Of a stretch of DNA of 64,000 nucleotides, positions 1 through 64,000 are shown in pieces; the first letter of the stretch is position 1, and each line of letters starts with the position of its first letter. The position numbers and the translations under genes are program-made. The notes under the pieces were generated by a model. It had not been told where the DNA came from, did not search any database, and saw only the letters and a list, made by a program, of their open reading frames with translations. This stretch comes from Hyphomicrobiales bacterium (lineage in GTDB: Bacteria; Pseudomonadota; Alphaproteobacteria; Rhizobiales; Beijerinckiaceae): positions 1-64,000 of the forward strand of contig JAGXAM010000003.1 of the NCBI GenBank assembly GCA_019075905.1, read 5' to 3'.

Positions 1-1
1 G

Positions 2-115
2 GGCATTTGGCTCGTCTCTTTCATGCACTATGATCTTGGCTATATCGATTTGGAGCAGAAAACCCTTCAACCCCTCGACAACCCATTCGGCTTGTGGTTG
101 TCACCCATGTCTTAG
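2..115 (+). mobile_element. C-terminal end of an IS481-like (integrase-core) transposase, partial
   Basis: An open frame enters from the left edge and ends at TAG (113-115), giving 37 visible residues. They include the stretches SFMHYDLGYIDLE and LQPLDNPFG, which resemble the C-terminal tail of integrase-core (DDE) transposases of the IS481 type, downstream of the catalytic core. The catalytic residues lie outside the window, so whether the element is intact cannot be judged. The tail is followed by repeated short motifs typical of an IS end, and then by a tRNA-Arg gene about 10-20 bp further on. Family assignment is from recall of tail sequences, not a search. An uncharacterised protein with a similar tail remains possible. 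Confidence 0.6.
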
Positions 116-141
116 GTACACTCTGTTACCTATGTCTCAGG
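104..141. repeat. Imperfect 13-bp direct repeat at the presumed IS end
   Basis: CCCATGTCTTAGG (104-116) is repeated as CCTATGTCTCAGG (129-141), 11 of 13 bases matching and offset by 25 bp. The first copy overlaps the transposase stop codon. Repeated motifs just after the transposase gene suggest transposase-binding sites inside the IS terminus, so the outer end of the element is probably near 141-152. The opposite end lies outside the window, so no inverted repeat or target duplication can be confirmed. Confidence 0.5.
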
Positions 142-159
142 ACTGTACAGCGCAAAAAC

Positions 160-236
160 TGGTGGTCCCGACGTGATTCGAACACGTGACCTTCGGTTTA
201 GGAAACCGCTGCTCTATCCTGCTGAGCTACGGAACC
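160..236 (-). tRNA. tRNA-Arg (anticodon CCT)
   Basis: The minus strand folds as a complete cloverleaf. The acceptor stem GGTTCCG pairs with CGGGACC, the D-stem is GCTC/GAGC, the anticodon loop TTCCTAA reads CCT (for AGG codons), and the T-arm contains GTTCGAATC. The 3' CCA is encoded (160-162). The 3' end faces the IS terminus a few bases away, and the 5' side faces the end of murC. Confidence 0.95.
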
Positions 237-265
237 ACACGCCCCTCTGATAGCACAGCAGGCAT

Positions 266-300
266 AAAAGGGAATGGCCTGCGCGCCCTACCCGGCGCGC
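266..300 (-). terminator. Possible intrinsic terminator after murC
   Basis: On the minus strand a 7-bp GC stem (GCGCGCC/GGCGCGC, 281-287 with 294-300) encloses a 6-base loop that contains the murC stop codon. A run of four T (266-269) follows about 11 bases later. The stem is strong but the T tract is short and distant, so this is a weak candidate for the end of the dcw transcript. Confidence 0.35.
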
Positions 301-1691
301 GCTAGTTCGTCAGGCAGGCTGTAGGCCCATTGCGTGATATTGCCGGCGCCCAGCAGCACCACATAATCGCCCTCGCTCGCCAGCGAGCGCACCAGCGGCG
401 CCAGATCCTCCGGGCGATCAAGGCTGAGCACCTGACGATGGCCATGCGCCTTGATGGCGGCCACCAGATGCTCGCGATCGATGCCGGCAATCGGCGCCTC
501 GCCGGCAGCATAGACATCGGCGATGATGACAGCATCGGCATCATTGAGGCAGGTGGCGAACTGGTCGAACAGCGATTGCAAGCGCGTATAGCGATGCGGC
601 TGCACCACGGCGATGACATTGCCCCTGGTCGAGGCGCGGGCGGCGCGCAGCACCGCGGCGATTTCCACCGGATGATGGCCATAATCATCGAAAATGGCGA
701 CGCCGTTCCATGAACCGGTGCGGGTGAAACGCCGCTTGACGCCGCTGAACCCGGCGAGCGCCTTGCGGATATCATCGGGCTTCATGCCAAGCTCATAGGC
801 CACCGCCAGCGCTGCCGTGGCATTGAGGGCATTGTGATGGCCCGGCATCGGCAACATCAGATTGTCGATGCGCACGTCCTTGCCGCTCTTGCGGTCACGC
901 ACCAGCACGTCGAATTTGGAAACACCGCCGTCGAGCACGATATTTTCCAGCCGCACATCGGCCTGCGGATTTTCGCCATAGGTGATGACGCGGCGATCCT
1001 CGATCCGCCCGACCAGGTCTTGCACTGTGGCATGATCGAGACACATGACCGCAAAGCCATAGAACGGCAGGTTCTCGACAAAATCGCGGAAAGCTTTCTT
1101 GACGGCATCGAATGTGTGGAAATGGTCGAGGTGCTCGGCATCGATATTGGTGACGATCGCCACATCGGCAGGCAGCTTCAGGAAGGTGCCATCGCTTTCA
1201 TCGGCTTCCACCACCATCCAGTCACCCTCGCCGAGCCGCGCATTGGTGCCATAGGCATTGATGATGCCGCCGTTGATCACGGTCGGATCAAAACCGCCGG
1301 CATCGAGCAGGGTTGCTACCAGCGAGGTCGTCGTGGTCTTGCCATGGGTGCCGGCAATGGCCACGCACTGGCGCAGCCGCATCAGTTCGGCCAGCATTTC
1401 CGCACGCCGCACCACCGGCAGGCGGCGCTCGCGCGCCTCGCGCAGTTCCGGGTTCTCGCGCTTGATGGCGGTCGATACCACCACCACGGCAGCATCACCG
1501 AGGTTCTCCGCCTTGTGGCCGATATGGACCAGCGCCCCCTTGTCCCGCAACCGCTTGACATTGGCATTGTCGGAGGCATCCGAACCCTGCACCTTGTAGC
1601 CAAGGTTGATCAGCACTTCGGCAATGCCGGACATGCCGATGCCGCCGATCCCGACGAAATGGATCGGCCCCAGGGTCTGTGGCAATTTCAT
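288..1691 (-). CDS. murC: UDP-N-acetylmuramate--L-alanine ligase
   Basis: The 467-residue cytoplasmic Mur ligase adds L-alanine to UDP-MurNAc using ATP, the first step of the peptide stem. The N-terminal Rossmann motif [12 protein letters not shown] (14-25) binds the UDP-sugar, and GTHGKTTTT (114-122) is the ATP-binding loop of the central domain. [10 protein letters not shown], conserved in the MurC C-terminal domain, is also present. Length matches the family. It is the last gene of the minus-strand dcw run, starting 2 bp after murG stops. In most relatives murB follows murC; here the next gene is tRNA-Arg and then an IS remnant. Confidence 0.97.
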
Positions 1692-1693
1692 AT

Positions 1694-2806
1694 TCAGCTC
1701 TCCAGTTTGTGCTTTTGCGCGACGCCAAGCACCAGATCGGCCAGTCTCGCCGTGGCATCGACACGCCCCTGCGCCTTGGCAGCCTGTGCCCGCTGGGCCA
1801 GCGCCAGCGGATTGTCAAGCGCCTGCTCCAGCGCCTGCGCCACCCAGGGCGCGGTAAAATCGTTCTGGCGAATGACCTTCACCGCCCCGCTCTTTTCCAG
1901 CTCGGCAGCATTGGCGGCCTGATCCTGGTCGAGCGCATGCGGAAACGGCACGAGAATGGCCGGCCGGCCAATCACCGCCAGTTCCGCCACGGTCGAGGCC
2001 CCGGCCCGCGCCACCACCAGATGCGCGCTGGCCATACGCGCCGGCAGGTCGTTGAAAAAGCTCTCGACCAGCGCGTCGGTCTGCGAGGCGGCATAGGCGT
2101 CCCGCACCCGCGCCACATCTTCCGGCCGCGCCTGCTGGACGATATGCATGCGGGCCCGCACCGCCTCCGGCATCAGCCGCAGCGCCTCCGGCATGATATC
2201 GGCAAAGACCCGTGCCCCCTGCGATCCGCCAGTGATGAGCACATGCAGGCCCCCTTCGCCAACCGCAGGAAATTGCGTCGCCGCCGCCGCCAGCACCGCC
2301 GGGCGCACCGGATTACCAACATCGCGCGCCTTGGCCCGCACCCGGCCATCGCTGCCCCCGAGCCGCCCGAAGCCGGTGGCAATCGCCGTCACCCGTCGTG
2401 CCAGCGCCCGGTTCGCCGCGCCCAGCACGGCATTTTGCTCATGCAGCACCGTCGGCATTTTTAACAGGCTCGCCGCCATCAGCGGCGGCACCGTCGGATA
2501 GCCGCCAAAGCCAACGACAATGGCCGGCCTTAGCCGCCGCAGCAGGCCGAGTGCCTGCAACGTGCCGCGCGCCAAAACCAGCCCGGCCTGAAGCTTGCCG
2601 GCCAGCGAGCCGCCGCGCGGCGTCGCCGAGGCAATCACATGCACATGATCAGCCGGAAAATTGCCGGTGTACCTTTGCGCACGGCTGTCGGTCACCAGTT
2701 CAACCCGGCAACCACGCCGCCGCAACTCATCGGCCAGCGCCTGGGCCGGGAACAAATGCCCGCCCGTGCCGCCCGCAGCCAGCACCACCAGATCGCCGCT
2801 GCTCAT
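1694..2806 (-). CDS. murG: UDP-N-acetylglucosamine--undecaprenyl-PP-MurNAc-pentapeptide GlcNAc transferase
   Basis: MurG converts lipid I to lipid II at the inner face of the cytoplasmic membrane. The 370-residue protein shows the N-terminal glycine-rich loop AGGTGGH (11-17), the HEQN motif (122-125) and the donor-site loop GGSQGA (193-198), a GT28/GT-B layout. The frame stays open far upstream through ftsW, but MurG homology begins at [13 protein letters not shown]. That ATG overlaps the ftsW stop by 4 bases (ATGA), which points to translational coupling and fixes the start. Confidence 0.97.
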
Positions 2807-3951
2807 GCTGGCAACCCTGCCGGCACTTCGGTTTCCAGCAACACCTCGCTGCGCGGCCGCTTGCGCGTCACCGCGATCAGGAATCCAGCCCCCAGCGCCA
2901 GCGCCATCAGCGACGAACCACCATAGGAGATGAAGGGCAGCGTCATGCCCTTGGCCGGCATCAGATCGAGATTGACTGCCATATTGATGCAGCTTTGCAG
3001 GCCAAATTGCACCAGCAGTCCGGTGGCCGCAAAGCGGCAGAACGGATCCTCGTCGCGCGACGCCCGCCGCAGCCCGCGCAGCACCACAAAGGCAAACAGC
3101 GCCATCAGCGCAATGCAGAACAGGATGCCGAATTCCTCGCCGGTGACCGCAAAGATGAAATCTGTGTGCGAATCCGGCAAGATACGCTTGATCACACCAC
3201 CGCCCGGCCCGCGCCCGAGCCAGCCACCCGAATAAAAGCTGTCGAGCGCCGTCTCCACCTGAAAAGCATTTGTACCAAGATGCGCCGCCTGCGGATCGAG
3301 AAAGGAAATGATGCGCTGGTGCACATGCGGCGACAGCTTGTAGGCCAGCAGCACGCCGATCGCCCCCAGCCCGCCAATGCCGACGATCCACAAAATATGC
3401 ACGCCCGCCACCAGAAACAGCGCCGCCCAGACCAGCGAAATCAGCATGGTCTGGCCGAAATCCGGCTGCAGCAACAAGGGAATGACCGTCAGCGGCAGCA
3501 GCAGGATGGCGATGGTCGTGCCCGGCATTTTCTTCTGTTTTGCGCCTTCCGAAAAGGCCCAGGCCGCCAGCACCACAAAGGCGGGCTTGAGAAATTCCGA
3601 AGGCTGAATGCCGAAAATCCAGCGCCGCGCGCCCTTGATTTCGTGGCCAAACTTCAGCGCCAGCAGGATCGCCAGCATCGCCCCGGCATAGGTGACCAGC
3701 GAGGCGCGGCGCACCTGCCGCGGATCCAGCGTCGAGACCCCGAGCATGATTATGATGGCCGGCACCAGATACATCGCCTGCCGGTGCACGAAATGAAACG
3801 GCGGCAGGCCAATGCGCTCGGCCACCGGCGGCGATCCCGCCATGGAAAGGATCAGCCCGAGCGCCATCAGCACCAGAAAGGCACCAATCTGCCATTGGTC
3901 AACCGTCCACCACCAGCGGGCGAGTTGCGAGCGTTCAGCGCGTGAAATCAT
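2803..3951 (-). CDS. ftsW: SEDS-family septal peptidoglycan polymerase
   Basis: FtsW is the SEDS glycosyltransferase that polymerises lipid II at the division site together with the class B PBP FtsI, encoded upstream. The 382-residue protein is almost wholly hydrophobic, with about ten membrane segments, and ends with conserved SEDS stretches such as ISYGGSSL. The chosen start MISRAERSQL lies 4 bp after the murD stop. A longer in-frame extension to about 4200 would run inside murD and has no FtsW character. The stop overlaps the murG start. Confidence 0.95.
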   Translation of the reverse strand: MISRAERSQLARWWWTVDQWQIGAFLVLMALGLILSMAGSPPVAERIGLPPFHFVHRQAMYLVPAIIIMLGVSTLDPRQVRRASLVTYAGAMLAILLALKFGHEIKGARRWIFGIQPSEFLKPAFVVLAAWAFSEGAKQKKMPGTTIAILLLPLTVIPLLLQPDFGQTMLISLVWAALFLVAGVHILWIVGIGGLGAIGVLLAYKLSPHVHQRIISFLDPQAAHLGTNAFQVETALDSFYSGGWLGRGPGGGVIKRILPDSHTDFIFAVTGEEFGILFCIALMALFAFVVLRGLRRASRDEDPFCRFAATGLLVQFGLQSCINMAVNLDLMPAKGMTLPFISYGGSSLMALALGAGFLIAVTRKRPRSEVLLETEVPAGLPA

Positions 3952-3955
3952 GGCT

Positions 3956-5365
3956 TTAGCCTCCGGTTGGCAGATGTTCGAGCGCAGCGACGAGGTCGCG
4001 GAAACGCGCGCCCCTTGCCTCGAAATTGGCAAATTGGTCATAGCTCGCGCAGGCCGGTGACAGCAGCACCACCGGGTTCGCGCGTCCTGATGCCGCCGCA
4101 TCGTGCGCCGCCGCGCTGGTGGCCGCCTCAAGCGTGCCGCAAATCTCATAAGGCACGCTTCCCGCCAGGGTCGCGGCAAATTCCGGCGCCGCAGCACCAA
4201 TCAGATAGGCCTTGGCAACGCGCGCAAAATGCGGGCGCAACGGCTCGATGCCGCCTTCCTTGGCCTTGCCGCCGGCAATCCAGAAAATATCATCAAAGGA
4301 CAGCAGCGCCTTTTCGGTCGAATCGGCATTGGTCGCCTTGGAATCATTGATGAACAGCACCGGCCCGCGCTCACCCACCTGCTCCATGCGGTGCGGCAGG
4401 CCGGCAAAGCTCCGCATCGCCGTGCCGATCACATCATGCGGCACGCCGGAGCGTGCACAGGCAATGAAGGCGGCGGCAGCATTCTGGCCATTATGGGCGC
4501 CGCGCAAGGTGCCGATGCCATTGAGATCGACCAGCATTTCTATGATCGCCCCGGGGCCGAGCAGCGACACCGCACAGAACAACCGGCCCTGATCGTGGAA
4601 CACCACGCCCGCCGCATCCTCGCGCGCAGCCGAGAACCCGGAAACCGTCTTTTGCGCGGCGATCAGCCGCCCGGCAATGTCGCGGCAATAATCGTCGTCG
4701 ACACCAATGACAGCGATGGTAGAATTCGAGACCAGCCGCTCCTTGATCGCGGCATAATTCTTCATGGTGCCGTGCCGGTCGATATGATCGGGCGTCACGT
4801 TGAGCAGCACACCGATGCCCGGCTTCAGTGTCGGCGCCAGATCGATCTGGAAGGACGAGCATTCAATGACATGGATGCGCCCCTCGGCCGGCGGCTCCAG
4901 CGCCAGGATCGGCACGCCGATATTGCCGCCCATCTGCACATCCCGCCCGGCCTCGCGCAGGATATGCGCGATCAGCGCCGTCGTCGTTGATTTGCCATTG
5001 GTGCCGGTAATGGCGATGAAGGGCGCCCCCGGCGCCAGCGCCCGGCGCTCGCGGCAAAAAAGCTCGATATCGCCGATGATCTCCACCCCGGCCTGCCGCG
5101 CCTTTGGCACCGTCCAGTGCGGCACGGGATGGGTGAGCGGCACGCCAGGCGACAATACGAAAGCTGAAAATTGCGACCAGTCGGCGCTGTTGAGATCGGT
5201 CAGTGCGAGGCCCGCCGCCTGCGCCTTGTCGCGCGCCGCAGCGCCGTCATCCCAGGCGCTGACCCGCGCGCCGCCCGCCAGCAAGGCCTGCGCCGTGACG
5301 AGGCCCGAACCTCCCAGCCCGAACAGCGCCACATTCTTGCCGGCAAAACTCGTGAGCGGGGTCAT
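3956..5365 (-). CDS. murD: UDP-N-acetylmuramoyl-L-alanine--D-glutamate ligase
   Basis: MurD adds D-glutamate to UDP-MurNAc-L-Ala in the cytoplasm. The 469-residue protein has the N-terminal GLGGSG nucleotide-binding loop (16-21), the Mur ATP loop GTNGKSTTT (121-129), a central segment around [11 protein letters not shown] and the C-terminal stretch [12 protein letters not shown] typical of MurD. It lies between mraY (3 bp before its start) and ftsW (4 bp after its stop), the usual dcw order. Confidence 0.97.
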
Positions 5366-5368
5366 GGT

Positions 5369-6523
5369 TTAGCGCACCTTCAGCGTTGCAAGGCCCATCA
5401 TCGCGAGCACAAAGGAGATGATCCAGAAACGCACGACGATCTGGCTTTCCGACCAGCCCAGTTGCTCGAAATGATGATGGATCGGCGCCATCAGGAAGAT
5501 GCGCTTCTTGGTCAATTTGAAATAGCCGACCTGCAGGATCACTGACACGGCCTCGACCACGAACAGGCCGCCCACCACCACCAGCACCACCTCGTGCTTG
5601 ATCGCCACCGCAATGGTGCCAATCAACCCGCCGAGCGCCAGCGAGCCGGTATCGCCCATGAAAATCTGCGCGGGCGGCGCGTTGAACCACAGGAACCCCA
5701 GCCCCGCCCCCACCAGCGCCCCCGCGACCACCATGAGTTCGCCGGCGCCACTGACATAATTGATGCCAAGATAGGTCGCGGTGTTGATATTGCCGGCAAA
5801 ATACGCAATCAGCCCGAAGGTGCTGGCGGCAACCATCACCGGCACAATGGCCAGCCCGTCGAGGCCATCGGTAAGATTGACCGAATTGCCCGCCGCAACA
5901 ATCACCAGCGGCCCGAAGATCAGGAACAGCAGGCCAAGATCGGCGACAAAATGCTTGTCGAACGGCACCGCCAGCCAGGCCGCTTCATGGGTGACATGCA
6001 GCAGCGGCGCTACCAGCGCTGCAAAAAGCCCGGATATGCCACCGACCCCGGCTTCCGGCCACAGATCGGCGCACATCATGCCATAGGCAGCCACCATGCC
6101 GATCAGCATCTCGAAACCCAGCCGCGCCCGGCCGGAAAAGCCGTGATGCGACTGCTTGGTTACCTTGAGATAATCGTCATAAAAGCCGATCGAACCGAAG
6201 CCCAGCGTCACCCACAGCACGATCCAGACAAAGGGACTGTGCGGATTGGCCCATAATATGGTCGAAACCACGAGGCCGCCGAGAATCATCAGCCCGCCCA
6301 TGGTCGGCGTGCCCTTTTTGGTGAGCAGATGCGACTGCGGGCCATCGGCACGGATCGGCTGGCCCTTGCCCTGACGGCGGCGCAACGACAAGATGCTTGA
6401 AGGGCCAAACATCATCACAAGAAACAGCGAGGTCGCCGTCGCCCCGCCTGCCCGGAACGTGATGTAACGGAACAGGTGCAGGGGCGAATAAAGATAGGCA
6501 AAATCATTCAGGAACGTCAGCAT
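5369..6523 (-). CDS. mraY: Phospho-N-acetylmuramoyl-pentapeptide transferase
   Basis: MraY transfers phospho-MurNAc-pentapeptide to undecaprenyl phosphate, making lipid I. The 384-residue protein has about ten hydrophobic helices and the hallmark motifs: KKGTPTMGG in the first cytoplasmic loop, GFYDDYLK with the paired aspartates, [10 protein letters not shown], and the HHHFE motif near the C terminus. The start overlaps the end of murF by 7 bases, so the two are probably translationally coupled. Confidence 0.97.
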
Positions 6524-7983
6524 TGCTTTTTGTCTCTGATATCTTCCGCAGGGGCGCGGTTGGCAAAAGCATCCCGCAAGGCAGCAACTATCAGCCCCAT
6601 CTTGCTGCTGTTCGAGCCTTTGACCATGATCACATCACCGGGGCCAACATAGTCGCGCACCGGCGCAATCATGTCCACCGACGTCAGTGCACTGGCAGCA
6701 CGGCGTGATTGAGGCAAGGTGTCGTGGAGTTCGCCCATGAACCGTCCGACGGTGAAAACCTGATCAATGCCAAGCTGTTCGATGTCCTCGGCAAGGCCCC
6801 GGTGCAGCAGCCCGGATTGCTCGCCAAGTTCGAGCATATCCCCCAGAACGGCAATCCGCCGTCCGCCCGCGCCGGGCGTTGCGGCACCGAGCACGGCCAA
6901 AGCCGCGCGCATCGAGGCGGGATTGGCATTGTAGCTTTCATCGATGAGGCGCGCCTCGCCTTCTGCGAGATGAAGCACGCAAACCTCGCCCCTGCCCCTC
7001 GGGGCGCCGAAAGCCGCCAGCGCCGCTGCCGCCTCGTGCAGATCAAGCCCCATCGCCCGCGCCACCAGCAGCAGGCCGAGCGCATTTTGCGCAAAATGCG
7101 CGCCCGCCGCGCCCACGACAAAGGCAATATCCTGCCCCAGCACCCGCGCCTTCACATGGGTCGCATCACCACGCACATCGGCTTCGAGAAGCCGGGCATC
7201 GGCGCTGGCATCACGTCCAAAGCTCATGATGTGGCGGGCGGGTGACTGGCGCGCCATGCCGGCCAGCAGCTCGAATTGGCCAATATCGCAGTTGATCACC
7301 GCCACCCCGCCCGGCATCAGCCCGGAAAATATCTCGCCCTTGGCGCGGGCAATGTCATCGACCGAGGCGAAATGCTCAAGGTGCACCGGCGCCACAGTCG
7401 TGATCATCGCCACATGCGGGCGCACCATCGCTACCAGCGGCGTGATCTCGCCCGCATGATTCATGCCGATTTCAAAAACGCCGAAGCGGCTTGATTCCGG
7501 CATGCGTGCCAGCGTCAGCGGCACACCCCAATGATTGTTGAAGGACGCCACCGCCGCATGCGTCTGGCCGGCCTGCCGCAGCATCAGCGCCAGCGCCTCT
7601 TTCGACGAAGTCTTGCCGACCGAGCCGGTTATGGCGGCGATCCGCCCGGTTGCGCGCTGCCGCGCCGCCATGCCGAGCCGCTCCAGCGCGCCCTGCACAT
7701 GCTGCACGATCAGCAGGGGTCCGCTGCCCCGCAGGCCATCGGCATGGGCCTCATCGACCACCGCCGCACCAGCCCCCGCCGCAAAGGCTTTTGTCACATA
7801 ATCATGACCATCGGTGTTGTCGCCGCGGATGGCAAAAAACAGATCGCCCGGCACAAGGCTGCGGCTGTCGATCGAAATGCCGGTAATGGCGCCCGGCAAC
7901 ACCCCGGAAACCCGCGCCTCCAACGGCGCCACCAGGGCAAGCGCGCGCCACAGCGGCGGCAAGGAAGGGCTGACGTCATTCAT
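6517..7983 (-). CDS. murF: UDP-N-acetylmuramoyl-tripeptide--D-alanyl-D-alanine ligase
   Basis: MurF adds D-Ala-D-Ala to complete the pentapeptide. The 488-residue protein has the Mur ligase loop [10 protein letters not shown] (119-128), [15 protein letters not shown], typical of MurF, and the segment [15 protein letters not shown] characteristic of the MurF C-terminal half. The start overlaps the murE stop by 4 bases. Confidence 0.96.
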
Positions 7984-9425
7984 GGCTTTTGATCTTTGAG
8001 CAGGGATGCGACGACGTCATGGTCGCTGAAGGGCAGAACCTGTCCGCCGACGATCTGGCCGGTCTCATGGCCCTTGCCGGCGACCAGCAAAATATCGCCT
8101 GGCTGCAAGGACTTGATGGCAAAACCTATGGCCGCGGCCCGGTCGCCGATTTCACGCGCCCCCGGCGCACCGGCGAGAATGGCGGCGCGGATCGTCGCCG
8201 GATCTTCCGAACGCGGGTTGTCATCGGTGATGATCACGTCATCGGCGCGCGCCATGGCAATCTCGCCCATCATCGGCCTTTTGCCGGGGTCACGGTCACC
8301 ACCGCAGCCAAACACCACCAGCAGCCGTCGCTTCGCCAGCGGCCGCAGGGTCTCCAGCACCTTGGCCAGCGCGTCCGGCTTATGGGCATAATCGATGAAA
8401 ATCTCGGCCCCGCGCAGGGATCCGGCATGATCGAGCCGCCCTGGCGCGCCCCGGAGCTTGCCGAGCGCCGTCATCACCGCATCTGGCGCGGCGCCGGTGG
8501 CAAGCGCCAGCCCGGCCGCGACCAGCGCATTCGCCACCTGAAATGCTCCGGCAAGCGGCAGGCGCAAGCTATAATCCCTGCCGCCATGGCCAACGACCAG
8601 ATCAGTGGCAAAGCTATGGGCGACGGCCTCGCGCAAGATCAGGTCCTTGCCGGCCCGCCCGGTGGTGAGAAGCTTCAGGCCACGGCGCGAGGCACGTGCC
8701 ATCACCTCGGCCGCCACCGTGCTGTCGGCATCGATGACCGCTGTTTTTTCCTGTTCAAGCAACACTTCAAATAAACGCATTTTAGCATTGAGATAGCTTA
8801 CAAAATCATCGTGATAATCAAGGTGATCGCGCGACAGGTTGGAAAATCCCGCCGCACTAAGGCGTACGCCATCGAGGCGGTGCTGGTCGAGACCATGCGA
8901 GGAAGCCTCCATCGCCAGATGCGTCACGCCCTCATCGGCAAGCTGCGCCAAACGCTGGTGCAGGCTGATCGGGTCTGGCGTCGTCAGCGAGCCATAATCG
9001 GGCCCCTTGGGCGAGACCACGCCCAGAGTGCCGAGCGAGGCAGCGGCAAGGCCCTGCTGCGCCCAGATCTGGCGCGTGAATTCGGCGATCGAGGTTTTGC
9101 CGCTGGTGCCAGTTACGGCGACGATGGTGCCGGGCTGGCGCTGGTAGAAGCGCGCGGCGGCTGCGGCCAGCGCCGTGCGCACATCCTCGACGATGACCTG
9201 TGCCACGCGGCTGTCGAGACCGGCAATCGCGCGCTGCGCGACAATGGCGACGGCGCCGCGCGCCACCGCCGCCTCGGCAAAGGCCGAACCATCGGCATGG
9301 GTGCCGGGCACGGCAAAGAACACAAAGCCAGGCGCGACCTTGCGGCTGTCGAGGGCGAGACCCGCCACCGGCACATTGCCCGGCACCGGATCAGGCACCG
9401 CCAAAAGGTCGCCAAGCAGCATCAA
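7980..9425 (-). CDS. murE: UDP-N-acetylmuramoyl-L-alanyl-D-glutamate--2,6-diaminopimelate ligase
   Basis: MurE adds the third stem residue. The 481-residue protein has the ATP loop TGTSGKTS (105-112), the TTPDP motif and DNPR at 402-405. DNPR is the signature of enzymes that select meso-diaminopimelate over lysine, so the peptidoglycan is DAP type, in keeping with dapA elsewhere in the window. The first two codons are both ATG, and the gene start overlaps the ftsI stop by 4 bases. Confidence 0.96.
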   Translation of the reverse strand: MMLLGDLLAVPDPVPGNVPVAGLALDSRKVAPGFVFFAVPGTHADGSAFAEAAVARGAVAIVAQRAIAGLDSRVAQVIVEDVRTALAAAAARFYQRQPGTIVAVTGTSGKTSIAEFTRQIWAQQGLAAASLGTLGVVSPKGPDYGSLTTPDPISLHQRLAQLADEGVTHLAMEASSHGLDQHRLDGVRLSAAGFSNLSRDHLDYHDDFVSYLNAKMRLFEVLLEQEKTAVIDADSTVAAEVMARASRRGLKLLTTGRAGKDLILREAVAHSFATDLVVGHGGRDYSLRLPLAGAFQVANALVAAGLALATGAAPDAVMTALGKLRGAPGRLDHAGSLRGAEIFIDYAHKPDALAKVLETLRPLAKRRLLVVFGCGGDRDPGKRPMMGEIAMARADDVIITDDNPRSEDPATIRAAILAGAPGAREIGDRAAAIGFAIKSLQPGDILLVAGKGHETGQIVGGQVLPFSDHDVVASLLKDQKP

Positions 9426-11212
9426 TCGACCATGCCTCCGCCATTGGGTTGATTGACATAGGTATAACCCTGCGCGGCCAGCAGCGGAAACGGCGCCTTG
9501 GGCAACACGTCCTCGGGCGCCAGGCCCAGCATCGGCGCCGCGCGGGTAATGACCTTGCCGGTGATTTCGCCGGAATTCCAGGCGGCCGTATGAAAGCCGA
9601 AGGTGGATTTGAGGCCCTGCGGCTCGTTCATGATGACCATGAACAGATATTTGGGCTTGTTGGCCGGCACCAGCGCCATGAAAGTCGTGAAGACCTTGTT
9701 GTTGGCATAGCGGCCATGAATGATCTTGTCGGCCGTTCCGGTTTTGCCACCGACGAAATAGCCGGGAATATTGGCCTTTTTGGCCGAACCGATCTCGGCA
9801 TTGATGCGCATGAGATAGCGGATCGCCTCCGACACATCCGGCCGCACGACATTTTTGGAGACCTTCAGCGCCTGCGCCTGGTCACGCTTGAGGAAGGTCG
9901 GCACCATCAGGTTGCCACCATTGACGAGGCCCGCCACCGCCGCCATGGCCTGCAGGGGCGCGACATTGATGCCCTGGCCAAATGCAATCGTGATCGAATT
10001 CAGCGTTGACCATGGATGCGGGATGATCGGCGCCGCGCTTTCCGGCAATTCTGTCTTCATCCGCGTCAGCATGCCCATCTTGCGCAGGAAGGCCTTGTGG
10101 CCGGGCACCCCGACCCTGAGCACCATGCGCGCGGTGCCGATATTCGAGGAATGCACAAACACTTCCGGAACCGTCAGCATGCGGTGCGTTGCATCATAAT
10201 CATGGATGGTGAAGCGGCCGTAATGCAGATTGTGGGTGGCATCGAGGCGCGAGCCGAGCTTCACCTTGTCGTCCTGCAGCGCCATGGCAATCGAGATCGA
10301 CTTGAAGGTCGATCCCATTTCATAAACACCAGCAGTCATGCGGTTCTTGTTGACAGCGGTCACGCCCTTGCCAGGGTCGTTGGGATCAAAATCCGGCAGC
10401 GATTCCAGCGCAATGACTTCACCGGTGCGCACATCGAGAATGGCACCGGCATCGGACTTGGCCTTGAATTTGACGAGGCCCTTTTCGAGTTCGTCGCGCA
10501 GAACCTGGGTCACGTCGAGATCGATCGACAGCTTCACCGGTTTCAGGTCTTCATGTTTCACTTCAAAGCCGGCGCCATGCAGCGACATCAAGCCCTGCTC
10601 ATCGATATATTTCTCGATGCCGGCAATGCCGCGATTATCCTCGTTGGTAAAGCCGAGCACATGCGCCGCCAGCGGGCCGTTCGGGTAAAAGCGCTTCAGA
10701 TCCGGGAGAAAGCCGATGCCGGGCTCGCCCAGCTGGAAAATTTCCTCGCGCTGGCGCGGCGTGATGGTGCGCTTCACCCACACAAAACCCTTGCGCATGC
10801 CGAGGCGGTGGCGCAGCGCTTCGGGATGTTTCAGGCTGAGGATGCGCGTCAGCTCGTCCGTCACCTTGTTCTTGTCGATGATCTTGCCGGGCTCGGCAAA
10901 GACCGACACGGTACGCACATCGGTGGCCAGCAGGCGTCCATGCCGGTCGACAATATCGGGCCGCGCCGCCGAGAGTTCCTGATCGGCTGCGCCCTTGACT
11001 CCGCCCGGCAGGCCGCCCTTGAAGCCAAGCTGCACCAGGCGGCCAGCCATAATGGCAAATACGCCGAGAAAGCACACGGCAACGAAATTGATGCGCTTGT
11101 CGCTGTTGTGCAAATGCGTCGAGAGCATCCGCGCCTTGAGCGCACTCAGCTTCGGCGGCAAAACTGCCGACCGGGCTTTTTGGGGCTGGTCATCTTGAGG
11201 CAACATCGGCAT
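9422..11212 (-). CDS. ftsI: Division-specific class B penicillin-binding protein (transpeptidase)
   Basis: FtsI (PBP3) cross-links septal peptidoglycan in the periplasm, working with FtsW. The 596-residue protein has a cytoplasmic N-terminal tail, one membrane anchor (about 42-62), the PBP dimerisation domain, and a transpeptidase domain with S301-T-F-K304 (acylated serine), S355-S-N357 and K490-T-G. The C terminus lacks added domains. It starts 3 bp after ftsL stops and overlaps murE by 4 bases. Confidence 0.96.
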   Translation of the reverse strand: MPMLPQDDQPQKARSAVLPPKLSALKARMLSTHLHNSDKRINFVAVCFLGVFAIMAGRLVQLGFKGGLPGGVKGAADQELSAARPDIVDRHGRLLATDVRTVSVFAEPGKIIDKNKVTDELTRILSLKHPEALRHRLGMRKGFVWVKRTITPRQREEIFQLGEPGIGFLPDLKRFYPNGPLAAHVLGFTNEDNRGIAGIEKYIDEQGLMSLHGAGFEVKHEDLKPVKLSIDLDVTQVLRDELEKGLVKFKAKSDAGAILDVRTGEVIALESLPDFDPNDPGKGVTAVNKNRMTAGVYEMGSTFKSISIAMALQDDKVKLGSRLDATHNLHYGRFTIHDYDATHRMLTVPEVFVHSSNIGTARMVLRVGVPGHKAFLRKMGMLTRMKTELPESAAPIIPHPWSTLNSITIAFGQGINVAPLQAMAAVAGLVNGGNLMVPTFLKRDQAQALKVSKNVVRPDVSEAIRYLMRINAEIGSAKKANIPGYFVGGKTGTADKIIHGRYANNKVFTTFMALVPANKPKYLFMVIMNEPQGLKSTFGFHTAAWNSGEITGKVITRAAPMLGLAPEDVLPKAPFPLLAAQGYTYVNQPNGGGMVD

Positions 11213-11215
11213 CTC

Positions 11216-11677
11216 TCAGTGCATCTTCAGGAGGTCGGCGATGGTCTTGGGCGGCGCCAGCGTGACCTTGGTCGGCTTGCGTCGAGGGCGATGCTGATCG
11301 TGCGGGGTCAGCGGTGTGGAATGGGCCTTCATCGCCAGCGAGCTGGTGGTATCGCCAAGACCGAGGCCGGACAGCGCCGCGCTCAGCGGATCGCCCTGCT
11401 GGGTCTTGTTGGGCAATTGATCGGCACTGACAATCTGGTCGAGCGCCAGCGGCTGCAGGGAAAGATTGCGGTCGGCCAGCGCCTGAAGGCGTTCCGGGCG
11501 CACGAGATGCGCCCATTCGGCCTGCAAAAATGCGATTTCATGATGCTGCCGGCTGATATCAGCCTTGGCCTTGTGGATTCGTTCAGCATCATAAAGCGTG
11601 ATGTAACTGATATTATAGGCATAAGCGGCGCAGCCCAGCAGCGCCAGCACGGTCAGGAGATTGATCAGGCGGAGCAT
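11216..11677 (-). CDS. ftsL: Cell division protein FtsL-like
   Basis: This is a 153-residue protein with one N-terminal membrane helix (about 4-24), a short periplasmic region with heptad-like hydrophobic spacing (ISRQHHEIAFLQAEW), the motif HLVRPERLQALA, and a basic, proline-rich tail. This layout and its position between rsmH and ftsI identify the alphaproteobacterial FtsL, which with FtsB recruits and activates FtsWI. The start MLRLINLL lies 1 bp after the rsmH stop. A longer in-frame extension is only rsmH read in another frame. Sequence conservation in this family is low, so the call rests largely on position and topology. Confidence 0.85.
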   Translation of the reverse strand: MLRLINLLTVLALLGCAAYAYNISYITLYDAERIHKAKADISRQHHEIAFLQAEWAHLVRPERLQALADRNLSLQPLALDQIVSADQLPNKTQQGDPLSAALSGLGLGDTTSSLAMKAHSTPLTPHDQHRPRRKPTKVTLAPPKTIADLLKMH

Positions 11678-11678
11678 G

Positions 11679-12701
11679 TCAGGGCCTTCCTGCTTTGCGC
11701 TGCGGCAGGCTCGCCAATGCAGCAAGGTCAAGGTCTGCAGCCAGCGGCGCGGCCATGGTGCGCACACCCCAGCGCAACCGCGCCGAGCGGGCGCGCGGAT
11801 TTGTGGCGCATTCGTCCGGCGAGGGCCCCAAGGGCTGGCGCCCCGGCACCTCGAAACTGGGCTGTGCACGCAAGGGCTCGCCCGGCAGCAGGCGCGAGGT
11901 CGCCTGGCCACGCCCGCTGCGCTGGCCAAGGAAGCGCTTGACGATCCTGTCCTCAAGCGAATGAAAGCTCACCACCACCAGCCGGCCGCCGGGCGCCAGC
12001 ATCGCTTCGGCCGCCTCCAGCGCCCGCACCAGCTCGCCAAGCTCGTCATTGACGGCAATGCGCAAGGCCTGAAAACTGCGGGTCGCGGGATGAATTTCCT
12101 GCGGGCGCGCCGGGCAAAGCCGCGCGATCAATTCGGCCAGCTGGCGGGTGGTCGTAAACGGCGTCTGGGCGCGGTCATGAACGATGGCGCGGGCGATACG
12201 GCGCGCCTGCCGCTCCTCGCCATAATGATAAAAAATATCGGCAAGAACGTCGGCGCTTTCCATGGCGATGATGTCAGCAGCGCTGCGGCCGGCCTGCCCC
12301 ATACGCATGTCGAGCGGCCCGTCATGGCGGAAGGAAAAGCCGCGCGCCGCCTGATCGAGCTGCATCGAGGAAACACCAATATCAAAGACTATGCCATCGA
12401 TGCTGCCTGGCTGCAGGTCCCGCGCCGCCAGATCGGCCGCCAGATCGCCAAAGCGCGCGGCCATCAGCTCGAACGCCCCCGGCCATTGCGCCGCCAGTTC
12501 CGCGGCGCGGCCGGCGACGCCGGGGTCGCGGTCAAAGGCCAGCACCCGCGCCCCCTCGCGCAGAAACGCCTGCGTATAGCCGCCGGCGCCGAAAGTGGCA
12601 TCAACCACGATCTCGCCAGCCGCCGGGCGCAGCGCCGCCAGCACTTCCGGCAGCATGACGGGCAGATGCACGGCCCCCGTAGAAGGTGTTTCCGGCTTCA
12701 T
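11679..12701 (-). CDS. rsmH: 16S rRNA (cytosine(1402)-N(4))-methyltransferase
   Basis: RsmH (MraW) methylates N4 of C1402 in 16S rRNA. Visible family motifs include HLPVMLPEVL near the N terminus, the SAM-binding loop DATFGAGGYTQ, DIGVSSMQLDQAARGFSF, and SFHSLEDRIVKRF in the C-terminal half. Starting at MKPETPSTG gives 340 residues, the usual length. In-frame ATGs at 12755 and 12806 are possible but add residues without homology, and none of the three has a clear Shine-Dalgarno. It is the first dcw gene here. The 237 bp between its start and RNase P RNA are too short for mraZ, and I see no gene in them. Confidence 0.95.
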   Translation of the reverse strand: MKPETPSTGAVHLPVMLPEVLAALRPAAGEIVVDATFGAGGYTQAFLREGARVLAFDRDPGVAGRAAELAAQWPGAFELMAARFGDLAADLAARDLQPGSIDGIVFDIGVSSMQLDQAARGFSFRHDGPLDMRMGQAGRSAADIIAMESADVLADIFYHYGEERQARRIARAIVHDRAQTPFTTTRQLAELIARLCPARPQEIHPATRSFQALRIAVNDELGELVRALEAAEAMLAPGGRLVVVSFHSLEDRIVKRFLGQRSGRGQATSRLLPGEPLRAQPSFEVPGRQPLGPSPDECATNPRARSARLRWGVRTMAAPLAADLDLAALASLPQRKAGRP

Positions 12702-12940
12702 TGCAACAACACCGCCGGTGCCAGCCGCTGCTGCGCAAGCCAACACCCGCCCCATGGGCTCACGGCTGCCGCTTGTGGCAAAGGGCGTGGCAAAATGCTG
12801 TAACATGCGCGCTGAATCATCAAATCGGGGCCAATGCAGCTAAGCCGCTTCGATCGCCATTAGGCTTTTTTTAGGTTAATGTTGCGTTTATAGCCGCGCA
12901 TAACCGTGCTGAAACCGCACAGGCGCCGGGGTCAATTGCC

Positions 12941-13332
12941 AGTCGGCCTGTAAGCCGGGTTCTGTATGGCCGCCTCTCCTTGCAGAGCTGCGACGTGATG
13001 GCCATTCCTCTGGGACCGGCGTTGCCGCCGGCCTCAAGCAACCAACCCGGATGAAAGCCTGAAACAAGGCCTGAGCCATGTCGCCATGCCTCGATCATCC
13101 CTATGCGGTTTTGCTCCCGGTGGGGTTTGCCATGCCGATGCCATTGCTGGCCGCGCGGTGCGCTCTTGCCGCACCATTTCACCCTGGCTCCGGCAGCGCG
13201 AGCGCGGCCGGAGTGGTTTGTTTTCTGTGGCACTTTCCCTGGGGTCGCCCCCGCCGGACGTTATCCGGCACCGTTGTTCCATGGAGCCCGGACTTTCCTC
13301 TGCCAGAAAGGCAGCGGCCATCCAGCCGACTG
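12941..13332 (-). ncRNA. rnpB: RNase P RNA, class A
   Basis: The minus strand carries the universal RNase P core. The 5' P4 strand GAGGAAAGTCCGGGCTCC lies at about 13282-13299, and the 3' segment ACAGAACCCGGCTTACAG lies near 12948-12965. The ends AGTCGGCTGG and AGGCCGACT can pair as helix P1, which sets the approximate limits (about 392 nt). The RNA is the catalytic part of the tRNA 5'-processing enzyme. It lies between purC and rsmH. I see no convincing intrinsic terminator after it, and the ends could be off by several bases. Confidence 0.93.
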
Positions 13333-13411
13333 ACCCGTCAGCGCTAGGCTGCGCGGCGGTCGCGGTCAAGCCCCGGGGCTCGCGCCCGCGCCCGAAGTCA
13401 CCAGTTTGAGC

Positions 13412-14206
13412 TCACTTGACCAGTTTGGGCCCGGCACTGACCGGTGTTTCGCCTTCCTGCATGATGCCGAGCCGGCGCGCCACCTCGCTGTAAGCCTCGA
13501 CCAGCCCGCCCATATCGCGACGGAAACGGTCCTTGTCGAGCTTGTCGCTGGATTTGGCATCCCACAGCCGGCATGAATCCGGCGAGATTTCGTCGGCGAC
13601 GACAATGCGCATCATCTCGCCTTCCCACAGGCGCCCGCATTCCATCTTGAAATCGACGAGGCGGATGCCGACGCCGAGGAACAGCCCGGACAGGAAGTCA
13701 TTGACGCGAATGGCCAGCGCCATGATGTCATCGATTTCCTGCGGATTGGCCCAGCCAAAAGCGGTAATATGCTCTTCCGAAACCATCGGATCATTGAGGG
13801 CGTCGTTCTTGAAATAAAATTCAATGATCGAGCGCGGCAATTGCGTGCCTTCCTCGATGCCGAGACGCGTTGACAGTGAACCGGCCGCAACATTGCGCAC
13901 CACAACTTCCAGCGGCACGATTTCCACTTCGCGAATCAACTGCTCGCGCATGTTGAGGCGGCGGATGAAATGGGTCGGAACGCCAATCGCGTTCAGTTGC
14001 TGGAAGATATACTCGCTGATGCGGTTGTTCAGCACGCCCTTGCCATCGATCACCTGATGCTTCTTGGCATTGAAAGCGGTGGCATCATCTTTGAAGTGCT
14101 GAATGAGGGTGCCAGGTTCGGGTCCTTCATAGAGAACCTTGGCCTTGCCCTCGTAAATGCGACGGCGGCGATTCATGGGCGTTACCGGGTCTTTGAGAAA
14201 ATCCAT
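13412..14206 (-). CDS. purC: Phosphoribosylaminoimidazole-succinocarboxamide synthase (SAICAR synthetase)
   Basis: PurC joins CAIR and aspartate in purine synthesis. The sequence holds [51 protein letters not shown] and [12 protein letters not shown], all SAICAR synthetase signatures. The start at 14206 ([10 protein letters not shown]) is preceded by AGGAG at 10-base spacing. The ATG at 14176 ([10 protein letters not shown]) would give 254 residues, closer to the usual rhizobial start, but lacks a ribosome-binding site. Relatives often have purS-purQ-purL beside purC; none is present here. The 247 bp between it and ssb hold no recognisable gene. Confidence 0.95.
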
Positions 14207-14453
14207 GGGTCCGGGGCTCCTATTGTCGTTTCCGATGCTACCGGAAATGAAGCGTTGCAAGTGCCACGGGGTCAAACAAATCTAAAAAGGCGGGACGCCC
14301 ATTCAGGTGTCGACGAACCTTCATAACGCAATTGCCGCCCGTGCACAATGAAAACCGGACGCCAATCGCATCGCCGCGCCGCGCGCTCCTGCGCCGGGAG
14401 CGCTGCGCCCCGGCGGGGTCCCCGGGGCCCTTTTCAATCAGCCGCAGATGCCC

Positions 14454-14966
14454 TCAAAACGGGATATCATCATCGATCTCACCGCCACGGCTGCCACCGC
14501 CCTGCGGTGCCGGACGCCGCTCGCCACCGCGCTCCATCGGCGAGGCCCGGCCGAAACTGGCATTGTCGCCGCCGCCGCTGCCGCCGACATAATCAGCGCC
14601 ATCGCCGCGCCCGCCCTTGCTGTCGAGCATGGTGAGCTCGCCGCGATAGCGCTGCAACACCACCTCGGTGGTCTTGCGTTGGTTGCCGTCCTTGTCGGTG
14701 TAGTCGCGGGTCGACAATTGCCCTTCGAGATAGACCTTCATGCCTTTTTTCAGATATTGCTCGGCGATCTTGCCGAGTTGCTCGTTGAAAATCACGATAT
14801 TGGCCCATTCGGTGCGATCGCGGCGCTCGCCGGTGTTCTTGTCGCGCCATGATTCGGTCATGGCGAGGCTGAACGAGACGATCGCATCGCCCGAGCTGGT
14901 GCGTCGCACCTCCGGATCACGGCCAAGATTGCCGACCAGAATCACCTTGTTAACGCTACCCGCCAT
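14454..14966 (-). CDS. ssb: Single-stranded DNA-binding protein
   Basis: Ssb coats single-stranded DNA in replication, repair and recombination. The 170-residue protein has an OB-fold N-terminal domain (VNKVILVGNLGRDPEVR, WANIVIF, YLEGQLSTRDY), a glycine-rich linker and the acidic tip DDDIPF through which SSB docks its partners. The start MAGSVNKV is preceded by GGGAG at 7 bases; the frame remains open 12 codons further upstream without homology. A LexA-type SOS box lies about 58-72 bp upstream, which suggests DNA-damage induction as in other alphaproteobacteria. Confidence 0.97.
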   Translation of the reverse strand: MAGSVNKVILVGNLGRDPEVRRTSSGDAIVSFSLAMTESWRDKNTGERRDRTEWANIVIFNEQLGKIAEQYLKKGMKVYLEGQLSTRDYTDKDGNQRKTTEVVLQRYRGELTMLDSKGGRGDGADYVGGSGGGDNASFGRASPMERGGERRPAPQGGGSRGGEIDDDIPF

Positions 14967-15023
14967 CACCCTGCTCCCTTCAAACCAGCGCACATGCCAC
15001 AAAACGGCCTTGGCGCCGTCAAT

Positions 15024-15038
15024 GTTCTAGGTATGTTC
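15024..15038 (-). promoter_or_regulatory. LexA (SOS) box upstream of ssb
   Basis: GTTC (15024-15027), seven bases, then GTTC (15035-15038) is an exact match to the alphaproteobacterial LexA consensus GTTC-N7-GTTC. It lies in the 144-bp gap between glyQ and ssb, about 58 bp from the ssb start codon, the only gene it could serve as a promoter-proximal operator. LexA itself is not encoded in this window. Confidence 0.75.
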
Positions 15039-15110
15039 TTAACAGGCTTCCACGCATCACGCAAGAGGCAAATTCATGGATTACCGGCTTTTCAACCAAA
15101 AGCGGCGGCT

Positions 15111-16067
15111 TCACGCCCCGCCGCCCTCGGTCATCAGCCAGGCCGCGCCGCAGGCTTTGGCCAGTTCGCGCACCCGCAAAATATAAGATTGCCGCTCGGT
15201 CACGGAAATGACGCCGCGCGCATCGAGCAGATTGAAGCGATGCGAGGCCTTGATACATTGGTCAAAAGCCGGCAGCGCCAGCTTGTGCCGGGTCTCGCCC
15301 GGGCCGGGCTGGCCCTTGGCCAGCAGCGCCTGGCATTCGGCCTCGGCCTCGCGAAACTGCCGCTCCAGCACTTCAGTATTGGCATATTCAAAATTATGGC
15401 GCGAAAATTCCTGTTCCGCCTGCAGAAACACATCACCATAAGTGACTTTATCTTCGCCTTCCAATCCATTGAAATTTATATCAAAAATGCTGTATACACC
15501 CTGCACGTACATGGCCAGCCGCTCAAGACCATAGGTCAATTCGCCGGCGACCGGCGCGCATTCAAAACCGGCAACCTGCTGGAAATAGGTGAATTGCGAG
15601 ACTTCCATGCCATCACACCAGCATTCCCAGCCCAGCCCCCAGGCACCCAGTGTCGGGCTTTCCCAGTCATCCTCGACAAAGCGGATGTCATGCAGCTTGC
15701 TGTCGATGCCCAGCACGCCGAGCGATTGCAGGTAAAGCTCCTGCAGATCGGGCGGTGATGGCTTCAGAATCGCCTGAAACTGGTAATAGTGCTGCAATCT
15801 GTTGGGGTTTTCGCCATAGCGGCCATCTTTCGGGCGGCGTGACGGTTGCACATAGGCGGCCCGCCACGGTTTCGGGCCCAGAGCCCGCAAGGTGGTGGCC
15901 GGATGGAAGGTTCCGGCGCCCATTTCCATGTCATAGGGCTGGAGAATGACGCAGCCCTGCGCAGCCCAAAAACCCTGCAAGGCCAGCAGCATGCCCTGAA
16001 AGGACTTTTGCGGTGCGCTGGCCGGAGTCATTGTCAAGGCGGGCTGTTGAAGGCTAGTCTGGGTCAT
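15111..16067 (-). CDS. glyQ: Glycine--tRNA ligase alpha subunit
   Basis: This is the alpha subunit of the bacterial alpha2-beta2 glycyl-tRNA synthetase, which holds the aminoacylation active site. Diagnostic segments include [62 protein letters not shown]-like [13 protein letters not shown] and AYDYVLKA-region equivalents such as [18 protein letters not shown]. Length 318 is normal. The start could also be M13 or later, since the N-terminal 20 residues are not conserved. glyS, which often follows glyQ, is not adjacent: the next gene downstream is ssb. Confidence 0.95.
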
Positions 16068-16155
16068 GTGGCGGGTTCCTCTGCCTGCAGCCGATAAAGC
16101 GCGCGCGCGTCAGGGTCAATCTTTACCGCCCCCGGGCATCAGATGAACGCCACAT

Positions 16156-16222
16156 GAACCATCCGGTCAGCAAGGGTTCAAGTCCCGCGCATTAGGTTCA
16201 AATATCGGATCGCGATGGTTCC
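16156..16222. repeat. Four GGTTC/GAACC motifs at about 20-bp intervals
   Basis: Within the 182-bp gap between glyQ and the small secreted protein gene, the pentamer occurs as GAACC (156-160 of the 16 kb block, inverted), GGTTCAA (16175-16181), GGTTCAA (16195-16201) and GGTTCC (16217-16222). Start-to-start spacing is 19, 20 and 22 bp, near two helical turns. This phasing on one DNA face fits an array of activator or repressor sites controlling the gene starting at 16250, but chance cannot be excluded. Confidence 0.4.
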
Positions 16223-16249
16223 GGTACATTCAAAAAAGGATAGAATCCC

Positions 16250-16510
16250 ATGATTTCATCATCCATGAAGAAGCTGGCAGGCGGCATCGGCATCGCCGCC
16301 GCGTTGAGCCTTGGGCTCGCGAGCCTCACCCCCGCATCAGCCGATGGCTGGCGCCAGGAGCATTGGGAACATGAGTGGCGCGAGCACCATCCCTATTGGG
16401 GTTATCGTCCGCCGATCTACTACCGGCCGATCCATTGCTATAACCAGCGCATTTTCGTGCGCGGCCCCTGGGGCTGGCACCCGGTCTGGCGCCGGGTCTG
16501 CCATCGCTAA
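16250..16510 (+). CDS. Small secreted Trp/His/Tyr/Arg-rich protein
   Basis: This is an 86-residue protein with an N-terminal signal peptide (basic MKK, hydrophobic core GGIGIAAALSLGLASL, likely cleavage after TPASA) followed by a mature part of about 54 residues rich in Trp, His, Tyr and Arg, with repeats such as HEWREHHPYWGY and FVRGPWGWHPVWRRVCHR and two cysteines. Small exported basic proteins of this kind are common in Hyphomicrobiales and have no assigned function. The ATG is preceded by AGGA at 9 bases. Translation may also begin at the second ATG (codon 6). Its stop overlaps, convergently, that of the next gene by 4 bases. Confidence 0.8.
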   Translation: MISSSMKKLAGGIGIAAALSLGLASLTPASADGWRQEHWEHEWREHHPYWGYRPPIYYRPIHCYNQRIFVRGPWGWHPVWRRVCHR

Positions 16511-17271
16511 GGCTCAAGCGCCAGCGTCGCCTCACCGCGATGCAGGGCATCGGCTTCGGGCGTGAAAGCGCCCGAAGCCTGATGCAGGACCAGCGGCGCC
16601 AGCAGGCACAGTGGTGCACGGCTGCCCTGCTGCCAGCGCAGGATGATGCGGCTGGTCGGTGCCCCTTCGCGCGGCTGCAGCGCCAGCAGACGCAACCCGT
16701 CGCCACCCTGCCCCAGCCCGGCCAGAATCGCCGCCAGCGCCTCGGGCCGGTGGATCATCACCAGCACACCCTTTGGCCTGAGCATCTTGCGGCAGGCGCG
16801 CACCCACGCCTCGGTTGAGCCGCCATAAAGCACATGCGCTTGCGCGCGCGCCCGATCACGCGGGGCCCGCGCCTGCTCCGGCAAATAAAACGGCGGATTG
16901 CTGACCACGACATCATAGCGCCCCTGCAGCGCCTTCATGGCATCGGCCGCGAGAAGATCATGGCAGCGGGCAAACACCCGGTGCGACAGGTGATTGTCGA
17001 GGCCGTTCTGCGCCGCCAGCGCCACCAGACCGGGATTGATGTCGATGAGCTCGACCTGCACATCCGCATGGCGCTGCGCCAGCGCCAGCCCCACCGCCCC
17101 GGCCCCGGCGCCGGCATCGGCGATCCGGCCTTCCAGCTGCGCAAAGGCCGCCGCCAGCAAAGCGGCATCAGTGCCGGCGCGCTGGCCATGGCGCAATTGC
17201 CGCAAGGCCAGTTTGCCGCCGAGCCAGAAATCCTGCGTCACATCGGCGCAGGAATGGTCGTCATCCGCCAT
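16507..17271 (-). CDS. tRNA1(Val) (adenine(37)-N6)-methyltransferase family protein
   Basis: This 254-residue class I SAM methyltransferase has the SAM loop DAGAGAGAVGLAL and the motif VVSNPPFY, the NPPF/Y signature of N6-adenine or exocyclic amino methylation. The opening DFWLGGKLALRQ and overall length match the TrmN6/YfiC group (COG4123), which methylates A37 of tRNA-Val in E. coli. The exact substrate here is inferred. The start MADDDHSC has AAGGGG at 7 bases and overlaps the end of the DUF2007 gene by 11 bases, so the two are probably cotranscribed. A start 7 codons earlier lacks a ribosome site. Confidence 0.82.
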   Translation of the reverse strand: MADDDHSCADVTQDFWLGGKLALRQLRHGQRAGTDAALLAAAFAQLEGRIADAGAGAGAVGLALAQRHADVQVELIDINPGLVALAAQNGLDNHLSHRVFARCHDLLAADAMKALQGRYDVVVSNPPFYLPEQARAPRDRARAQAHVLYGGSTEAWVRACRKMLRPKGVLVMIHRPEALAAILAGLGQGGDGLRLLALQPREGAPTSRIILRWQQGSRAPLCLLAPLVLHQASGAFTPEADALHRGEATLALEP

Positions 17272-17494
17272 CAGCTGGCCCCTTGGGCACATCTATCGCC
17301 GCATCGCGCAGGATCCGCCGCGCCTGCGCCGCATCCTCGCGCGCCACCATAATGCGCCGCGCCATGAAGCCGGTCGAGCCTTCCAGCATCGACATATGAG
17401 CATCGGCAATGAAATAGCCGATACTGCTTTCGGCAAACAAGGCCTCGATCAGCGAGATCAGCACCATGTCATTGGTGCGCATCAGTTCAATCAT
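17261..17494 (-). CDS. DUF2007 domain-containing protein
   Basis: This is a 77-residue protein beginning MIELMRTNDMVLISLIEALF, followed by a short alpha/beta segment with FIADAHMSMLEGSTGFMARRIMVA, the pattern of the DUF2007 (putative signal-transducing protein) family. These small cytoplasmic proteins resemble GlnB-like ferredoxin folds but have no defined role. AAGG lies 8 bases before this ATG, supporting it over an ATG 8 codons upstream. The gene is divergent from the polyprenyl synthase and overlaps the following methyltransferase gene. Confidence 0.8.
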   Translation of the reverse strand: MIELMRTNDMVLISLIEALFAESSIGYFIADAHMSMLEGSTGFMARRIMVAREDAAQARRILRDAAIDVPKGPADGG

Positions 17495-17512
17495 GGTGCG
17501 GGCCTTGGGAAT

Positions 17513-17540
17513 TTGCACTACAGGTTGAACACATTATAAA
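17513..17540 (+). promoter_or_regulatory. Predicted sigma-70 type promoter for the polyprenyl synthase
   Basis: TTGCAC (17513-17518) and TATAAA (17535-17540) are separated by 16 bp, close to the housekeeping consensus. Transcription would start near 17547, so translation must begin further downstream, which argues for the GTG at 17592 or the TTG at 17583 as the start codon. Confidence 0.45.
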
Positions 17541-17591
17541 CAGGGCTTGGCAGGGAAAGCCAACCAACGCGCGGGGGCATTATTGGGTTTC

Positions 17592-18596
17592 GTGACACAA
17601 ATTGAAAAAAGCCGGGCAGAAGCTGGCATTGACGCGCTGGTCACCCTCACCCGCGCCGATATGGCACGCGTGAATGCCACCATTCTGTCGCGCACCGGTT
17701 CCGATGTCGCCATGATTCCCGAGGTCGCCAACCATCTGATCGAATCAGGCGGCAAGCGGCTGCGCCCGATGCTGACCCTCGCGGCGGCGGCCCTGTGTCA
17801 AAGCCCCGGCGCCGGCCATATCAAGCTCGCAGCCTCGGTGGAATTCATGCACACCGCCACCCTGCTGCATGATGATGTCGTCGATGAAAGCGACATGCGC
17901 CGCGGCAAGCCCGCCGCCCGCAAGCTCTGGGGCAATCAGGCCAGCGTTCTCGTTGGCGATTTCCTGCTTGGCCAGGCCTTTCGCATGATGGTCGAGGTCG
18001 GCTCGCTGACCTGTCTCGACGAACTGTCCTCGGCCGCCGCCATCATTGCCGAGGGCGAGGTCATGCAACTCGCCGCCGCCAAGAATCTGGCGACCAGCGA
18101 GGCGACCTATCTTGATGTCATCCGCTCGAAAACCGCCGCATTGTTTGCGGCGGCCTGCGCCGTCGGCGCGCTGCTGGCCGAGCGCGGAGCCGCAGAACTG
18201 CAGGCGCTCAGGCACTATGGCACCTGCCTTGGCCTCGCCTTCCAGCTCATTGATGATGCGCTTGATTACGGCGGCAATGCCCTGCAGCTCGGCAAGAATG
18301 TCGGCGATGATTTTCGCGAGGGCAAGATCACCCTGCCGGTGATCATTGCCCATGAGCGCGGCGATGACGAGGAGCGGGCTTTCTGGACCCGCACGCTCGA
18401 TCGCGGCATTATCGAGGACGGCGACCTTGCCACGGCCTTGGCGGCGCTGGCCCGACATGAGGCCCTCGCTGCCACTATTGCCAAGGCGCGCCAGTTTGGC
18501 GAGGACGCCATCGCCGCCCTGCAGGTCTTTCCCCCCTCCGCCCTGCGCGATGCTCTGGAAGATGCGGTGCATTTTTGCATTGCACGGGCGCACTGA
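17592..18596 (+). CDS. Long-chain all-trans polyprenyl diphosphate synthase (octaprenyl/decaprenyl type)
   Basis: This enzyme elongates an allylic diphosphate with IPP to make the side chain of ubiquinone. It has the first aspartate-rich motif LLHDDVVDESD (D94, D95, D98) and the second QLIDDALDYGG (D221, D222, D225), with GGKRLRP upstream. Small residues (Ala, Thr) four and five positions before the first motif fit a long-chain product. In alphaproteobacteria that is usually C50 for Q10, but the chain length cannot be read with certainty. Start is uncertain: the frame is open from 17547 (TTG), and the GTG at 17592 matches the usual N-terminal length. The gene converges with ispE, 13 bp apart. 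Confidence 0.9.
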   Translation: MTQIEKSRAEAGIDALVTLTRADMARVNATILSRTGSDVAMIPEVANHLIESGGKRLRPMLTLAAAALCQSPGAGHIKLAASVEFMHTATLLHDDVVDESDMRRGKPAARKLWGNQASVLVGDFLLGQAFRMMVEVGSLTCLDELSSAAAIIAEGEVMQLAAAKNLATSEATYLDVIRSKTAALFAAACAVGALLAERGAAELQALRHYGTCLGLAFQLIDDALDYGGNALQLGKNVGDDFREGKITLPVIIAHERGDDEERAFWTRTLDRGIIEDGDLATALAALARHEALAATIAKARQFGEDAIAALQVFPPSALRDALEDAVHFCIARAH

Positions 18597-18609
18597 AGCC
18601 AGCGTCCGC

Positions 18610-19482
18610 TCACCCCAGCACGCTGGCGCGCACCCACCAGTCAGGATGGCCACGCCTGATGGCGCTCACCGCTGCTTGCGCCGCCCGGCGTGATGTGAAC
18701 AGGCCAAAGCAGGTCGCGCCCGAGCCGGTCATGCGCGCCAGCCGGCATCCCGGCGCGCTGGCCAGAACGGCCAGAACCCCCACCAGCACCGGCGCCAGGC
18801 TCTGGCTGGCATCTTCCATATCATTGCCGGCGTGACGCAGCGCCGCCAGCAGCGCCTCGGCGCTCATGCCGGACTCGACGCGCGGCGCAGGTGCCGCCAG
18901 CGCCGCCTCGCCGGGTCGCAGGCGCATGGCAGCAAACACCGCAGCGGTTGCCAGCGCCACACCGGGATTGACCAGAACCGCGATCAGCGGCGGCAGGGCG
19001 AGCACCGGCCCGAGTTCATCGCCAATCCCGCGCATGAAGCGCGCCCGGGCCGCCAGACACACTGGCACATCGGCACCGCTGCGCCGCGCCGCCTCGAACA
19101 GCCGCGGATCATCAGCGCCAATATCATTCAGCCCGGCGAGGAGCCGCAAGGCCGCAGCGGCATCGCTTGAGCCCCCGCCAAGCCCGGCGGCCACTGGAAT
19201 GTGCTTGACGAGGCGAAACCTGCCCGCCGCCGCGCCGGGCAACAGCGCGGCAAAATGCCGGGCCGCCTTCAGCACCAGATTATCGGCAACAGCGCCACTC
19301 GCGGCCGCCGTCGCGCCTTCGACGTCGAGCGCCAGTGGCAGCCCCGGTTGCAGCGTCACATGATCGCCAAACCGCGTGAAGGCCACCAGACTTTCCAGCT
19401 TGTGATAGCCATCGGCCCGCCGCCCCGTCACCGCCAGCGACAGGTTCAGCTTGGCCCGCGCCCGCGCCACCAGCATGGCCAA
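18610..19482 (-). CDS. ispE: 4-(cytidine 5'-diphospho)-2-C-methyl-D-erythritol kinase
   Basis: IspE phosphorylates CDP-methylerythritol in the MEP isoprenoid pathway. This 290-residue GHMP kinase has the opening ARAKLNLSLAVTGRRADGYH, the ATP motif PVAAGLGGGSSDAAAALR and the C-terminal loop ARMTGSGATCFGLF. It starts 3 bp after the TPR gene stops, forming a two-gene operon. dxs, the first enzyme of the pathway, is about 8 kb away in the same window, and the neighbouring polyprenyl synthase uses the final products. Confidence 0.95.
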   Translation of the reverse strand: MAMLVARARAKLNLSLAVTGRRADGYHKLESLVAFTRFGDHVTLQPGLPLALDVEGATAAASGAVADNLVLKAARHFAALLPGAAAGRFRLVKHIPVAAGLGGGSSDAAAALRLLAGLNDIGADDPRLFEAARRSGADVPVCLAARARFMRGIGDELGPVLALPPLIAVLVNPGVALATAAVFAAMRLRPGEAALAAPAPRVESGMSAEALLAALRHAGNDMEDASQSLAPVLVGVLAVLASAPGCRLARMTGSGATCFGLFTSRRAAQAAVSAIRRGHPDWWVRASVLG

Positions 19483-19485
19483 TGC

Positions 19486-21345
19486 TTACCCGCCCTTGTG
19501 CGGCTGCGGGGCATCCTTCGCCGCCGGCGGCGGTGCTGCCGCGGCCGGTGCCTGCGTTGTCGCGGCGCTCGGCGTCGTCACCGCCGGGGTCGCTGCGGCA
19601 GGCTTGCTGGCCGGCGCTTCCGCCTTGGCAGGTGCCGCCGGGGTCGCGTCATCCGGCAGGCCGTTCTTGATCTCGGCAAGAATGCGCGGCAGATCCTTGG
19701 GAGCGGGATTGAAGTCGCGCGCATGGTTCCATTGGAAATGCGCCTCGATCTTGCGGCCGTCGCGCCAGTAGGCGTCGCCGAGATGCTCGTTGATCAGCGG
19801 ATCGGCCGGCTGCAATTGCACGGCCTTCTCAAGCTCATGCACCGCCTCATGATAACGCTTCAGCTTGTAGAAGGCCCAGCCGAGACTGTCGACAATGAAG
19901 CCATCCTGCGGGCGCAGGTCGACCGCGCGACGCAGCATCTTGAACGCCTTGTCGTAATTCTCGCCGCGTTCAATCCAGGAATAGCCGAGATAATTCAGCA
20001 CTTCCGGCTGGTCAGGCGAGAGTTTCAGTGCGGCCTTGAAATCCGGCTCGGCCTTGTCCCATTGCTTGTCGAGCGCATAGGCGACGCCGCGGCTGTAATA
20101 ATCGACCCAGGTGACGCTGTCAGTCGCCTTGTCCTGCGCCAGAGCCTTCGAGAAGGTCGCCGCCGATCCGGCATAATCCTTCTTGTCGCGCTGCATGTCG
20201 CCTTCGGCCACCAGCGCCTCGAAATTATCAGGATGCGCCTTGAGCACGGCGGCGAGTTTCGCGGCCGCCGCGTCCTCGTGCTTGGTCGCGCGATAGATCA
20301 TGGCAATCTGCGTATCGGCGCTCACCCGCAGCGGATCATTTTTGCCGACCGCATCATAGGCATCATAGGCTTCGGCATATTGCTTTTCGCGCAGGAAGAA
20401 ATCGCCCAGCGTCAGCAGCACGAGAGCATTGTCCGGCCACAGATATTGCGCCAGCCGCAGGTAGATGATCGCCGTGCCGCTGTCGCCGGTTCGCGCCGCT
20501 GTCGCGCCAAGACCGAACAGCGCAACCGCAGCGCCCTGCGTCGCATTGGTCACCAGCGGCTCCGGCTTGCCGGCCTTGCCAAGGTTGGCCAGCGCCGCGC
20601 GCATCACTGCATTATGCGGCGCCAGCTTCAAAAACGCCTGGTAGATCGCCTTGGCCTGATTGAGATGGCCATTGATCGCGAGGTCACGCGCCTCGGCATC
20701 AGCCACCTGCTCGGTGGTGGGCGCATTTTTGTAGGCGCTGGCAAGGCGTGTCGTGGCGTCACTGCGATCCTTGCCGACGCCGGCGATCAGCCCGGCATGA
20801 AAATCCCGGAACGTTGCAAACGACGGATCATGCAAGGTATCGAGCAGGTTCAGGGCATCGTGCGTCTTGCCGCTGCCCGCCAGACTCCAGGCCGCCATCA
20901 GCGCCGAAATCAGGTTGGGCGAGCCCTTGTCGCCAATGCTCATGAATTGTCCGCGCGCTGACACGAAGCGCCTTGCCTTGAGATTGGCCACGCCCAGCAC
21001 CAGCCGCGCCAGGCTGTTGTCAGGGGCATGCATGATCAGCCGCGCTGCCAGCCTTTGGCCATTGTCAATGTCGCCATCAATCAGCGCCGCAATCAGCGTA
21101 TGCGCCATCAGCTCGTAATCATTCGGGTTGGCGCGCAGCGCTTCCTGAAAAAACGTCGAGGCAGCCAGCACATCATTGTCATGGCTGGCGGCCAGCGCCG
21201 ACACGAAATTGGCGTCGGGATTGGCGCTCACCGCGAAAGGTTGTTCCAGCAGGATGGGCTCACGCGCCAAGGCAAGTGGCGCACCGGCCATGAATGCTGT
21301 CGCCGTCGCGGCCAGAAAGATGCGGAACCGAAGTGGATGCAGCAT
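19486..21345 (-). CDS. Exported tetratricopeptide repeat protein
   Basis: This is a 619-residue protein with a signal peptide (MLHPLRFRIFLAATATAF, cleavage near PLALA) and about ten TPR-like helical pairs from residue 40 to 560, the clearest being the tandem around LNYLGYSWIERGENYDKAFKML and VDSLGWAFYKLKRYHEAVHELEKAV. The last 60 residues are Ala/Pro/Thr rich and low complexity. It resembles the rhizobial TPR proteins encoded before ispE, probably a periplasmic or outer-membrane-associated scaffold. The start is chosen for the GGAAGG at 10 bases and the signal peptide. The 141 bp between its start and nadB hold nothing recognisable. Confidence 0.85.
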   Translation of the reverse strand: MLHPLRFRIFLAATATAFMAGAPLALAREPILLEQPFAVSANPDANFVSALAASHDNDVLAASTFFQEALRANPNDYELMAHTLIAALIDGDIDNGQRLAARLIMHAPDNSLARLVLGVANLKARRFVSARGQFMSIGDKGSPNLISALMAAWSLAGSGKTHDALNLLDTLHDPSFATFRDFHAGLIAGVGKDRSDATTRLASAYKNAPTTEQVADAEARDLAINGHLNQAKAIYQAFLKLAPHNAVMRAALANLGKAGKPEPLVTNATQGAAVALFGLGATAARTGDSGTAIIYLRLAQYLWPDNALVLLTLGDFFLREKQYAEAYDAYDAVGKNDPLRVSADTQIAMIYRATKHEDAAAAKLAAVLKAHPDNFEALVAEGDMQRDKKDYAGSAATFSKALAQDKATDSVTWVDYYSRGVAYALDKQWDKAEPDFKAALKLSPDQPEVLNYLGYSWIERGENYDKAFKMLRRAVDLRPQDGFIVDSLGWAFYKLKRYHEAVHELEKAVQLQPADPLINEHLGDAYWRDGRKIEAHFQWNHARDFNPAPKDLPRILAEIKNGLPDDATPAAPAKAEAPASKPAAATPAVTTPSAATTQAPAAAAPPPAAKDAPQPHKGG

Positions 21346-21486
21346 AAGCACACAGCCTTCCTTGAGATGCAGAGCAAAGCACGCGTCCCTCATGCCACCG
21401 CACCCATGAGGTTACAATCATTATTGCACGTCATGCAGCGATTTGCAGATGAAGCTTTGTTCATCTTGGCCGCGCGCAGCCGGGCC

Positions 21487-23058
21487 TCAATGCAGCTTTG
21501 GCGGCGCCAGACCGCCCATTTGCGCGGCAATCACCCGCGCCGCACCCAGCGACAATTGCGACCGGCGCGCCAGCGCGGCATCGGCTTGCGGAAAATCCGA
21601 GCGGTAATGCCCGCCCCGGCTTTCGAGACGCACCGCCGCACCCGCCGCGATCATCAGCGCCGAGCAGGCCATCAGCCGTGTCACCGGTTGCTGCGCCTGG
21701 TGCTCGATTTCGCTGATCTCGCGCAGCGCTGTCGCCAGGCCGGGCGCTGCCCGCACCACGCCGACGTGCTTGCTCATCAGGCCGCGCAAGCGCGTCACCA
21801 GCGCCGTTTCCGGCTTGATCGCCAGTTTCGGCACCGGACTGCGCAAGAACCGCTCGACCCGGTGCATATCAAAGCCAAGATCGCCGCGCCCGAGCAGGTC
21901 CTCGGCAACGCGCGCCCCGAAAACCACCGCCTCCAGCAGCGAATTTGAAGCAAGCCGGTTGGCGCCATGCACCCCGGTGCAGGCGACCTCGCCCGCCGCC
22001 CACAGCCCGGCCAGCGAGGTGCGCCCGCGCTGGTCAGTCCACACCCCGCCCATGTGATAATGTTCAGCCGGCACGATCGGAATCGGCATTTTCGCCGGGT
22101 CGATGCCCGCCCCCATGCACGAGGCAAATACGGTGGGGAATCGTGTCGCAAAATCGGCGACGATCGCCTGCCGGGCATCGAGGAAGGCGCCCCGCCCGGC
22201 AGCGAGTTCAGCAAAGACCCCGCGCGCGACAATATCGCGCGGTGCCAGTTCCGCATCGGCATGCAGCTTCACCATGAAGCGCTCGCCGGCCCGGTTGATC
22301 AAAAGCGCCCCCTCGCCGCGCAAGGCCTCGGTGGCGAGCGGTGCCGGATCGCGGCCAATATCGATGGCTGTGGGGTGAAACTGCACGAATTCGGCATCGG
22401 CAATAGTCGCCCCGGCCCGCGCTGCCATGGCCAGTCCGAGGCCGCGTGCCTCCAGCGGATTGGTCGTCACCTGATAGAGCTGGCCGATGCCGCCCGTTGC
22501 CAGGATCGTCGCCCCGGCCGGGAATTTCTCGGCCTCGCCATGGGCATTGCGGGCAATGACACCAATGACCCGGCCCTCATGGGCAATAAGTTCCTCGGCG
22601 GTCCAGCCTTCGATCACCGAAATGGACGGCGTCTCCCGCACCGCGGCCACCAACGCTGCCATGATCGCCGCCCCGGCCCGGTCGCCCTGCACGCGCACGA
22701 TCCGCCGCTCGGAATGCGCTGCCTCGCGCGAGGCCACGAGATGGCCGGCGAGATCACGGTCAAACGGCACGCCATAGCCAAGAAGATCGTCAACCCGCGC
22801 ACGCGCCTCGCGCGCCACGCCCAGCATCACCGCCTCATCGACGAGGCCGGCCCCGGCGACAATCGTATCGGCGCAATGGCGCTCCGGCGTGTCGCCCTCG
22901 CTGACCGCCGCCGCGATTCCGCCCTGCGCCCAGATCGAGGATGCACCCTCGCCCAGCGGCGCCGAAGCCAGCAGCGTGACCGGGCGCGGACTGAATTTCA
23001 GGGCACAGAACAGGCCCGCAAGGCCGCCGCCGACGATGAGGATGTCACTTGAAGGCAT
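21487..23058 (-). CDS. nadB: L-aspartate oxidase
   Basis: NadB oxidises L-aspartate to iminoaspartate with FAD, the first step of de novo NAD synthesis. The 523-residue protein has the dinucleotide-binding start [16 protein letters not shown], the flavoprotein signature [27 protein letters not shown] and [21 protein letters not shown], all typical of the family. The start MPSSDIL has AAGGA directly upstream; the frame is open 16 codons earlier. It follows nadA by 34 bp and the two form an operon. nadC, often third, is not next: the gene after it is the TPR protein. Confidence 0.96.
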
Positions 23059-23092
23059 GGGTCCTTGTCGCAGCGTCGTGGTTAAAGTCGCC

Positions 23093-24214
23093 TTAACGCA
23101 AATCAATCATCCGCTGCACCGCGCGCCGCGCCCGCACCGCCAGAGCCGGGTCAATGACCACCTCGTCCTTCATATAAACCAGCGCATCGAGGATTTTCGG
23201 CAGGGTTATTCGCTTCATATGCGGGCAAAGATTGCAGGGGCGCACAAATTCCACCCCGGGCGCCTCGGCGGCAACATTGTCGGCCATCGAACATTCGGTC
23301 ACCATCAGCACTTTTTTGGGCTGGCGGGACTGGACAAAGTCGATCATCGCCGCCGTCGAACCGGTGAAATCGCACACATCGACCACCTCGGGCGGGCATT
23401 CGGGATGGGCGATGATCTGGATGCCCGGATGCGCCTGGCGATATTCGTTGAGTTCGGCCGCCGTGAAGCGCTCATGCACCTCGCAGGAACCGGCCCAGCC
23501 GATGATCTTCACTTTCGTCTGCCGCGCGACATTGCGGGCAAGATACTGGTCGGGGAGGAAGATCACCGTATCAACGCCAAGGCTTTCCACCACCTGCACG
23601 GCGTTGGACGAGGTGCAGCAAATATCCACCTCGGCCTTCACATCCGCCGAGGTATTGACATAGGCCACCACCGGCACGCCGGGATAGCGCTGGCGCAGCA
23701 GCCGCACATCCGCCCCGGTAATGGAAGCTGCCAGCGAGCAGCCCGCACGGGCATCGGGAATCAGCACCGTCTTGAGCGGATTGAGCAATTTCGAGGTCTC
23801 GGCCATGAAATGCACGCCGCCCTGCACGATCACTTCGGCATCGGAGGCCGCTGCCAGACGCGCCAGTTGCAGGCTGTCGCCAACATAATCGGCGACGCAA
23901 TGATAGATTTCCGGCGTCTGGTAATTATGCGCCAGGATCACGGCATTGCGTTCGCGCTTCAGCCGGTTGATGGCGGCGACATAGGGCGCATGAAACGGCC
24001 ATTCGACCGGCGGGATGATGCCCTTGACCCGCTCGTAAAGCGGCGCGGTCAGCCGGGCTATTTCTTCATTGTAGGTGAGGTCGGGCATCGCCAGCGGCGC
24101 AAATTGCGAGGGCACACCGAAGGCATCAACATGGCCAAGACCAGCCAGCACCGCCGCCGGAGCCTGATTGCGCGGCTCGATATGAACCAGGCCACTCATG
24201 ACACTACCACTCAT
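23093..24214 (-). CDS. nadA: Quinolinate synthase
   Basis: NadA condenses iminoaspartate with dihydroxyacetone phosphate to quinolinate on a [4Fe-4S] cluster. The 373-residue protein shows [37 protein letters not shown] and the C-terminal [10 protein letters not shown]. By spacing the likely cluster ligands are C159, C244 and C330 (or C327). GAGGA sits 7 bases before the first ATG. A perfect palindrome about 30-45 bp upstream overlaps the likely promoter. It is the first gene of the nadA-nadB operon. Confidence 0.96.
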
Positions 24215-24244
24215 GACATTGTCCTCGCGGGATGCACACCCTTG

Positions 24245-24259
24245 TGCTCATAATGAGCA
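24245..24259 (-). promoter_or_regulatory. Palindromic operator ahead of nadAB, probably NadQ-type
   Basis: TGCTCAT, one base, ATGAGCA forms a perfect 7+1+7 palindrome 31 bp before the nadA start codon. On the minus strand a TTGCGC and TATATG pair at 18-bp spacing places the palindrome immediately after the -10 element, a position suited to repression. Alphaproteobacterial nad operons are known to be controlled by repressors such as NadQ or NrtR. Assigning this site to NadQ is inference, as no such regulator is encoded in the window. Confidence 0.6.
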
Positions 24260-24414
24260 TATATGGGGCACACCCTTTCCTGCGCAAGAGTGTCTGCGAT
24301 TATCTTTGGCAGGTCAATGACCAAAAAGCGCGCATCTGCCTTGCAGTAAGGCACGTGCCGCATCTTGCCGCAGTCCCGGCAACCGTGGCCCCCGGCGAGG
24401 CAGGCAAGCCGCCT

Positions 24415-25512
24415 TCAGCTGCGCCCCGGCTTCGATTCATAGAAGATGTGATGCCCGATCACGTCCATGCGCCGCATCGAATGCGCCCAGCGCGGATGCA
24501 CATAATTGGCATGATAATGGGTGGCATCGCCAACCTTGGCAACATAGGTGAGCCCGTTGGTGACGGCATGGGCAATGGCGACAGCCCGCTGCCAGGCCGC
24601 TGCCTCATGCACCACGAGGCGATGGCCGTTGCAGGCAAAGGAGAATTGGCAGGCATTGTGATGCCGGTAATTCTGGAACACCACGCCGCAGACCGTATGC
24701 GGATAAAGCCCCGAGCGCACGCGGTTCAGCACCACCTGGGCGACCGCTGCCTCGCCCTGTGCCGATTCGCTGCGCGCCTCAAAATAGATCGCCTGCGCCA
24801 GGCAATGTTCCTGGGCGCGCGCCTGTTGCGGCTGGATCAGCGCGGCGAAATCCGGCCGTCCATGGTTTTGTGGCCCGCCCTTGGCCACTTCAGTGGTCTG
24901 CGCCACCGCAGGTGCCAGTTCCGCAGCGGTTACCGGCGTCGGCACGGCATCGAGTTCGACCGGCGTTGCCGAGGCCAGAACCTCCGAGCGCGGCACTTTC
25001 GGCGTCGCGCCATTCTGCGCAAGCATGCTGGCAACCACCTTGCCGGCACTATTCTGGATCTGGCGCGTGGTGGCGGCAACGGCAGGCCGCAGCCTGATCA
25101 GCGCATCGGCGCGGTCACCGGCGTTTTGATGCGGCCAGATGATCTGCGAGGCAGCCTTCCCGGTGGCCCAGCTCTTGTAAACCAGTTCAGGCTGCGACGA
25201 CCCGGCAGGCGCTTCGAGCGCGCTGAAAGACGGCTGCGCCGTGTCGAGGGACGCGAGTATCAGCGGCTGGCGCGATGCCATGCCGCCATAAGCATTGTTC
25301 ATGAAATCACCGGTGTCGAACCCGGGTCCAACAGCCGCAAGCGTGGCCCGGGTAAAATCATGATGGGCCGCAAGAGCGCTGAGATTGCCCGGTTCCTGAC
25401 CCGCCTCGGCGGCAAAGGTCATCATCAGTACCAGTCCCAGTGTCCAGGGTGCAAGCGCCGCCAGAAACCAGGCCAGACGCGACCGCCAGGACTCAAGACC
25501 CACGTTCAACAT
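24415..25512 (-). CDS. SleB-family cell wall hydrolase, membrane anchored
   Basis: This is a 365-residue protein with an N-terminal membrane segment (about 14-33), a long low-conservation middle region rich in Ala, Pro and Val, and a C-terminal hydrolase domain (about 229-365) beginning CLAQAIYFEARSES and containing GEAAVAQVVLNRV, CQFSF and DATHYHANYV, the pattern of the SleB/CwlJ (Hydrolase_2) family. The glutamate in YFEAR is the expected catalytic residue. It likely remodels peptidoglycan in the periplasm. The name is historical: no spores are implied. The start has GGGAAG 4-5 bases upstream. The 200 bp beyond its stop hold the nadA promoter. Confidence 0.88.
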   Translation of the reverse strand: MLNVGLESWRSRLAWFLAALAPWTLGLVLMMTFAAEAGQEPGNLSALAAHHDFTRATLAAVGPGFDTGDFMNNAYGGMASRQPLILASLDTAQPSFSALEAPAGSSQPELVYKSWATGKAASQIIWPHQNAGDRADALIRLRPAVAATTRQIQNSAGKVVASMLAQNGATPKVPRSEVLASATPVELDAVPTPVTAAELAPAVAQTTEVAKGGPQNHGRPDFAALIQPQQARAQEHCLAQAIYFEARSESAQGEAAVAQVVLNRVRSGLYPHTVCGVVFQNYRHHNACQFSFACNGHRLVVHEAAAWQRAVAIAHAVTNGLTYVAKVGDATHYHANYVHPRWAHSMRRMDVIGHHIFYESKPGRS

Positions 25513-25642
25513 GCTACTTCCCGCAACAACGCAACGACAACCGGTGCTCAAAGGCAACGGTCAAGGTTTATTGCATGTTAGGCTTGATCTTTGGTTACAC
25601 CGGCCAGGCCTGCCATTGTCCCTGATTGGGGCACCGGCCTTT

Positions 25643-26926
25643 TCAGCCGAGCAAGGGCCGGGAACGCCGCCGCGCTGCCGCGGCCTTGCGGAAGACCCCG
25701 ACGAGTTCAAGATGGGCGGAATGGCGAAACTGGTCGACCGGGGTAACGCCCTCGCACACATAACCCGCCGCGATCAGGACCTTGGCATCGCGGGCAAAGG
25801 TCGCAAGATTGCAGGAGACCGACACCACCAGCGGCACCTGCGCCGCCGCAATCTCTCGCATTTGCTCCAGCGCCCCGGCGCGCGGCGGATCAAGCACCAG
25901 CGCCTCATAGGCCTTGAGTTCATGCGGCATCAGCGGATTGCGAAAGAGATCACGCCGGATAAACCGCATTTCGCGCAGGCCCTGCGCCGCATGCGCGCCG
26001 GCCTCGCCCGCGCCCAGCGCCGCCTGGTCCATCTCATAGGCATGCACGCTGGCACGGCTTGCAAGCCGCAACGCGAAGGTGCCGATCCCGGCAAAAAGAT
26101 CGGCGATCAGCGCCTCGCGGTTGATGGCATCCTCCACCAGCCGGGCGAGCGTGGCTTCGCCAAGCGCGGTGGCTTGCAGAAACGCCCCCGCCGGCGGCGT
26201 CACCAGCGCCGGGCCGATTTGCAGCCGCGGCCGCCGCCGTTCGATCAGCAGCAGGCCATGCTGGCTCAGCCGCGCGAGATCATGCTCGCCGGCAAGCCGC
26301 ATCAGCGCCTGACGCACCGCTTCGGGCATCTCGCCGGTGCCGCGCAGGTCGACATCCATGCCATCCAGCGTCGCCGTCATATGTACATCGACCGGCTTGC
26401 CCAGCGCCGCCAGAGGCTCAACCAGCGCCCGCGCCGCGCCCAGCGCGCCCGCAAGGCCGGGGTCGAGCAAAGGGCAGGCGTCGATGGCAATAATATCGTG
26501 GCTGCGATGCCGCATGAAGCCGAGGCTGGCCCGCATCCGGCGGCGCGCGTCGCGCGCAAACCGCGCGTGAAAGGTCACGCGCCGCCGCCCGCTGCCATGG
26601 CCATCGACCAGACCCGCAACATCGGCCCTGATGCCATTGGCCTGCATCGCCTGCACGACGAGGCCATGTTTCCATGCCGCATAGGCTTCCGGACGCCAAT
26701 GCTGGATGGCACAGCCGCCGCATTGCGTGAAATGCGGACAGAACGGCGAAACCCGCGCGTCGCTCGCCTCAAGGATCGCCTGCATTGTGCCGCGCTCGCC
26801 ATCGACCAGAGCCATCACGCTCTCGCCAGGCAAGGCATAAGGCACCGTGATGGGCCCATCGGCACCCGCCGCCAGCCCGGCACCGCCGACACTCATCGCC
26901 TCGATCAGCAGTTTTTTCGGCTTCAT
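25643..26926 (-). CDS. RlmD/TrmA-family 23S rRNA (uracil-5-)-methyltransferase
   Basis: This is a 427-residue SAM-dependent m5U methyltransferase. It has a TRAM-like N terminus, an iron-sulfur cluster site C63-x5-C69-x2-C72 with C151, a SAM-binding DLFAGIGTFAL, the motif LDPPRAGA and the catalytic-cysteine stretch VSVSCNLATFARD. The cluster cysteines favour RlmD/RlmC over TrmA, but U1939 and U747 specificity cannot be told apart by eye. Its start overlaps the tlyA stop by 4 bases, placing it third in the dxs-tlyA operon. Confidence 0.88.
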   Translation of the reverse strand: MKPKKLLIEAMSVGGAGLAAGADGPITVPYALPGESVMALVDGERGTMQAILEASDARVSPFCPHFTQCGGCAIQHWRPEAYAAWKHGLVVQAMQANGIRADVAGLVDGHGSGRRRVTFHARFARDARRRMRASLGFMRHRSHDIIAIDACPLLDPGLAGALGAARALVEPLAALGKPVDVHMTATLDGMDVDLRGTGEMPEAVRQALMRLAGEHDLARLSQHGLLLIERRRPRLQIGPALVTPPAGAFLQATALGEATLARLVEDAINREALIADLFAGIGTFALRLASRASVHAYEMDQAALGAGEAGAHAAQGLREMRFIRRDLFRNPLMPHELKAYEALVLDPPRAGALEQMREIAAAQVPLVVSVSCNLATFARDAKVLIAAGYVCEGVTPVDQFRHSAHLELVGVFRKAAAARRRSRPLLG

Positions 26927-27657
26927 GGCTGCCTGCGCGCGGTGACGAGATATTCGATATTGCCGGCCCCGCCGCGCAAGGGCGAGACCTGCACCCCTTC
27001 GATCTGCCAGCCAAGCGCCCTGATGCTGGCGCAGACGTCATCACAAGCACGCTGGCGCGCCGATTCATCGCGCACCACCCCCTTGCCGACAAATGCCCGG
27101 CCAACCTCGAATTGCGGCTTGACCAGAGCCACCAGCACCGCAGCCGGCGCCGCCAGTGCCAGCACCGGCCCCAAAACCCTTGCCAGCGGGATGAAGCTGA
27201 CATCAATGGTGATCATGTCAGCGGGCGCCGCCAGATCCTGCGCGCCGAGGCTTCTGGCATCGCGCCCTTCAAGCAGGGTCAGGCGCGGATGGCCGACGAG
27301 CCGCGCGTGCAATTGATCATGGCCGACATCGACGGCAACGACATGCCGCGCCCCGCGCGCCAGCAAAACCTCGCTGAATCCCCCGGTCGAGGCACCGACA
27401 TCGAGGCACATCAGCCCTTCCGGCTGCAAGCCATGCTCATCGAGCGCCGCCACCAGCTTCAGGGCAGCGCGCGACACATAGGGATGTTCCGGGCTGGCCT
27501 CCAGCGCCGCATCCTCCGCAATGAGCAAGGATGGCTTGTTGAGGATGACGCCATCCAGCGTCACGCGTCCGGCCTTGATCGCCGCCTGCGCCCGCGCACG
27601 GCTTTCGAAAAACCCGCGTTCGACCAGCGCCTGATCAACCCTGCGGGCGGTGCTCAA
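26923..27657 (-). CDS. tlyA: TlyA-family rRNA (cytidine-2'-O)-methyltransferase
   Basis: This is a 244-residue protein with an N-terminal S4 RNA-binding domain ([20 protein letters not shown], about 4-60) and a C-terminal FtsJ-like methyltransferase domain with [16 protein letters not shown] and [10 protein letters not shown]. TlyA enzymes 2'-O-methylate cytidines in rRNA. Older annotation as a haemolysin is historical. The gene overlaps dxs upstream and the methyltransferase gene downstream by 4 bases each. Confidence 0.92.
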
Positions 27658-29570
27658 GCCTCGACGCCCTGGCGCGCGGCCTGTGGCTGGCCGATCAGCC
27701 CTTGCACCTTTTCGACAATCGCCCTGGCATCGAGCCGCGCCCGCGCATAAAGCCGCTCGGGCTTGTCATGATCAAGGAAAACGTCCGGCAGCACCATCGA
27801 GCGAAATTTCAGGCGCCCGGAATCTAGCACGCCCTTGTCGGTGAGAAGCTGCATCACGCTGGCACCAAACCCGCCCGACGAGCCTTCCTCGATGGTGACC
27901 AGCACATCATGCCGCGCCGCCAGATCGAGGATCATCGTCCAGTCGAGCGGCTTTGCAAAGCGGGCATCGGCGACGCTGGTGGAAATGCCTTGCGCCTCCA
28001 GGTCTTCCGCCGCCTTCAGCGCCTCAGCCAGCCTCGTGCCCAGCGACAACACCGCCGCCCTCTTGCCATGGCGCAGGATGCGGCCCTTGCCGATCGCCAG
28101 TGGCACGCCCTCGGCCGGCATGTCGCAGCCGACGCCCTCGCCACGCGGGTAGCGGAAGGCAATCGGCCCGTCATCATAGGCCGCCGCCGTCGCCACCATA
28201 TGCACCAGCTCGGCCTCATCGGCCGCCGCCATCACCACCATGCCCGGCAGGCAGCAAAGATAGGCGAGATCAAACGATCCGGCATGGGTCGCGCCATCGG
28301 CACCCACCAGCCCGGCCCGGTCGATGGCAAAACGCACCGGCAGGTTCTGGATGGCGACATCATGCACCAGCTGGTCATAGCCGCGCTGCAGGAAGGTCGA
28401 ATAGATTGCGCAGAACGGCTTGAACCCCTCGCTCGCCAGCCCGGCAGCAAAGGTCACGGCATGCTGCTCGGCAATGCCGACATCAAAGCAGCGGCTGGGA
28501 TGGGTCTGGGCGAAAATATCCAGCCCGGTGCCGGACGGCATGGCCGCGGTGATGGCGACGATCTTGTCGTCCCGCGCCGCCTCGCGCACCAGGGATTCGC
28601 CGAACACTCTGGTATAGGTCGGCGCATTGGCCTTGGCCTTGGCCTGCGTCCCGGTCACCAGATCAAAGGCATTGACGCCATGATATTTGTCGCTGGCCGC
28701 CTCGGCCGGGCCATAGCCCTTGCCCTTTTTGGTGACGACATGCACCAGCACCGGCCCGGCCGGCATGTCGCGGACATTTTTCAGCACCGGCAGCAATTGA
28801 TCGAGATTATGCCCGTCAATCGGCCCGACATAATAGAAGCCGAGTTCCTCGAACAGCGATCCGCCCGCCCAGAACCCGCGCGAATAATGCTCGGCGAGCT
28901 TGGCCTTCGCATAGAGAAACTTGGGCAGGCGGCGGGCAAATTGCTTGGCCGTATCGCGCAGGCTGAGATAGGCGCCGCCCGACACCATGCGCGCCAGATA
29001 GGCCGACATGGCCCCGGTCGGCGGGGCAATCGACATGTCATTGTCGTTGAGGATGACGATCAGCCGCGAATTCATCGCCCCCGCATTGTTCATCGCCTCA
29101 TAGGCCATGCCCGCCGACATCGAGCCATCGCCGATCACCGCGACGACATGATTGTTGCGCCCTTCCAGATCGCGCGCCACCGCCATGCCGAGGCCGGCGG
29201 AAATCGAGGTTGAGGAATGCGCCGCCCCGAACGGATCATAGGGGCTCTCGCTGCGCCGGGTGAAGCCCGAAAGCCCGCCGCCCATGCGCAGGGTGCGGAT
29301 GCGGTCACGCCGCCCGGTCAGGATCTTGTGCGGATAGGCCTGATGCCCGACATCCCAGATGATCCGGTCTTCCGGCGTATGGAACACATAATGCAGCGCC
29401 ACCGTGAGCTCGACCACGCCGAGCCCGGCACCAAGATGCCCGCCGGTTACGGATACGGCAGCAATGGTTTCGTCGCGCAATTCATCGGCAATCTGCCGCA
29501 AGGCCCATTCAGGCTGCGCGCGCAGATCGGCAGGAATACGAATCTGGTCGAGTAAAGGTGTTGAGCTCAT
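27654..29570 (-). CDS. dxs: 1-deoxy-D-xylulose-5-phosphate synthase
   Basis: Dxs condenses pyruvate with glyceraldehyde 3-phosphate using thiamine diphosphate, the entry step of the MEP pathway. The 638-residue protein has [17 protein letters not shown], the ThDP motif starting [16 protein letters not shown], the pyrimidine-domain segment [15 protein letters not shown] and the C-terminal [13 protein letters not shown]. It is the first gene of a tightly overlapping operon with tlyA and the rRNA methyltransferase. Upstream, 29571-29716 separates it from tRNA-Arg with no other recognisable element. Confidence 0.97.
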
Positions 29571-29716
29571 TTTGTTTCTGAAACGCCAAAACTTTTGTCA
29601 TGCCACCAGGCACGCATCAATGGTCTATACCACCCCTGCCCGCCGCGGCAATGTTTCACGCGAGGTTTCTTGGCGCGGGGTTTCCTGCCGCCAGCCGTGC
29701 CTTTGGCATCGGGAAG

Positions 29717-29793
29717 TGGCGACCCCGGCAGGGCTCGAACCTGCGACCTGCCGCTTAGAAGGCGGCTGCTCTAATCCACTGAGCTACGGGGCC
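29717..29793 (-). tRNA. tRNA-Arg (anticodon TCT)
   Basis: The minus strand gives a full cloverleaf: acceptor GGCCCCG with CGGGGTC, D-arm GCTC/GAGC, a perfect anticodon stem GCCGC/GCGGC around CTTCTAA (anticodon TCT, for AGA) and the T-arm GGTTCGAGCC. CCA is encoded at 29717-29719. This is the second arginine tRNA for AGR codons in the window. Confidence 0.95.
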
Positions 29794-29833
29794 AGTCGGG
29801 AAATGGTTCCGGCAGGAGGCATCGCCCCGGGCA

Positions 29834-30145
29834 TCAATGGGTCCACTGCCCCTGACGCCCTGGCCGAAAATTATCCGAATAGAGCTGCGTGCGCCGCGTC
29901 ACATGCCGCACATTCTCGACACGATAGGCCAGGCCATGTTTCTTCGCATAGGCGACGGCCTCGTCGCAGCTGGCAAATTTCAGCTTCACCTGTGCTCTTG
30001 TATCGCTGGAGCCGATCCAGCCCATCAGCGGCTCGGTCACTGGGGCGCTGGCCGGGGTGAACTCCAGCAACCAGACATCAGCGCGGGCGAGACCGGACTG
30101 GGTTGCGGTTTTACCGGGGCAATATATGCGTGCAACCATCGGCAT
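29834..30145 (-). CDS. ETC complex I subunit (NDUFS4/18 kDa subunit homologue)
   Basis: This is a 103-residue protein with ARIYCPGKTATQSG at the N terminus, WLLEFTP, MGWIGSSDTRAQVKLKF and a C-terminal YSDNFRPGRQGQWTH. This is the pattern of the family (PF04800) that includes the mitochondrial complex I accessory subunit NDUFS4, found in alphaproteobacteria. It probably binds the NADH-oxidising arm of NADH dehydrogenase on the cytoplasmic side. It stands alone between tRNA-Arg and tRNA-Pro, away from any nuo operon in this window. Either of the first two ATGs (codons 1 and 3) has a ribosome site at good spacing. Confidence 0.88.
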   Translation of the reverse strand: MPMVARIYCPGKTATQSGLARADVWLLEFTPASAPVTEPLMGWIGSSDTRAQVKLKFASCDEAVAYAKKHGLAYRVENVRHVTRRTQLYSDNFRPGRQGQWTH

Positions 30146-30186
30146 GAACTCCGGTCCTGTCGCGTCGGGCGCGTCTGAAACAATGT

Positions 30187-30263
30187 TGGTCGGGGTAGCT
30201 GGATTCGAACCAACGGCCTGTAGTACCCAAAACTACCGCGCTACCAGACTGCGCCATACCCCG
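30187..30263 (-). tRNA. tRNA-Pro (anticodon TGG)
   Basis: The minus strand folds as a cloverleaf with acceptor CGGGGTA/TACCCCG, anticodon stem GTAGT/ACTAC around TTTGGGT (anticodon TGG) and T-arm GGTTCGAATCC. CCA is encoded at 30187-30189. Confidence 0.95.
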
Positions 30264-30327
30264 AAATGATCGGATGATGCGCTAGCATGGGCGCAGCGTC
30301 GCGACAAGACCCACACCATGGCGCCGG

Positions 30328-32040
30328 TCAGCGGGCGGCGGCGCGCCCGATGATCGCGCTTACATCGCAGCCCCTTGGCAGCGTGCCAAAATGCAGACGC
30401 GCCGCGCCGCCAAGCCTCGTCTCGCAATAGGCCTCGGCCAGCGGCGTCGGTGCATGCTGCAGCAGCAGGCTCGCCTGCAGGGCGGTGCTCATGGCCTCCA
30501 CCAGACGGCGCGCCTGCGGCTCGATGTGCTCCAGATCGGCAAGATCATCCTCTAGCCGGGCGATATGCAGGTCGAAGGCGCCATGGCCGCCTCGCGCCCG
30601 CTGCACCTCGATGCGGAATGTCGCCAGCGTCTCCGGCGATTTGCGCAGGGCCCGCAACACATCGAGACACTGGATATTGCCGGACCCCTCCCAGATGGCA
30701 TTGACCGGCGCCTCGCGATACAGCCGCGGCATGATGCAGGTTTCCATCACGCCGGAGCCGCCGATACATTCCACCGCCTCGGCCGTCACCCCCGCCACCC
30801 TTTTGCAAATCCCGAATTTGCCCAGCGCCGCACCGAGCCGCAGCAAATGCCGTTCATGTGCATTGTCACGCTCATCGAGCGCCCGCGCCAGCCGCATGGT
30901 GAAGGTCAGCGCCGCCTCGCTCTCCAGCGCCAGATCGGCCAGCACATTCTGCATCAGCGGCTGATCGCTGAGCCATTGGCCGAAAGCCTTGCGCTGGCGG
31001 CAATGATCAATGGCCTGCACCACAGCCATGCGCATGACCGCCGAGGAGCCAATCATGCAGTCAAACCTCGTTAGCGCCACCATGTCGAGAATATTGGCGA
31101 TGCCGCGCCCTTCCACCCCCAGCAGGATGCCTTCGGCATCGCGCAATTCGACTTCAGCAGAAGCATTGGAGACATTGCCCATCTTGTCCTTGAGGCGGAT
31201 GAGTTCCAGCGCGTTTTTTCTGCCGTCCTGGCGCCAGCGCGGCACGAGGAAGCACGAAGGCCCACCTGCAGCCTGCGCCAGCACCAGAAAGGCATCGCAC
31301 ATGGGCGCGGAGAGGAAGAATTTGTGCCCGAGCAAGGCATAGCGCGCCCCCGGCCCGCCGCCACCCGCCAGCGGCCGCGCCTGCGTGGTATTGGCGCGCA
31401 CATCCGAGCCGCCCTGCTTTTCGGTCATGCCCATGCCAATGGTGGCGCTGCGCTTCTCGTCGAGCGGCAGATTGCGCGGATCATAGTCGCGCCCGGCGAT
31501 CTTGCGCAGCCACGGCGCGGTGGTGTCAGCCGCCTGCTGCAACGGCGCGTGGCTGGCGAAGGTCATGGAAATCGGACAGCCATGGCCGGCCTCGACCTCG
31601 GACTGCATGTAAAACCCGGCCGCCCGCGCCACATGCGCGCCGCGCCCGGGTTGCTGCCAGGGCGCGCCATGCAGCCCCTCTGCCATCGCCCGGGCCATCA
31701 GGGCATGATAGGCAGGATGATAATTCACGCCATCGAGCCTGTGCCCGTAGCGATCATGGGTTTCGAGCTGCGGCCTGAAACTGTTGGCAGCATCGCCAAG
31801 CGCCAGGGTTTCGGCCCGCCCGAGCCAGGCCCCGTGCTCGTGCAATTGCGCCGCCGCATGGCCCGCCCCCTCGCGCGACACGGCATCGCGCAGCGCCGCA
31901 TCGCTGTCGAACAGATTGTAATCTTTCAGCGGCAGCGGCGTGTTGATCACCTCATGCGTCGCCCCGCCGGCAGACAGTGTGGCAGCATGTGGCACCGATG
32001 ACGGAGAGCTTAGCTTGGGCTGGCTGGTCATCGGCATCAC
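30328..32040 (-). CDS. AidB-like acyl-CoA dehydrogenase family protein
   Basis: This is a 570-residue flavoprotein of the acyl-CoA dehydrogenase superfamily. The N-terminal THEVINTPLPLKDYNLF is the hallmark of the AidB subgroup, and GMGMTEKQGGSDVRANTT, LTRFDCMIGSS, ECIGGSGVMET and REAPVNAIWEGSGNIQ follow in the expected order. E. coli AidB is part of the adaptive response to alkylation. Family members may have dehydrogenase or DNA-associated roles, and the substrate here is unknown. The gene starts 15 bp after hflC, at the place where many relatives carry a DegP-type protease gene. Confidence 0.85.
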   Translation of the reverse strand: MMPMTSQPKLSSPSSVPHAATLSAGGATHEVINTPLPLKDYNLFDSDAALRDAVSREGAGHAAAQLHEHGAWLGRAETLALGDAANSFRPQLETHDRYGHRLDGVNYHPAYHALMARAMAEGLHGAPWQQPGRGAHVARAAGFYMQSEVEAGHGCPISMTFASHAPLQQAADTTAPWLRKIAGRDYDPRNLPLDEKRSATIGMGMTEKQGGSDVRANTTQARPLAGGGGPGARYALLGHKFFLSAPMCDAFLVLAQAAGGPSCFLVPRWRQDGRKNALELIRLKDKMGNVSNASAEVELRDAEGILLGVEGRGIANILDMVALTRFDCMIGSSAVMRMAVVQAIDHCRQRKAFGQWLSDQPLMQNVLADLALESEAALTFTMRLARALDERDNAHERHLLRLGAALGKFGICKRVAGVTAEAVECIGGSGVMETCIMPRLYREAPVNAIWEGSGNIQCLDVLRALRKSPETLATFRIEVQRARGGHGAFDLHIARLEDDLADLEHIEPQARRLVEAMSTALQASLLLQHAPTPLAEAYCETRLGGAARLHFGTLPRGCDVSAIIGRAAAR

Positions 32041-32055
32041 TCCTGGCTGGCGGCG

Positions 32056-32949
32056 CTATTTCTTGGTGGCGGCCCCGTTCGGTGCTTCAAAAAAATTGAA
32101 GAAATCCGATGTCGGGCTGAGCACGATATCGGTGCCGGACGGCGTCAGCGCCCGCCGGTAGGCCCGCAGCGAGCGGTAGAACGCGAAGAAATCCGGGTCA
32201 GCACCATAGGCCTTGGCAAAGATCGCCGCGCGCTTGGCATCGCCGGCGCCCCTGATCGTATCCGCCTGCTGCTGCGCCACGGCCTTCAGCTCGATCACCT
32301 GCCGGTCAGCGGCGGCGCGGATGATCTGCGCCTGCTCGGCACCCTTGGCGCGATATTCGGCCGCCTCACGGGCGCGCTCGGACTGCATGCGCTTGTAGAC
32401 CTGTTCGGAAATCTGCTCGGGCAGATCGACGCGGCGGATGCGCACATCATTGACCGCCACGCCCAGCCGAGCCCCTTGGGAGTTCACCTCGTCGCGAATC
32501 TTGCCCATCAGCGCCACGCGCTCGCCGCTGATGATCTCGGTCGAGGTGACATTGCCGAGCACGCGCCGCATGGCCGAATTGAGCATGGTGCTCAATTGGT
32601 TGTTGGCGCGGTCGACATTCTGCACCGTCTGGTAGAATTTCAGCGGGTCGGCAATGTGATAGCGCAGGAAGGCATCGACTTCGAGCCGCTGGTTGTCGGA
32701 GGCCAGCACCTCCTGCTTGTCGCTTTCAAGATCGAGAATGCGCCGGTCGAGAAACACCACATTCTCGATGAAGGGATATTTTACATGCAGGCCGGGGGTG
32801 GTGATCAGCCCGCGCCCCGCGACCGGTTCGCCAAAACGCAGCACCAGCGCCTCTTCGATTTGCGAGACCGTGAACAGGCAGGAGCGGATCAGCACCAGCA
32901 CCAGAATCGCCACAAGGGCGAGGATCAGCCATCGACCATTGTGGTTCAT
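32056..32949 (-). CDS. hflC: Protease modulator HflC
   Basis: This is a 297-residue SPFH-domain protein with an N-terminal membrane helix (about 7-28), then FTVSQIEEALVLRFGEPV and FLDRRILDLES, the SPFH core and a C-terminal coiled region rich in Ala and Gln. HflC pairs with HflK in a periplasm-facing complex that surrounds and restrains the FtsH protease. Its start overlaps the hflK stop by 4 bases. Confidence 0.95.
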   Translation of the reverse strand: MNHNGRWLILALVAILVLVLIRSCLFTVSQIEEALVLRFGEPVAGRGLITTPGLHVKYPFIENVVFLDRRILDLESDKQEVLASDNQRLEVDAFLRYHIADPLKFYQTVQNVDRANNQLSTMLNSAMRRVLGNVTSTEIISGERVALMGKIRDEVNSQGARLGVAVNDVRIRRVDLPEQISEQVYKRMQSERAREAAEYRAKGAEQAQIIRAAADRQVIELKAVAQQQADTIRGAGDAKRAAIFAKAYGADPDFFAFYRSLRAYRRALTPSGTDIVLSPTSDFFNFFEAPNGAATKK

Positions 32950-34064
32950 TTTGCGGCTCCGCTGTTAAAGATCTGGTTCAACGGCAGATAAGGCACCGCA
33001 CCCTTGCCTATGCTGGGATCGATGATGACCTTCTTGGCCCCGCCCAGCACCTTCTCCATAGTCTCAAGATAAAGCCGCTGGCGGGTCAGGGCCGGTGCCA
33101 GCTTGTATTGCGTATCGATCTGCGAGAAGCGCGAGGCTTCACCGGTCGCCTCTGCCACCGTCTGCTCGCGATAGGCCTTGGCTGCCTGCACGATCGCCGC
33201 CGCCGCACCGCGCGCTTCCGGCACCACCTTGTTGCGATAGGCATCAGCCTCGTTTTGCAGCCGCTGCATGTCCTGCTGCGCCGCCGTCACATCCTTGAAG
33301 GCAGCAATGACCTGCTGCGGCGGATCGACCGACAGCAACTGTACCTGCAAGATCAGGATGCCGGCCTTGTATTGATTGAGCGTTGCCTGGGTCAGGTCCT
33401 GCGCCTGCTGCTCAACCCTCGTGCGGTCAACCGTCAGCAACTTCTGGATTTCGCTCTTGCCGACGATCTCGCGCATCGAGCTTTCGGCCACGGCCTTGAC
33501 CGTGCCTTCGCGGTTGGCGAGGTTGAAGGCATAATCTTCCGGATGCGCAGGATCGATCTGCCAGATCACCCGGAACTTCACATCGGCGATATTTTCATCG
33601 CCGGTCAGCATCAGGCTTTCGGACGGCACATCCACCGCCGCCACCCCGTGCCCGGCGCGCTGGCCGATATCGATGGAATTGCGGTCCGTGACCGGCAGCT
33701 TGATGACGGAACCGGCCGGATAGGGCCAGTTATAATTCAGGCCCGGCTCGGTCTTGCCGACATAGCGGCCAAAATGCAGGTTGAGCCCGACCTCATTGGC
33801 ACCCACCGTATAAAAGCCGGTCAGCGCCCAGAGCAGAATGCCAACCAGCACCAGCAGGGCTATCCCCGGCCCGGAAATGCCGCCATGCGGCGCAAACCCG
33901 CGCAGGCTCGCGGCCAGACGCTGCAGCACATCGTCAAAATTCGGAGGCTCATTGCCATTGCCGCTGCCACCACCACCGCCGCCCGGGGGGCGCGGGGTCT
34001 GGCCCCAGGGCCCTTGCACGGGGCCTTTGCCGCCATTTCCTTCATTCGGGCTGTTCCAGGGCAT
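32946..34064 (-). CDS. hflK: FtsH protease activity modulator HflK
   Basis: HflK is the partner of HflC. The protein has a glycine- and proline-rich cytoplasmic N terminus, a membrane helix around PGIALLVLVGILLWAL, the SPFH domain (FYTVGANEVGLNLHFGRYV onward) and a long helical tail. The start MPWNSPNEG matches usual HflK beginnings and gives 372 residues. An ATG 4 codons earlier is equally possible, as neither has a clear ribosome site. The gene follows folA in the thyA-folA-hflK-hflC run. Confidence 0.94.
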   Translation of the reverse strand: MPWNSPNEGNGGKGPVQGPWGQTPRPPGGGGGGSGNGNEPPNFDDVLQRLAASLRGFAPHGGISGPGIALLVLVGILLWALTGFYTVGANEVGLNLHFGRYVGKTEPGLNYNWPYPAGSVIKLPVTDRNSIDIGQRAGHGVAAVDVPSESLMLTGDENIADVKFRVIWQIDPAHPEDYAFNLANREGTVKAVAESSMREIVGKSEIQKLLTVDRTRVEQQAQDLTQATLNQYKAGILILQVQLLSVDPPQQVIAAFKDVTAAQQDMQRLQNEADAYRNKVVPEARGAAAAIVQAAKAYREQTVAEATGEASRFSQIDTQYKLAPALTRQRLYLETMEKVLGGAKKVIIDPSIGKGAVPYLPLNQIFNSGAAK

Positions 34065-34091
34065 GAGGCCATTCATCCAGTGAGCGAGAAA

Positions 34092-34643
34092 CTAAAGTGA
34101 CGCCTTATAGGCGAGCGCCGCAGGGGCTGCAATGCGCGCGTATGACGCGTGCCGCCAACTGAAATCATCGCCTTTTTCCCTTGCTAGCTCCGAGCGCGCC
34201 AGCAACTGCCATTGCCCCGCGCTGATCAGGGGAAACATCACGTCGCCGCTGACATCGGCATCGACTTCGGTGATGATCAGGCGACTCGCGCGCTCGATCA
34301 GCGCATGGTAAAGTTCGCCGCCGCCCACGAGCATGATCTGGTCGACGCCCATCTTGCCGGCCAGAACCGCCGCCTGCGCCAGCGCTCCGGCAAGGTCATG
34401 GGCGACATGCACCCCCGCCGCCGTAAAACCCTCGTCACGCGTCAGCACCACGGTTTCGCGTCCCGGCAGGGCCCGGCCGATCGATTGAAACGTGCGTCGC
34501 CCCATCAGCATGGGATGACCCCATGTCGTCCGGCGAAAATGCTGCAGATCGCCCGGCAGATGCCACGGCAGGCCGCCGTCCCGGCCCATGACGCCATTTC
34601 GCGCCACCGCCGCCACCAATGTCAGGCCCGGCGCGCTGCTCAT
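34092..34643 (-). CDS. folA: Dihydrofolate reductase
   Basis: This 183-residue enzyme reduces dihydrofolate with NADPH, renewing the cofactor used by the thymidylate synthase encoded just upstream. Motifs include [44 protein letters not shown] and the nucleotide-binding [14 protein letters not shown]. The start overlaps the thyA stop by 4 bases. Confidence 0.96.
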
Positions 34644-35449
34644 ACCGCGACCGGGGCCTTGATCAGCGGCCAGGGCTCATAATTCTCGAAGCCTATATCC
34701 TCGAAGGTGAAATCGAACAGCGAGGTCACGGCGTGGTTGAGCCGCAGCTGCGGCAGGCTTTTGGGTGTGCGCGACAATTGCAGGCGCGCCTGCTCGACAT
34801 GGTTGCGATAGAGATGCACATCGCCGAAGCTGATCACGAAATCACCGGCCTCCATGCCGCACACCTGCGCCATCATCGCCGTGAGCAACGCATAGCTGGC
34901 AATGTTGAATGGCACGCCGAGAAAAATATCCGCCGAGCGCTGGTAGAGCTGGCAGGAGAGCCGCTTTTGCCCCTGCGGTGTCTCGGCGACATGAAACTGG
35001 AACAGGCAATGGCACGGGGCCAGCGCCATCTGCGGAATATCGGCCGGGTTCCACGCCGAGACGATCAGGCGCCGCGAAAACGGATTGCGCCTGATCTCGG
35101 CCACGACGTCGCTGATCTGGTCGATGACCGCGCCCGAAGGCGTCAGCCAATGGCGCCATTGCGCGCCATAGACCGGCCCGAGATCGCCGTTTTCATCGGC
35201 CCATTCATCCCAGATCGACACGCCATGGCGCTTCAGATAGGCGATGTTGGTATCGCCAGCCAGAAACCACAGCAATTCATGGACGATGGATTTGAGATGC
35301 AGCTTCTTGGTGGTCACCAGCGGAAAGCCCACGCCAAGATCAAAGCGCAACTGCGCCCCGAAGCGTGACAATGTGCCCGTGCCGGTGCGGTCGCTTTTCG
35401 GCGTGCCATGCACCAGAATATCCTGCATCAGATCGAGATAGGCCTGCAT
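34640..35449 (-). CDS. thyA: Thymidylate synthase
   Basis: ThyA methylates dUMP to dTMP, giving dihydrofolate. The 269-residue protein has the folate and dUMP-binding segments [22 protein letters not shown], the active-site [10 protein letters not shown] with the nucleophilic cysteine, [19 protein letters not shown] and [15 protein letters not shown]. Length is close to the 264 of E. coli. It leads the thyA-folA-hflK-hflC run and starts 16 bp after the CPBP protease gene. Confidence 0.97.
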
Positions 35450-35465
35450 GTAAAATGCCCCGTAT

Positions 35466-36227
35466 TCAGGGTTTGGCGGTCATATAGGCCAGCAACAGCG
35501 CCGAGGCATTGAACAGCCCGTGAATCACAATCGTCGGCTTGATCGAGCCATAACGCTCCCGCGCGTAGGCGAGCAACAGGCCCACGGGAAAAATCAGCAT
35601 GGCATAATAGGCGCCCGACAAAATATGCATGAAGGCGAACAGCCCGGCGGTAATCATGGCCGTGGTGCCAAAGGCCTTGCGGGTCCGCAGTGCCGTGAAC
35701 AGCCAGCCGCGAAACAGCATTTCCTCGCAGATCGGCGCGATCACCACCGCCACCGCAAACAGCATCAGCCAGCCTGAAAGGCTGGTGGGCGTCGGCGGCT
35801 GATTGCCAGCCTGCGGATCGACGGCGCCCAGCACCAGGCTCGACAGAATATTGACGGCGGGTGCGATCACCAAGGCCAGCCACCAGAACTGGTTGTCGCC
35901 ATACCAGTCGTGGAAGGCCACGCGCAGCTTCAGCGGCGCATTGACGCCAAATTTCGCCACCACCCACATGGTCACGAAAAATGCCGCGTAAAATGCTGCG
36001 GTGACGCTATAGACCAGCGCCGACATGATCCCGGTCTTGTCGGGCACCTGCGCCCTGATATTTTCAAGCACCATCATCATCGCATGCCGGCCGGCCATCA
36101 GGTCAAACACCAGCCAGACGAGGCTGCCGACCAGAACGCCAATCATGGTGCCGAATATCAGGATAGCCACGAAGCTCAGGGACAGTTCGAGATAAGAAAT
36201 CTGCGGCATTGTCTCTGGCTGTTGCAT
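35466..36227 (-). CDS. CPBP family intramembrane metalloprotease
   Basis: This is a 253-residue polytopic membrane protein of the CPBP (CAAX protease/Abi) family. It shows the three signature elements: EEMLFRGW (paired catalytic glutamates and arginine), FAFMH and HGLFN, each near a predicted membrane helix. Its substrate is unknown; relatives act in protein processing or immunity functions. The start MQQPETMPQ has GAGG at 6 bases. An alternative ATG at 36245 has a ribosome site that is too close. The 215 bp on the 5' side hold no recognisable gene. Confidence 0.85.
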
Positions 36228-36442
36228 CTCAGGCCTCACGCGCATCTCTCCCTTCGCTGGCACCGCACCGACGCGCATCCCGGCGCCGATGAGCCCTGCC
36301 CTGCGCCCGAAAGGCACATGTGCATGGACACAGGCGCGGATGGCATCACGGCGCGTACAACACCCTGCGGGAATCAGAACCGTCTTTTTGCCGTCCTAAT
36401 CGGTTTTCAGGATTTTGGCGACAGGTAACTTGGGCCAACCGC

Positions 36443-37729
36443 TCAGGCCGCATGGGTGATGGCGGCTTGATCAGCTTCGGGCGAGACGGTGGCAACGCGG
36501 TTGCGCCCCTTGGCCTTGGCTTCATAGAGCAGGCGATCCGCGCGTTTCATCAAGCTGGCAAAATCGCCGCAGGATTCATCAAGTTCGGCGACGCCGGCAC
36601 TGATGGTGAGGGCCAGATGGTTCCCGTTGATGATCAGCGGGTTGGCTTCAACCCGCCGCCGGATGCGCTCCGAAATCACCATGGCGCCCTCGCTGGTCGT
36701 GTCGGGCAGCACGATGACATATTCCTCGCCGCCGATGCGGGCGACGAAATCGGTCGAGCGCTTGGAGTCGCGGCAGATATTGGCGACATGGCAGATGGCG
36801 CGGTCACCGATATCATGGCCGAAATCATCATTGACCCGCTTGAACCGGTCGATATCCAGCAGGATGATCGCCATGGGCGTCTTTTCTCGGCGCGCCCGTT
36901 CAAAATCGCGATGGGCGATGACATTGAGCTGGCGGCGGTTGGCAAGGCCGGTCAGGCCATCGAGATTGGCGAGGTCTTCGAGACGCGCCGCCTCATCCAC
37001 CATGTCGGTCACATCGGTATAATTCAGCATGCGGCCACCATCCGGCAGCACCGAGCAGGTGAACCTTATCTTCTTGCCGCCGGCCAGCTTCAGCAGCACA
37101 GGCTGGGGATTTCCCGACCGCACAAAGGCGATGCGTTCCTTGACGAGATTATCCTGCTGATCAGGTTCTATGTCATAGGCACCGCCCGCCAGCGCCGTAT
37201 TGACCACCTGAAAATACAGCGGCTTGCGCTCGATGAAGGTCGGGAAAAACCGGAACAGCCGCATGAATACCTGGTTGGCGAATTGCACGCGCATTTCACC
37301 ATCGAGAACCGCGACGCCATCTTTCGAGCAGTCGAGCGCCTCGCGCAGGCTGCGCAATTCCCGTTGCGCCTTGCTCGCGTCAATGCGGGCCAACAGGGTG
37401 CGGCGCAACAGACTGCGCAGCAGCCGCGCCAGCAAGGCCATCGCACAGCTGAGGCTTGGCAGGCCAATGATCGCAAAGCCGCGCAAATATTGCATATCTC
37501 CGGCAATGGCTGCGGAATTGCGAAACGAGACCGTCGCGTAAAGCGAAAACCCGAGTGTCATGATGATGCCGAGCAGCGCCGAAGCCGACACGGTTTCGAT
37601 GACAATCAATGCAGACACGATCATGCTGCACCACAGAAGCGCGAATTTGTCGGGCGCCCAGAGATGCAGCGCGCTGCAGAGCACAGCGGCCAGCAGGGGC
37701 ACAACAAATGATATTCTGTTTTTGCGCAT
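36443..37729 (-). CDS. Membrane-bound diguanylate cyclase (GGDEF)
   Basis: This is a 428-residue protein with three to four N-terminal membrane helices (about 8-105), a linker helix (110-133), a PAS-like domain (about 134-245) and a GGDEF domain (250-420). The active-site loop is GGEEY (333-337) and metal-binding D292 lies in LLDIDRFKRVND, so it is probably active. RSTD (324-327) five residues before the loop is an intact inhibitory site for product feedback. No EAL domain is present. The start MRKNRISF has GAGGA at 7 bases. It is a single gene between the CPBP and UvrD genes. Confidence 0.92.
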   Translation of the reverse strand: MRKNRISFVVPLLAAVLCSALHLWAPDKFALLWCSMIVSALIVIETVSASALLGIIMTLGFSLYATVSFRNSAAIAGDMQYLRGFAIIGLPSLSCAMALLARLLRSLLRRTLLARIDASKAQRELRSLREALDCSKDGVAVLDGEMRVQFANQVFMRLFRFFPTFIERKPLYFQVVNTALAGGAYDIEPDQQDNLVKERIAFVRSGNPQPVLLKLAGGKKIRFTCSVLPDGGRMLNYTDVTDMVDEAARLEDLANLDGLTGLANRRQLNVIAHRDFERARREKTPMAIILLDIDRFKRVNDDFGHDIGDRAICHVANICRDSKRSTDFVARIGGEEYVIVLPDTTSEGAMVISERIRRRVEANPLIINGNHLALTISAGVAELDESCGDFASLMKRADRLLYEAKAKGRNRVATVSPEADQAAITHAA

Positions 37730-37880
37730 CGAGGGTTCCTCTGCGGAACGAATTGCCATTCCCGCCGATAATATTCCCTTAATCCGACCCCCCGAGTTTC
37801 ATTCGTGCGATATAATTCACGCCTCTACGTCATTAGATGATGATTGAAATTCCAAATATGTGGCTTAAGGATATGTAAAC

Positions 37881-40208
37881 TTACGGCGTTCCGGCCGAGA
37901 CATAGGCCTGCAGCACCATGCGCCGCCCGGCATGGTCGAAGTCGACCGTCAGCTTGTTGCCATCGGTCGCAGCCACCGAACCCGCGCCGAATTTCTGGTG
38001 AAACACCCGCGCCCCGGGCAGGTAGCTGGACGTCGCTGAAGAATGGGCAATCAGGGTGCCCTCGATCTCGGCTGGCCCGCGGGTCCGACCGCTGCCCGCT
38101 TGCGTGGCGCGGCTCGACTGGGCGCGCTGCCAGCCCGGCGTCGCATAGGACGAGGCGAACTTGTCCATGGTCGCAAAGCGCGAGGCACCATAGCCGCCAT
38201 AGCCCGAGCCCTGCGCCGCCTCCACCACCTCGACATGCGCCTCGGGCAATTCATCGATGAAGCGCGACGGCACGGTGGATTGCCAGAGCCCGCGAATACG
38301 CCGGTTGGTGGCAAAATACAGCTTGAGGCGCTGGCGCGCCCGCGTCAGCCCGACATAGGCCAGCCGCCGCTCCTCTTCGAGCCCCGCCGCCCCGCTTTCA
38401 TCGAGCGCCCGCTGGTGCGGAAACAGCCCCTCCTCCCAGCCCGGCAGAAACACCGTGTCAAATTCCAGCCCCTTGGCGGCGTGCAGCGTCATGATCGACA
38501 CCCGTGGCTCGTCGCTCTCGACCTGCGTGTCCATCACCAGCGACACATGTTCCAGAAACGCCGCCAGGTCAGGAAACGGCTCCATCGAGCGCACCAGTTC
38601 CTTGAGATTGTCGAGCCGCCCCGCAGCCTCGGCGGTTTTGTCCTTCTGCCACATGTCGGTGTAGCCGGATTCCTCAAGCACCAGTTCAGCCAGCACATTT
38701 TGCGGCAGGCGCTCGGCCTCGCCGCGCCAGCGGGCAAAATCCGCCAGCAGCGCCCGCAGGGTCTGGCGCGGCTTGGGCTTGATCTCGTCGGTCTCCACCA
38801 GCATCGCCGCGGCCATCATCATCGGCAGCGATGCCTGGCGCGCATAATCGTGCAATTGCTGCAGGGTGGCATCGCCAAGGCCGCGCTTGGGCACATTGGC
38901 AATGCGCTCGAAGGCAAGGTCATCGGCCGGCTGCGCCACACAGCGCAAATAGGCCAGCGCATCGCGGATTTCCGCCCGCTCATAGAATTTCGGCCCGCCG
39001 ATCACCCTGTAGGGCAGCCCCAGCGTCACGAAGCGTTCTTCAAACTCGCGCATCTGGAAGGATGCCCGCACCAGAATCGCCATTTCATCGAGCGAATGAC
39101 GCGCCCGCTGCAATTGCTCGATCTCCTCGCCGATGCTGCGCGCCTCTTCTTCCGAATCCCACAACCCGGTGACGGTCGGGCGCTCGCCCTTGTCGCCATC
39201 GGTAAACAGGGTCTTGCCGAGCCGCCCGCGATTATGGGCGATGAGATGCGAGGCGGTCGCCAGAATATGGCCGCTGGAGCGATAATTGCGCTCAAGCCTT
39301 ATCACCTTGGCGCCGGGAAAATCCTTCTCGAAGCGCAGGATATTATCGACATCGGCACCGCGCCAGCCATAGATCGACTGGTCGTCATCACCAACACAGC
39401 AGATATTGGCCGGGGCACTACCCTGCGGGCGTGATGCCAGCAGGCGCAGCCACAAATATTGCACGCTGTTGGTGTCCTGATATTCATCCACCAGCATATA
39501 GCGGAAGCGCCGCTGATATTCCGCCAATATATCCGGGTTTTCGCGAAACAGCCGCACCGTTTCCACCAGCAGGTCGCCGAAATCGGCGGCATTGAGGATT
39601 TTCAGGCGCTCCTGATAATCCCGGTACAGCGCCAGCGCCCTGCCACCCGCGAAATATTCCGCCTCGCCCGCCGGCACCTGGTCCGGCGTCAGGCCACGGT
39701 TTTTCCAGGCATCGATCTGAAAGGCCAGCGCCCGCGCCGGCCAGCGCTTCTCATCGATATTCTGGGCCTTGAGCACCTGTTTCAGCAGCCGGATCTGGTC
39801 GTCGGTATCGAGAATGCTGAAGCTGGATTTCAGCCCGACCAGTTCGGCATGGCGACGCAGGATCTTTGTTGACATGGCATGGAATGTCCCCAGCCACGGC
39901 ATGCCCTCGGCCATCGGCCCGGCGAGATGCACCACGCGCTCGCGCATTTCCCGCGCCGCCTTGTTGGTGAAGGTCACCGCCAGGATTTCAAAGGCCCGCG
40001 CCCTGCCCTGCGCCAGAATATGGGCAATGCGGGTGGTCAGCACCCGGGTCTTGCCCGTGCCGGCACCGGCCAGCACCAAGACCGCGCCATCGATCGTCTC
40101 GACACCGGCCCGCTGCTCGGGGTTGAGCGCTTCGAGATAACGGGCCGGGGCCGCCGCCGCCATGGCACGCGCCGCCAGACCCATGGGCTTGGGTGCATTC
40201 AGTGACAT
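37881..40208 (-). CDS. uvrD: UvrD/PcrA-type ATP-dependent DNA helicase
   Basis: This is a 775-residue superfamily 1A helicase. Motifs in order are AGAGTGKT (Walker A, 47-54), TFTNKAA, DEYQDTN (Walker B region), GDDDQSIYGWRGA, LERNYRS, MTLHAAKGLEFD and YVGLTRARQRL. The C terminus carries a Tudor-like segment (VFHQKFGAGSVAATDGNKLTVDF), which in PcrA/UvrD contacts RNA polymerase. It acts in nucleotide excision and mismatch repair and in clearing recombination or transcription complexes. No LexA box is visible directly upstream. Confidence 0.93.
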   Translation of the reverse strand: MSLNAPKPMGLAARAMAAAAPARYLEALNPEQRAGVETIDGAVLVLAGAGTGKTRVLTTRIAHILAQGRARAFEILAVTFTNKAAREMRERVVHLAGPMAEGMPWLGTFHAMSTKILRRHAELVGLKSSFSILDTDDQIRLLKQVLKAQNIDEKRWPARALAFQIDAWKNRGLTPDQVPAGEAEYFAGGRALALYRDYQERLKILNAADFGDLLVETVRLFRENPDILAEYQRRFRYMLVDEYQDTNSVQYLWLRLLASRPQGSAPANICCVGDDDQSIYGWRGADVDNILRFEKDFPGAKVIRLERNYRSSGHILATASHLIAHNRGRLGKTLFTDGDKGERPTVTGLWDSEEEARSIGEEIEQLQRARHSLDEMAILVRASFQMREFEERFVTLGLPYRVIGGPKFYERAEIRDALAYLRCVAQPADDLAFERIANVPKRGLGDATLQQLHDYARQASLPMMMAAAMLVETDEIKPKPRQTLRALLADFARWRGEAERLPQNVLAELVLEESGYTDMWQKDKTAEAAGRLDNLKELVRSMEPFPDLAAFLEHVSLVMDTQVESDEPRVSIMTLHAAKGLEFDTVFLPGWEEGLFPHQRALDESGAAGLEEERRLAYVGLTRARQRLKLYFATNRRIRGLWQSTVPSRFIDELPEAHVEVVEAAQGSGYGGYGASRFATMDKFASSYATPGWQRAQSSRATQAGSGRTRGPAEIEGTLIAHSSATSSYLPGARVFHQKFGAGSVAATDGNKLTVDFDHAGRRMVLQAYVSAGTP

Positions 40209-40283
40209 GGGCCGACAATCCGAATCATGACACTAATGTGGGGTGTTGCAGCGCCTTTGTCGAATGCTGCGCCAGCCCCGTTG

Positions 40284-41168
40284 TTACGGGTGTTCCAGAA
40301 AGGCGGCAATGGTATTGATCGTCGGCTCGTCGCGCAGCAGCGGCGCATGCCCCTGCCCCTTGACGACGAAGCCGCGGCATTGTGGATGGCGCACCTGCAT
40401 CGCCGCAAATGTCGCCTCCGACAGCAGGTCGGACATCTCGCCGCGCAGCACCAGCACCGGGATCGCCGCCATCGCCTCAAATTGCGGCCACAGGTCAGGC
40501 TGCGGCGCATCGAGATCGAGCGAGGCCAGCGTATTGGCCAGCTTCACATCATAGTTCGGCGTCAGCTTGCCCTTGACCTCGTGGAAAATCTGGCGCGCGA
40601 ACGCCTTCCAGTCATCATCGCCCAAAGCCGGAAAATGATTGCTCGACACGGTTTTCAACAGATTTTCCGCATCGGCCCAAGATTGCGGCTGCGGCATCTT
40701 GCCGACATAGGACTTGATCCGCGCCAGCCCCTTGGGCTCCAGCACCGGGCCAATGTCATTGAGAACCAGCGCGCTGATCAGGTTTGGCCGCATTGCCGCC
40801 AGCACCATGGAATTGAGCCCGCCGCGCGACGTGCCGACAAACTGGGCCCTGGTGATCGACAGCGCCGTCAGCGCCGCGAAGATATCGGTGCTCTCGACGG
40901 TGACATTGTATTTGTGCCAGTCGGCATCAAATTCCGACAGGCCGCGCCCGCGATAGTCGATGGCAATGACACGCCGCGCCGGGCCGGCCTTGCCCGAAAC
41001 CAGAGCCTCCGCCAGCCCCTCGAAATCGGCGCTGTTGCGGGTCAGGCCGGCAAGGCAAACCACTGGCAGCAGGGCGCTGTGGGCCGCGCCATAATCGCGC
41101 ACATGCAGGCGCAAGCCATCCTGCATGGTGATGAAATGGCTTTCATAAAGGGAAGACGCATGGGTCAA
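40284..41168 (-). CDS. Alpha/beta fold hydrolase
   Basis: This is a 294-residue alpha/beta hydrolase with SHFITMQDGLRLHVRDYG at the N terminus, the oxyanion-region CLAGLTRN, AIDYRGRGLS, the nucleophile elbow VGTSRGGLNSMVL (Ser in GTSRGG) and a C-terminal GQGHAPLL with the likely catalytic histidine. The substrate is unknown. The reading frame stays open upstream through the end of slt, but homology starts near here. A TTG at 41168 with AGG 7 bases before it is the best start; an ATG at 41126 would remove conserved residues. Confidence 0.82.
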   Translation of the reverse strand: MTHASSLYESHFITMQDGLRLHVRDYGAAHSALLPVVCLAGLTRNSADFEGLAEALVSGKAGPARRVIAIDYRGRGLSEFDADWHKYNVTVESTDIFAALTALSITRAQFVGTSRGGLNSMVLAAMRPNLISALVLNDIGPVLEPKGLARIKSYVGKMPQPQSWADAENLLKTVSSNHFPALGDDDWKAFARQIFHEVKGKLTPNYDVKLANTLASLDLDAPQPDLWPQFEAMAAIPVLVLRGEMSDLLSEATFAAMQVRHPQCRGFVVKGQGHAPLLRDEPTINTIAAFLEHP

Positions 41169-41235
41169 GGGCGCACCTGTCGCTGGCTGAAACTTCAGGA
41201 GCCAGCATAAAGCAATAATGCCCGCCGTCGAGCAC

Positions 41236-43308
41236 TCAGCGTTGCGATGTTTGCGGCATGGCGCCGATCTGCTGCGAACTTGCCTCGGCCGCTCCGAACA
41301 GCCGCCGGTAGACCCCGACATTGGCCATGACATGCTCGACATAATTGCGGGTCTGGTCGATCGGAATCGCCTCGACCCAGTCGACCGGATCAACCGCTGC
41401 GCTGGCAGGATCGCCATGTGCGGCGATCCATTGGCTCACCCGGCCACCGCCCGCATTATAGGCCGCCAGCGTGCGCGCCAGCGAGCCGCGCTGTTCATGT
41501 TCCAGCAGCCCCAGAAAGGCCGCCGCCAATTGCAGGTTATAGGCCGGGTCGGACGTCAGCCGCCCCTCGTCGAACGGCAATTTCTCAGTTGCGGCGGTGC
41601 GCCGTGCCGTCGCGACCATCAGCTGCATCAGGCCGCGCGCGCCCGCCGACGACACCAGATTCGGCTGAAACGTGCTCTCCTGTCGGGCAATCGCGTAGAG
41701 CAGCGGCTTGCTTGCCTGGTCTGACAGCGGCACAAACCGCGGCAGGCCATAGGCCGGAAAAGCCAGCGTGCCCTGCGAGCGCCCGCGCCGGTCGGCGATC
41801 TTGCCGATCCATGTTGCCAGCGTCGGGTTGCGCTGCGCGCGCACATAAAGCGCAAGACGGCGCAATTCCGCACCCTTCGCCACCCGCGCATCTTCACCCA
41901 GCAGCACGTGCGCCAGATCTCCGGCGCCGGTCCTTGCGAATATGGCTGCCAGTTCGATGGTCGGCGAGGGCGTCATGGCCGCCTCGCTCGGCGTATGATG
42001 CGTCCGTGGTGCCGGGGAGGTCAGGCGCGCCGCCGCGAGCTGGCCATAATAAAAATCGGCATAATGCGCCGCCCGGCGATAGGCATGCTGCGCCTGATCG
42101 GGATGGCCGACAGCATCCAGCGCCCTGCCGAGCCAGTAGCCGCCGCGCGCCCGCGACATCGGCGTTTTCGCGAGCACCTGCAGCGCCGCGAAATGTTGCA
42201 AGGCGAGCGCCGGCTGGTTGAGATAGCGCAGCGCAATCCAGCCAGCGTGAAATTCGCTGTCGATCCGCTGGCGAAGGCTGGTGGCCGGCGAGGTCGCACA
42301 CAGCCGGAAGGCCAGTGCCGCTTCATGTCGGTCGAGCATCGCCCGGGCGATCTGGCGCCGCAGACGCCACCATTGATCCGGCGCCAGCAGCAGCTGCGGA
42401 TCTTGCGGTGCGCCCATCACCTCCGCTGCTGCCTCATCGAGCTTGCCCTGCGCCAGAAAATTGGCCGCGCGGCCATAGCGCAGCAGCGCACTGGCCTTTT
42501 TGCCAGCTGGCAGTTTCGCCATGAGCGCTGCCGCAGATTGATGGCGCATCAAGGCCGCGCCGGCCTGCACCAGCGCAATTTCCGCCTTGTCGTCGCGGGC
42601 GGCGGCGCGCAAGCCGGCAGCAAAATCCTGCCTGAGCGTCAGGCGTTCGGCGCGCGCATCATCATCAGCGGCGCTGATCTCGTCCTTGAATCTGGCGATA
42701 AATTTGCGCTCCTGCCACAAGGTCAGCCGGGCATGCCGCCACAAGGGCCGCAACAGGCTGGCAGCGGCGGCCTTGTCACCGGCATCGAGATAGCCCTGCG
42801 CCAGCGCCATGGTGCCGAGCGGGGAATGCGGCGGATCCGTATAAAAATACTGGAACACGGCGGTCGGATCGGGCTGTTCCAGAAACAGCGACGCCTCGAT
42901 CTGCCGCCGCAACCACGCCCGCGCCGGCCAGTGCCGGTGCTCATAGAGAAACGCGATCAGCCTTGCCGATCCTGCCAGCCTTGGCTGCAAAGCTATCGCC
43001 GCCCAGGCGCTCGCCAGCCGGTCTTGCCGGTGCGGCAATTTTGCCGCCAGCGCATCGGCCAGCGCGATATTGCCTTGCCGGTAAAGCGCAATGACATTGG
43101 CAAGCGCCGACCACCTTTGCGGCAAGGCCACGGTCGATGATGAGGCCTGCGCGGCGCCCAAATTGCTGCCGGCACGGTGAGGCGCGGAAATTTGCGCGAT
43201 GTCAGGTGCAGAAATCTTTGCCTGCTGGCCAGACTGAGCCACAGCAGAACCGGATACAGACAACATGACCACCAGTGCCGAAAAGCACCATTTGTCTTTC
43301 CTGATCAT
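41236..43308 (-). CDS. Soluble lytic murein transglycosylase (Slt70-like)
   Basis: This is a 690-residue periplasmic enzyme with a signal peptide (MIRKDKWCFSALVVMLSVSGSAVAQ), a long alpha-helical solenoid with TPR-like repeats, and a C-terminal GH23 transglycosylase domain. The domain shows ARQESTFQPNLVSSAGARGLMQLM (catalytic Glu in RQE) and RTLAAYNAGGGRVSQW. It cleaves glycan strands to form 1,6-anhydro ends. It is divergent from dapA across a 152-bp gap that should hold both promoters. Confidence 0.93.
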   Translation of the reverse strand: MIRKDKWCFSALVVMLSVSGSAVAQSGQQAKISAPDIAQISAPHRAGSNLGAAQASSSTVALPQRWSALANVIALYRQGNIALADALAAKLPHRQDRLASAWAAIALQPRLAGSARLIAFLYEHRHWPARAWLRRQIEASLFLEQPDPTAVFQYFYTDPPHSPLGTMALAQGYLDAGDKAAAASLLRPLWRHARLTLWQERKFIARFKDEISAADDDARAERLTLRQDFAAGLRAAARDDKAEIALVQAGAALMRHQSAAALMAKLPAGKKASALLRYGRAANFLAQGKLDEAAAEVMGAPQDPQLLLAPDQWWRLRRQIARAMLDRHEAALAFRLCATSPATSLRQRIDSEFHAGWIALRYLNQPALALQHFAALQVLAKTPMSRARGGYWLGRALDAVGHPDQAQHAYRRAAHYADFYYGQLAAARLTSPAPRTHHTPSEAAMTPSPTIELAAIFARTGAGDLAHVLLGEDARVAKGAELRRLALYVRAQRNPTLATWIGKIADRRGRSQGTLAFPAYGLPRFVPLSDQASKPLLYAIARQESTFQPNLVSSAGARGLMQLMVATARRTAATEKLPFDEGRLTSDPAYNLQLAAAFLGLLEHEQRGSLARTLAAYNAGGGRVSQWIAAHGDPASAAVDPVDWVEAIPIDQTRNYVEHVMANVGVYRRLFGAAEASSQQIGAMPQTSQR

Positions 43309-43460
43309 GACCTTATCAATTTCTTAAACTGCGGCAAATGTGAGATGATGTCCCTTCGGGCCTAAGGATCGGTTAACCATGCGAGGGCTTTGCGGAAACC
43401 AAGGAAGGCGCTATGAGAACGCCTCGGCACAACGAAGGCACAGTTTCAGGAAACGCGGCC

Positions 43461-44357
43461 ATGGCACATTTTGACAGAAACGCACTCAAGGGTTCGCTCA
43501 CGGCACTGGTGACGCCCTTTATCGAGGGACGTTTCGACGAGGCCGCCTACGAGAGTTTTGTCGACTGGCAGATCACGCAAGGCACGCATGGTCTGGTGCC
43601 GGTCGGCACCACCGGCGAAAGCCCGACCCTCTCGCATGAAGAGCATCACCGCGTCGTCGAGAGCTGCATCAAGACCACGGCCGGCCGTGTGCCGGTGGTT
43701 GCCGGTGCCGGTTCCAACAATACCGCCGAGGCGGTCGATCTTGCCCGCCATGCCGAAAAGGCCGGGGCCGATGCCGTGCTGGTCGTCACCCCCTATTACA
43801 ACAAGCCCTCGCAGGAAGGCCTTTACCAGCATTTCAAGGCAATCAATGACGCCATCGGCCTGCCGATCATCATTTACAACATCCCGCCGCGCTCGATTGT
43901 CGATATGTCGGTGGAGACCATGGCGCGCCTGTTCGAGCTGAAGAACATCGCTGGCGTGAAGGACGCCACCGGCAATATCGGCCGCGTCTCGACCCAGCGC
44001 CATGCGCTCGGCGCGGATTTCATCCAGCTTTGCGGCGATGACATGCTGGCGCTCGCCGCCCATGGCGCCGGGGCACGCGGCTGCATTTCCGTCACATCAA
44101 ATGTCGCGCCGCGTCTGTGCGCCGACATGCAGGAAGCCTGCGCTTCCGGCGCCTACGGCAAGGCGCGCGACGTCCACGATCGCCTGACGCCGCTCCACGG
44201 CGCGCTGTTCGTGGATCCGAACCCGGCCGGGCCGAAGTTCGCCCTCGCGCAGATGGGCAAGATGCGCAACGAATTGCGCCTGCCGATGGTGCCCGCCAGC
44301 ACCGCCGCGCAAAAGGCAGTGCGCGAAGCCATGGCCTATGCCGGCCTGAATGCCTAG
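43461..44357 (+). CDS. dapA: 4-hydroxy-tetrahydrodipicolinate synthase
   Basis: DapA condenses pyruvate with aspartate semialdehyde, feeding lysine and the meso-DAP used by MurE. The 298-residue protein has GTTGES (49-54), [10 protein letters not shown] (111-120) with the active-site tyrosine and the Schiff-base lysine K167 in GVKDATG. The start MAHFDRN has AGGA at 9 bases; the frame is open 16 codons further upstream without homology. smpB follows after 13 bp, as in many rhizobia. Confidence 0.96.
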
Positions 44358-44370
44358 AGGTTGAGCCACA

Positions 44371-44844
44371 TTGGCCGAAAAGAAAACCGACAATTACAAG
44401 GTCGTTGCCGATAACCGCCGGGCTCGCTTCAATTTCGAGATTGGCGAGGTCGTGGAATGCGGCCTAGTGCTGACCGGGACCGAAGTCAAATCCCTGCGGG
44501 CCGGCAAGTCCACCATTGCCGAAAGCTATGCTTCCGCGGAGAACGGTGCCATCTGGCTGATCAACGCCAATATCCCGGAATATCTGCAGGCCAACCGCTT
44601 CAATCACGCGCCGCGCCGCCCGCGCAAGATCCTGATGAAGGCCCGCGAGATCGCTCGCTTCACCGACGCCATCGAGCGCGACGGCATGACCATTGTGCCG
44701 CTAAAACTCTATTTCAACGCCCGCGGGCGCGCCAAGATCGAACTGGCACTGGCGCGCGGCAAGAAGCTGCATGACAAGCGCGAGACCGAGAAGCAGCGCG
44801 ACTGGAGCCGCGAAAAGGCACGGCTGATGCGCGACAACGGCTAA
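44371..44844 (+). CDS. smpB: SsrA-binding protein
   Basis: SmpB brings tmRNA to stalled ribosomes in trans-translation. The 157-residue protein has [50 protein letters not shown] and a basic C-terminal tail ending [13 protein letters not shown]. It uses a TTG start with GAGG 10 bases upstream. The tmRNA gene is not nearby in this window. The gene converges with xerD at a distance of 7 bp. Confidence 0.96.
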
Positions 44845-44851
44845 AGCCCGG

Positions 44852-45814
44852 CTAGCGCCGCCTTGTGCCGGTCTGGCCGAGCGGATGCAGGTCGCGCACC
44901 ATCGCCTTGGTGCGCTCGTCGAGCACATGGGTATAAATCTGCGTCGTGGTAATATCGGCATGGCCGAGCAATTCCTGCACCACACGCAGATCGGCGCCAT
45001 TTTGCAAAAGATGGCTGGCAAAGGCATGGCGCAGCACATGCGGACTGATCTTGCGGGCATCAAGCCCGGCCGCGCTGGCCACGACTTTCAAATCCCGCGC
45101 AAAGGCCTGCCGGGTCATGTGGCCTGATTCACTGTCCGAGGGAAACAGCCAGCGCGCGCCTGCAAGGCCGGGAGCGGCGCTCGCCAGAGCCTCAAGATAG
45201 GTGCCAGCAAGCGCCCTGGCGCGGTCCGACACCGGCACCAGCCGCTCGCGCCCGCCCTTGCCGGTCACCGCCACCAGTCCGGCACTGGCCCGCAGCGCCG
45301 CTTTCGGCAGTGCCATCAATTCGGAAACGCGCAGGCCGGTCGAATAGACCAGCTCCAGCAGCAGCGCCATCCGGCAGGCCCGCATCCGCTCATGGCGCGA
45401 GCGCTGGGGATCGTCGAGCCCCTCCGCAGCCACGCCCAGCAGCCGTTCGACCTCATCGGGCGACAGGTTTTTGGGCGCGGCGGCGGCGCGGCGCGGCCCC
45501 TCGATGACCAGCGCCGGATCATCATCACGCAGCCCCTCGGCCCTCAGAAACTGATGAAACTGCCGCAGCGACGAGAGTTTGCGCGCCGTCGACGAGGGCT
45601 TCAGCCCCAGATCCGCCAGATGCAGCAGATAGGCGCGGATGCCGGGCGTCGCCACCTGCACACAATCAGTGCCGGCGGCCTTGAGATAGGCAGCATAATC
45701 CTCGAGGTCGCGCCGGTAGGCTTCCAGCGTCAGCCTGGCAGCGCCGCGCTCGGCCGCCAGCATGTCGAGAAACGCGGCGCGCGCCGCGCCATCACGCGCC
45801 CCTGGCCCGCTCAT
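44852..45814 (-). CDS. xerD: Tyrosine recombinase XerD-like
   Basis: XerD resolves chromosome dimers at dif with XerC. The 320-residue protein has an N-terminal SAM-like core-binding domain and all catalytic residues of the tyrosine recombinase fold: R162 (TGLRVSEL), K186 (GKGGRER), H259-x-x-R262 (HVLRHAF), H285 (LGHADI) and nucleophile Y294 (TQIYTHV). Absence of mobile-element genes around it and its core-gene setting support XerD rather than an island integrase. The upstream small gene overlaps its start by 4 bases. Confidence 0.92.
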   Translation of the reverse strand: MSGPGARDGAARAAFLDMLAAERGAARLTLEAYRRDLEDYAAYLKAAGTDCVQVATPGIRAYLLHLADLGLKPSSTARKLSSLRQFHQFLRAEGLRDDDPALVIEGPRRAAAAPKNLSPDEVERLLGVAAEGLDDPQRSRHERMRACRMALLLELVYSTGLRVSELMALPKAALRASAGLVAVTGKGGRERLVPVSDRARALAGTYLEALASAAPGLAGARWLFPSDSESGHMTRQAFARDLKVVASAAGLDARKISPHVLRHAFASHLLQNGADLRVVQELLGHADITTTQIYTHVLDERTKAMVRDLHPLGQTGTRRR

Positions 45815-45963
45815 TTGCCGAAACTGGCAGCCGGAATGCTTTGCGTCATCGGCCGCGGCACGGGATGCACAAAGGTCACCAGCGCCACCATGCCGACAAA
45901 GCCGAGACCGGCCAGAACAGCGAGAAAGACTATGAGGCGGATCAGGCTGGGCAATGGTCTCAT
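45811..45963 (-). CDS. Tiny single-pass membrane protein upstream of xerD
   Basis: This is a 50-residue frame starting MRPLPSLIRLIVFLAVLAGL, with one strong membrane helix (about 7-30) and a short outer tail ending PRPMTQSIPAASFGK. Its stop overlaps the xerD start by 4 bases, so it is very likely translated with xerD. The frame is open 24 codons upstream, but those residues look non-coding. There is no clear Shine-Dalgarno. Function is unknown. The 180 bp between it and the aroK-aroB gene must hold two divergent promoters, and I see no other gene there. Confidence 0.6.
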   Translation of the reverse strand: MRPLPSLIRLIVFLAVLAGLGFVGMVALVTFVHPVPRPMTQSIPAASFGK

Positions 45964-46143
45964 CCTTGCGCCAGGGCAGCGCGAATCCAACTTTACGGAC
46001 CGCAGGTTTAGCACGAAACCGGCCGCCGGGCGCAAGCTGGGTGCGCGTTAAGTGAACAAAGCGCGCAATTGCTGCCCTGGTGGCTTATCCCGCTCAAGGC
46101 TGCGTGATAGACAGGCGCATGTTGACTATGAAATGCTAGGCGA

Positions 46144-47883
46144 ATGACTTCGATTTCCACGATGCCGGGGGCCGAGCGCGCGAGCGCGATTGTCGCCGCC
46201 CTCAACGGGCGCTGCCTTGTCATGATCGGCATGATGGGCTCCGGCAAGACCTCGGTCGGCCGCCGCCTTGCCGCACGCCTCGGCCTGCCCTTTGCCGATG
46301 CCGACAACGAGATCGAAATTGCTTCGGGCATGACCGTGCCGGAAATTTTCGTGCGCCGCGGCGAGCAGGAATTTCGCGAGGGCGAGCGCCGCGTGGTGGC
46401 GAGGCTGCTGCGTGATGGCCAGAAGGTGCTCTCCACCGGCGGCGGCGCCTTCAATGATCCACGCACGCGTGAGGCCATTGCCCGGCAAGGCATTTCCATC
46501 TGGCTCAAGGCGGATTTCGATGTGCTGATGCGCCGCGTGCGCAAGCGTAGCAACCGGCCGCTGCTGCAAACCGCCGATCCTGAAGCCACCCTGCGCCGCC
46601 TGATCGAGGAGCGCTACCCGATTTATGCCGAGGCCACCCTGACGGTTCTCTCGCAGGATGGCCCGCATGAGGCGGTGATCGAGGCCGTCCTGCGCGCCCT
46701 TGAGCTTCACCTTGGCCTCGAGACCGGCCATGCCCCCGGCCCTGCCGTGCATGAGGCGCCGGTCAGCGTGCATGTCGGCCTGCCCGGCCATGCCTATGAC
46801 ATTCTCATCGGCCCGGATCTCATCGCCGATGCCGGCAACCAGATCGCCCGGCTCGCCCCCGGCGCCGCCTGCGCCATCATCACCGACGAGCATGTCGCCA
46901 AGGCCCATGGTGCCGACTTGCAAGGCGCCCTGACCGCGCAGGGCATCCGCCATGCCATGCTGGTGCTGCCGCCAGGCGAGGCCACAAAATCCTACGGCTA
47001 TTTTCAGCAGGCCTGTGATTTTGTCATCGCCAACCGCATGGAACGCGGCGATCTCGTCATTGCCATGGGCGGCGGCGTCATTGGTGATCTCGCCGGCTAT
47101 GTCGCCGCCAGCGTCCGGCGCGGCATGCGCTTCGTGCAAATCCCCACCAGCCTGCTGGCACAGGTCGATTCCTCGGTGGGCGGCAAGACCGGCATCAACT
47201 CGCCGCATGGCAAGAATCTCGTCGGCGCCTTTCATCAGCCCAGCCTCGTGCTCGCCGACAGCCAGGCGCTCGAAACCCTGCCCGAGCGCGAGTTTCGTGC
47301 CGGCTATGCCGAAGTCGTCAAATACGGCCTGATCGACAAGCCGGATTTCTTCTTTTGGCTCGAAGCCCACAGCGCCGAGGTCTTTGCCGGCGGCCCGGCC
47401 CGCCAGCACGCCATTGCGACCGCCTGCCGCGCCAAGGCCGAGGTGGTGCTGCGCGATGAATTCGAGCAGGGGGACCGGGCGCTGCTCAATCTCGGCCACA
47501 CTTTTGGCCATGCCTTCGAGCGCCTGACCCATTATGACGGCGGCAAGCTGGTGCATGGCGAGGCCGTGGCCGTCGGCCTGTGCTGCGCCTTCCGCTTTTC
47601 CGTGCGCCTCGGCCTGTGCCAGGGTCAGGATGCCGGCCGTATCGAAGCGCATTTGCGCCGGGTCGGGCTGCCGACCCGCATCGGCGATATCAAGGGCCTT
47701 GAGGGCGACACCGATGCGCTGATCGCCGCCATGTATCAGGACAAGAAGGTCGTGCGCGGCCATCTGACCTTCATTCTCGCCCATGGCATCGGCAAAAGCT
47801 TTATTGCCCGCGATGTCGCCGAGGCAGATGTTCGCGCCTTCCTCGATGAGGAACGCGGGCTGGAGGTCACCCGCCTTGCCTGA
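46144..47883 (+). CDS. aroKB: Fused shikimate kinase / 3-dehydroquinate synthase
   Basis: This is a 579-residue protein with two complete enzymes of the chorismate pathway. Residues 20-195 are shikimate kinase: Walker A GMMGSGKTS (29-37), DADNEIE, STGGGAF (97-103) and RNRPLL-like RSNRPLL. Residues 205-575 are 3-dehydroquinate synthase: MGGGVIGDLAGYVA (308-321), QVDSSVGGKTGIN (340-352), GYAEVVKYGLI and LLNLGHTFGHAFE. A linker rich in Pro and His (about 192-207) joins them. In most proteobacteria aroK and aroB are separate adjacent genes. No frameshift or stop lies between the domains. It is divergent from the xerD unit. Confidence 0.95.
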   Translation: MTSISTMPGAERASAIVAALNGRCLVMIGMMGSGKTSVGRRLAARLGLPFADADNEIEIASGMTVPEIFVRRGEQEFREGERRVVARLLRDGQKVLSTGGGAFNDPRTREAIARQGISIWLKADFDVLMRRVRKRSNRPLLQTADPEATLRRLIEERYPIYAEATLTVLSQDGPHEAVIEAVLRALELHLGLETGHAPGPAVHEAPVSVHVGLPGHAYDILIGPDLIADAGNQIARLAPGAACAIITDEHVAKAHGADLQGALTAQGIRHAMLVLPPGEATKSYGYFQQACDFVIANRMERGDLVIAMGGGVIGDLAGYVAASVRRGMRFVQIPTSLLAQVDSSVGGKTGINSPHGKNLVGAFHQPSLVLADSQALETLPEREFRAGYAEVVKYGLIDKPDFFFWLEAHSAEVFAGGPARQHAIATACRAKAEVVLRDEFEQGDRALLNLGHTFGHAFERLTHYDGGKLVHGEAVAVGLCCAFRFSVRLGLCQGQDAGRIEAHLRRVGLPTRIGDIKGLEGDTDALIAAMYQDKKVVRGHLTFILAHGIGKSFIARDVAEADVRAFLDEERGLEVTRLA

Positions 47884-49207
47884 GACCGTGCTGGCGCATG
47901 TGAACCTGTGGTTGTCGAGCCTGCCTGTCAGCCTCGCCGTCATCGTCCTTTGCGTGCTGTTGTCGATGTTTTTCTCGGCCTCGGAAACCGCCCTGACCGC
48001 CGCCTCGAAGGCGCGATTCTATTCCCTCGAAAAAAGCGGCGACGCGAGGGCCACCCGCGTTAACCGGCTGATTGGCGACATGCCGCGCTTCATCAGCGCC
48101 ATGCTGCTGGGCAATACGCTGGTCAATATTGCCGCTTCCGCCATCGCCACCAATTTGCTGGTGCGGTTCTATGGTGCTGCCGGTGTGCTTTACGCCACCG
48201 TGCTGATGACCATCATTCTCCTGATATTTGCCGAGGTCTTGCCAAAAACGCTGGCGATCACACGGCCCGAACGCACCGCCCTCGCTGTCGCGCCGCTCGC
48301 TGCCTTTTTCATGGCCCTGTTCAAGCCGACCCTGCAGGCGGTCGAAGGGCTGGTGCGGCTCATGCTGCGCATTTTCGGCATATCGACCAGGGCCGATCCT
48401 GAATCCTCGACCAGCCATGAAGACCTGAAAAGCACCGTTGACATGATGCACCGCGATGGCGATGTCGCCCGCCAGGATCGCGACATGGTGGGTGGCCTGC
48501 TCGATCTCGCCGATCTCACCGTCACCGATGTGATGATCCACCGCACCAAGATGCAGGTGATCAAGGCCGATCAGCCGGCCGGCGATCTGGTGCGCGAGGT
48601 CCTGGCCTCGCCCTATACGCGCCTGCCGCTCTGGCAGGGCGAGCCGGAAAATATCATCGGCGTGCTTCACGCCAAGGATCTGCTCCGCGCCCTCGCGGCG
48701 GCCCGTGGCGACACCTCCGGCCTCGTCGCCACCGCCATTGCCAGCAAGCCATGGTTCGTGCCCGACACCACCAGCCTGCCGGATCAGTTGCAGGCCTTCC
48801 TCAAGCGCAAGACGCATTTCGCGCTGGTGGTCGATGAATATGGTTCGGTCATGGGCCTCGTGACCCTCGAAGACATCCTCGAAGAGATCGTCGGCGATAT
48901 CAAGGATGAGCACGACCCGGCCGCCGCCGGTGTGCGCATGCTCGACGATGGCTCGGTGACGGTTGATGGCGGCCTGCCGATACGCGATCTCAACCGGGTG
49001 ATGGATTGGGATTTGCCCGGCGGCGAGGCCACCACCATTGCCGGGCTGGTGATCCATGAGGCGCGCTCGATTCCCGAGGTCGGCCAGATGTTCACCTTTC
49101 ACAATTTTCGCTTTGAAGTGCTGCGCAAGGCGCGCAACCGTCTCGTGCTGCTGCGCGTCGCCCGGCTGGCGGCCCCGGACGCCGACAGCGACGACATGAA
49201 AGATTGA
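47876..49207 (+). CDS. CorC/HlyC-family CBS-domain membrane protein (CNNM-like)
   Basis: This is a 443-residue protein with a DUF21/CNNM N-terminal membrane domain of about four helices (opening SLAVIVLCVLLSMFFSASETAL), two CBS domains (around VTDVMIHRTKMQVI and HFALVVDEYGSVMGLVTLEDILEEIVGDI) and a C-terminal CorC_HlyC transporter-associated domain. Relatives move or sense Mg2+/Co2+. The likely start is TTG at 47876, inside the last codons of aroB, with GGAGG 9 bases upstream; a GTG at 47888 is less well placed. This overlap implies translational coupling to aroK-aroB. Confidence 0.88.
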   Translation: MPETVLAHVNLWLSSLPVSLAVIVLCVLLSMFFSASETALTAASKARFYSLEKSGDARATRVNRLIGDMPRFISAMLLGNTLVNIAASAIATNLLVRFYGAAGVLYATVLMTIILLIFAEVLPKTLAITRPERTALAVAPLAAFFMALFKPTLQAVEGLVRLMLRIFGISTRADPESSTSHEDLKSTVDMMHRDGDVARQDRDMVGGLLDLADLTVTDVMIHRTKMQVIKADQPAGDLVREVLASPYTRLPLWQGEPENIIGVLHAKDLLRALAAARGDTSGLVATAIASKPWFVPDTTSLPDQLQAFLKRKTHFALVVDEYGSVMGLVTLEDILEEIVGDIKDEHDPAAAGVRMLDDGSVTVDGGLPIRDLNRVMDWDLPGGEATTIAGLVIHEARSIPEVGQMFTFHNFRFEVLRKARNRLVLLRVARLAAPDADSDDMKD

Positions 49208-49210
49208 GGC

Positions 49211-50164
49211 ATGGCTGCAGGCGGCGCCCCCGAAGTTGACGCTACGGCCCCTGGTCTCGACCCCTTTGCGGCGCGGGTGCTGGCCATGGCGCGGGCGACA
49301 AGGAGCGATAGCCTTCCCGATGTCGCGCATCGCCGCGCCGCCCTCACGGCTCTGGCGGCTTTCGCCGATGAACCGTGCGAAGCCGTCACGCAGGACGATA
49401 TCACCCTTGAGGGCGCGGCCGGGCCGCTGGCCGCCCGCCTGTTCACGCCGAGGCGCGCCTGGCACGGCCCGCGCATGCTCTTTCTGCATGGTGGCGGCTG
49501 GACTGCCGGTGGCTTTGCCACACATTCCGGCCTTTGCGGCCGCCTCGCTGCGGCGTCAAAAACACAAGTCTGTCTCTTCGATTATCCGCTCGCCCCCGAG
49601 CATCCATTTCCCGCCGCCCTTGAGGCCGCCGCCGCCGCGCTGCAAGCCCTGCATCAGCGCCATGGCGGCAACCTAGTTCTCGCCGGGGATTCGGCCGGTG
49701 GCACCCTGGCGCTGGCCCTCGCCGGACTGGCGCAGGAGCGTGCCCTCGCCCCGCTGGCCCGCCTGCTGCTGATCTCGCCGATCACCGATGTCGCCCGTCT
49801 GGCCGCCTCGCGCAGAGCCAGAGCCACGGGCTGGCTGATCGAGGCCGACGTCATCGAGGATGACCTTGGCCATTATTTGCGCGGCAGCACGCCCCGCGAT
49901 GATCCGCGCGTCTCGCCGCTGCTGCGCCGCTCCTTTGCCGGTTTTCCGCCCGTGCACCTGCATCTTGCCGGATTTGACCCGTTTCTTGACGAGGGCGAGG
50001 TTTTGGGCCAGCGCCTCAAGGCCGAGGGCGTGCCGCTGCACCGCACCCTGCATCAGGGCATGATTCATTATTTCTGGTGTCTGGCACGCGCCATTCCCTA
50101 TGCCCGCACCGCTGCCGAAGCCATGGGCGCGAGGCTGCGTGCCGATCTCGACGGCGCGATTTGA
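49211..50164 (+). CDS. Alpha/beta hydrolase, hormone-sensitive lipase family
   Basis: This is a 317-residue esterase-like protein of the HSL group: the oxyanion motif LHGGGWTAGG, the nucleophile elbow LAGDSAGGTLAL, an acid in AGFDPFLDEG and the histidine in GMIHYFWCL. The substrate is unknown, probably short-chain esters. It starts 3 bp after the CorC-like gene stops and is the third gene of the aroK-aroB unit. Confidence 0.87.
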   Translation: MAAGGAPEVDATAPGLDPFAARVLAMARATRSDSLPDVAHRRAALTALAAFADEPCEAVTQDDITLEGAAGPLAARLFTPRRAWHGPRMLFLHGGGWTAGGFATHSGLCGRLAAASKTQVCLFDYPLAPEHPFPAALEAAAAALQALHQRHGGNLVLAGDSAGGTLALALAGLAQERALAPLARLLLISPITDVARLAASRRARATGWLIEADVIEDDLGHYLRGSTPRDDPRVSPLLRRSFAGFPPVHLHLAGFDPFLDEGEVLGQRLKAEGVPLHRTLHQGMIHYFWCLARAIPYARTAAEAMGARLRADLDGAI

Positions 50165-50207
50165 CCCTGAACCATCAGGGCCATGGCGCGGCCAGGTGAC
50201 AGCGCCC

Positions 50208-50843
50208 CTATTGGCTCGCCCAGATGATGCGCGCCATCCACGCCACTTTTTCCAGCGGCAGCACCCGGTCCTCATGCAGCGGATTGAGCGATTTCAATTC
50301 GATGGTGCGGCCGGTCTGGCGCTTCAGCTCCTTGGCCAGCACCTCGCCATCGGTGGTTTTCACCACCACGCGGTCGCCGCGCCGGATCGGCGAGCCCGGC
50401 GAGACAATGATGCGATCGCCGTCGCGATAAAGCGGCTGCATGGAATCGCCGGATATTTCCAGCGAATAGCTATGGTCATCGGCGCCGTTGGGAAACACCA
50501 CCTCGTCCCAGCCGCCCCCGGCGGGAAAGCCGCCATCATCAAAAAACCCGCCCGCACCCGCCTGCGCAAAGCCCAGCAGCGGCAAAGGCCGGATCGCCGC
50601 CGTCCCGATCCCGGCCCGCGTCACCAGCCCGAGAAATTCATCGAGCGACACGCCCGTGGCGCCAAGAATCTTGGCGATGGATTCGGTTGAGGGCCAGCGC
50701 TGCCGCCCGTCCGGCATCATCCGTTTCGAGCGGTTGAAGGTTGTGGCATCGAGCCCGGCTTTCTTGGCCAGGGCCGAGGTCGTCATGCCGGCATTGCTGG
50801 CAAGAGTATCAATGGCTGACCAAATCTGTTCGTGGGACAGCAC
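50208..50843 (-). CDS. HTH transcriptional regulator with S24 (LexA-type) peptidase domain
   Basis: This is a 211-residue protein with an XRE-type helix-turn-helix (about 5-70, including TSALAKKAGLDATTFNRSKR) and a C-terminal S24 domain. The S24 part has the serine in SGDSMQPLYRDGD (S134), the lysine in LAKEL (K171) and Ala-Gly pairs at 95-98 (FAQAGAGG) that could be the self-cleavage site. It may be a LexA/CI-like repressor that inactivates itself under stress. The start GTG at 50843 gives the conserved beginning LSHEQIW and has GGGAG at 7 bases; an ATG 6 codons earlier has none. It lies just after glgX on the same strand but has its own likely promoter. Confidence 0.85.
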   Translation of the reverse strand: MLSHEQIWSAIDTLASNAGMTTSALAKKAGLDATTFNRSKRMMPDGRQRWPSTESIAKILGATGVSLDEFLGLVTRAGIGTAAIRPLPLLGFAQAGAGGFFDDGGFPAGGGWDEVVFPNGADDHSYSLEISGDSMQPLYRDGDRIIVSPGSPIRRGDRVVVKTTDGEVLAKELKRQTGRTIELKSLNPLHEDRVLPLEKVAWMARIIWASQ

Positions 50844-50886
50844 GCGACGACTCCCGATCATGCCCGGAAACTGATCCTATCTTGCA

Positions 50887-50915
50887 GATATAGAACCTAT
50901 TTTATAGCCTGGCAA
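50887..50915 (-). promoter_or_regulatory. Predicted promoter for the S24 regulator
   Basis: On the minus strand TTGCCA (50910-50915) and TATATC (50887-50892) are 17 bp apart, near the sigma-70 consensus, with an AT-rich spacer unusual for this region. It lies within about 10 bp of the glgX stop and 44 bp from the regulator's start, so the regulator need not depend on the glycogen operon. Confidence 0.45.
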
Positions 50916-50923
50916 TGGCTTGG

Positions 50924-56061
<5,138 letters not shown>

Positions 56062-56062
<1 letters not shown>

Positions 56063-57372
56063 CAGCCGAGCCTGTCGATCATCGGTTGCGTGATCAGGCA
56101 TATGCCATTTTCCGAGCGGCGGAACCGGCGTTCGTCCTCGACGGCATCCTCGCCGACAATCAGGCCCTCAGGGATGGTGACGCCGCGATCGATGACACAA
56201 TTCTTCAGCCTCGAACCGCGGTTGACCGTGACATAGGGCAGAATGACGGCATGATCGACGTTCGAATAGGAATGCACATGCACGCCAGTAAATAGCAGCG
56301 AGCGGTGCACATGCGAGCCCGAGACAATGCAGCCGCCCGAGACCAGCGAGGCGGTGGCAAGCCCGCGCCGCTCGATGGAATCATGCACGAATTTGGCCGG
56401 CGGGGTGATTTCGCCAAAGGTCCAGATCGGCCAGTTGCGATCATAAAGATCGAGTTCCGGCACCACATCGGTCAGATCGATATTGGCCGCCCAATAGGCA
56501 TCGACTGTGCCGACATCGCGCCAATAGGCGCCATTTTCTTTCTGCGAGCGCACGCAACTCTGTGAAAAATGATGCGCCACCGCTTTGCCGTTCTTGACGA
56601 TAAAGGGAATGATATCCTTGCCAAAATCGCGGCTGGAATGAGGATCGGCAAAATCGCGCCGCAATTGGTCGATCAGGAATTTGGTCTCGAACACATAGAT
56701 ACCCATGCTGGCGAGCGCGCTTTCCGGCTTGCCGGGCATGGCCGGCGGGTCCTTCGGCTTTTCCATAAACGACAGGATGTTGTTGGCTTCATCAATATGC
56801 ATCACGCCAAAGCCGGTGGCTTCCATGCGTGGCACTTCGAGGCAGCCGATGGTGACATCCGCCCCCGAGGCGACATGCTGTTGCAGCATCACCTCGTAAT
56901 CCATCTTGTAAATATGGTCGCCGGCAAGGATAATCATATATTTCGGATCATAATCTTCAATAATATCAATGTTTTGATAGACCGCATCGGCCGTGCCGAG
57001 ATACCACGCGGTCTCGGAAATGCGTTGGCTGGCGGGCAGGATATCGAAGGTTTCATTGCGCTCGGGCCGGAAGAAGTTCCAGCCGCGCTGCAAATGCCGG
57101 ATCAGACTGTGGGCTTTGTACTGGGTGGCGACCGAAATGCGGCGCACGCCGGAATTGAGCGCATTGGACAGGGCAAAATCAATGATCCGCGACTTGCCGC
57201 CGAAATAGACCGCCGGCTTGGCCCGCCGGTCGGTGAGTTCCAGCAACCTTGAGCCGCGCCCGCCGGCCAGTACATAGGCCATGGCATGGCGGGCCAGCGG
57301 ACCACCGCCGATAAATTCGCTGCGCTGCGGCGGATTGAGCGTCGGGTCTGGACGGCGCGTGGTCTTGGTCAT
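56062..57372 (-). CDS. glgC: Glucose-1-phosphate adenylyltransferase
   Basis: GlgC makes ADP-glucose from glucose 1-phosphate and ATP, the committed and usually allosterically regulated step. The 436-residue protein has [75 protein letters not shown] and a left-handed beta-helix C terminus ending with acylyl-repeat like hexads. It starts 84 bp after glgB stops, the largest gap within the cluster, where a second promoter could lie. Confidence 0.96.
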
Positions 57373-57456
57373 GGTCGTGGTCTCCCTGTATGATCTCGTT
57401 GCACGCCCGGCTCTGATGGCCAGATTAGCTGCGTTTCAGGACAGTTGTGTTGCGCT

Positions 57457-59658
57457 TCATGCGGTGTCCAAGGCAAAATAGATGGTTGCGAGCGGTGGCA
57501 GCATGAATTCCGCACTGGCGACCTGCCCGTGGCTCGGGTTTGCCGCGGCGACGACAGCGCCAAGGTTGCCCTGCCCGGAGCCGCCATAAATCTGTGCATC
57601 GGTGTTGAGGATTTCGCGCCACAGCCCGGCCTGCGGCAGGCCGATGCGGTAGGAGGCGCGCGGCACCGGCGTGAAATTGCTCACCACCAGGATCGGCGCT
57701 GCGCCATCAAAGCCAAAGCGCAGCCAGGCGAACACCGATTGCGCGGCATCATCGGCCACCACCCACGAAAACCCCTCGCTCTCGCAATCGCGCTGGTGCA
57801 GCGCCGGCCAGGTGCGGTGCAGATGGTTGAGATCGCGCACCAGCAATTGCAGGCCGCGATGCAGCGGATGATCGGTGAGGTGCCAGTCGAGCCCTTCGCG
57901 GAAATTCCATTCGCGCCATTGCCCGAATTCCTGGCCCATGAACAGCAGCTTCTTGCCGGGATGGCCCCACATGAAACCGTAATAGCCGCGCAGATTGGCG
58001 AATTTCTGCCAATTATCGCCCGGCATCCGCGTGATCAGCGAACCTTTGCCATGCACCACCTCGTCATGCGACAGCGGCAGCACGAAATTCTCGGCAAAGG
58101 CGTAAAGCAGCCCGAAGGTCATGTCATGATGATGATGCGAGCGGTGCACCGGCTCTTTCATCATGTAATTCAAGGTGTCGTGCATCCAGCCCATATTCCA
58201 CTTGAAACCGAAGCCAAGGCCGCCGTGTTCAAGGGGTTGCGAGACGCCGGGCCATGAGGTCGATTCCTCGGCAATGGTCATGGCATAGGGGTGCAGGCCA
58301 TAGACCAGCTTGTTGACCTTGCGCAAAAATGCAATCGCCTCGAGATTCTGGTTCGATCCGTGGATATTGGCCGACCACTCGCCCGCCTTGCGGGAATAAT
58401 CGAGGTATAGCATCGAGGCGACGGCATCTACCCTCAGGCCATCGATGTGGAAGTGCTTGATCCAGTAGAGCGCATTGGCGGCCAGCATATTGGCGACCTC
58501 GGCGCGGCCGAAATCAAAAATCGCCGTGTTCCAGTCGGGATGGAACCCGCGCTTGGGATCAGGATCCTCATAGAGCGTATGGCCGTCAAACCAGGCAAGA
58601 CCGTGCGGATCGGTCGGAAAATGCGCCGGCACCCAATCGAGGATCACCCCGAGACCGGCGCGATGGGCGCGATCGACAAAGCGGGCGAAGCCGGCCGGAT
58701 CACCGAACCGCCGCGTTGGCGCAAACAGCCCGACCGGCTGGTAGCCCCAGGAATCATCCAGCGGATGCTCGGAAATCGGCATCAGCTCGATATGGGTGAA
58801 GCCCATATAGGCGACATAGGGCACCAGCTGGTCGGCGAGTTCGTCATAGGACAAAAACCGGCCGTAATCGCCGCGTCGCCAGGAGCCCAGATGCACCTCA
58901 TAGATCGACATGGCCTCGGCGCGCGAATTGCGCCGCGCCAGATGCGCCATATGCGCCTCGTCCTTCCACACGAAGGGCGCAGGATCGGTCACCAGCGATG
59001 CCGTATCGGGGCGCAGCTGCGCCGAAAAGCCGAAAGGATCGGCCTTGAGCGGCTGGCGTGCGCCGCTGGCGGCGATCACCTCATATTTGTAAATGGCATT
59101 GACCCCGACCAGCGGCGCAAAAATCTCCCAGACACCGCTGTCCAGCCTTTTGCGCATCTGGTGGCGGCGGCCATCCCAGTCGTTGAAATCGCCCACCACC
59201 GAGACGCGGGCGGCATGGGGCGCCCATACCGCAAAATGCACACCCTCGACCCCCTCATGGGTGATGCGATGCGCGCCAAGCTTGTCATAAAGCGCCTGAT
59301 GGCTGCCCTCGACCAGCAGATAATCATCGACCGAACCCAGCAGCGGCCCGAAACTGTATGTGTCATAAAGCTGCCAGCTGGCGCGCGGATTGGCCGCCCG
59401 CAACTGGTAGCGCGGCACTTTTTGCTTGCCCGGCAGGAAGGTCTCAAACAACCCGCTGGGGTGGGTTTTCTCGAAGGAAGCCAGCCGCCCCCCCTTGGCA
59501 TCGATCATTTCGAGGGTTTCGGCATCGGGCAGCAACACCCGCACCGCCAGACCTCCCGCCACCAGATGCGGCCCCAGCACCGCGAAGGGATCATGGTGGC
59601 GCGCGCTCACCAGCTGTTCGACTTCATCGCGATGCAGGGCTGCAGCTTGTTGCGTCAT
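57457..59658 (-). CDS. glgB: 1,4-alpha-glucan branching enzyme
   Basis: This is a 733-residue GH13 enzyme that creates alpha-1,6 branches. It has two N-terminal carbohydrate-binding domains (the first about 10-105, then CBM48 with [23 protein letters not shown]), a TIM-barrel with [19 protein letters not shown] (nucleophile Asp), [10 protein letters not shown] (acid Glu) and [12 protein letters not shown], and a C-terminal beta domain. Length equals the E. coli type. The start overlaps the glgP stop by 4 bases. Confidence 0.96.
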
Positions 59659-62156
59659 GCGGGCACCTTGGTCGCGATCGGCACGTTCCAGATGTCACGC
59701 GCATATTCGCCAATCGTGCGATCCGATGAGAACCAGCCCATGCCGGCAATGTTGCGGGCGCTCTTTTCCAGCCAGTCCCGTGGCTGCTGGAAATGATCCG
59801 CGGCATGGCGCTGCATCTTGTAATAGGCGTCGAAATCGGCCGAAACCATGAAATAATCATGGTGGGTGATGATGTCGCATAGGCCGCGATAGCGCCCCGG
59901 ATCATCGGGCGAGAACACCCCGCCAGCCAGGCTGTCGATCACCTCGCGCAGGATCGGCGAGGCGTTGATAATATCGACCGAAGATATGCCACGCGCCCGG
60001 CGCGCCGCCACTTCCTCGGTCGTCATGCCGAAAATGAAGATATTTTCCGCCCCGACATGTTCCATGATCTCGACATTGGCCCCATCGAGCGTGCCGATGG
60101 TCAAGGCACCGTTCAGCGCCAGCTTCATGTTGCCGGTGCCGGAGGCCTCCATGCCGGCCGTGGAAATCTGCTCGGAGAGATCAGCGGCGGGAATGATCAT
60201 TTCCGCCAGCGACACATTGTAATTGGGCAGGAACACCACCTTCAGCCGGTCTCGCAGCGTCGGATCGGCGTTGATCACCTTGGCGACATCATTGGCAAGG
60301 CGGATGATGAGCTTGGCAGTATCATAGCTGGCCGCAGCCTTGCCGGCAAAAATCTTCACCCGCGGCGTCCAGTTGCGCATCGGCTGCGCCCGCATCGCCT
60401 GATAGATCGCTATAGTCTCAAGGATATTCAGCAATTGCCGCTTGTATTCATGAATGCGCTTGATCTGCACATCAAACAGCGCGTGCGGATCGAGCACCAC
60501 CCCTACCCTCTCGCGCGCCAGTTTCGCCAGGGCCACCTTCGCCTGCATCTTGCAGCGCGCCAGATTGTCCTGAAATGCCGCATCCTGCGCGAAGGCCGAC
60601 AGGCGCGTCAATTGCCCGGCATCATCCAGCACCCGCTCGCCGAGGGTCTCGACCAGAAGCGCGGTGAGCGGCTGATTGCACTCGAAAAGCCAGCGGCGGA
60701 AGGTGATGCCGTTGGTCTTGTTGTTGATCCGCCCCGGATAGGCCCGGTCGAGATCGGCAAAAATCGTCTTTTCGAGCAGGTTGGTATGCAGCGCCGAAAC
60801 GCCATTGATCGAATGCGAGCCGATGAAGGCGAGATGGCCCATGCGCACACGCCGGCCATTATGCTCGTCGATCAGGGACACCGAGGAGAGCATCGCATCG
60901 CCGGGGTCCTGCGCATGGCGCAGGTCGTCGAGGTGCTTTTCGTTCAGGAGATAAATGATCTGCATGTGGCGCGGCAGCAACCGCTCCATCAGCGGCACCG
61001 GCCAGCTTTCCAGCGCCTCCGGCAACAAGGTGTGGTTGGTATAGCCGAACGTGCGCACCACCAGATCCCAGGCATGATCCCAGTCGAGGCCGTGGTTGTC
61101 GACCAGCAGCCGCATCATTTCGGCAATGCCGATCGAGGGATGGGTATCATTGAGCTGGATCGCCACCCGGTCCGGCAGACTGTCGAGGCTCTTTTCATTC
61201 TTGACATGGCGGCGCAGCAAATCCTGCAACGAGGCCGAGACAAAGAAAAACTCCTGCCGCAGCCGCAATTCCTGGCCTTCAGGCGTGGATTCGCTGGGAT
61301 AGAGCACCTTGGAAATCGCCTCGGCCTGGGCCTGGGCATTTTGCGCGCCGACATAATCGCCGCTGTTGAAGCGGTCGAGCCGCAGCGGATCGAGTGCCCG
61401 TGCCGACCAGAGCCGCAGGGTATTGACCTGCGCCCCGCGCCATCCGGCCACCGGCGTGTCAAAGGCCACCGCCTGCACCGCCTCGGCCGGCTGCCACATA
61501 TAGCGCGGCTTGGCTTCGTCCTCGGTGATCATCACGACGGAACCGCCAAAGCCGATGGTATAACTCACCTCGTGGCGCTCGAACTCCCATGGATTGCGCC
61601 AGTCGAGCCAGTTTTCTGGATATTCGAGCTGCCGCCCATCCTTGATGCGCTGGCGAAACAGGCCATGGTCATAGCGGATGCCATAGCCATACATCGGCAC
61701 CATTAGCGAAGCCGCGCTCTCCATGAAGCAGGCGGCCAGACGCCCGAGGCCGCCATTGCCCAGCGCCGGATCGGGCTCGACCTCAAGCAGCGCATCGAGG
61801 CTGACATTGAGCTCGGCCAGCGCCCCGCGCACCGCCGCGGTCAGGCCGAAATTGTTCATGCTGTCGAACAGCAGCCGCCCGATCAGGAATTCCAGCGACA
61901 GATAATAGACCCGCTTGCGCTTGGCCTCGTAAACATCATGGATCGACGAAATCCAGCGGCGGGTCATCACATCGCGGACGGCCAGCGCCGTCGCCTCAAA
62001 CCAGTCGCGCTCGGTGGCCGCAATCGGATTCTTGCCGACCGCATAAGTCATCTTCGCCAGAATCGCCTCGCGCATCGCCACTTTGTCCGGCAGCGTTTCC
62101 GCCTGCGCGGAGGCCGCGAGCGGATCGGCAGGGAGGGTCGTGACTGACGCATTCAT
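59655..62156 (-). CDS. glgP: Glycogen/maltodextrin phosphorylase
   Basis: This is an 833-residue PLP enzyme that releases glucose 1-phosphate from glucan ends. It shows [42 protein letters not shown], the NGITFRRWL region and the cofactor-lysine segment [20 protein letters not shown]. It is the first gene of the six-gene glycogen cluster. The ATG at 62156 ([12 protein letters not shown]) is chosen; another at 62219 adds 21 unconserved residues, and neither has a strong ribosome site. Confidence 0.95.
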
Positions 62157-62547
62157 CGCATGAACATCCGGCTTGATCTCGTTGCGAACAATGTGACGGT
62201 GCCAAGGGGACAAAGTCAATCAGGACGCAGCAAATTTGGTCGCAATCCCGCCATAATGTCACGGTGCCGAACCGGGACCGGCCGCCCCCTGGGGAGAAGG
62301 CCTCATCCACCATATTGTCATACTTATTCCGCAAAATTGCGCATAATGAATTGAATGCTCAACTGTTTTGACATAAACTGCAAAGCGATGCCCGAATTTG
62401 CCGGGAATTGTGGAAATATAAAGCTACGATAGTTTAGATGTAAACCGATGCCGCATAATTCACGCAATCCGGGCCGATAAGTGCGGCCATGAATCTGTGC
62501 CGACCAGAGACCTGGAGCACAAGCAAATCACCTTGGAAGTATCTCGA
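62157..62547. other. 391-bp divergent intergenic region between glgP and the BoxR-like gene
   Basis: This is the longest gene-free stretch in the window and is more AT-rich than its flanks, especially at 62320-62460. It should hold the promoters for the glycogen cluster (minus) and the regulator (plus). It contains a 14-bp near-perfect direct repeat, a short palindrome CGCAA-AA-TTGCG near 62325-62345, and a TTGACA at 62368-62373 without a good -10 partner at normal spacing. Only one TGCA, the core of known BzdR/BoxR operators, is present (62379-62382). No coding frame is convincing. Confidence 0.6.
62190..62268. repeat. 14-bp direct repeat upstream of glgP
   Basis: AATGTGACGGTGCC (62190-62203) recurs as AATGTCACGGTGCC (62255-62268), differing at one base and offset by 65 bp. 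Both lie within about 115 bp of the glgP start codon, where transcription factor sites for the glycogen operon would be expected. Confidence 0.5.
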
Positions 62548-63486
62548 ATGAAGACGTCATTTCATGAAATTGCCAGCTCGGCGGCCCGTGTGGGCGAGTC
62601 GGAGTTCCTTGCCGAACTCGGCCGGCGCGCCCGCGCCCTGCGCACGCAATCGGGGCTCTCGCGCAAGCTGCTGGCGGAAAAGTCCGGCCTGTCAGAGCGC
62701 TATATCGCCCAGCTGGAAGCCGGCAAGGGCAATGTCTCGGTGCTGCTGTTGCGGCGCATTTGCCATGGCATCAACGTGCCGATTGCGGCGCTGCTGCATC
62801 CCCAGAGCGCCAATGCCACGCTTTTCGAGGAATTCCAGTCGCTGCTGACCGAAGCTGATCCCAAGCGCATCGAAGCCGCCCGCCGCGCCCTTCGCGAACC
62901 GGCGCGCCAGCCCTCCGGCCCGGTGCGTCGGCTCGATCGCGTCGCCCTGATCGGCCTGCGCGGTGCCGGGAAATCAACCCTCGCCCGGCTCGCTGCCGAT
63001 GAGCTGAAATGGCCGTTTTTCGAGCTCAACCGCGAGATCGAGCGCGATCACGGCCTGCAAGTGCACGAAATCTTCCCGCTCTACGGCCAGAACGGTTACC
63101 GCCGCCTGGAGCAGGCCTCCCTGCGCGGCCTCACCACCCGGGCCGGTGCCATGCTGCTCGCCACCAATGGCGGCCTGGTATCCGACGCCCTGTCGATGGA
63201 AATCCTGCTGGAAAATTTCTACACGATCTGGATCAAGGCCTCGCCCGACGAGCATCTTGAGCGGGTGCGCGCCCAGGGCAAGACAAGGATCGTCGCCGAT
63301 GATGACATTGCCTTGGAGGAACTTCGTGCAATTCTCGGCGAGCGCGAGCTGCAATATGCTCGTGCCCATGCGACCATCGACACCACCGGCAAGAGCGTTG
63401 CCCATTCTCTGCATGATCTTCTTGCGGTCATTGCCGCCCATAGCGGTGTTGAAGTGCGCGCCAGTCAGGCCTTCGCCGCCGGCTGA
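62548..63486 (+). CDS. BoxR/BzdR-type regulator: HTH plus shikimate kinase-like domain
   Basis: This is a 312-residue protein with an XRE helix-turn-helix (about 22-85, including [20 protein letters not shown]) and a shikimate kinase-like P-loop domain (about 130-300) with Walker [10 protein letters not shown] (136-144). This architecture is that of BzdR and BoxR, repressors of benzoate catabolism that sense benzoyl-CoA through the kinase-like domain. The start [10 protein letters not shown] has GGAAG at 8 bases. No box, bzd or other aromatic gene is adjacent; neighbours are glgP (divergent) and an RND pump (convergent, overlapping by 22 bases). The ligand is therefore an inference from the family. 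Confidence 0.85.
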
Positions 63487-64000
63487 GCTGGCGCCCGCAA
63501 CCAGCGGCGCGGCGACAAATGCCCGAGCCGGTCGAGCAGCATATAGGTTACCGGCGTCGTGAACAGCGTCAGCACCTGCGACACCATCAGGCCGCCGGCA
63601 ATGGTGATGCCGAGCGGCTGGCGCAATTCAAAGCCCGGCCCGGTCGCAAAAATCAGCGGCAGCGCCCCGAGCAGCGAGGCCATGGTCGTCATCAGGATCG
63701 GGCGGAAGCGGGCAATGCACGCCTGGTAAATCGCTTCCGCCGCATCGAGGTTTTCGGCCCGCTGCGCATGGATGGCGAAATCCACCAGCATGATCCCGTT
63801 CTTTTTGACAATGCCGATCAGCAGGATGATACCGATCAGCGCGATCAGCGACAAGGGCGTATGCGTCACCTCGAGCGCCAGCAGCGCCCCGAGCCCGGCT
63901 GATGGCAGGGTCGATAAAATGGTGATGGGGTGGATCAGGCTCTCGTAGAGAATGCCGAGCACCATATAAACCGCAATCAGCGCCGCGATGATCAGCAAGG
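63465..64000 (-). CDS. RND-family efflux permease, C-terminal part (runs off right edge)
   Basis: The last 177 residues of an AcrB/MdtB-like inner membrane transporter are visible: helices with [64 protein letters not shown] and [14 protein letters not shown]. These match the end of the HAE1 family and look closest to the MdtB/MdtC group. The 5' portion lies beyond 64000. Its stop is inside the end of the convergent BoxR-like gene. Any membrane fusion protein or outer-membrane partner is outside the window. Confidence 0.9.

Follow-up and report, generated by a model that had tools for sequence, protein, structure and literature searches.

A candidate orphan BoxR-family regulator with an altered lid motif between glgP and an RND pump operon in a Hyphomicrobiales bacterium

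The window, a stretch of 64,000 nucleotides from a Hyphomicrobiales bacterium (assembly GCA_019075905.1, contig JAGXAM010000003.1, positions 1 to 64,000), carries close to its end a gene for a regulator of the BoxR family (Table 1). The encoded protein scores 351.8 bits against the NCBIfam model NF006015 'anaerobic benzoate catabolism transcriptional regulator' (cut-off 204) and combines an N-terminal XRE-type helix-turn-helix (HTH) domain (Pfam HTH_3, 43.1 bits, cut-off 23) with a C-terminal shikimate-kinase-like domain (Pfam SKI, 103.9 bits, cut-off 22.1), which bears out the BoxR/BzdR subfamily architecture proposed in the original prediction. This architecture, the response to benzoyl-CoA and the TGCA operators are established for BzdR and BoxR (PMC3602430, PMC6449761, PMC4424350). 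Upstream, the regulator gene is divergent from glgP, and downstream it meets an RND operon on the opposite strand, so that both the family models and the order of the open reading frames (ORFs) agree with the flanks as first described. The RND operon encodes two permeases with MdtC and MdtB as their best models, an adaptor that exceeds the RND_mfp cut-off and has MdtA as its best model, and a NodT-type outer membrane factor, with the MdtA, MdtB and MdtC models all remaining below their own cut-offs. At its 3' end the regulator gene shares 22 bases with the last RND gene, and due to this tail-to-tail arrangement the regulator and the pump have no promoter in common. The gap towards glgP holds just one TGCA, as had been stated. 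The reported lack of aromatic genes beside the regulator likewise holds for the ORF lists, which run from position 54000 to some 16 kb beyond the regulator and in which none was seen by inspection, most of these ORFs being judged by eye rather than by a library scan. Further upstream in the window, glgP is part of a compact glycogen cluster together with glgB, glgC, glgA and a phosphoglucomutase-like gene, of which glgP was scanned and the others were named by inspection. The true shikimate kinase expected within the window is indeed present as an AroK-AroB fusion, for which the shikimate kinase and 3-dehydroquinate synthase models are both above cut-off.

Table 1. Features of the window around the BoxR-family regulator gene
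Feature	Position	Strand	Remarks
AroK-AroB fusion	46144-47883		579 aa
Glycogen cluster	52963-62159	-	
glgP, divergent neighbor	59655-62159	-	ATG at 62159; TIGR02093, 1097 bits
Gap between glgP and the regulator gene	62160-62547		388 bp; single TGCA at 62379
Weak promoter-like site towards glgP	62415-62444	-	TTTACA-N18-TATATT; overlaps the counterpart of the second operator
Counterpart of the second G001 operator, ACGCACTATGGTTCAT	62423-62437		Eroded, one base shorter
Degenerate candidate BoxR-type operator, ATGCCGCATAATTCAC	62448-62463		14 of 16 bases as in the strong G001 site; matrix score 5.2 against 18.6
Orphan BoxR-family regulator	62548-63486	+	312 aa; coding part 62548-63483; HTH at about residues 23-80, linker, shikimate-kinase-like domain at about 131-293
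Putative recognition-helix stretch, residues 46-58	62683-62721	+	Helix assigned from the HTH fold
Walker A / P-loop GLRGAGKST, residues 136-144	62953-62979	+	
Lid motif QGKTRIVAD, residues 243-251	63274-63300	+	Replaces family QGDxRPM
3' end of MdtC-like RND permease gene, tail to tail	63465-64000	-	Gene runs past the window end

The genome to which the window belongs (G000; 2.88 Mb in 33 contigs) also contains a box cluster on contig C28, where boxC, boxB, boxA, boxR and bclA follow one another on one strand, with boxR between boxA and bclA, and where BoxA, BoxB, BoxC and the benzoate-CoA ligase each exceed their own NCBIfam cut-off. The BoxR of this cluster (C28:34709-35650) is 43% identical to the window BoxR, and as the box cluster thus has a BoxR of its own, the window BoxR is an extra, orphan copy. 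The original prediction had named as evidence against itself a separate box cluster equipped with its own BoxR together with a failure of the protein to bind CoA esters, and of these the genome search for box genes found the former. The window BoxR is itself not encoded with box or bzd genes, as judged by inspection and, in its congeners, by tblastn. A benzoyl-CoA reductase pathway was considered as a distant target and rejected, since no PF06050 (benzoyl-CoA reductase family) member is found in the three genus genomes searched. In the congener G044, the box cluster lacks a BoxR on the 19.9-kb stretch read, which makes action in trans likely in the genus. This genome has a second BoxR, with an intact lid, between xylulokinase-like and galU-like genes (named by inspection).

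Among 149 genomes of the family, NF006015 is matched at E <= 1e-40 in 25 and boxB at E <= 1e-100 in 21, with 19 genomes on both lists, six with the regulator only and two with boxB only. The six regulator-only genomes all belong to genus g8, and their proteins group among those of Methylobacterium in the 57-row tree described below. The second match in G043 is a contig-edge fragment that was placed in no tree. Of four sampled members of the window's own genus, three have two BoxR-type genes and one, which is 73% complete, has none. The order of glgP, regulator and RND operon is common to all three genus members that have the window-type gene; the reading frame is intact in the three species, and the identity to the window BoxR in the same place is 89% for the sister gene and 55-58% in the second genus member. 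The regulator lies beside none of 27 other loci of the pump permease in the family, among the matches listed, a check that spanned at most about 1.5 kb per side and is too short to judge glgP, which it missed even in G044. A BoxR-type gene beside a related MdtABC-like RND operon is found near a contig end in a genome of another family (G354:C39, L191, about 460-1300), which is 88% complete and without a boxB match. Simple counting between the window genome and the congener G001 gives a dN/dS of 0.133 for the window BoxR (0.344 for the HTH part and 0.066 for the sensor domain), compared to 0.115 for boxR (0.07 for its sensor domain); for glgP and the RND permease the values are 0.047 and 0.057, respectively. 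These low values indicate that the window gene is constrained and not drifting.

In the 57-row tree, which was thinned by hand from 109 proteins, the window BoxR belongs to a clade of three rows from one genus (support 100/100) on a stem of 1.11. This clade is nested (97/88) in a 49-row alphaproteobacterial BoxR clade comprising 24 box-linked proteins, 13 orphans of the Methylobacterium group, the window clade and nine others without boxABC on their stretch. The C28-type BoxRs form a separate clade of six rows (100/98). Blanking the lid columns in a second tree, made by a quick method, leaves the placement unchanged (stem 1.02; 44 rows in the larger clade; SH-aLRT 99). This tree covers 83 of the 146 aligned rows, leaving out L035, a box-linked long branch, L203, a doubtful distant match, L080, L145, L179 and most Bradyrhizobium rows; L091 yielded no protein. 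The test of whether the window group and Methylobacterium form one clade speaks neither for nor against it (p 0.232). In this reading the window BoxR would derive from the main alphaproteobacterial BoxR clade, and the C28 copy falls in another.

Shikimate kinase closes its lid over ATP. For benzoyl-CoA, a resemblance of its two ends to ATP and shikimate has been proposed (PMC3602430), and the lid of BoxR may correspondingly touch the CoA part of its ligand. In the alignment of 146 rows, the lid residues D245, R247 and P248 are identical in all 105 box-linked rows (104 distinct sequences), while position 249 is Met in 102 of them and Ile in the other three. Rows were taken as linked when boxA, boxB or boxC was present on the stretch available, some stretches stopping at contig edges, and a recheck of every row with four added stretches returned the same 105. 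The family signature GDxRP[M/I], which was derived in this analysis and is not a published criterion, is replaced by GKxR[I/S] in the window clade. Here the lids read GKTRIV, GKTRII and GKMRSK, with Arg247 kept and the Asp, Pro and Met changed. Furthermore, of 80 near-invariant columns the three members of the window clade breach 10, 10 and 14, compared to a median of 0, a 95th percentile of 2.25 and a maximum of 12 in 76 box-linked rows, a set outside which most order-level rows fall. The changed lid suggests that the ligand of the window BoxR is not, or not mainly, benzoyl-CoA. The name 'benzoyl-CoA sensor' given to this copy in the original prediction is therefore unsupported, as the lid signature of all 105 box-linked rows is altered, and the suggestion made alongside it, that the protein may sense another ligand, is the one that agrees with the lid. 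This lid variant is not reported in the titles or abstracts of the literature surveyed, a survey with subscription journals largely outside its reach.

The Mg-binding Asp, which corresponds to Asp36 of E. coli shikimate kinase (PMC3602430), is missing from the window BoxR, where the stretch reads ELNREIE against DADNEIE in the AroK of the same genome. This stretch is replaced in the C28 BoxR too, and the P-loop is kept relative to the genome's own shikimate kinase. A predicted model of the window BoxR has a mean pLDDT of 77.8 and a pTM of 0.54, with only 58 for the block of residues 241-250 that includes the lid, and for this reason no claim on the pocket rests on the model. None of the 47 PDB sequence matches listed is a BoxR; they comprise shikimate kinases, HTH proteins and further P-loop proteins. 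Lid changes also occur in the Methylobacterium group, where the motif is altered in all 19 rows and the Arg is lost in 18. Of the 19 other rows without boxABC on their stretch, 16 have RPM, RPL and RPT occur once each, and a single distant row lacks the motif altogether. When orphan status is compared with lid change on the tree, two independent pairs speak for an association, none against and three are ties, which is not significant. With these pairs and with 16 of the 19 other rows keeping RPM, the association is suggestive only.

The recognition stretch of the window BoxR, SERYIAQLE, is found in 100 of the 146 aligned rows and differs from that of the C28 BoxR, SQRYLARLE. An operator matrix with the palindromic consensus ATGAATTATAATTCAT was built from 70 sites (21 distinct) in the upstream regions of 68 loci outside Methylobacterium/Methylorubrum. 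A site with at most two mismatches to the seed pattern, which was devised after viewing such upstream regions, is present in 66 of these 68 loci, and none of the 12 Methylobacterium/Methylorubrum loci has one even with up to three. These orphans (L064, L066, L067, L069, L070, L072-L074, L081, L084, L087 and L093) have no BoxR-type operator upstream.

The regulator promoter of G001 contains two tandem operator-like sites with scores of 18.6 and 13.8, 26 bp apart, and the better score is reached by none of 1000 dinucleotide shuffles. One of the two sites contains TATAAT and may therefore partly be a -10 box. The regulator promoter in the window is at chance, its best matrix score falling at a spot other than the degenerate operator of Table 1 and being reached by 208 of 1000 shuffles; in G044 no site is found by the matrix, with the best score reached by 897 of 1000. 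The promoter call towards glgP is near chance as well (one found against 0.5 expected), and none is called in G001. The boxC promoters of G000, G001 and G044 score 13.0, 12.1 and 15.1, with 30, 38 and 12 of 1000 shuffles, respectively, scoring at least as high. The three genomes were also scanned with a pattern that had been widened at two positions after the sites were known, so that its ranking is not independent; the shuffle test relied on the earlier matrix. When up to one mismatch is allowed, this pattern hits a single place in the window's genome, the boxC promoter, and two in G001, including the regulator promoter. Five matches to the widened pattern besides boxC were inspected with their neighbors and had no common theme by inspection. 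The published palindrome RTGCAYNNNNRTGCAY, with one mismatch, matches neither the regulator gap nor the boxC promoter. The published TGCA palindrome occurs with at most one mismatch at 50 sites per strand in the genome, against three for a control with ACGT in place of TGCA, which is hence a poor match, and a regulon defined by this palindrome was rejected, as none of the 50 sites is the regulator gap or the boxC promoter.

Phenylacetyl-CoA was also considered as a ligand, by way of a paa cluster without a regulator, and rejected because the paa clusters of G000 and G001 both hold a PaaX-like gene. The G000 copy scores 255.4 bits, below the cut-off of 264.55, and the G001 copy was named by inspection. 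These paaA/paaC clusters lie in L275 (G000:C24) and L276 (G001:C123), and in their vicinity a CoA-ligase-like and an enoyl-CoA-hydratase-like gene were noted in G001 and a thioesterase-like gene in both genomes, all by inspection, which makes other aryl-CoA pools likely. On the paa stretches, operator scores do not exceed 5.7 in G000 and 6.7 in G001. Scores of 16.4 and 14.4 occur on the stretch from G044, neither of which recurs on the stretches of the other two species; the former belongs to a BoxR-type palindrome at G044:C7 (L277) 10202-10217, just before a PaaK-like gene.

From these sequence comparisons we propose, with a probability of roughly 0.45, that the window BoxR is an autoregulated, orphan and neofunctionalized BoxR paralogue with a changed ligand preference. 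Before the three sampled species split, the gene would have moved into the space that separates glgP from the RND operon, and its product would have retained its P-loop and the DNA-reading helix common in the family. This protein would act as a presumably dimeric repressor on a ATGNAYTATARTNCAT-type palindrome in its own promoter, thereby controlling its own synthesis, and could be released from the DNA when a CoA ester or another nucleotide-bearing ligand closes the shikimate-kinase-like domain. The window BoxR probably still reads a BoxR-type palindrome and regulates itself. Its targets would thus perhaps be the regulator gene itself, with the glycogen operon or box in trans as further candidates and the RND pump as the least likely target compared to glgP and box.

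It is rather doubtful that the window BoxR is instead a redundant second benzoyl-CoA repressor that acts in trans on the box operon. Such a role would agree with the common family form of the recognition helix, with the BoxR-type palindromes in the boxC promoters of G000, G001 and G044, of which the first is the window genome's only match within one mismatch, and with the G044 box cluster, where the lack of a BoxR on 19.9 kb makes trans action likely; cross-regulation between BoxR and BzdR is described for Azoarcus sp. CIB (PMC6449761, PMC4424350). However, the window clade has a changed lid signature and a long stem, whereas RPM is retained by the second G044 copy and by the C28-type BoxRs of both G000 and G001, and the differing helix of the C28 BoxR, SQRYLARLE, may suit the box operator better.

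It is unlikely that the window BoxR acts locally on its divergent neighbor, the glycogen operon from glgP onward, and would link glycogen use to a CoA-ester signal. The sites concerned lie about 85-125 bp from the regulator start but about 264-304 bp from the glgP start; their window copies are degenerate and the matrix finds none in G044, and the promoter predicted towards glgP is close to chance level in the window and has no counterpart called in G001. These points weigh against the divergent pairing with glgP in all three genomes, the position of the G001 operators in the shared gap and the overlap of the weak window promoter towards glgP with the counterpart of the second operator. Slightly less likely still is the version in which the promoter region common to glgP and the regulator is controlled by a BoxR-type sensor domain re-tuned to another CoA ester or nucleotide, so that glycogen mobilization would answer an acyl-CoA signal. 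If this were true, altered-lid orphan BoxRs of this genus and of Methylobacterium would be unrecognized CoA-ester switches outside aromatic degradation.

Control of the adjoining MdtABC-like RND pump, one of the roles first suggested for the regulator, is very improbable and was rejected, since in none of the three species does the RND promoter, searched over about 200-320 bp upstream, hold an operator above shuffle level (977, 354 and 352 of 1000 shuffles). The adjacency is conserved in three genomes and the BoxR-type gene of G354 also stands beside a related pump, but the regulator and pump genes are tail to tail without a shared promoter, and the G354 gene follows its pump operon on the same strand, keeps RPM and falls elsewhere in the tree. 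The least probable of all, a non-functional remnant of a former box cluster as the orphan place, long stem and eroded operator might suggest, is opposed by the frame intact in three species and by dN/dS values, overall and for the sensor domain, that are close to those of boxR.

The closest known systems to this putative neofunctionalized paralogue are the BoxRs of box clusters, such as the C28 copy and those of Bradyrhizobium and Mycetohabitans, which have the same arrangement of HTH, linker and shikimate-kinase-like domain. The window and C28 BoxRs are alike in their P-loop, in lacking the kinase Asp pair and in exceeding the NF006015 cut-off, whereas the window BoxR stands apart in its missing box linkage, its GKxR[I/S] lid and its position with glgP and the RND operon as neighbors. 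The repressor BzdR, which governs anaerobic benzoate genes in Azoarcus sp. CIB and is released by benzoyl-CoA (PMC3602430), by its description shares the architecture and presumably the mode of action; a difference is that no PF06050 member was found in the three genus genomes. In Rhodopseudomonas palustris CGA009, a boxR is described without a box cluster, and the authors allow for additional functions (PMC10803450); compared by description, it resembles the window BoxR in having no adjoining box cluster. The Rhodopseudomonas rows L086 and L120, without boxABC on their stretch, have RPM or RPL and lie elsewhere in the tree. The Methylobacterium-type orphans (12 of 80 loci plus six genomes of the window's family, with at least one duplicate) likewise have no boxABC on their stretches and a changed lid, the six family genomes having no boxB match. 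They differ in that the lid Arg is lost in 18 of 19 and in that a cysE-like gene (by inspection) follows in 14 of 15 loci.

With BzdR and BoxR, the conversion of an enzyme, shikimate kinase, into a sensor has been studied. The orphan copies with altered lids, which occur either together with a box-linked BoxR in the same genome or without any boxB match, are natural variants for asking which residues set the choice of ligand. They also make the database name 'anaerobic benzoate catabolism transcriptional regulator' a caution, as this function is unproven for orphan copies with an altered lid.
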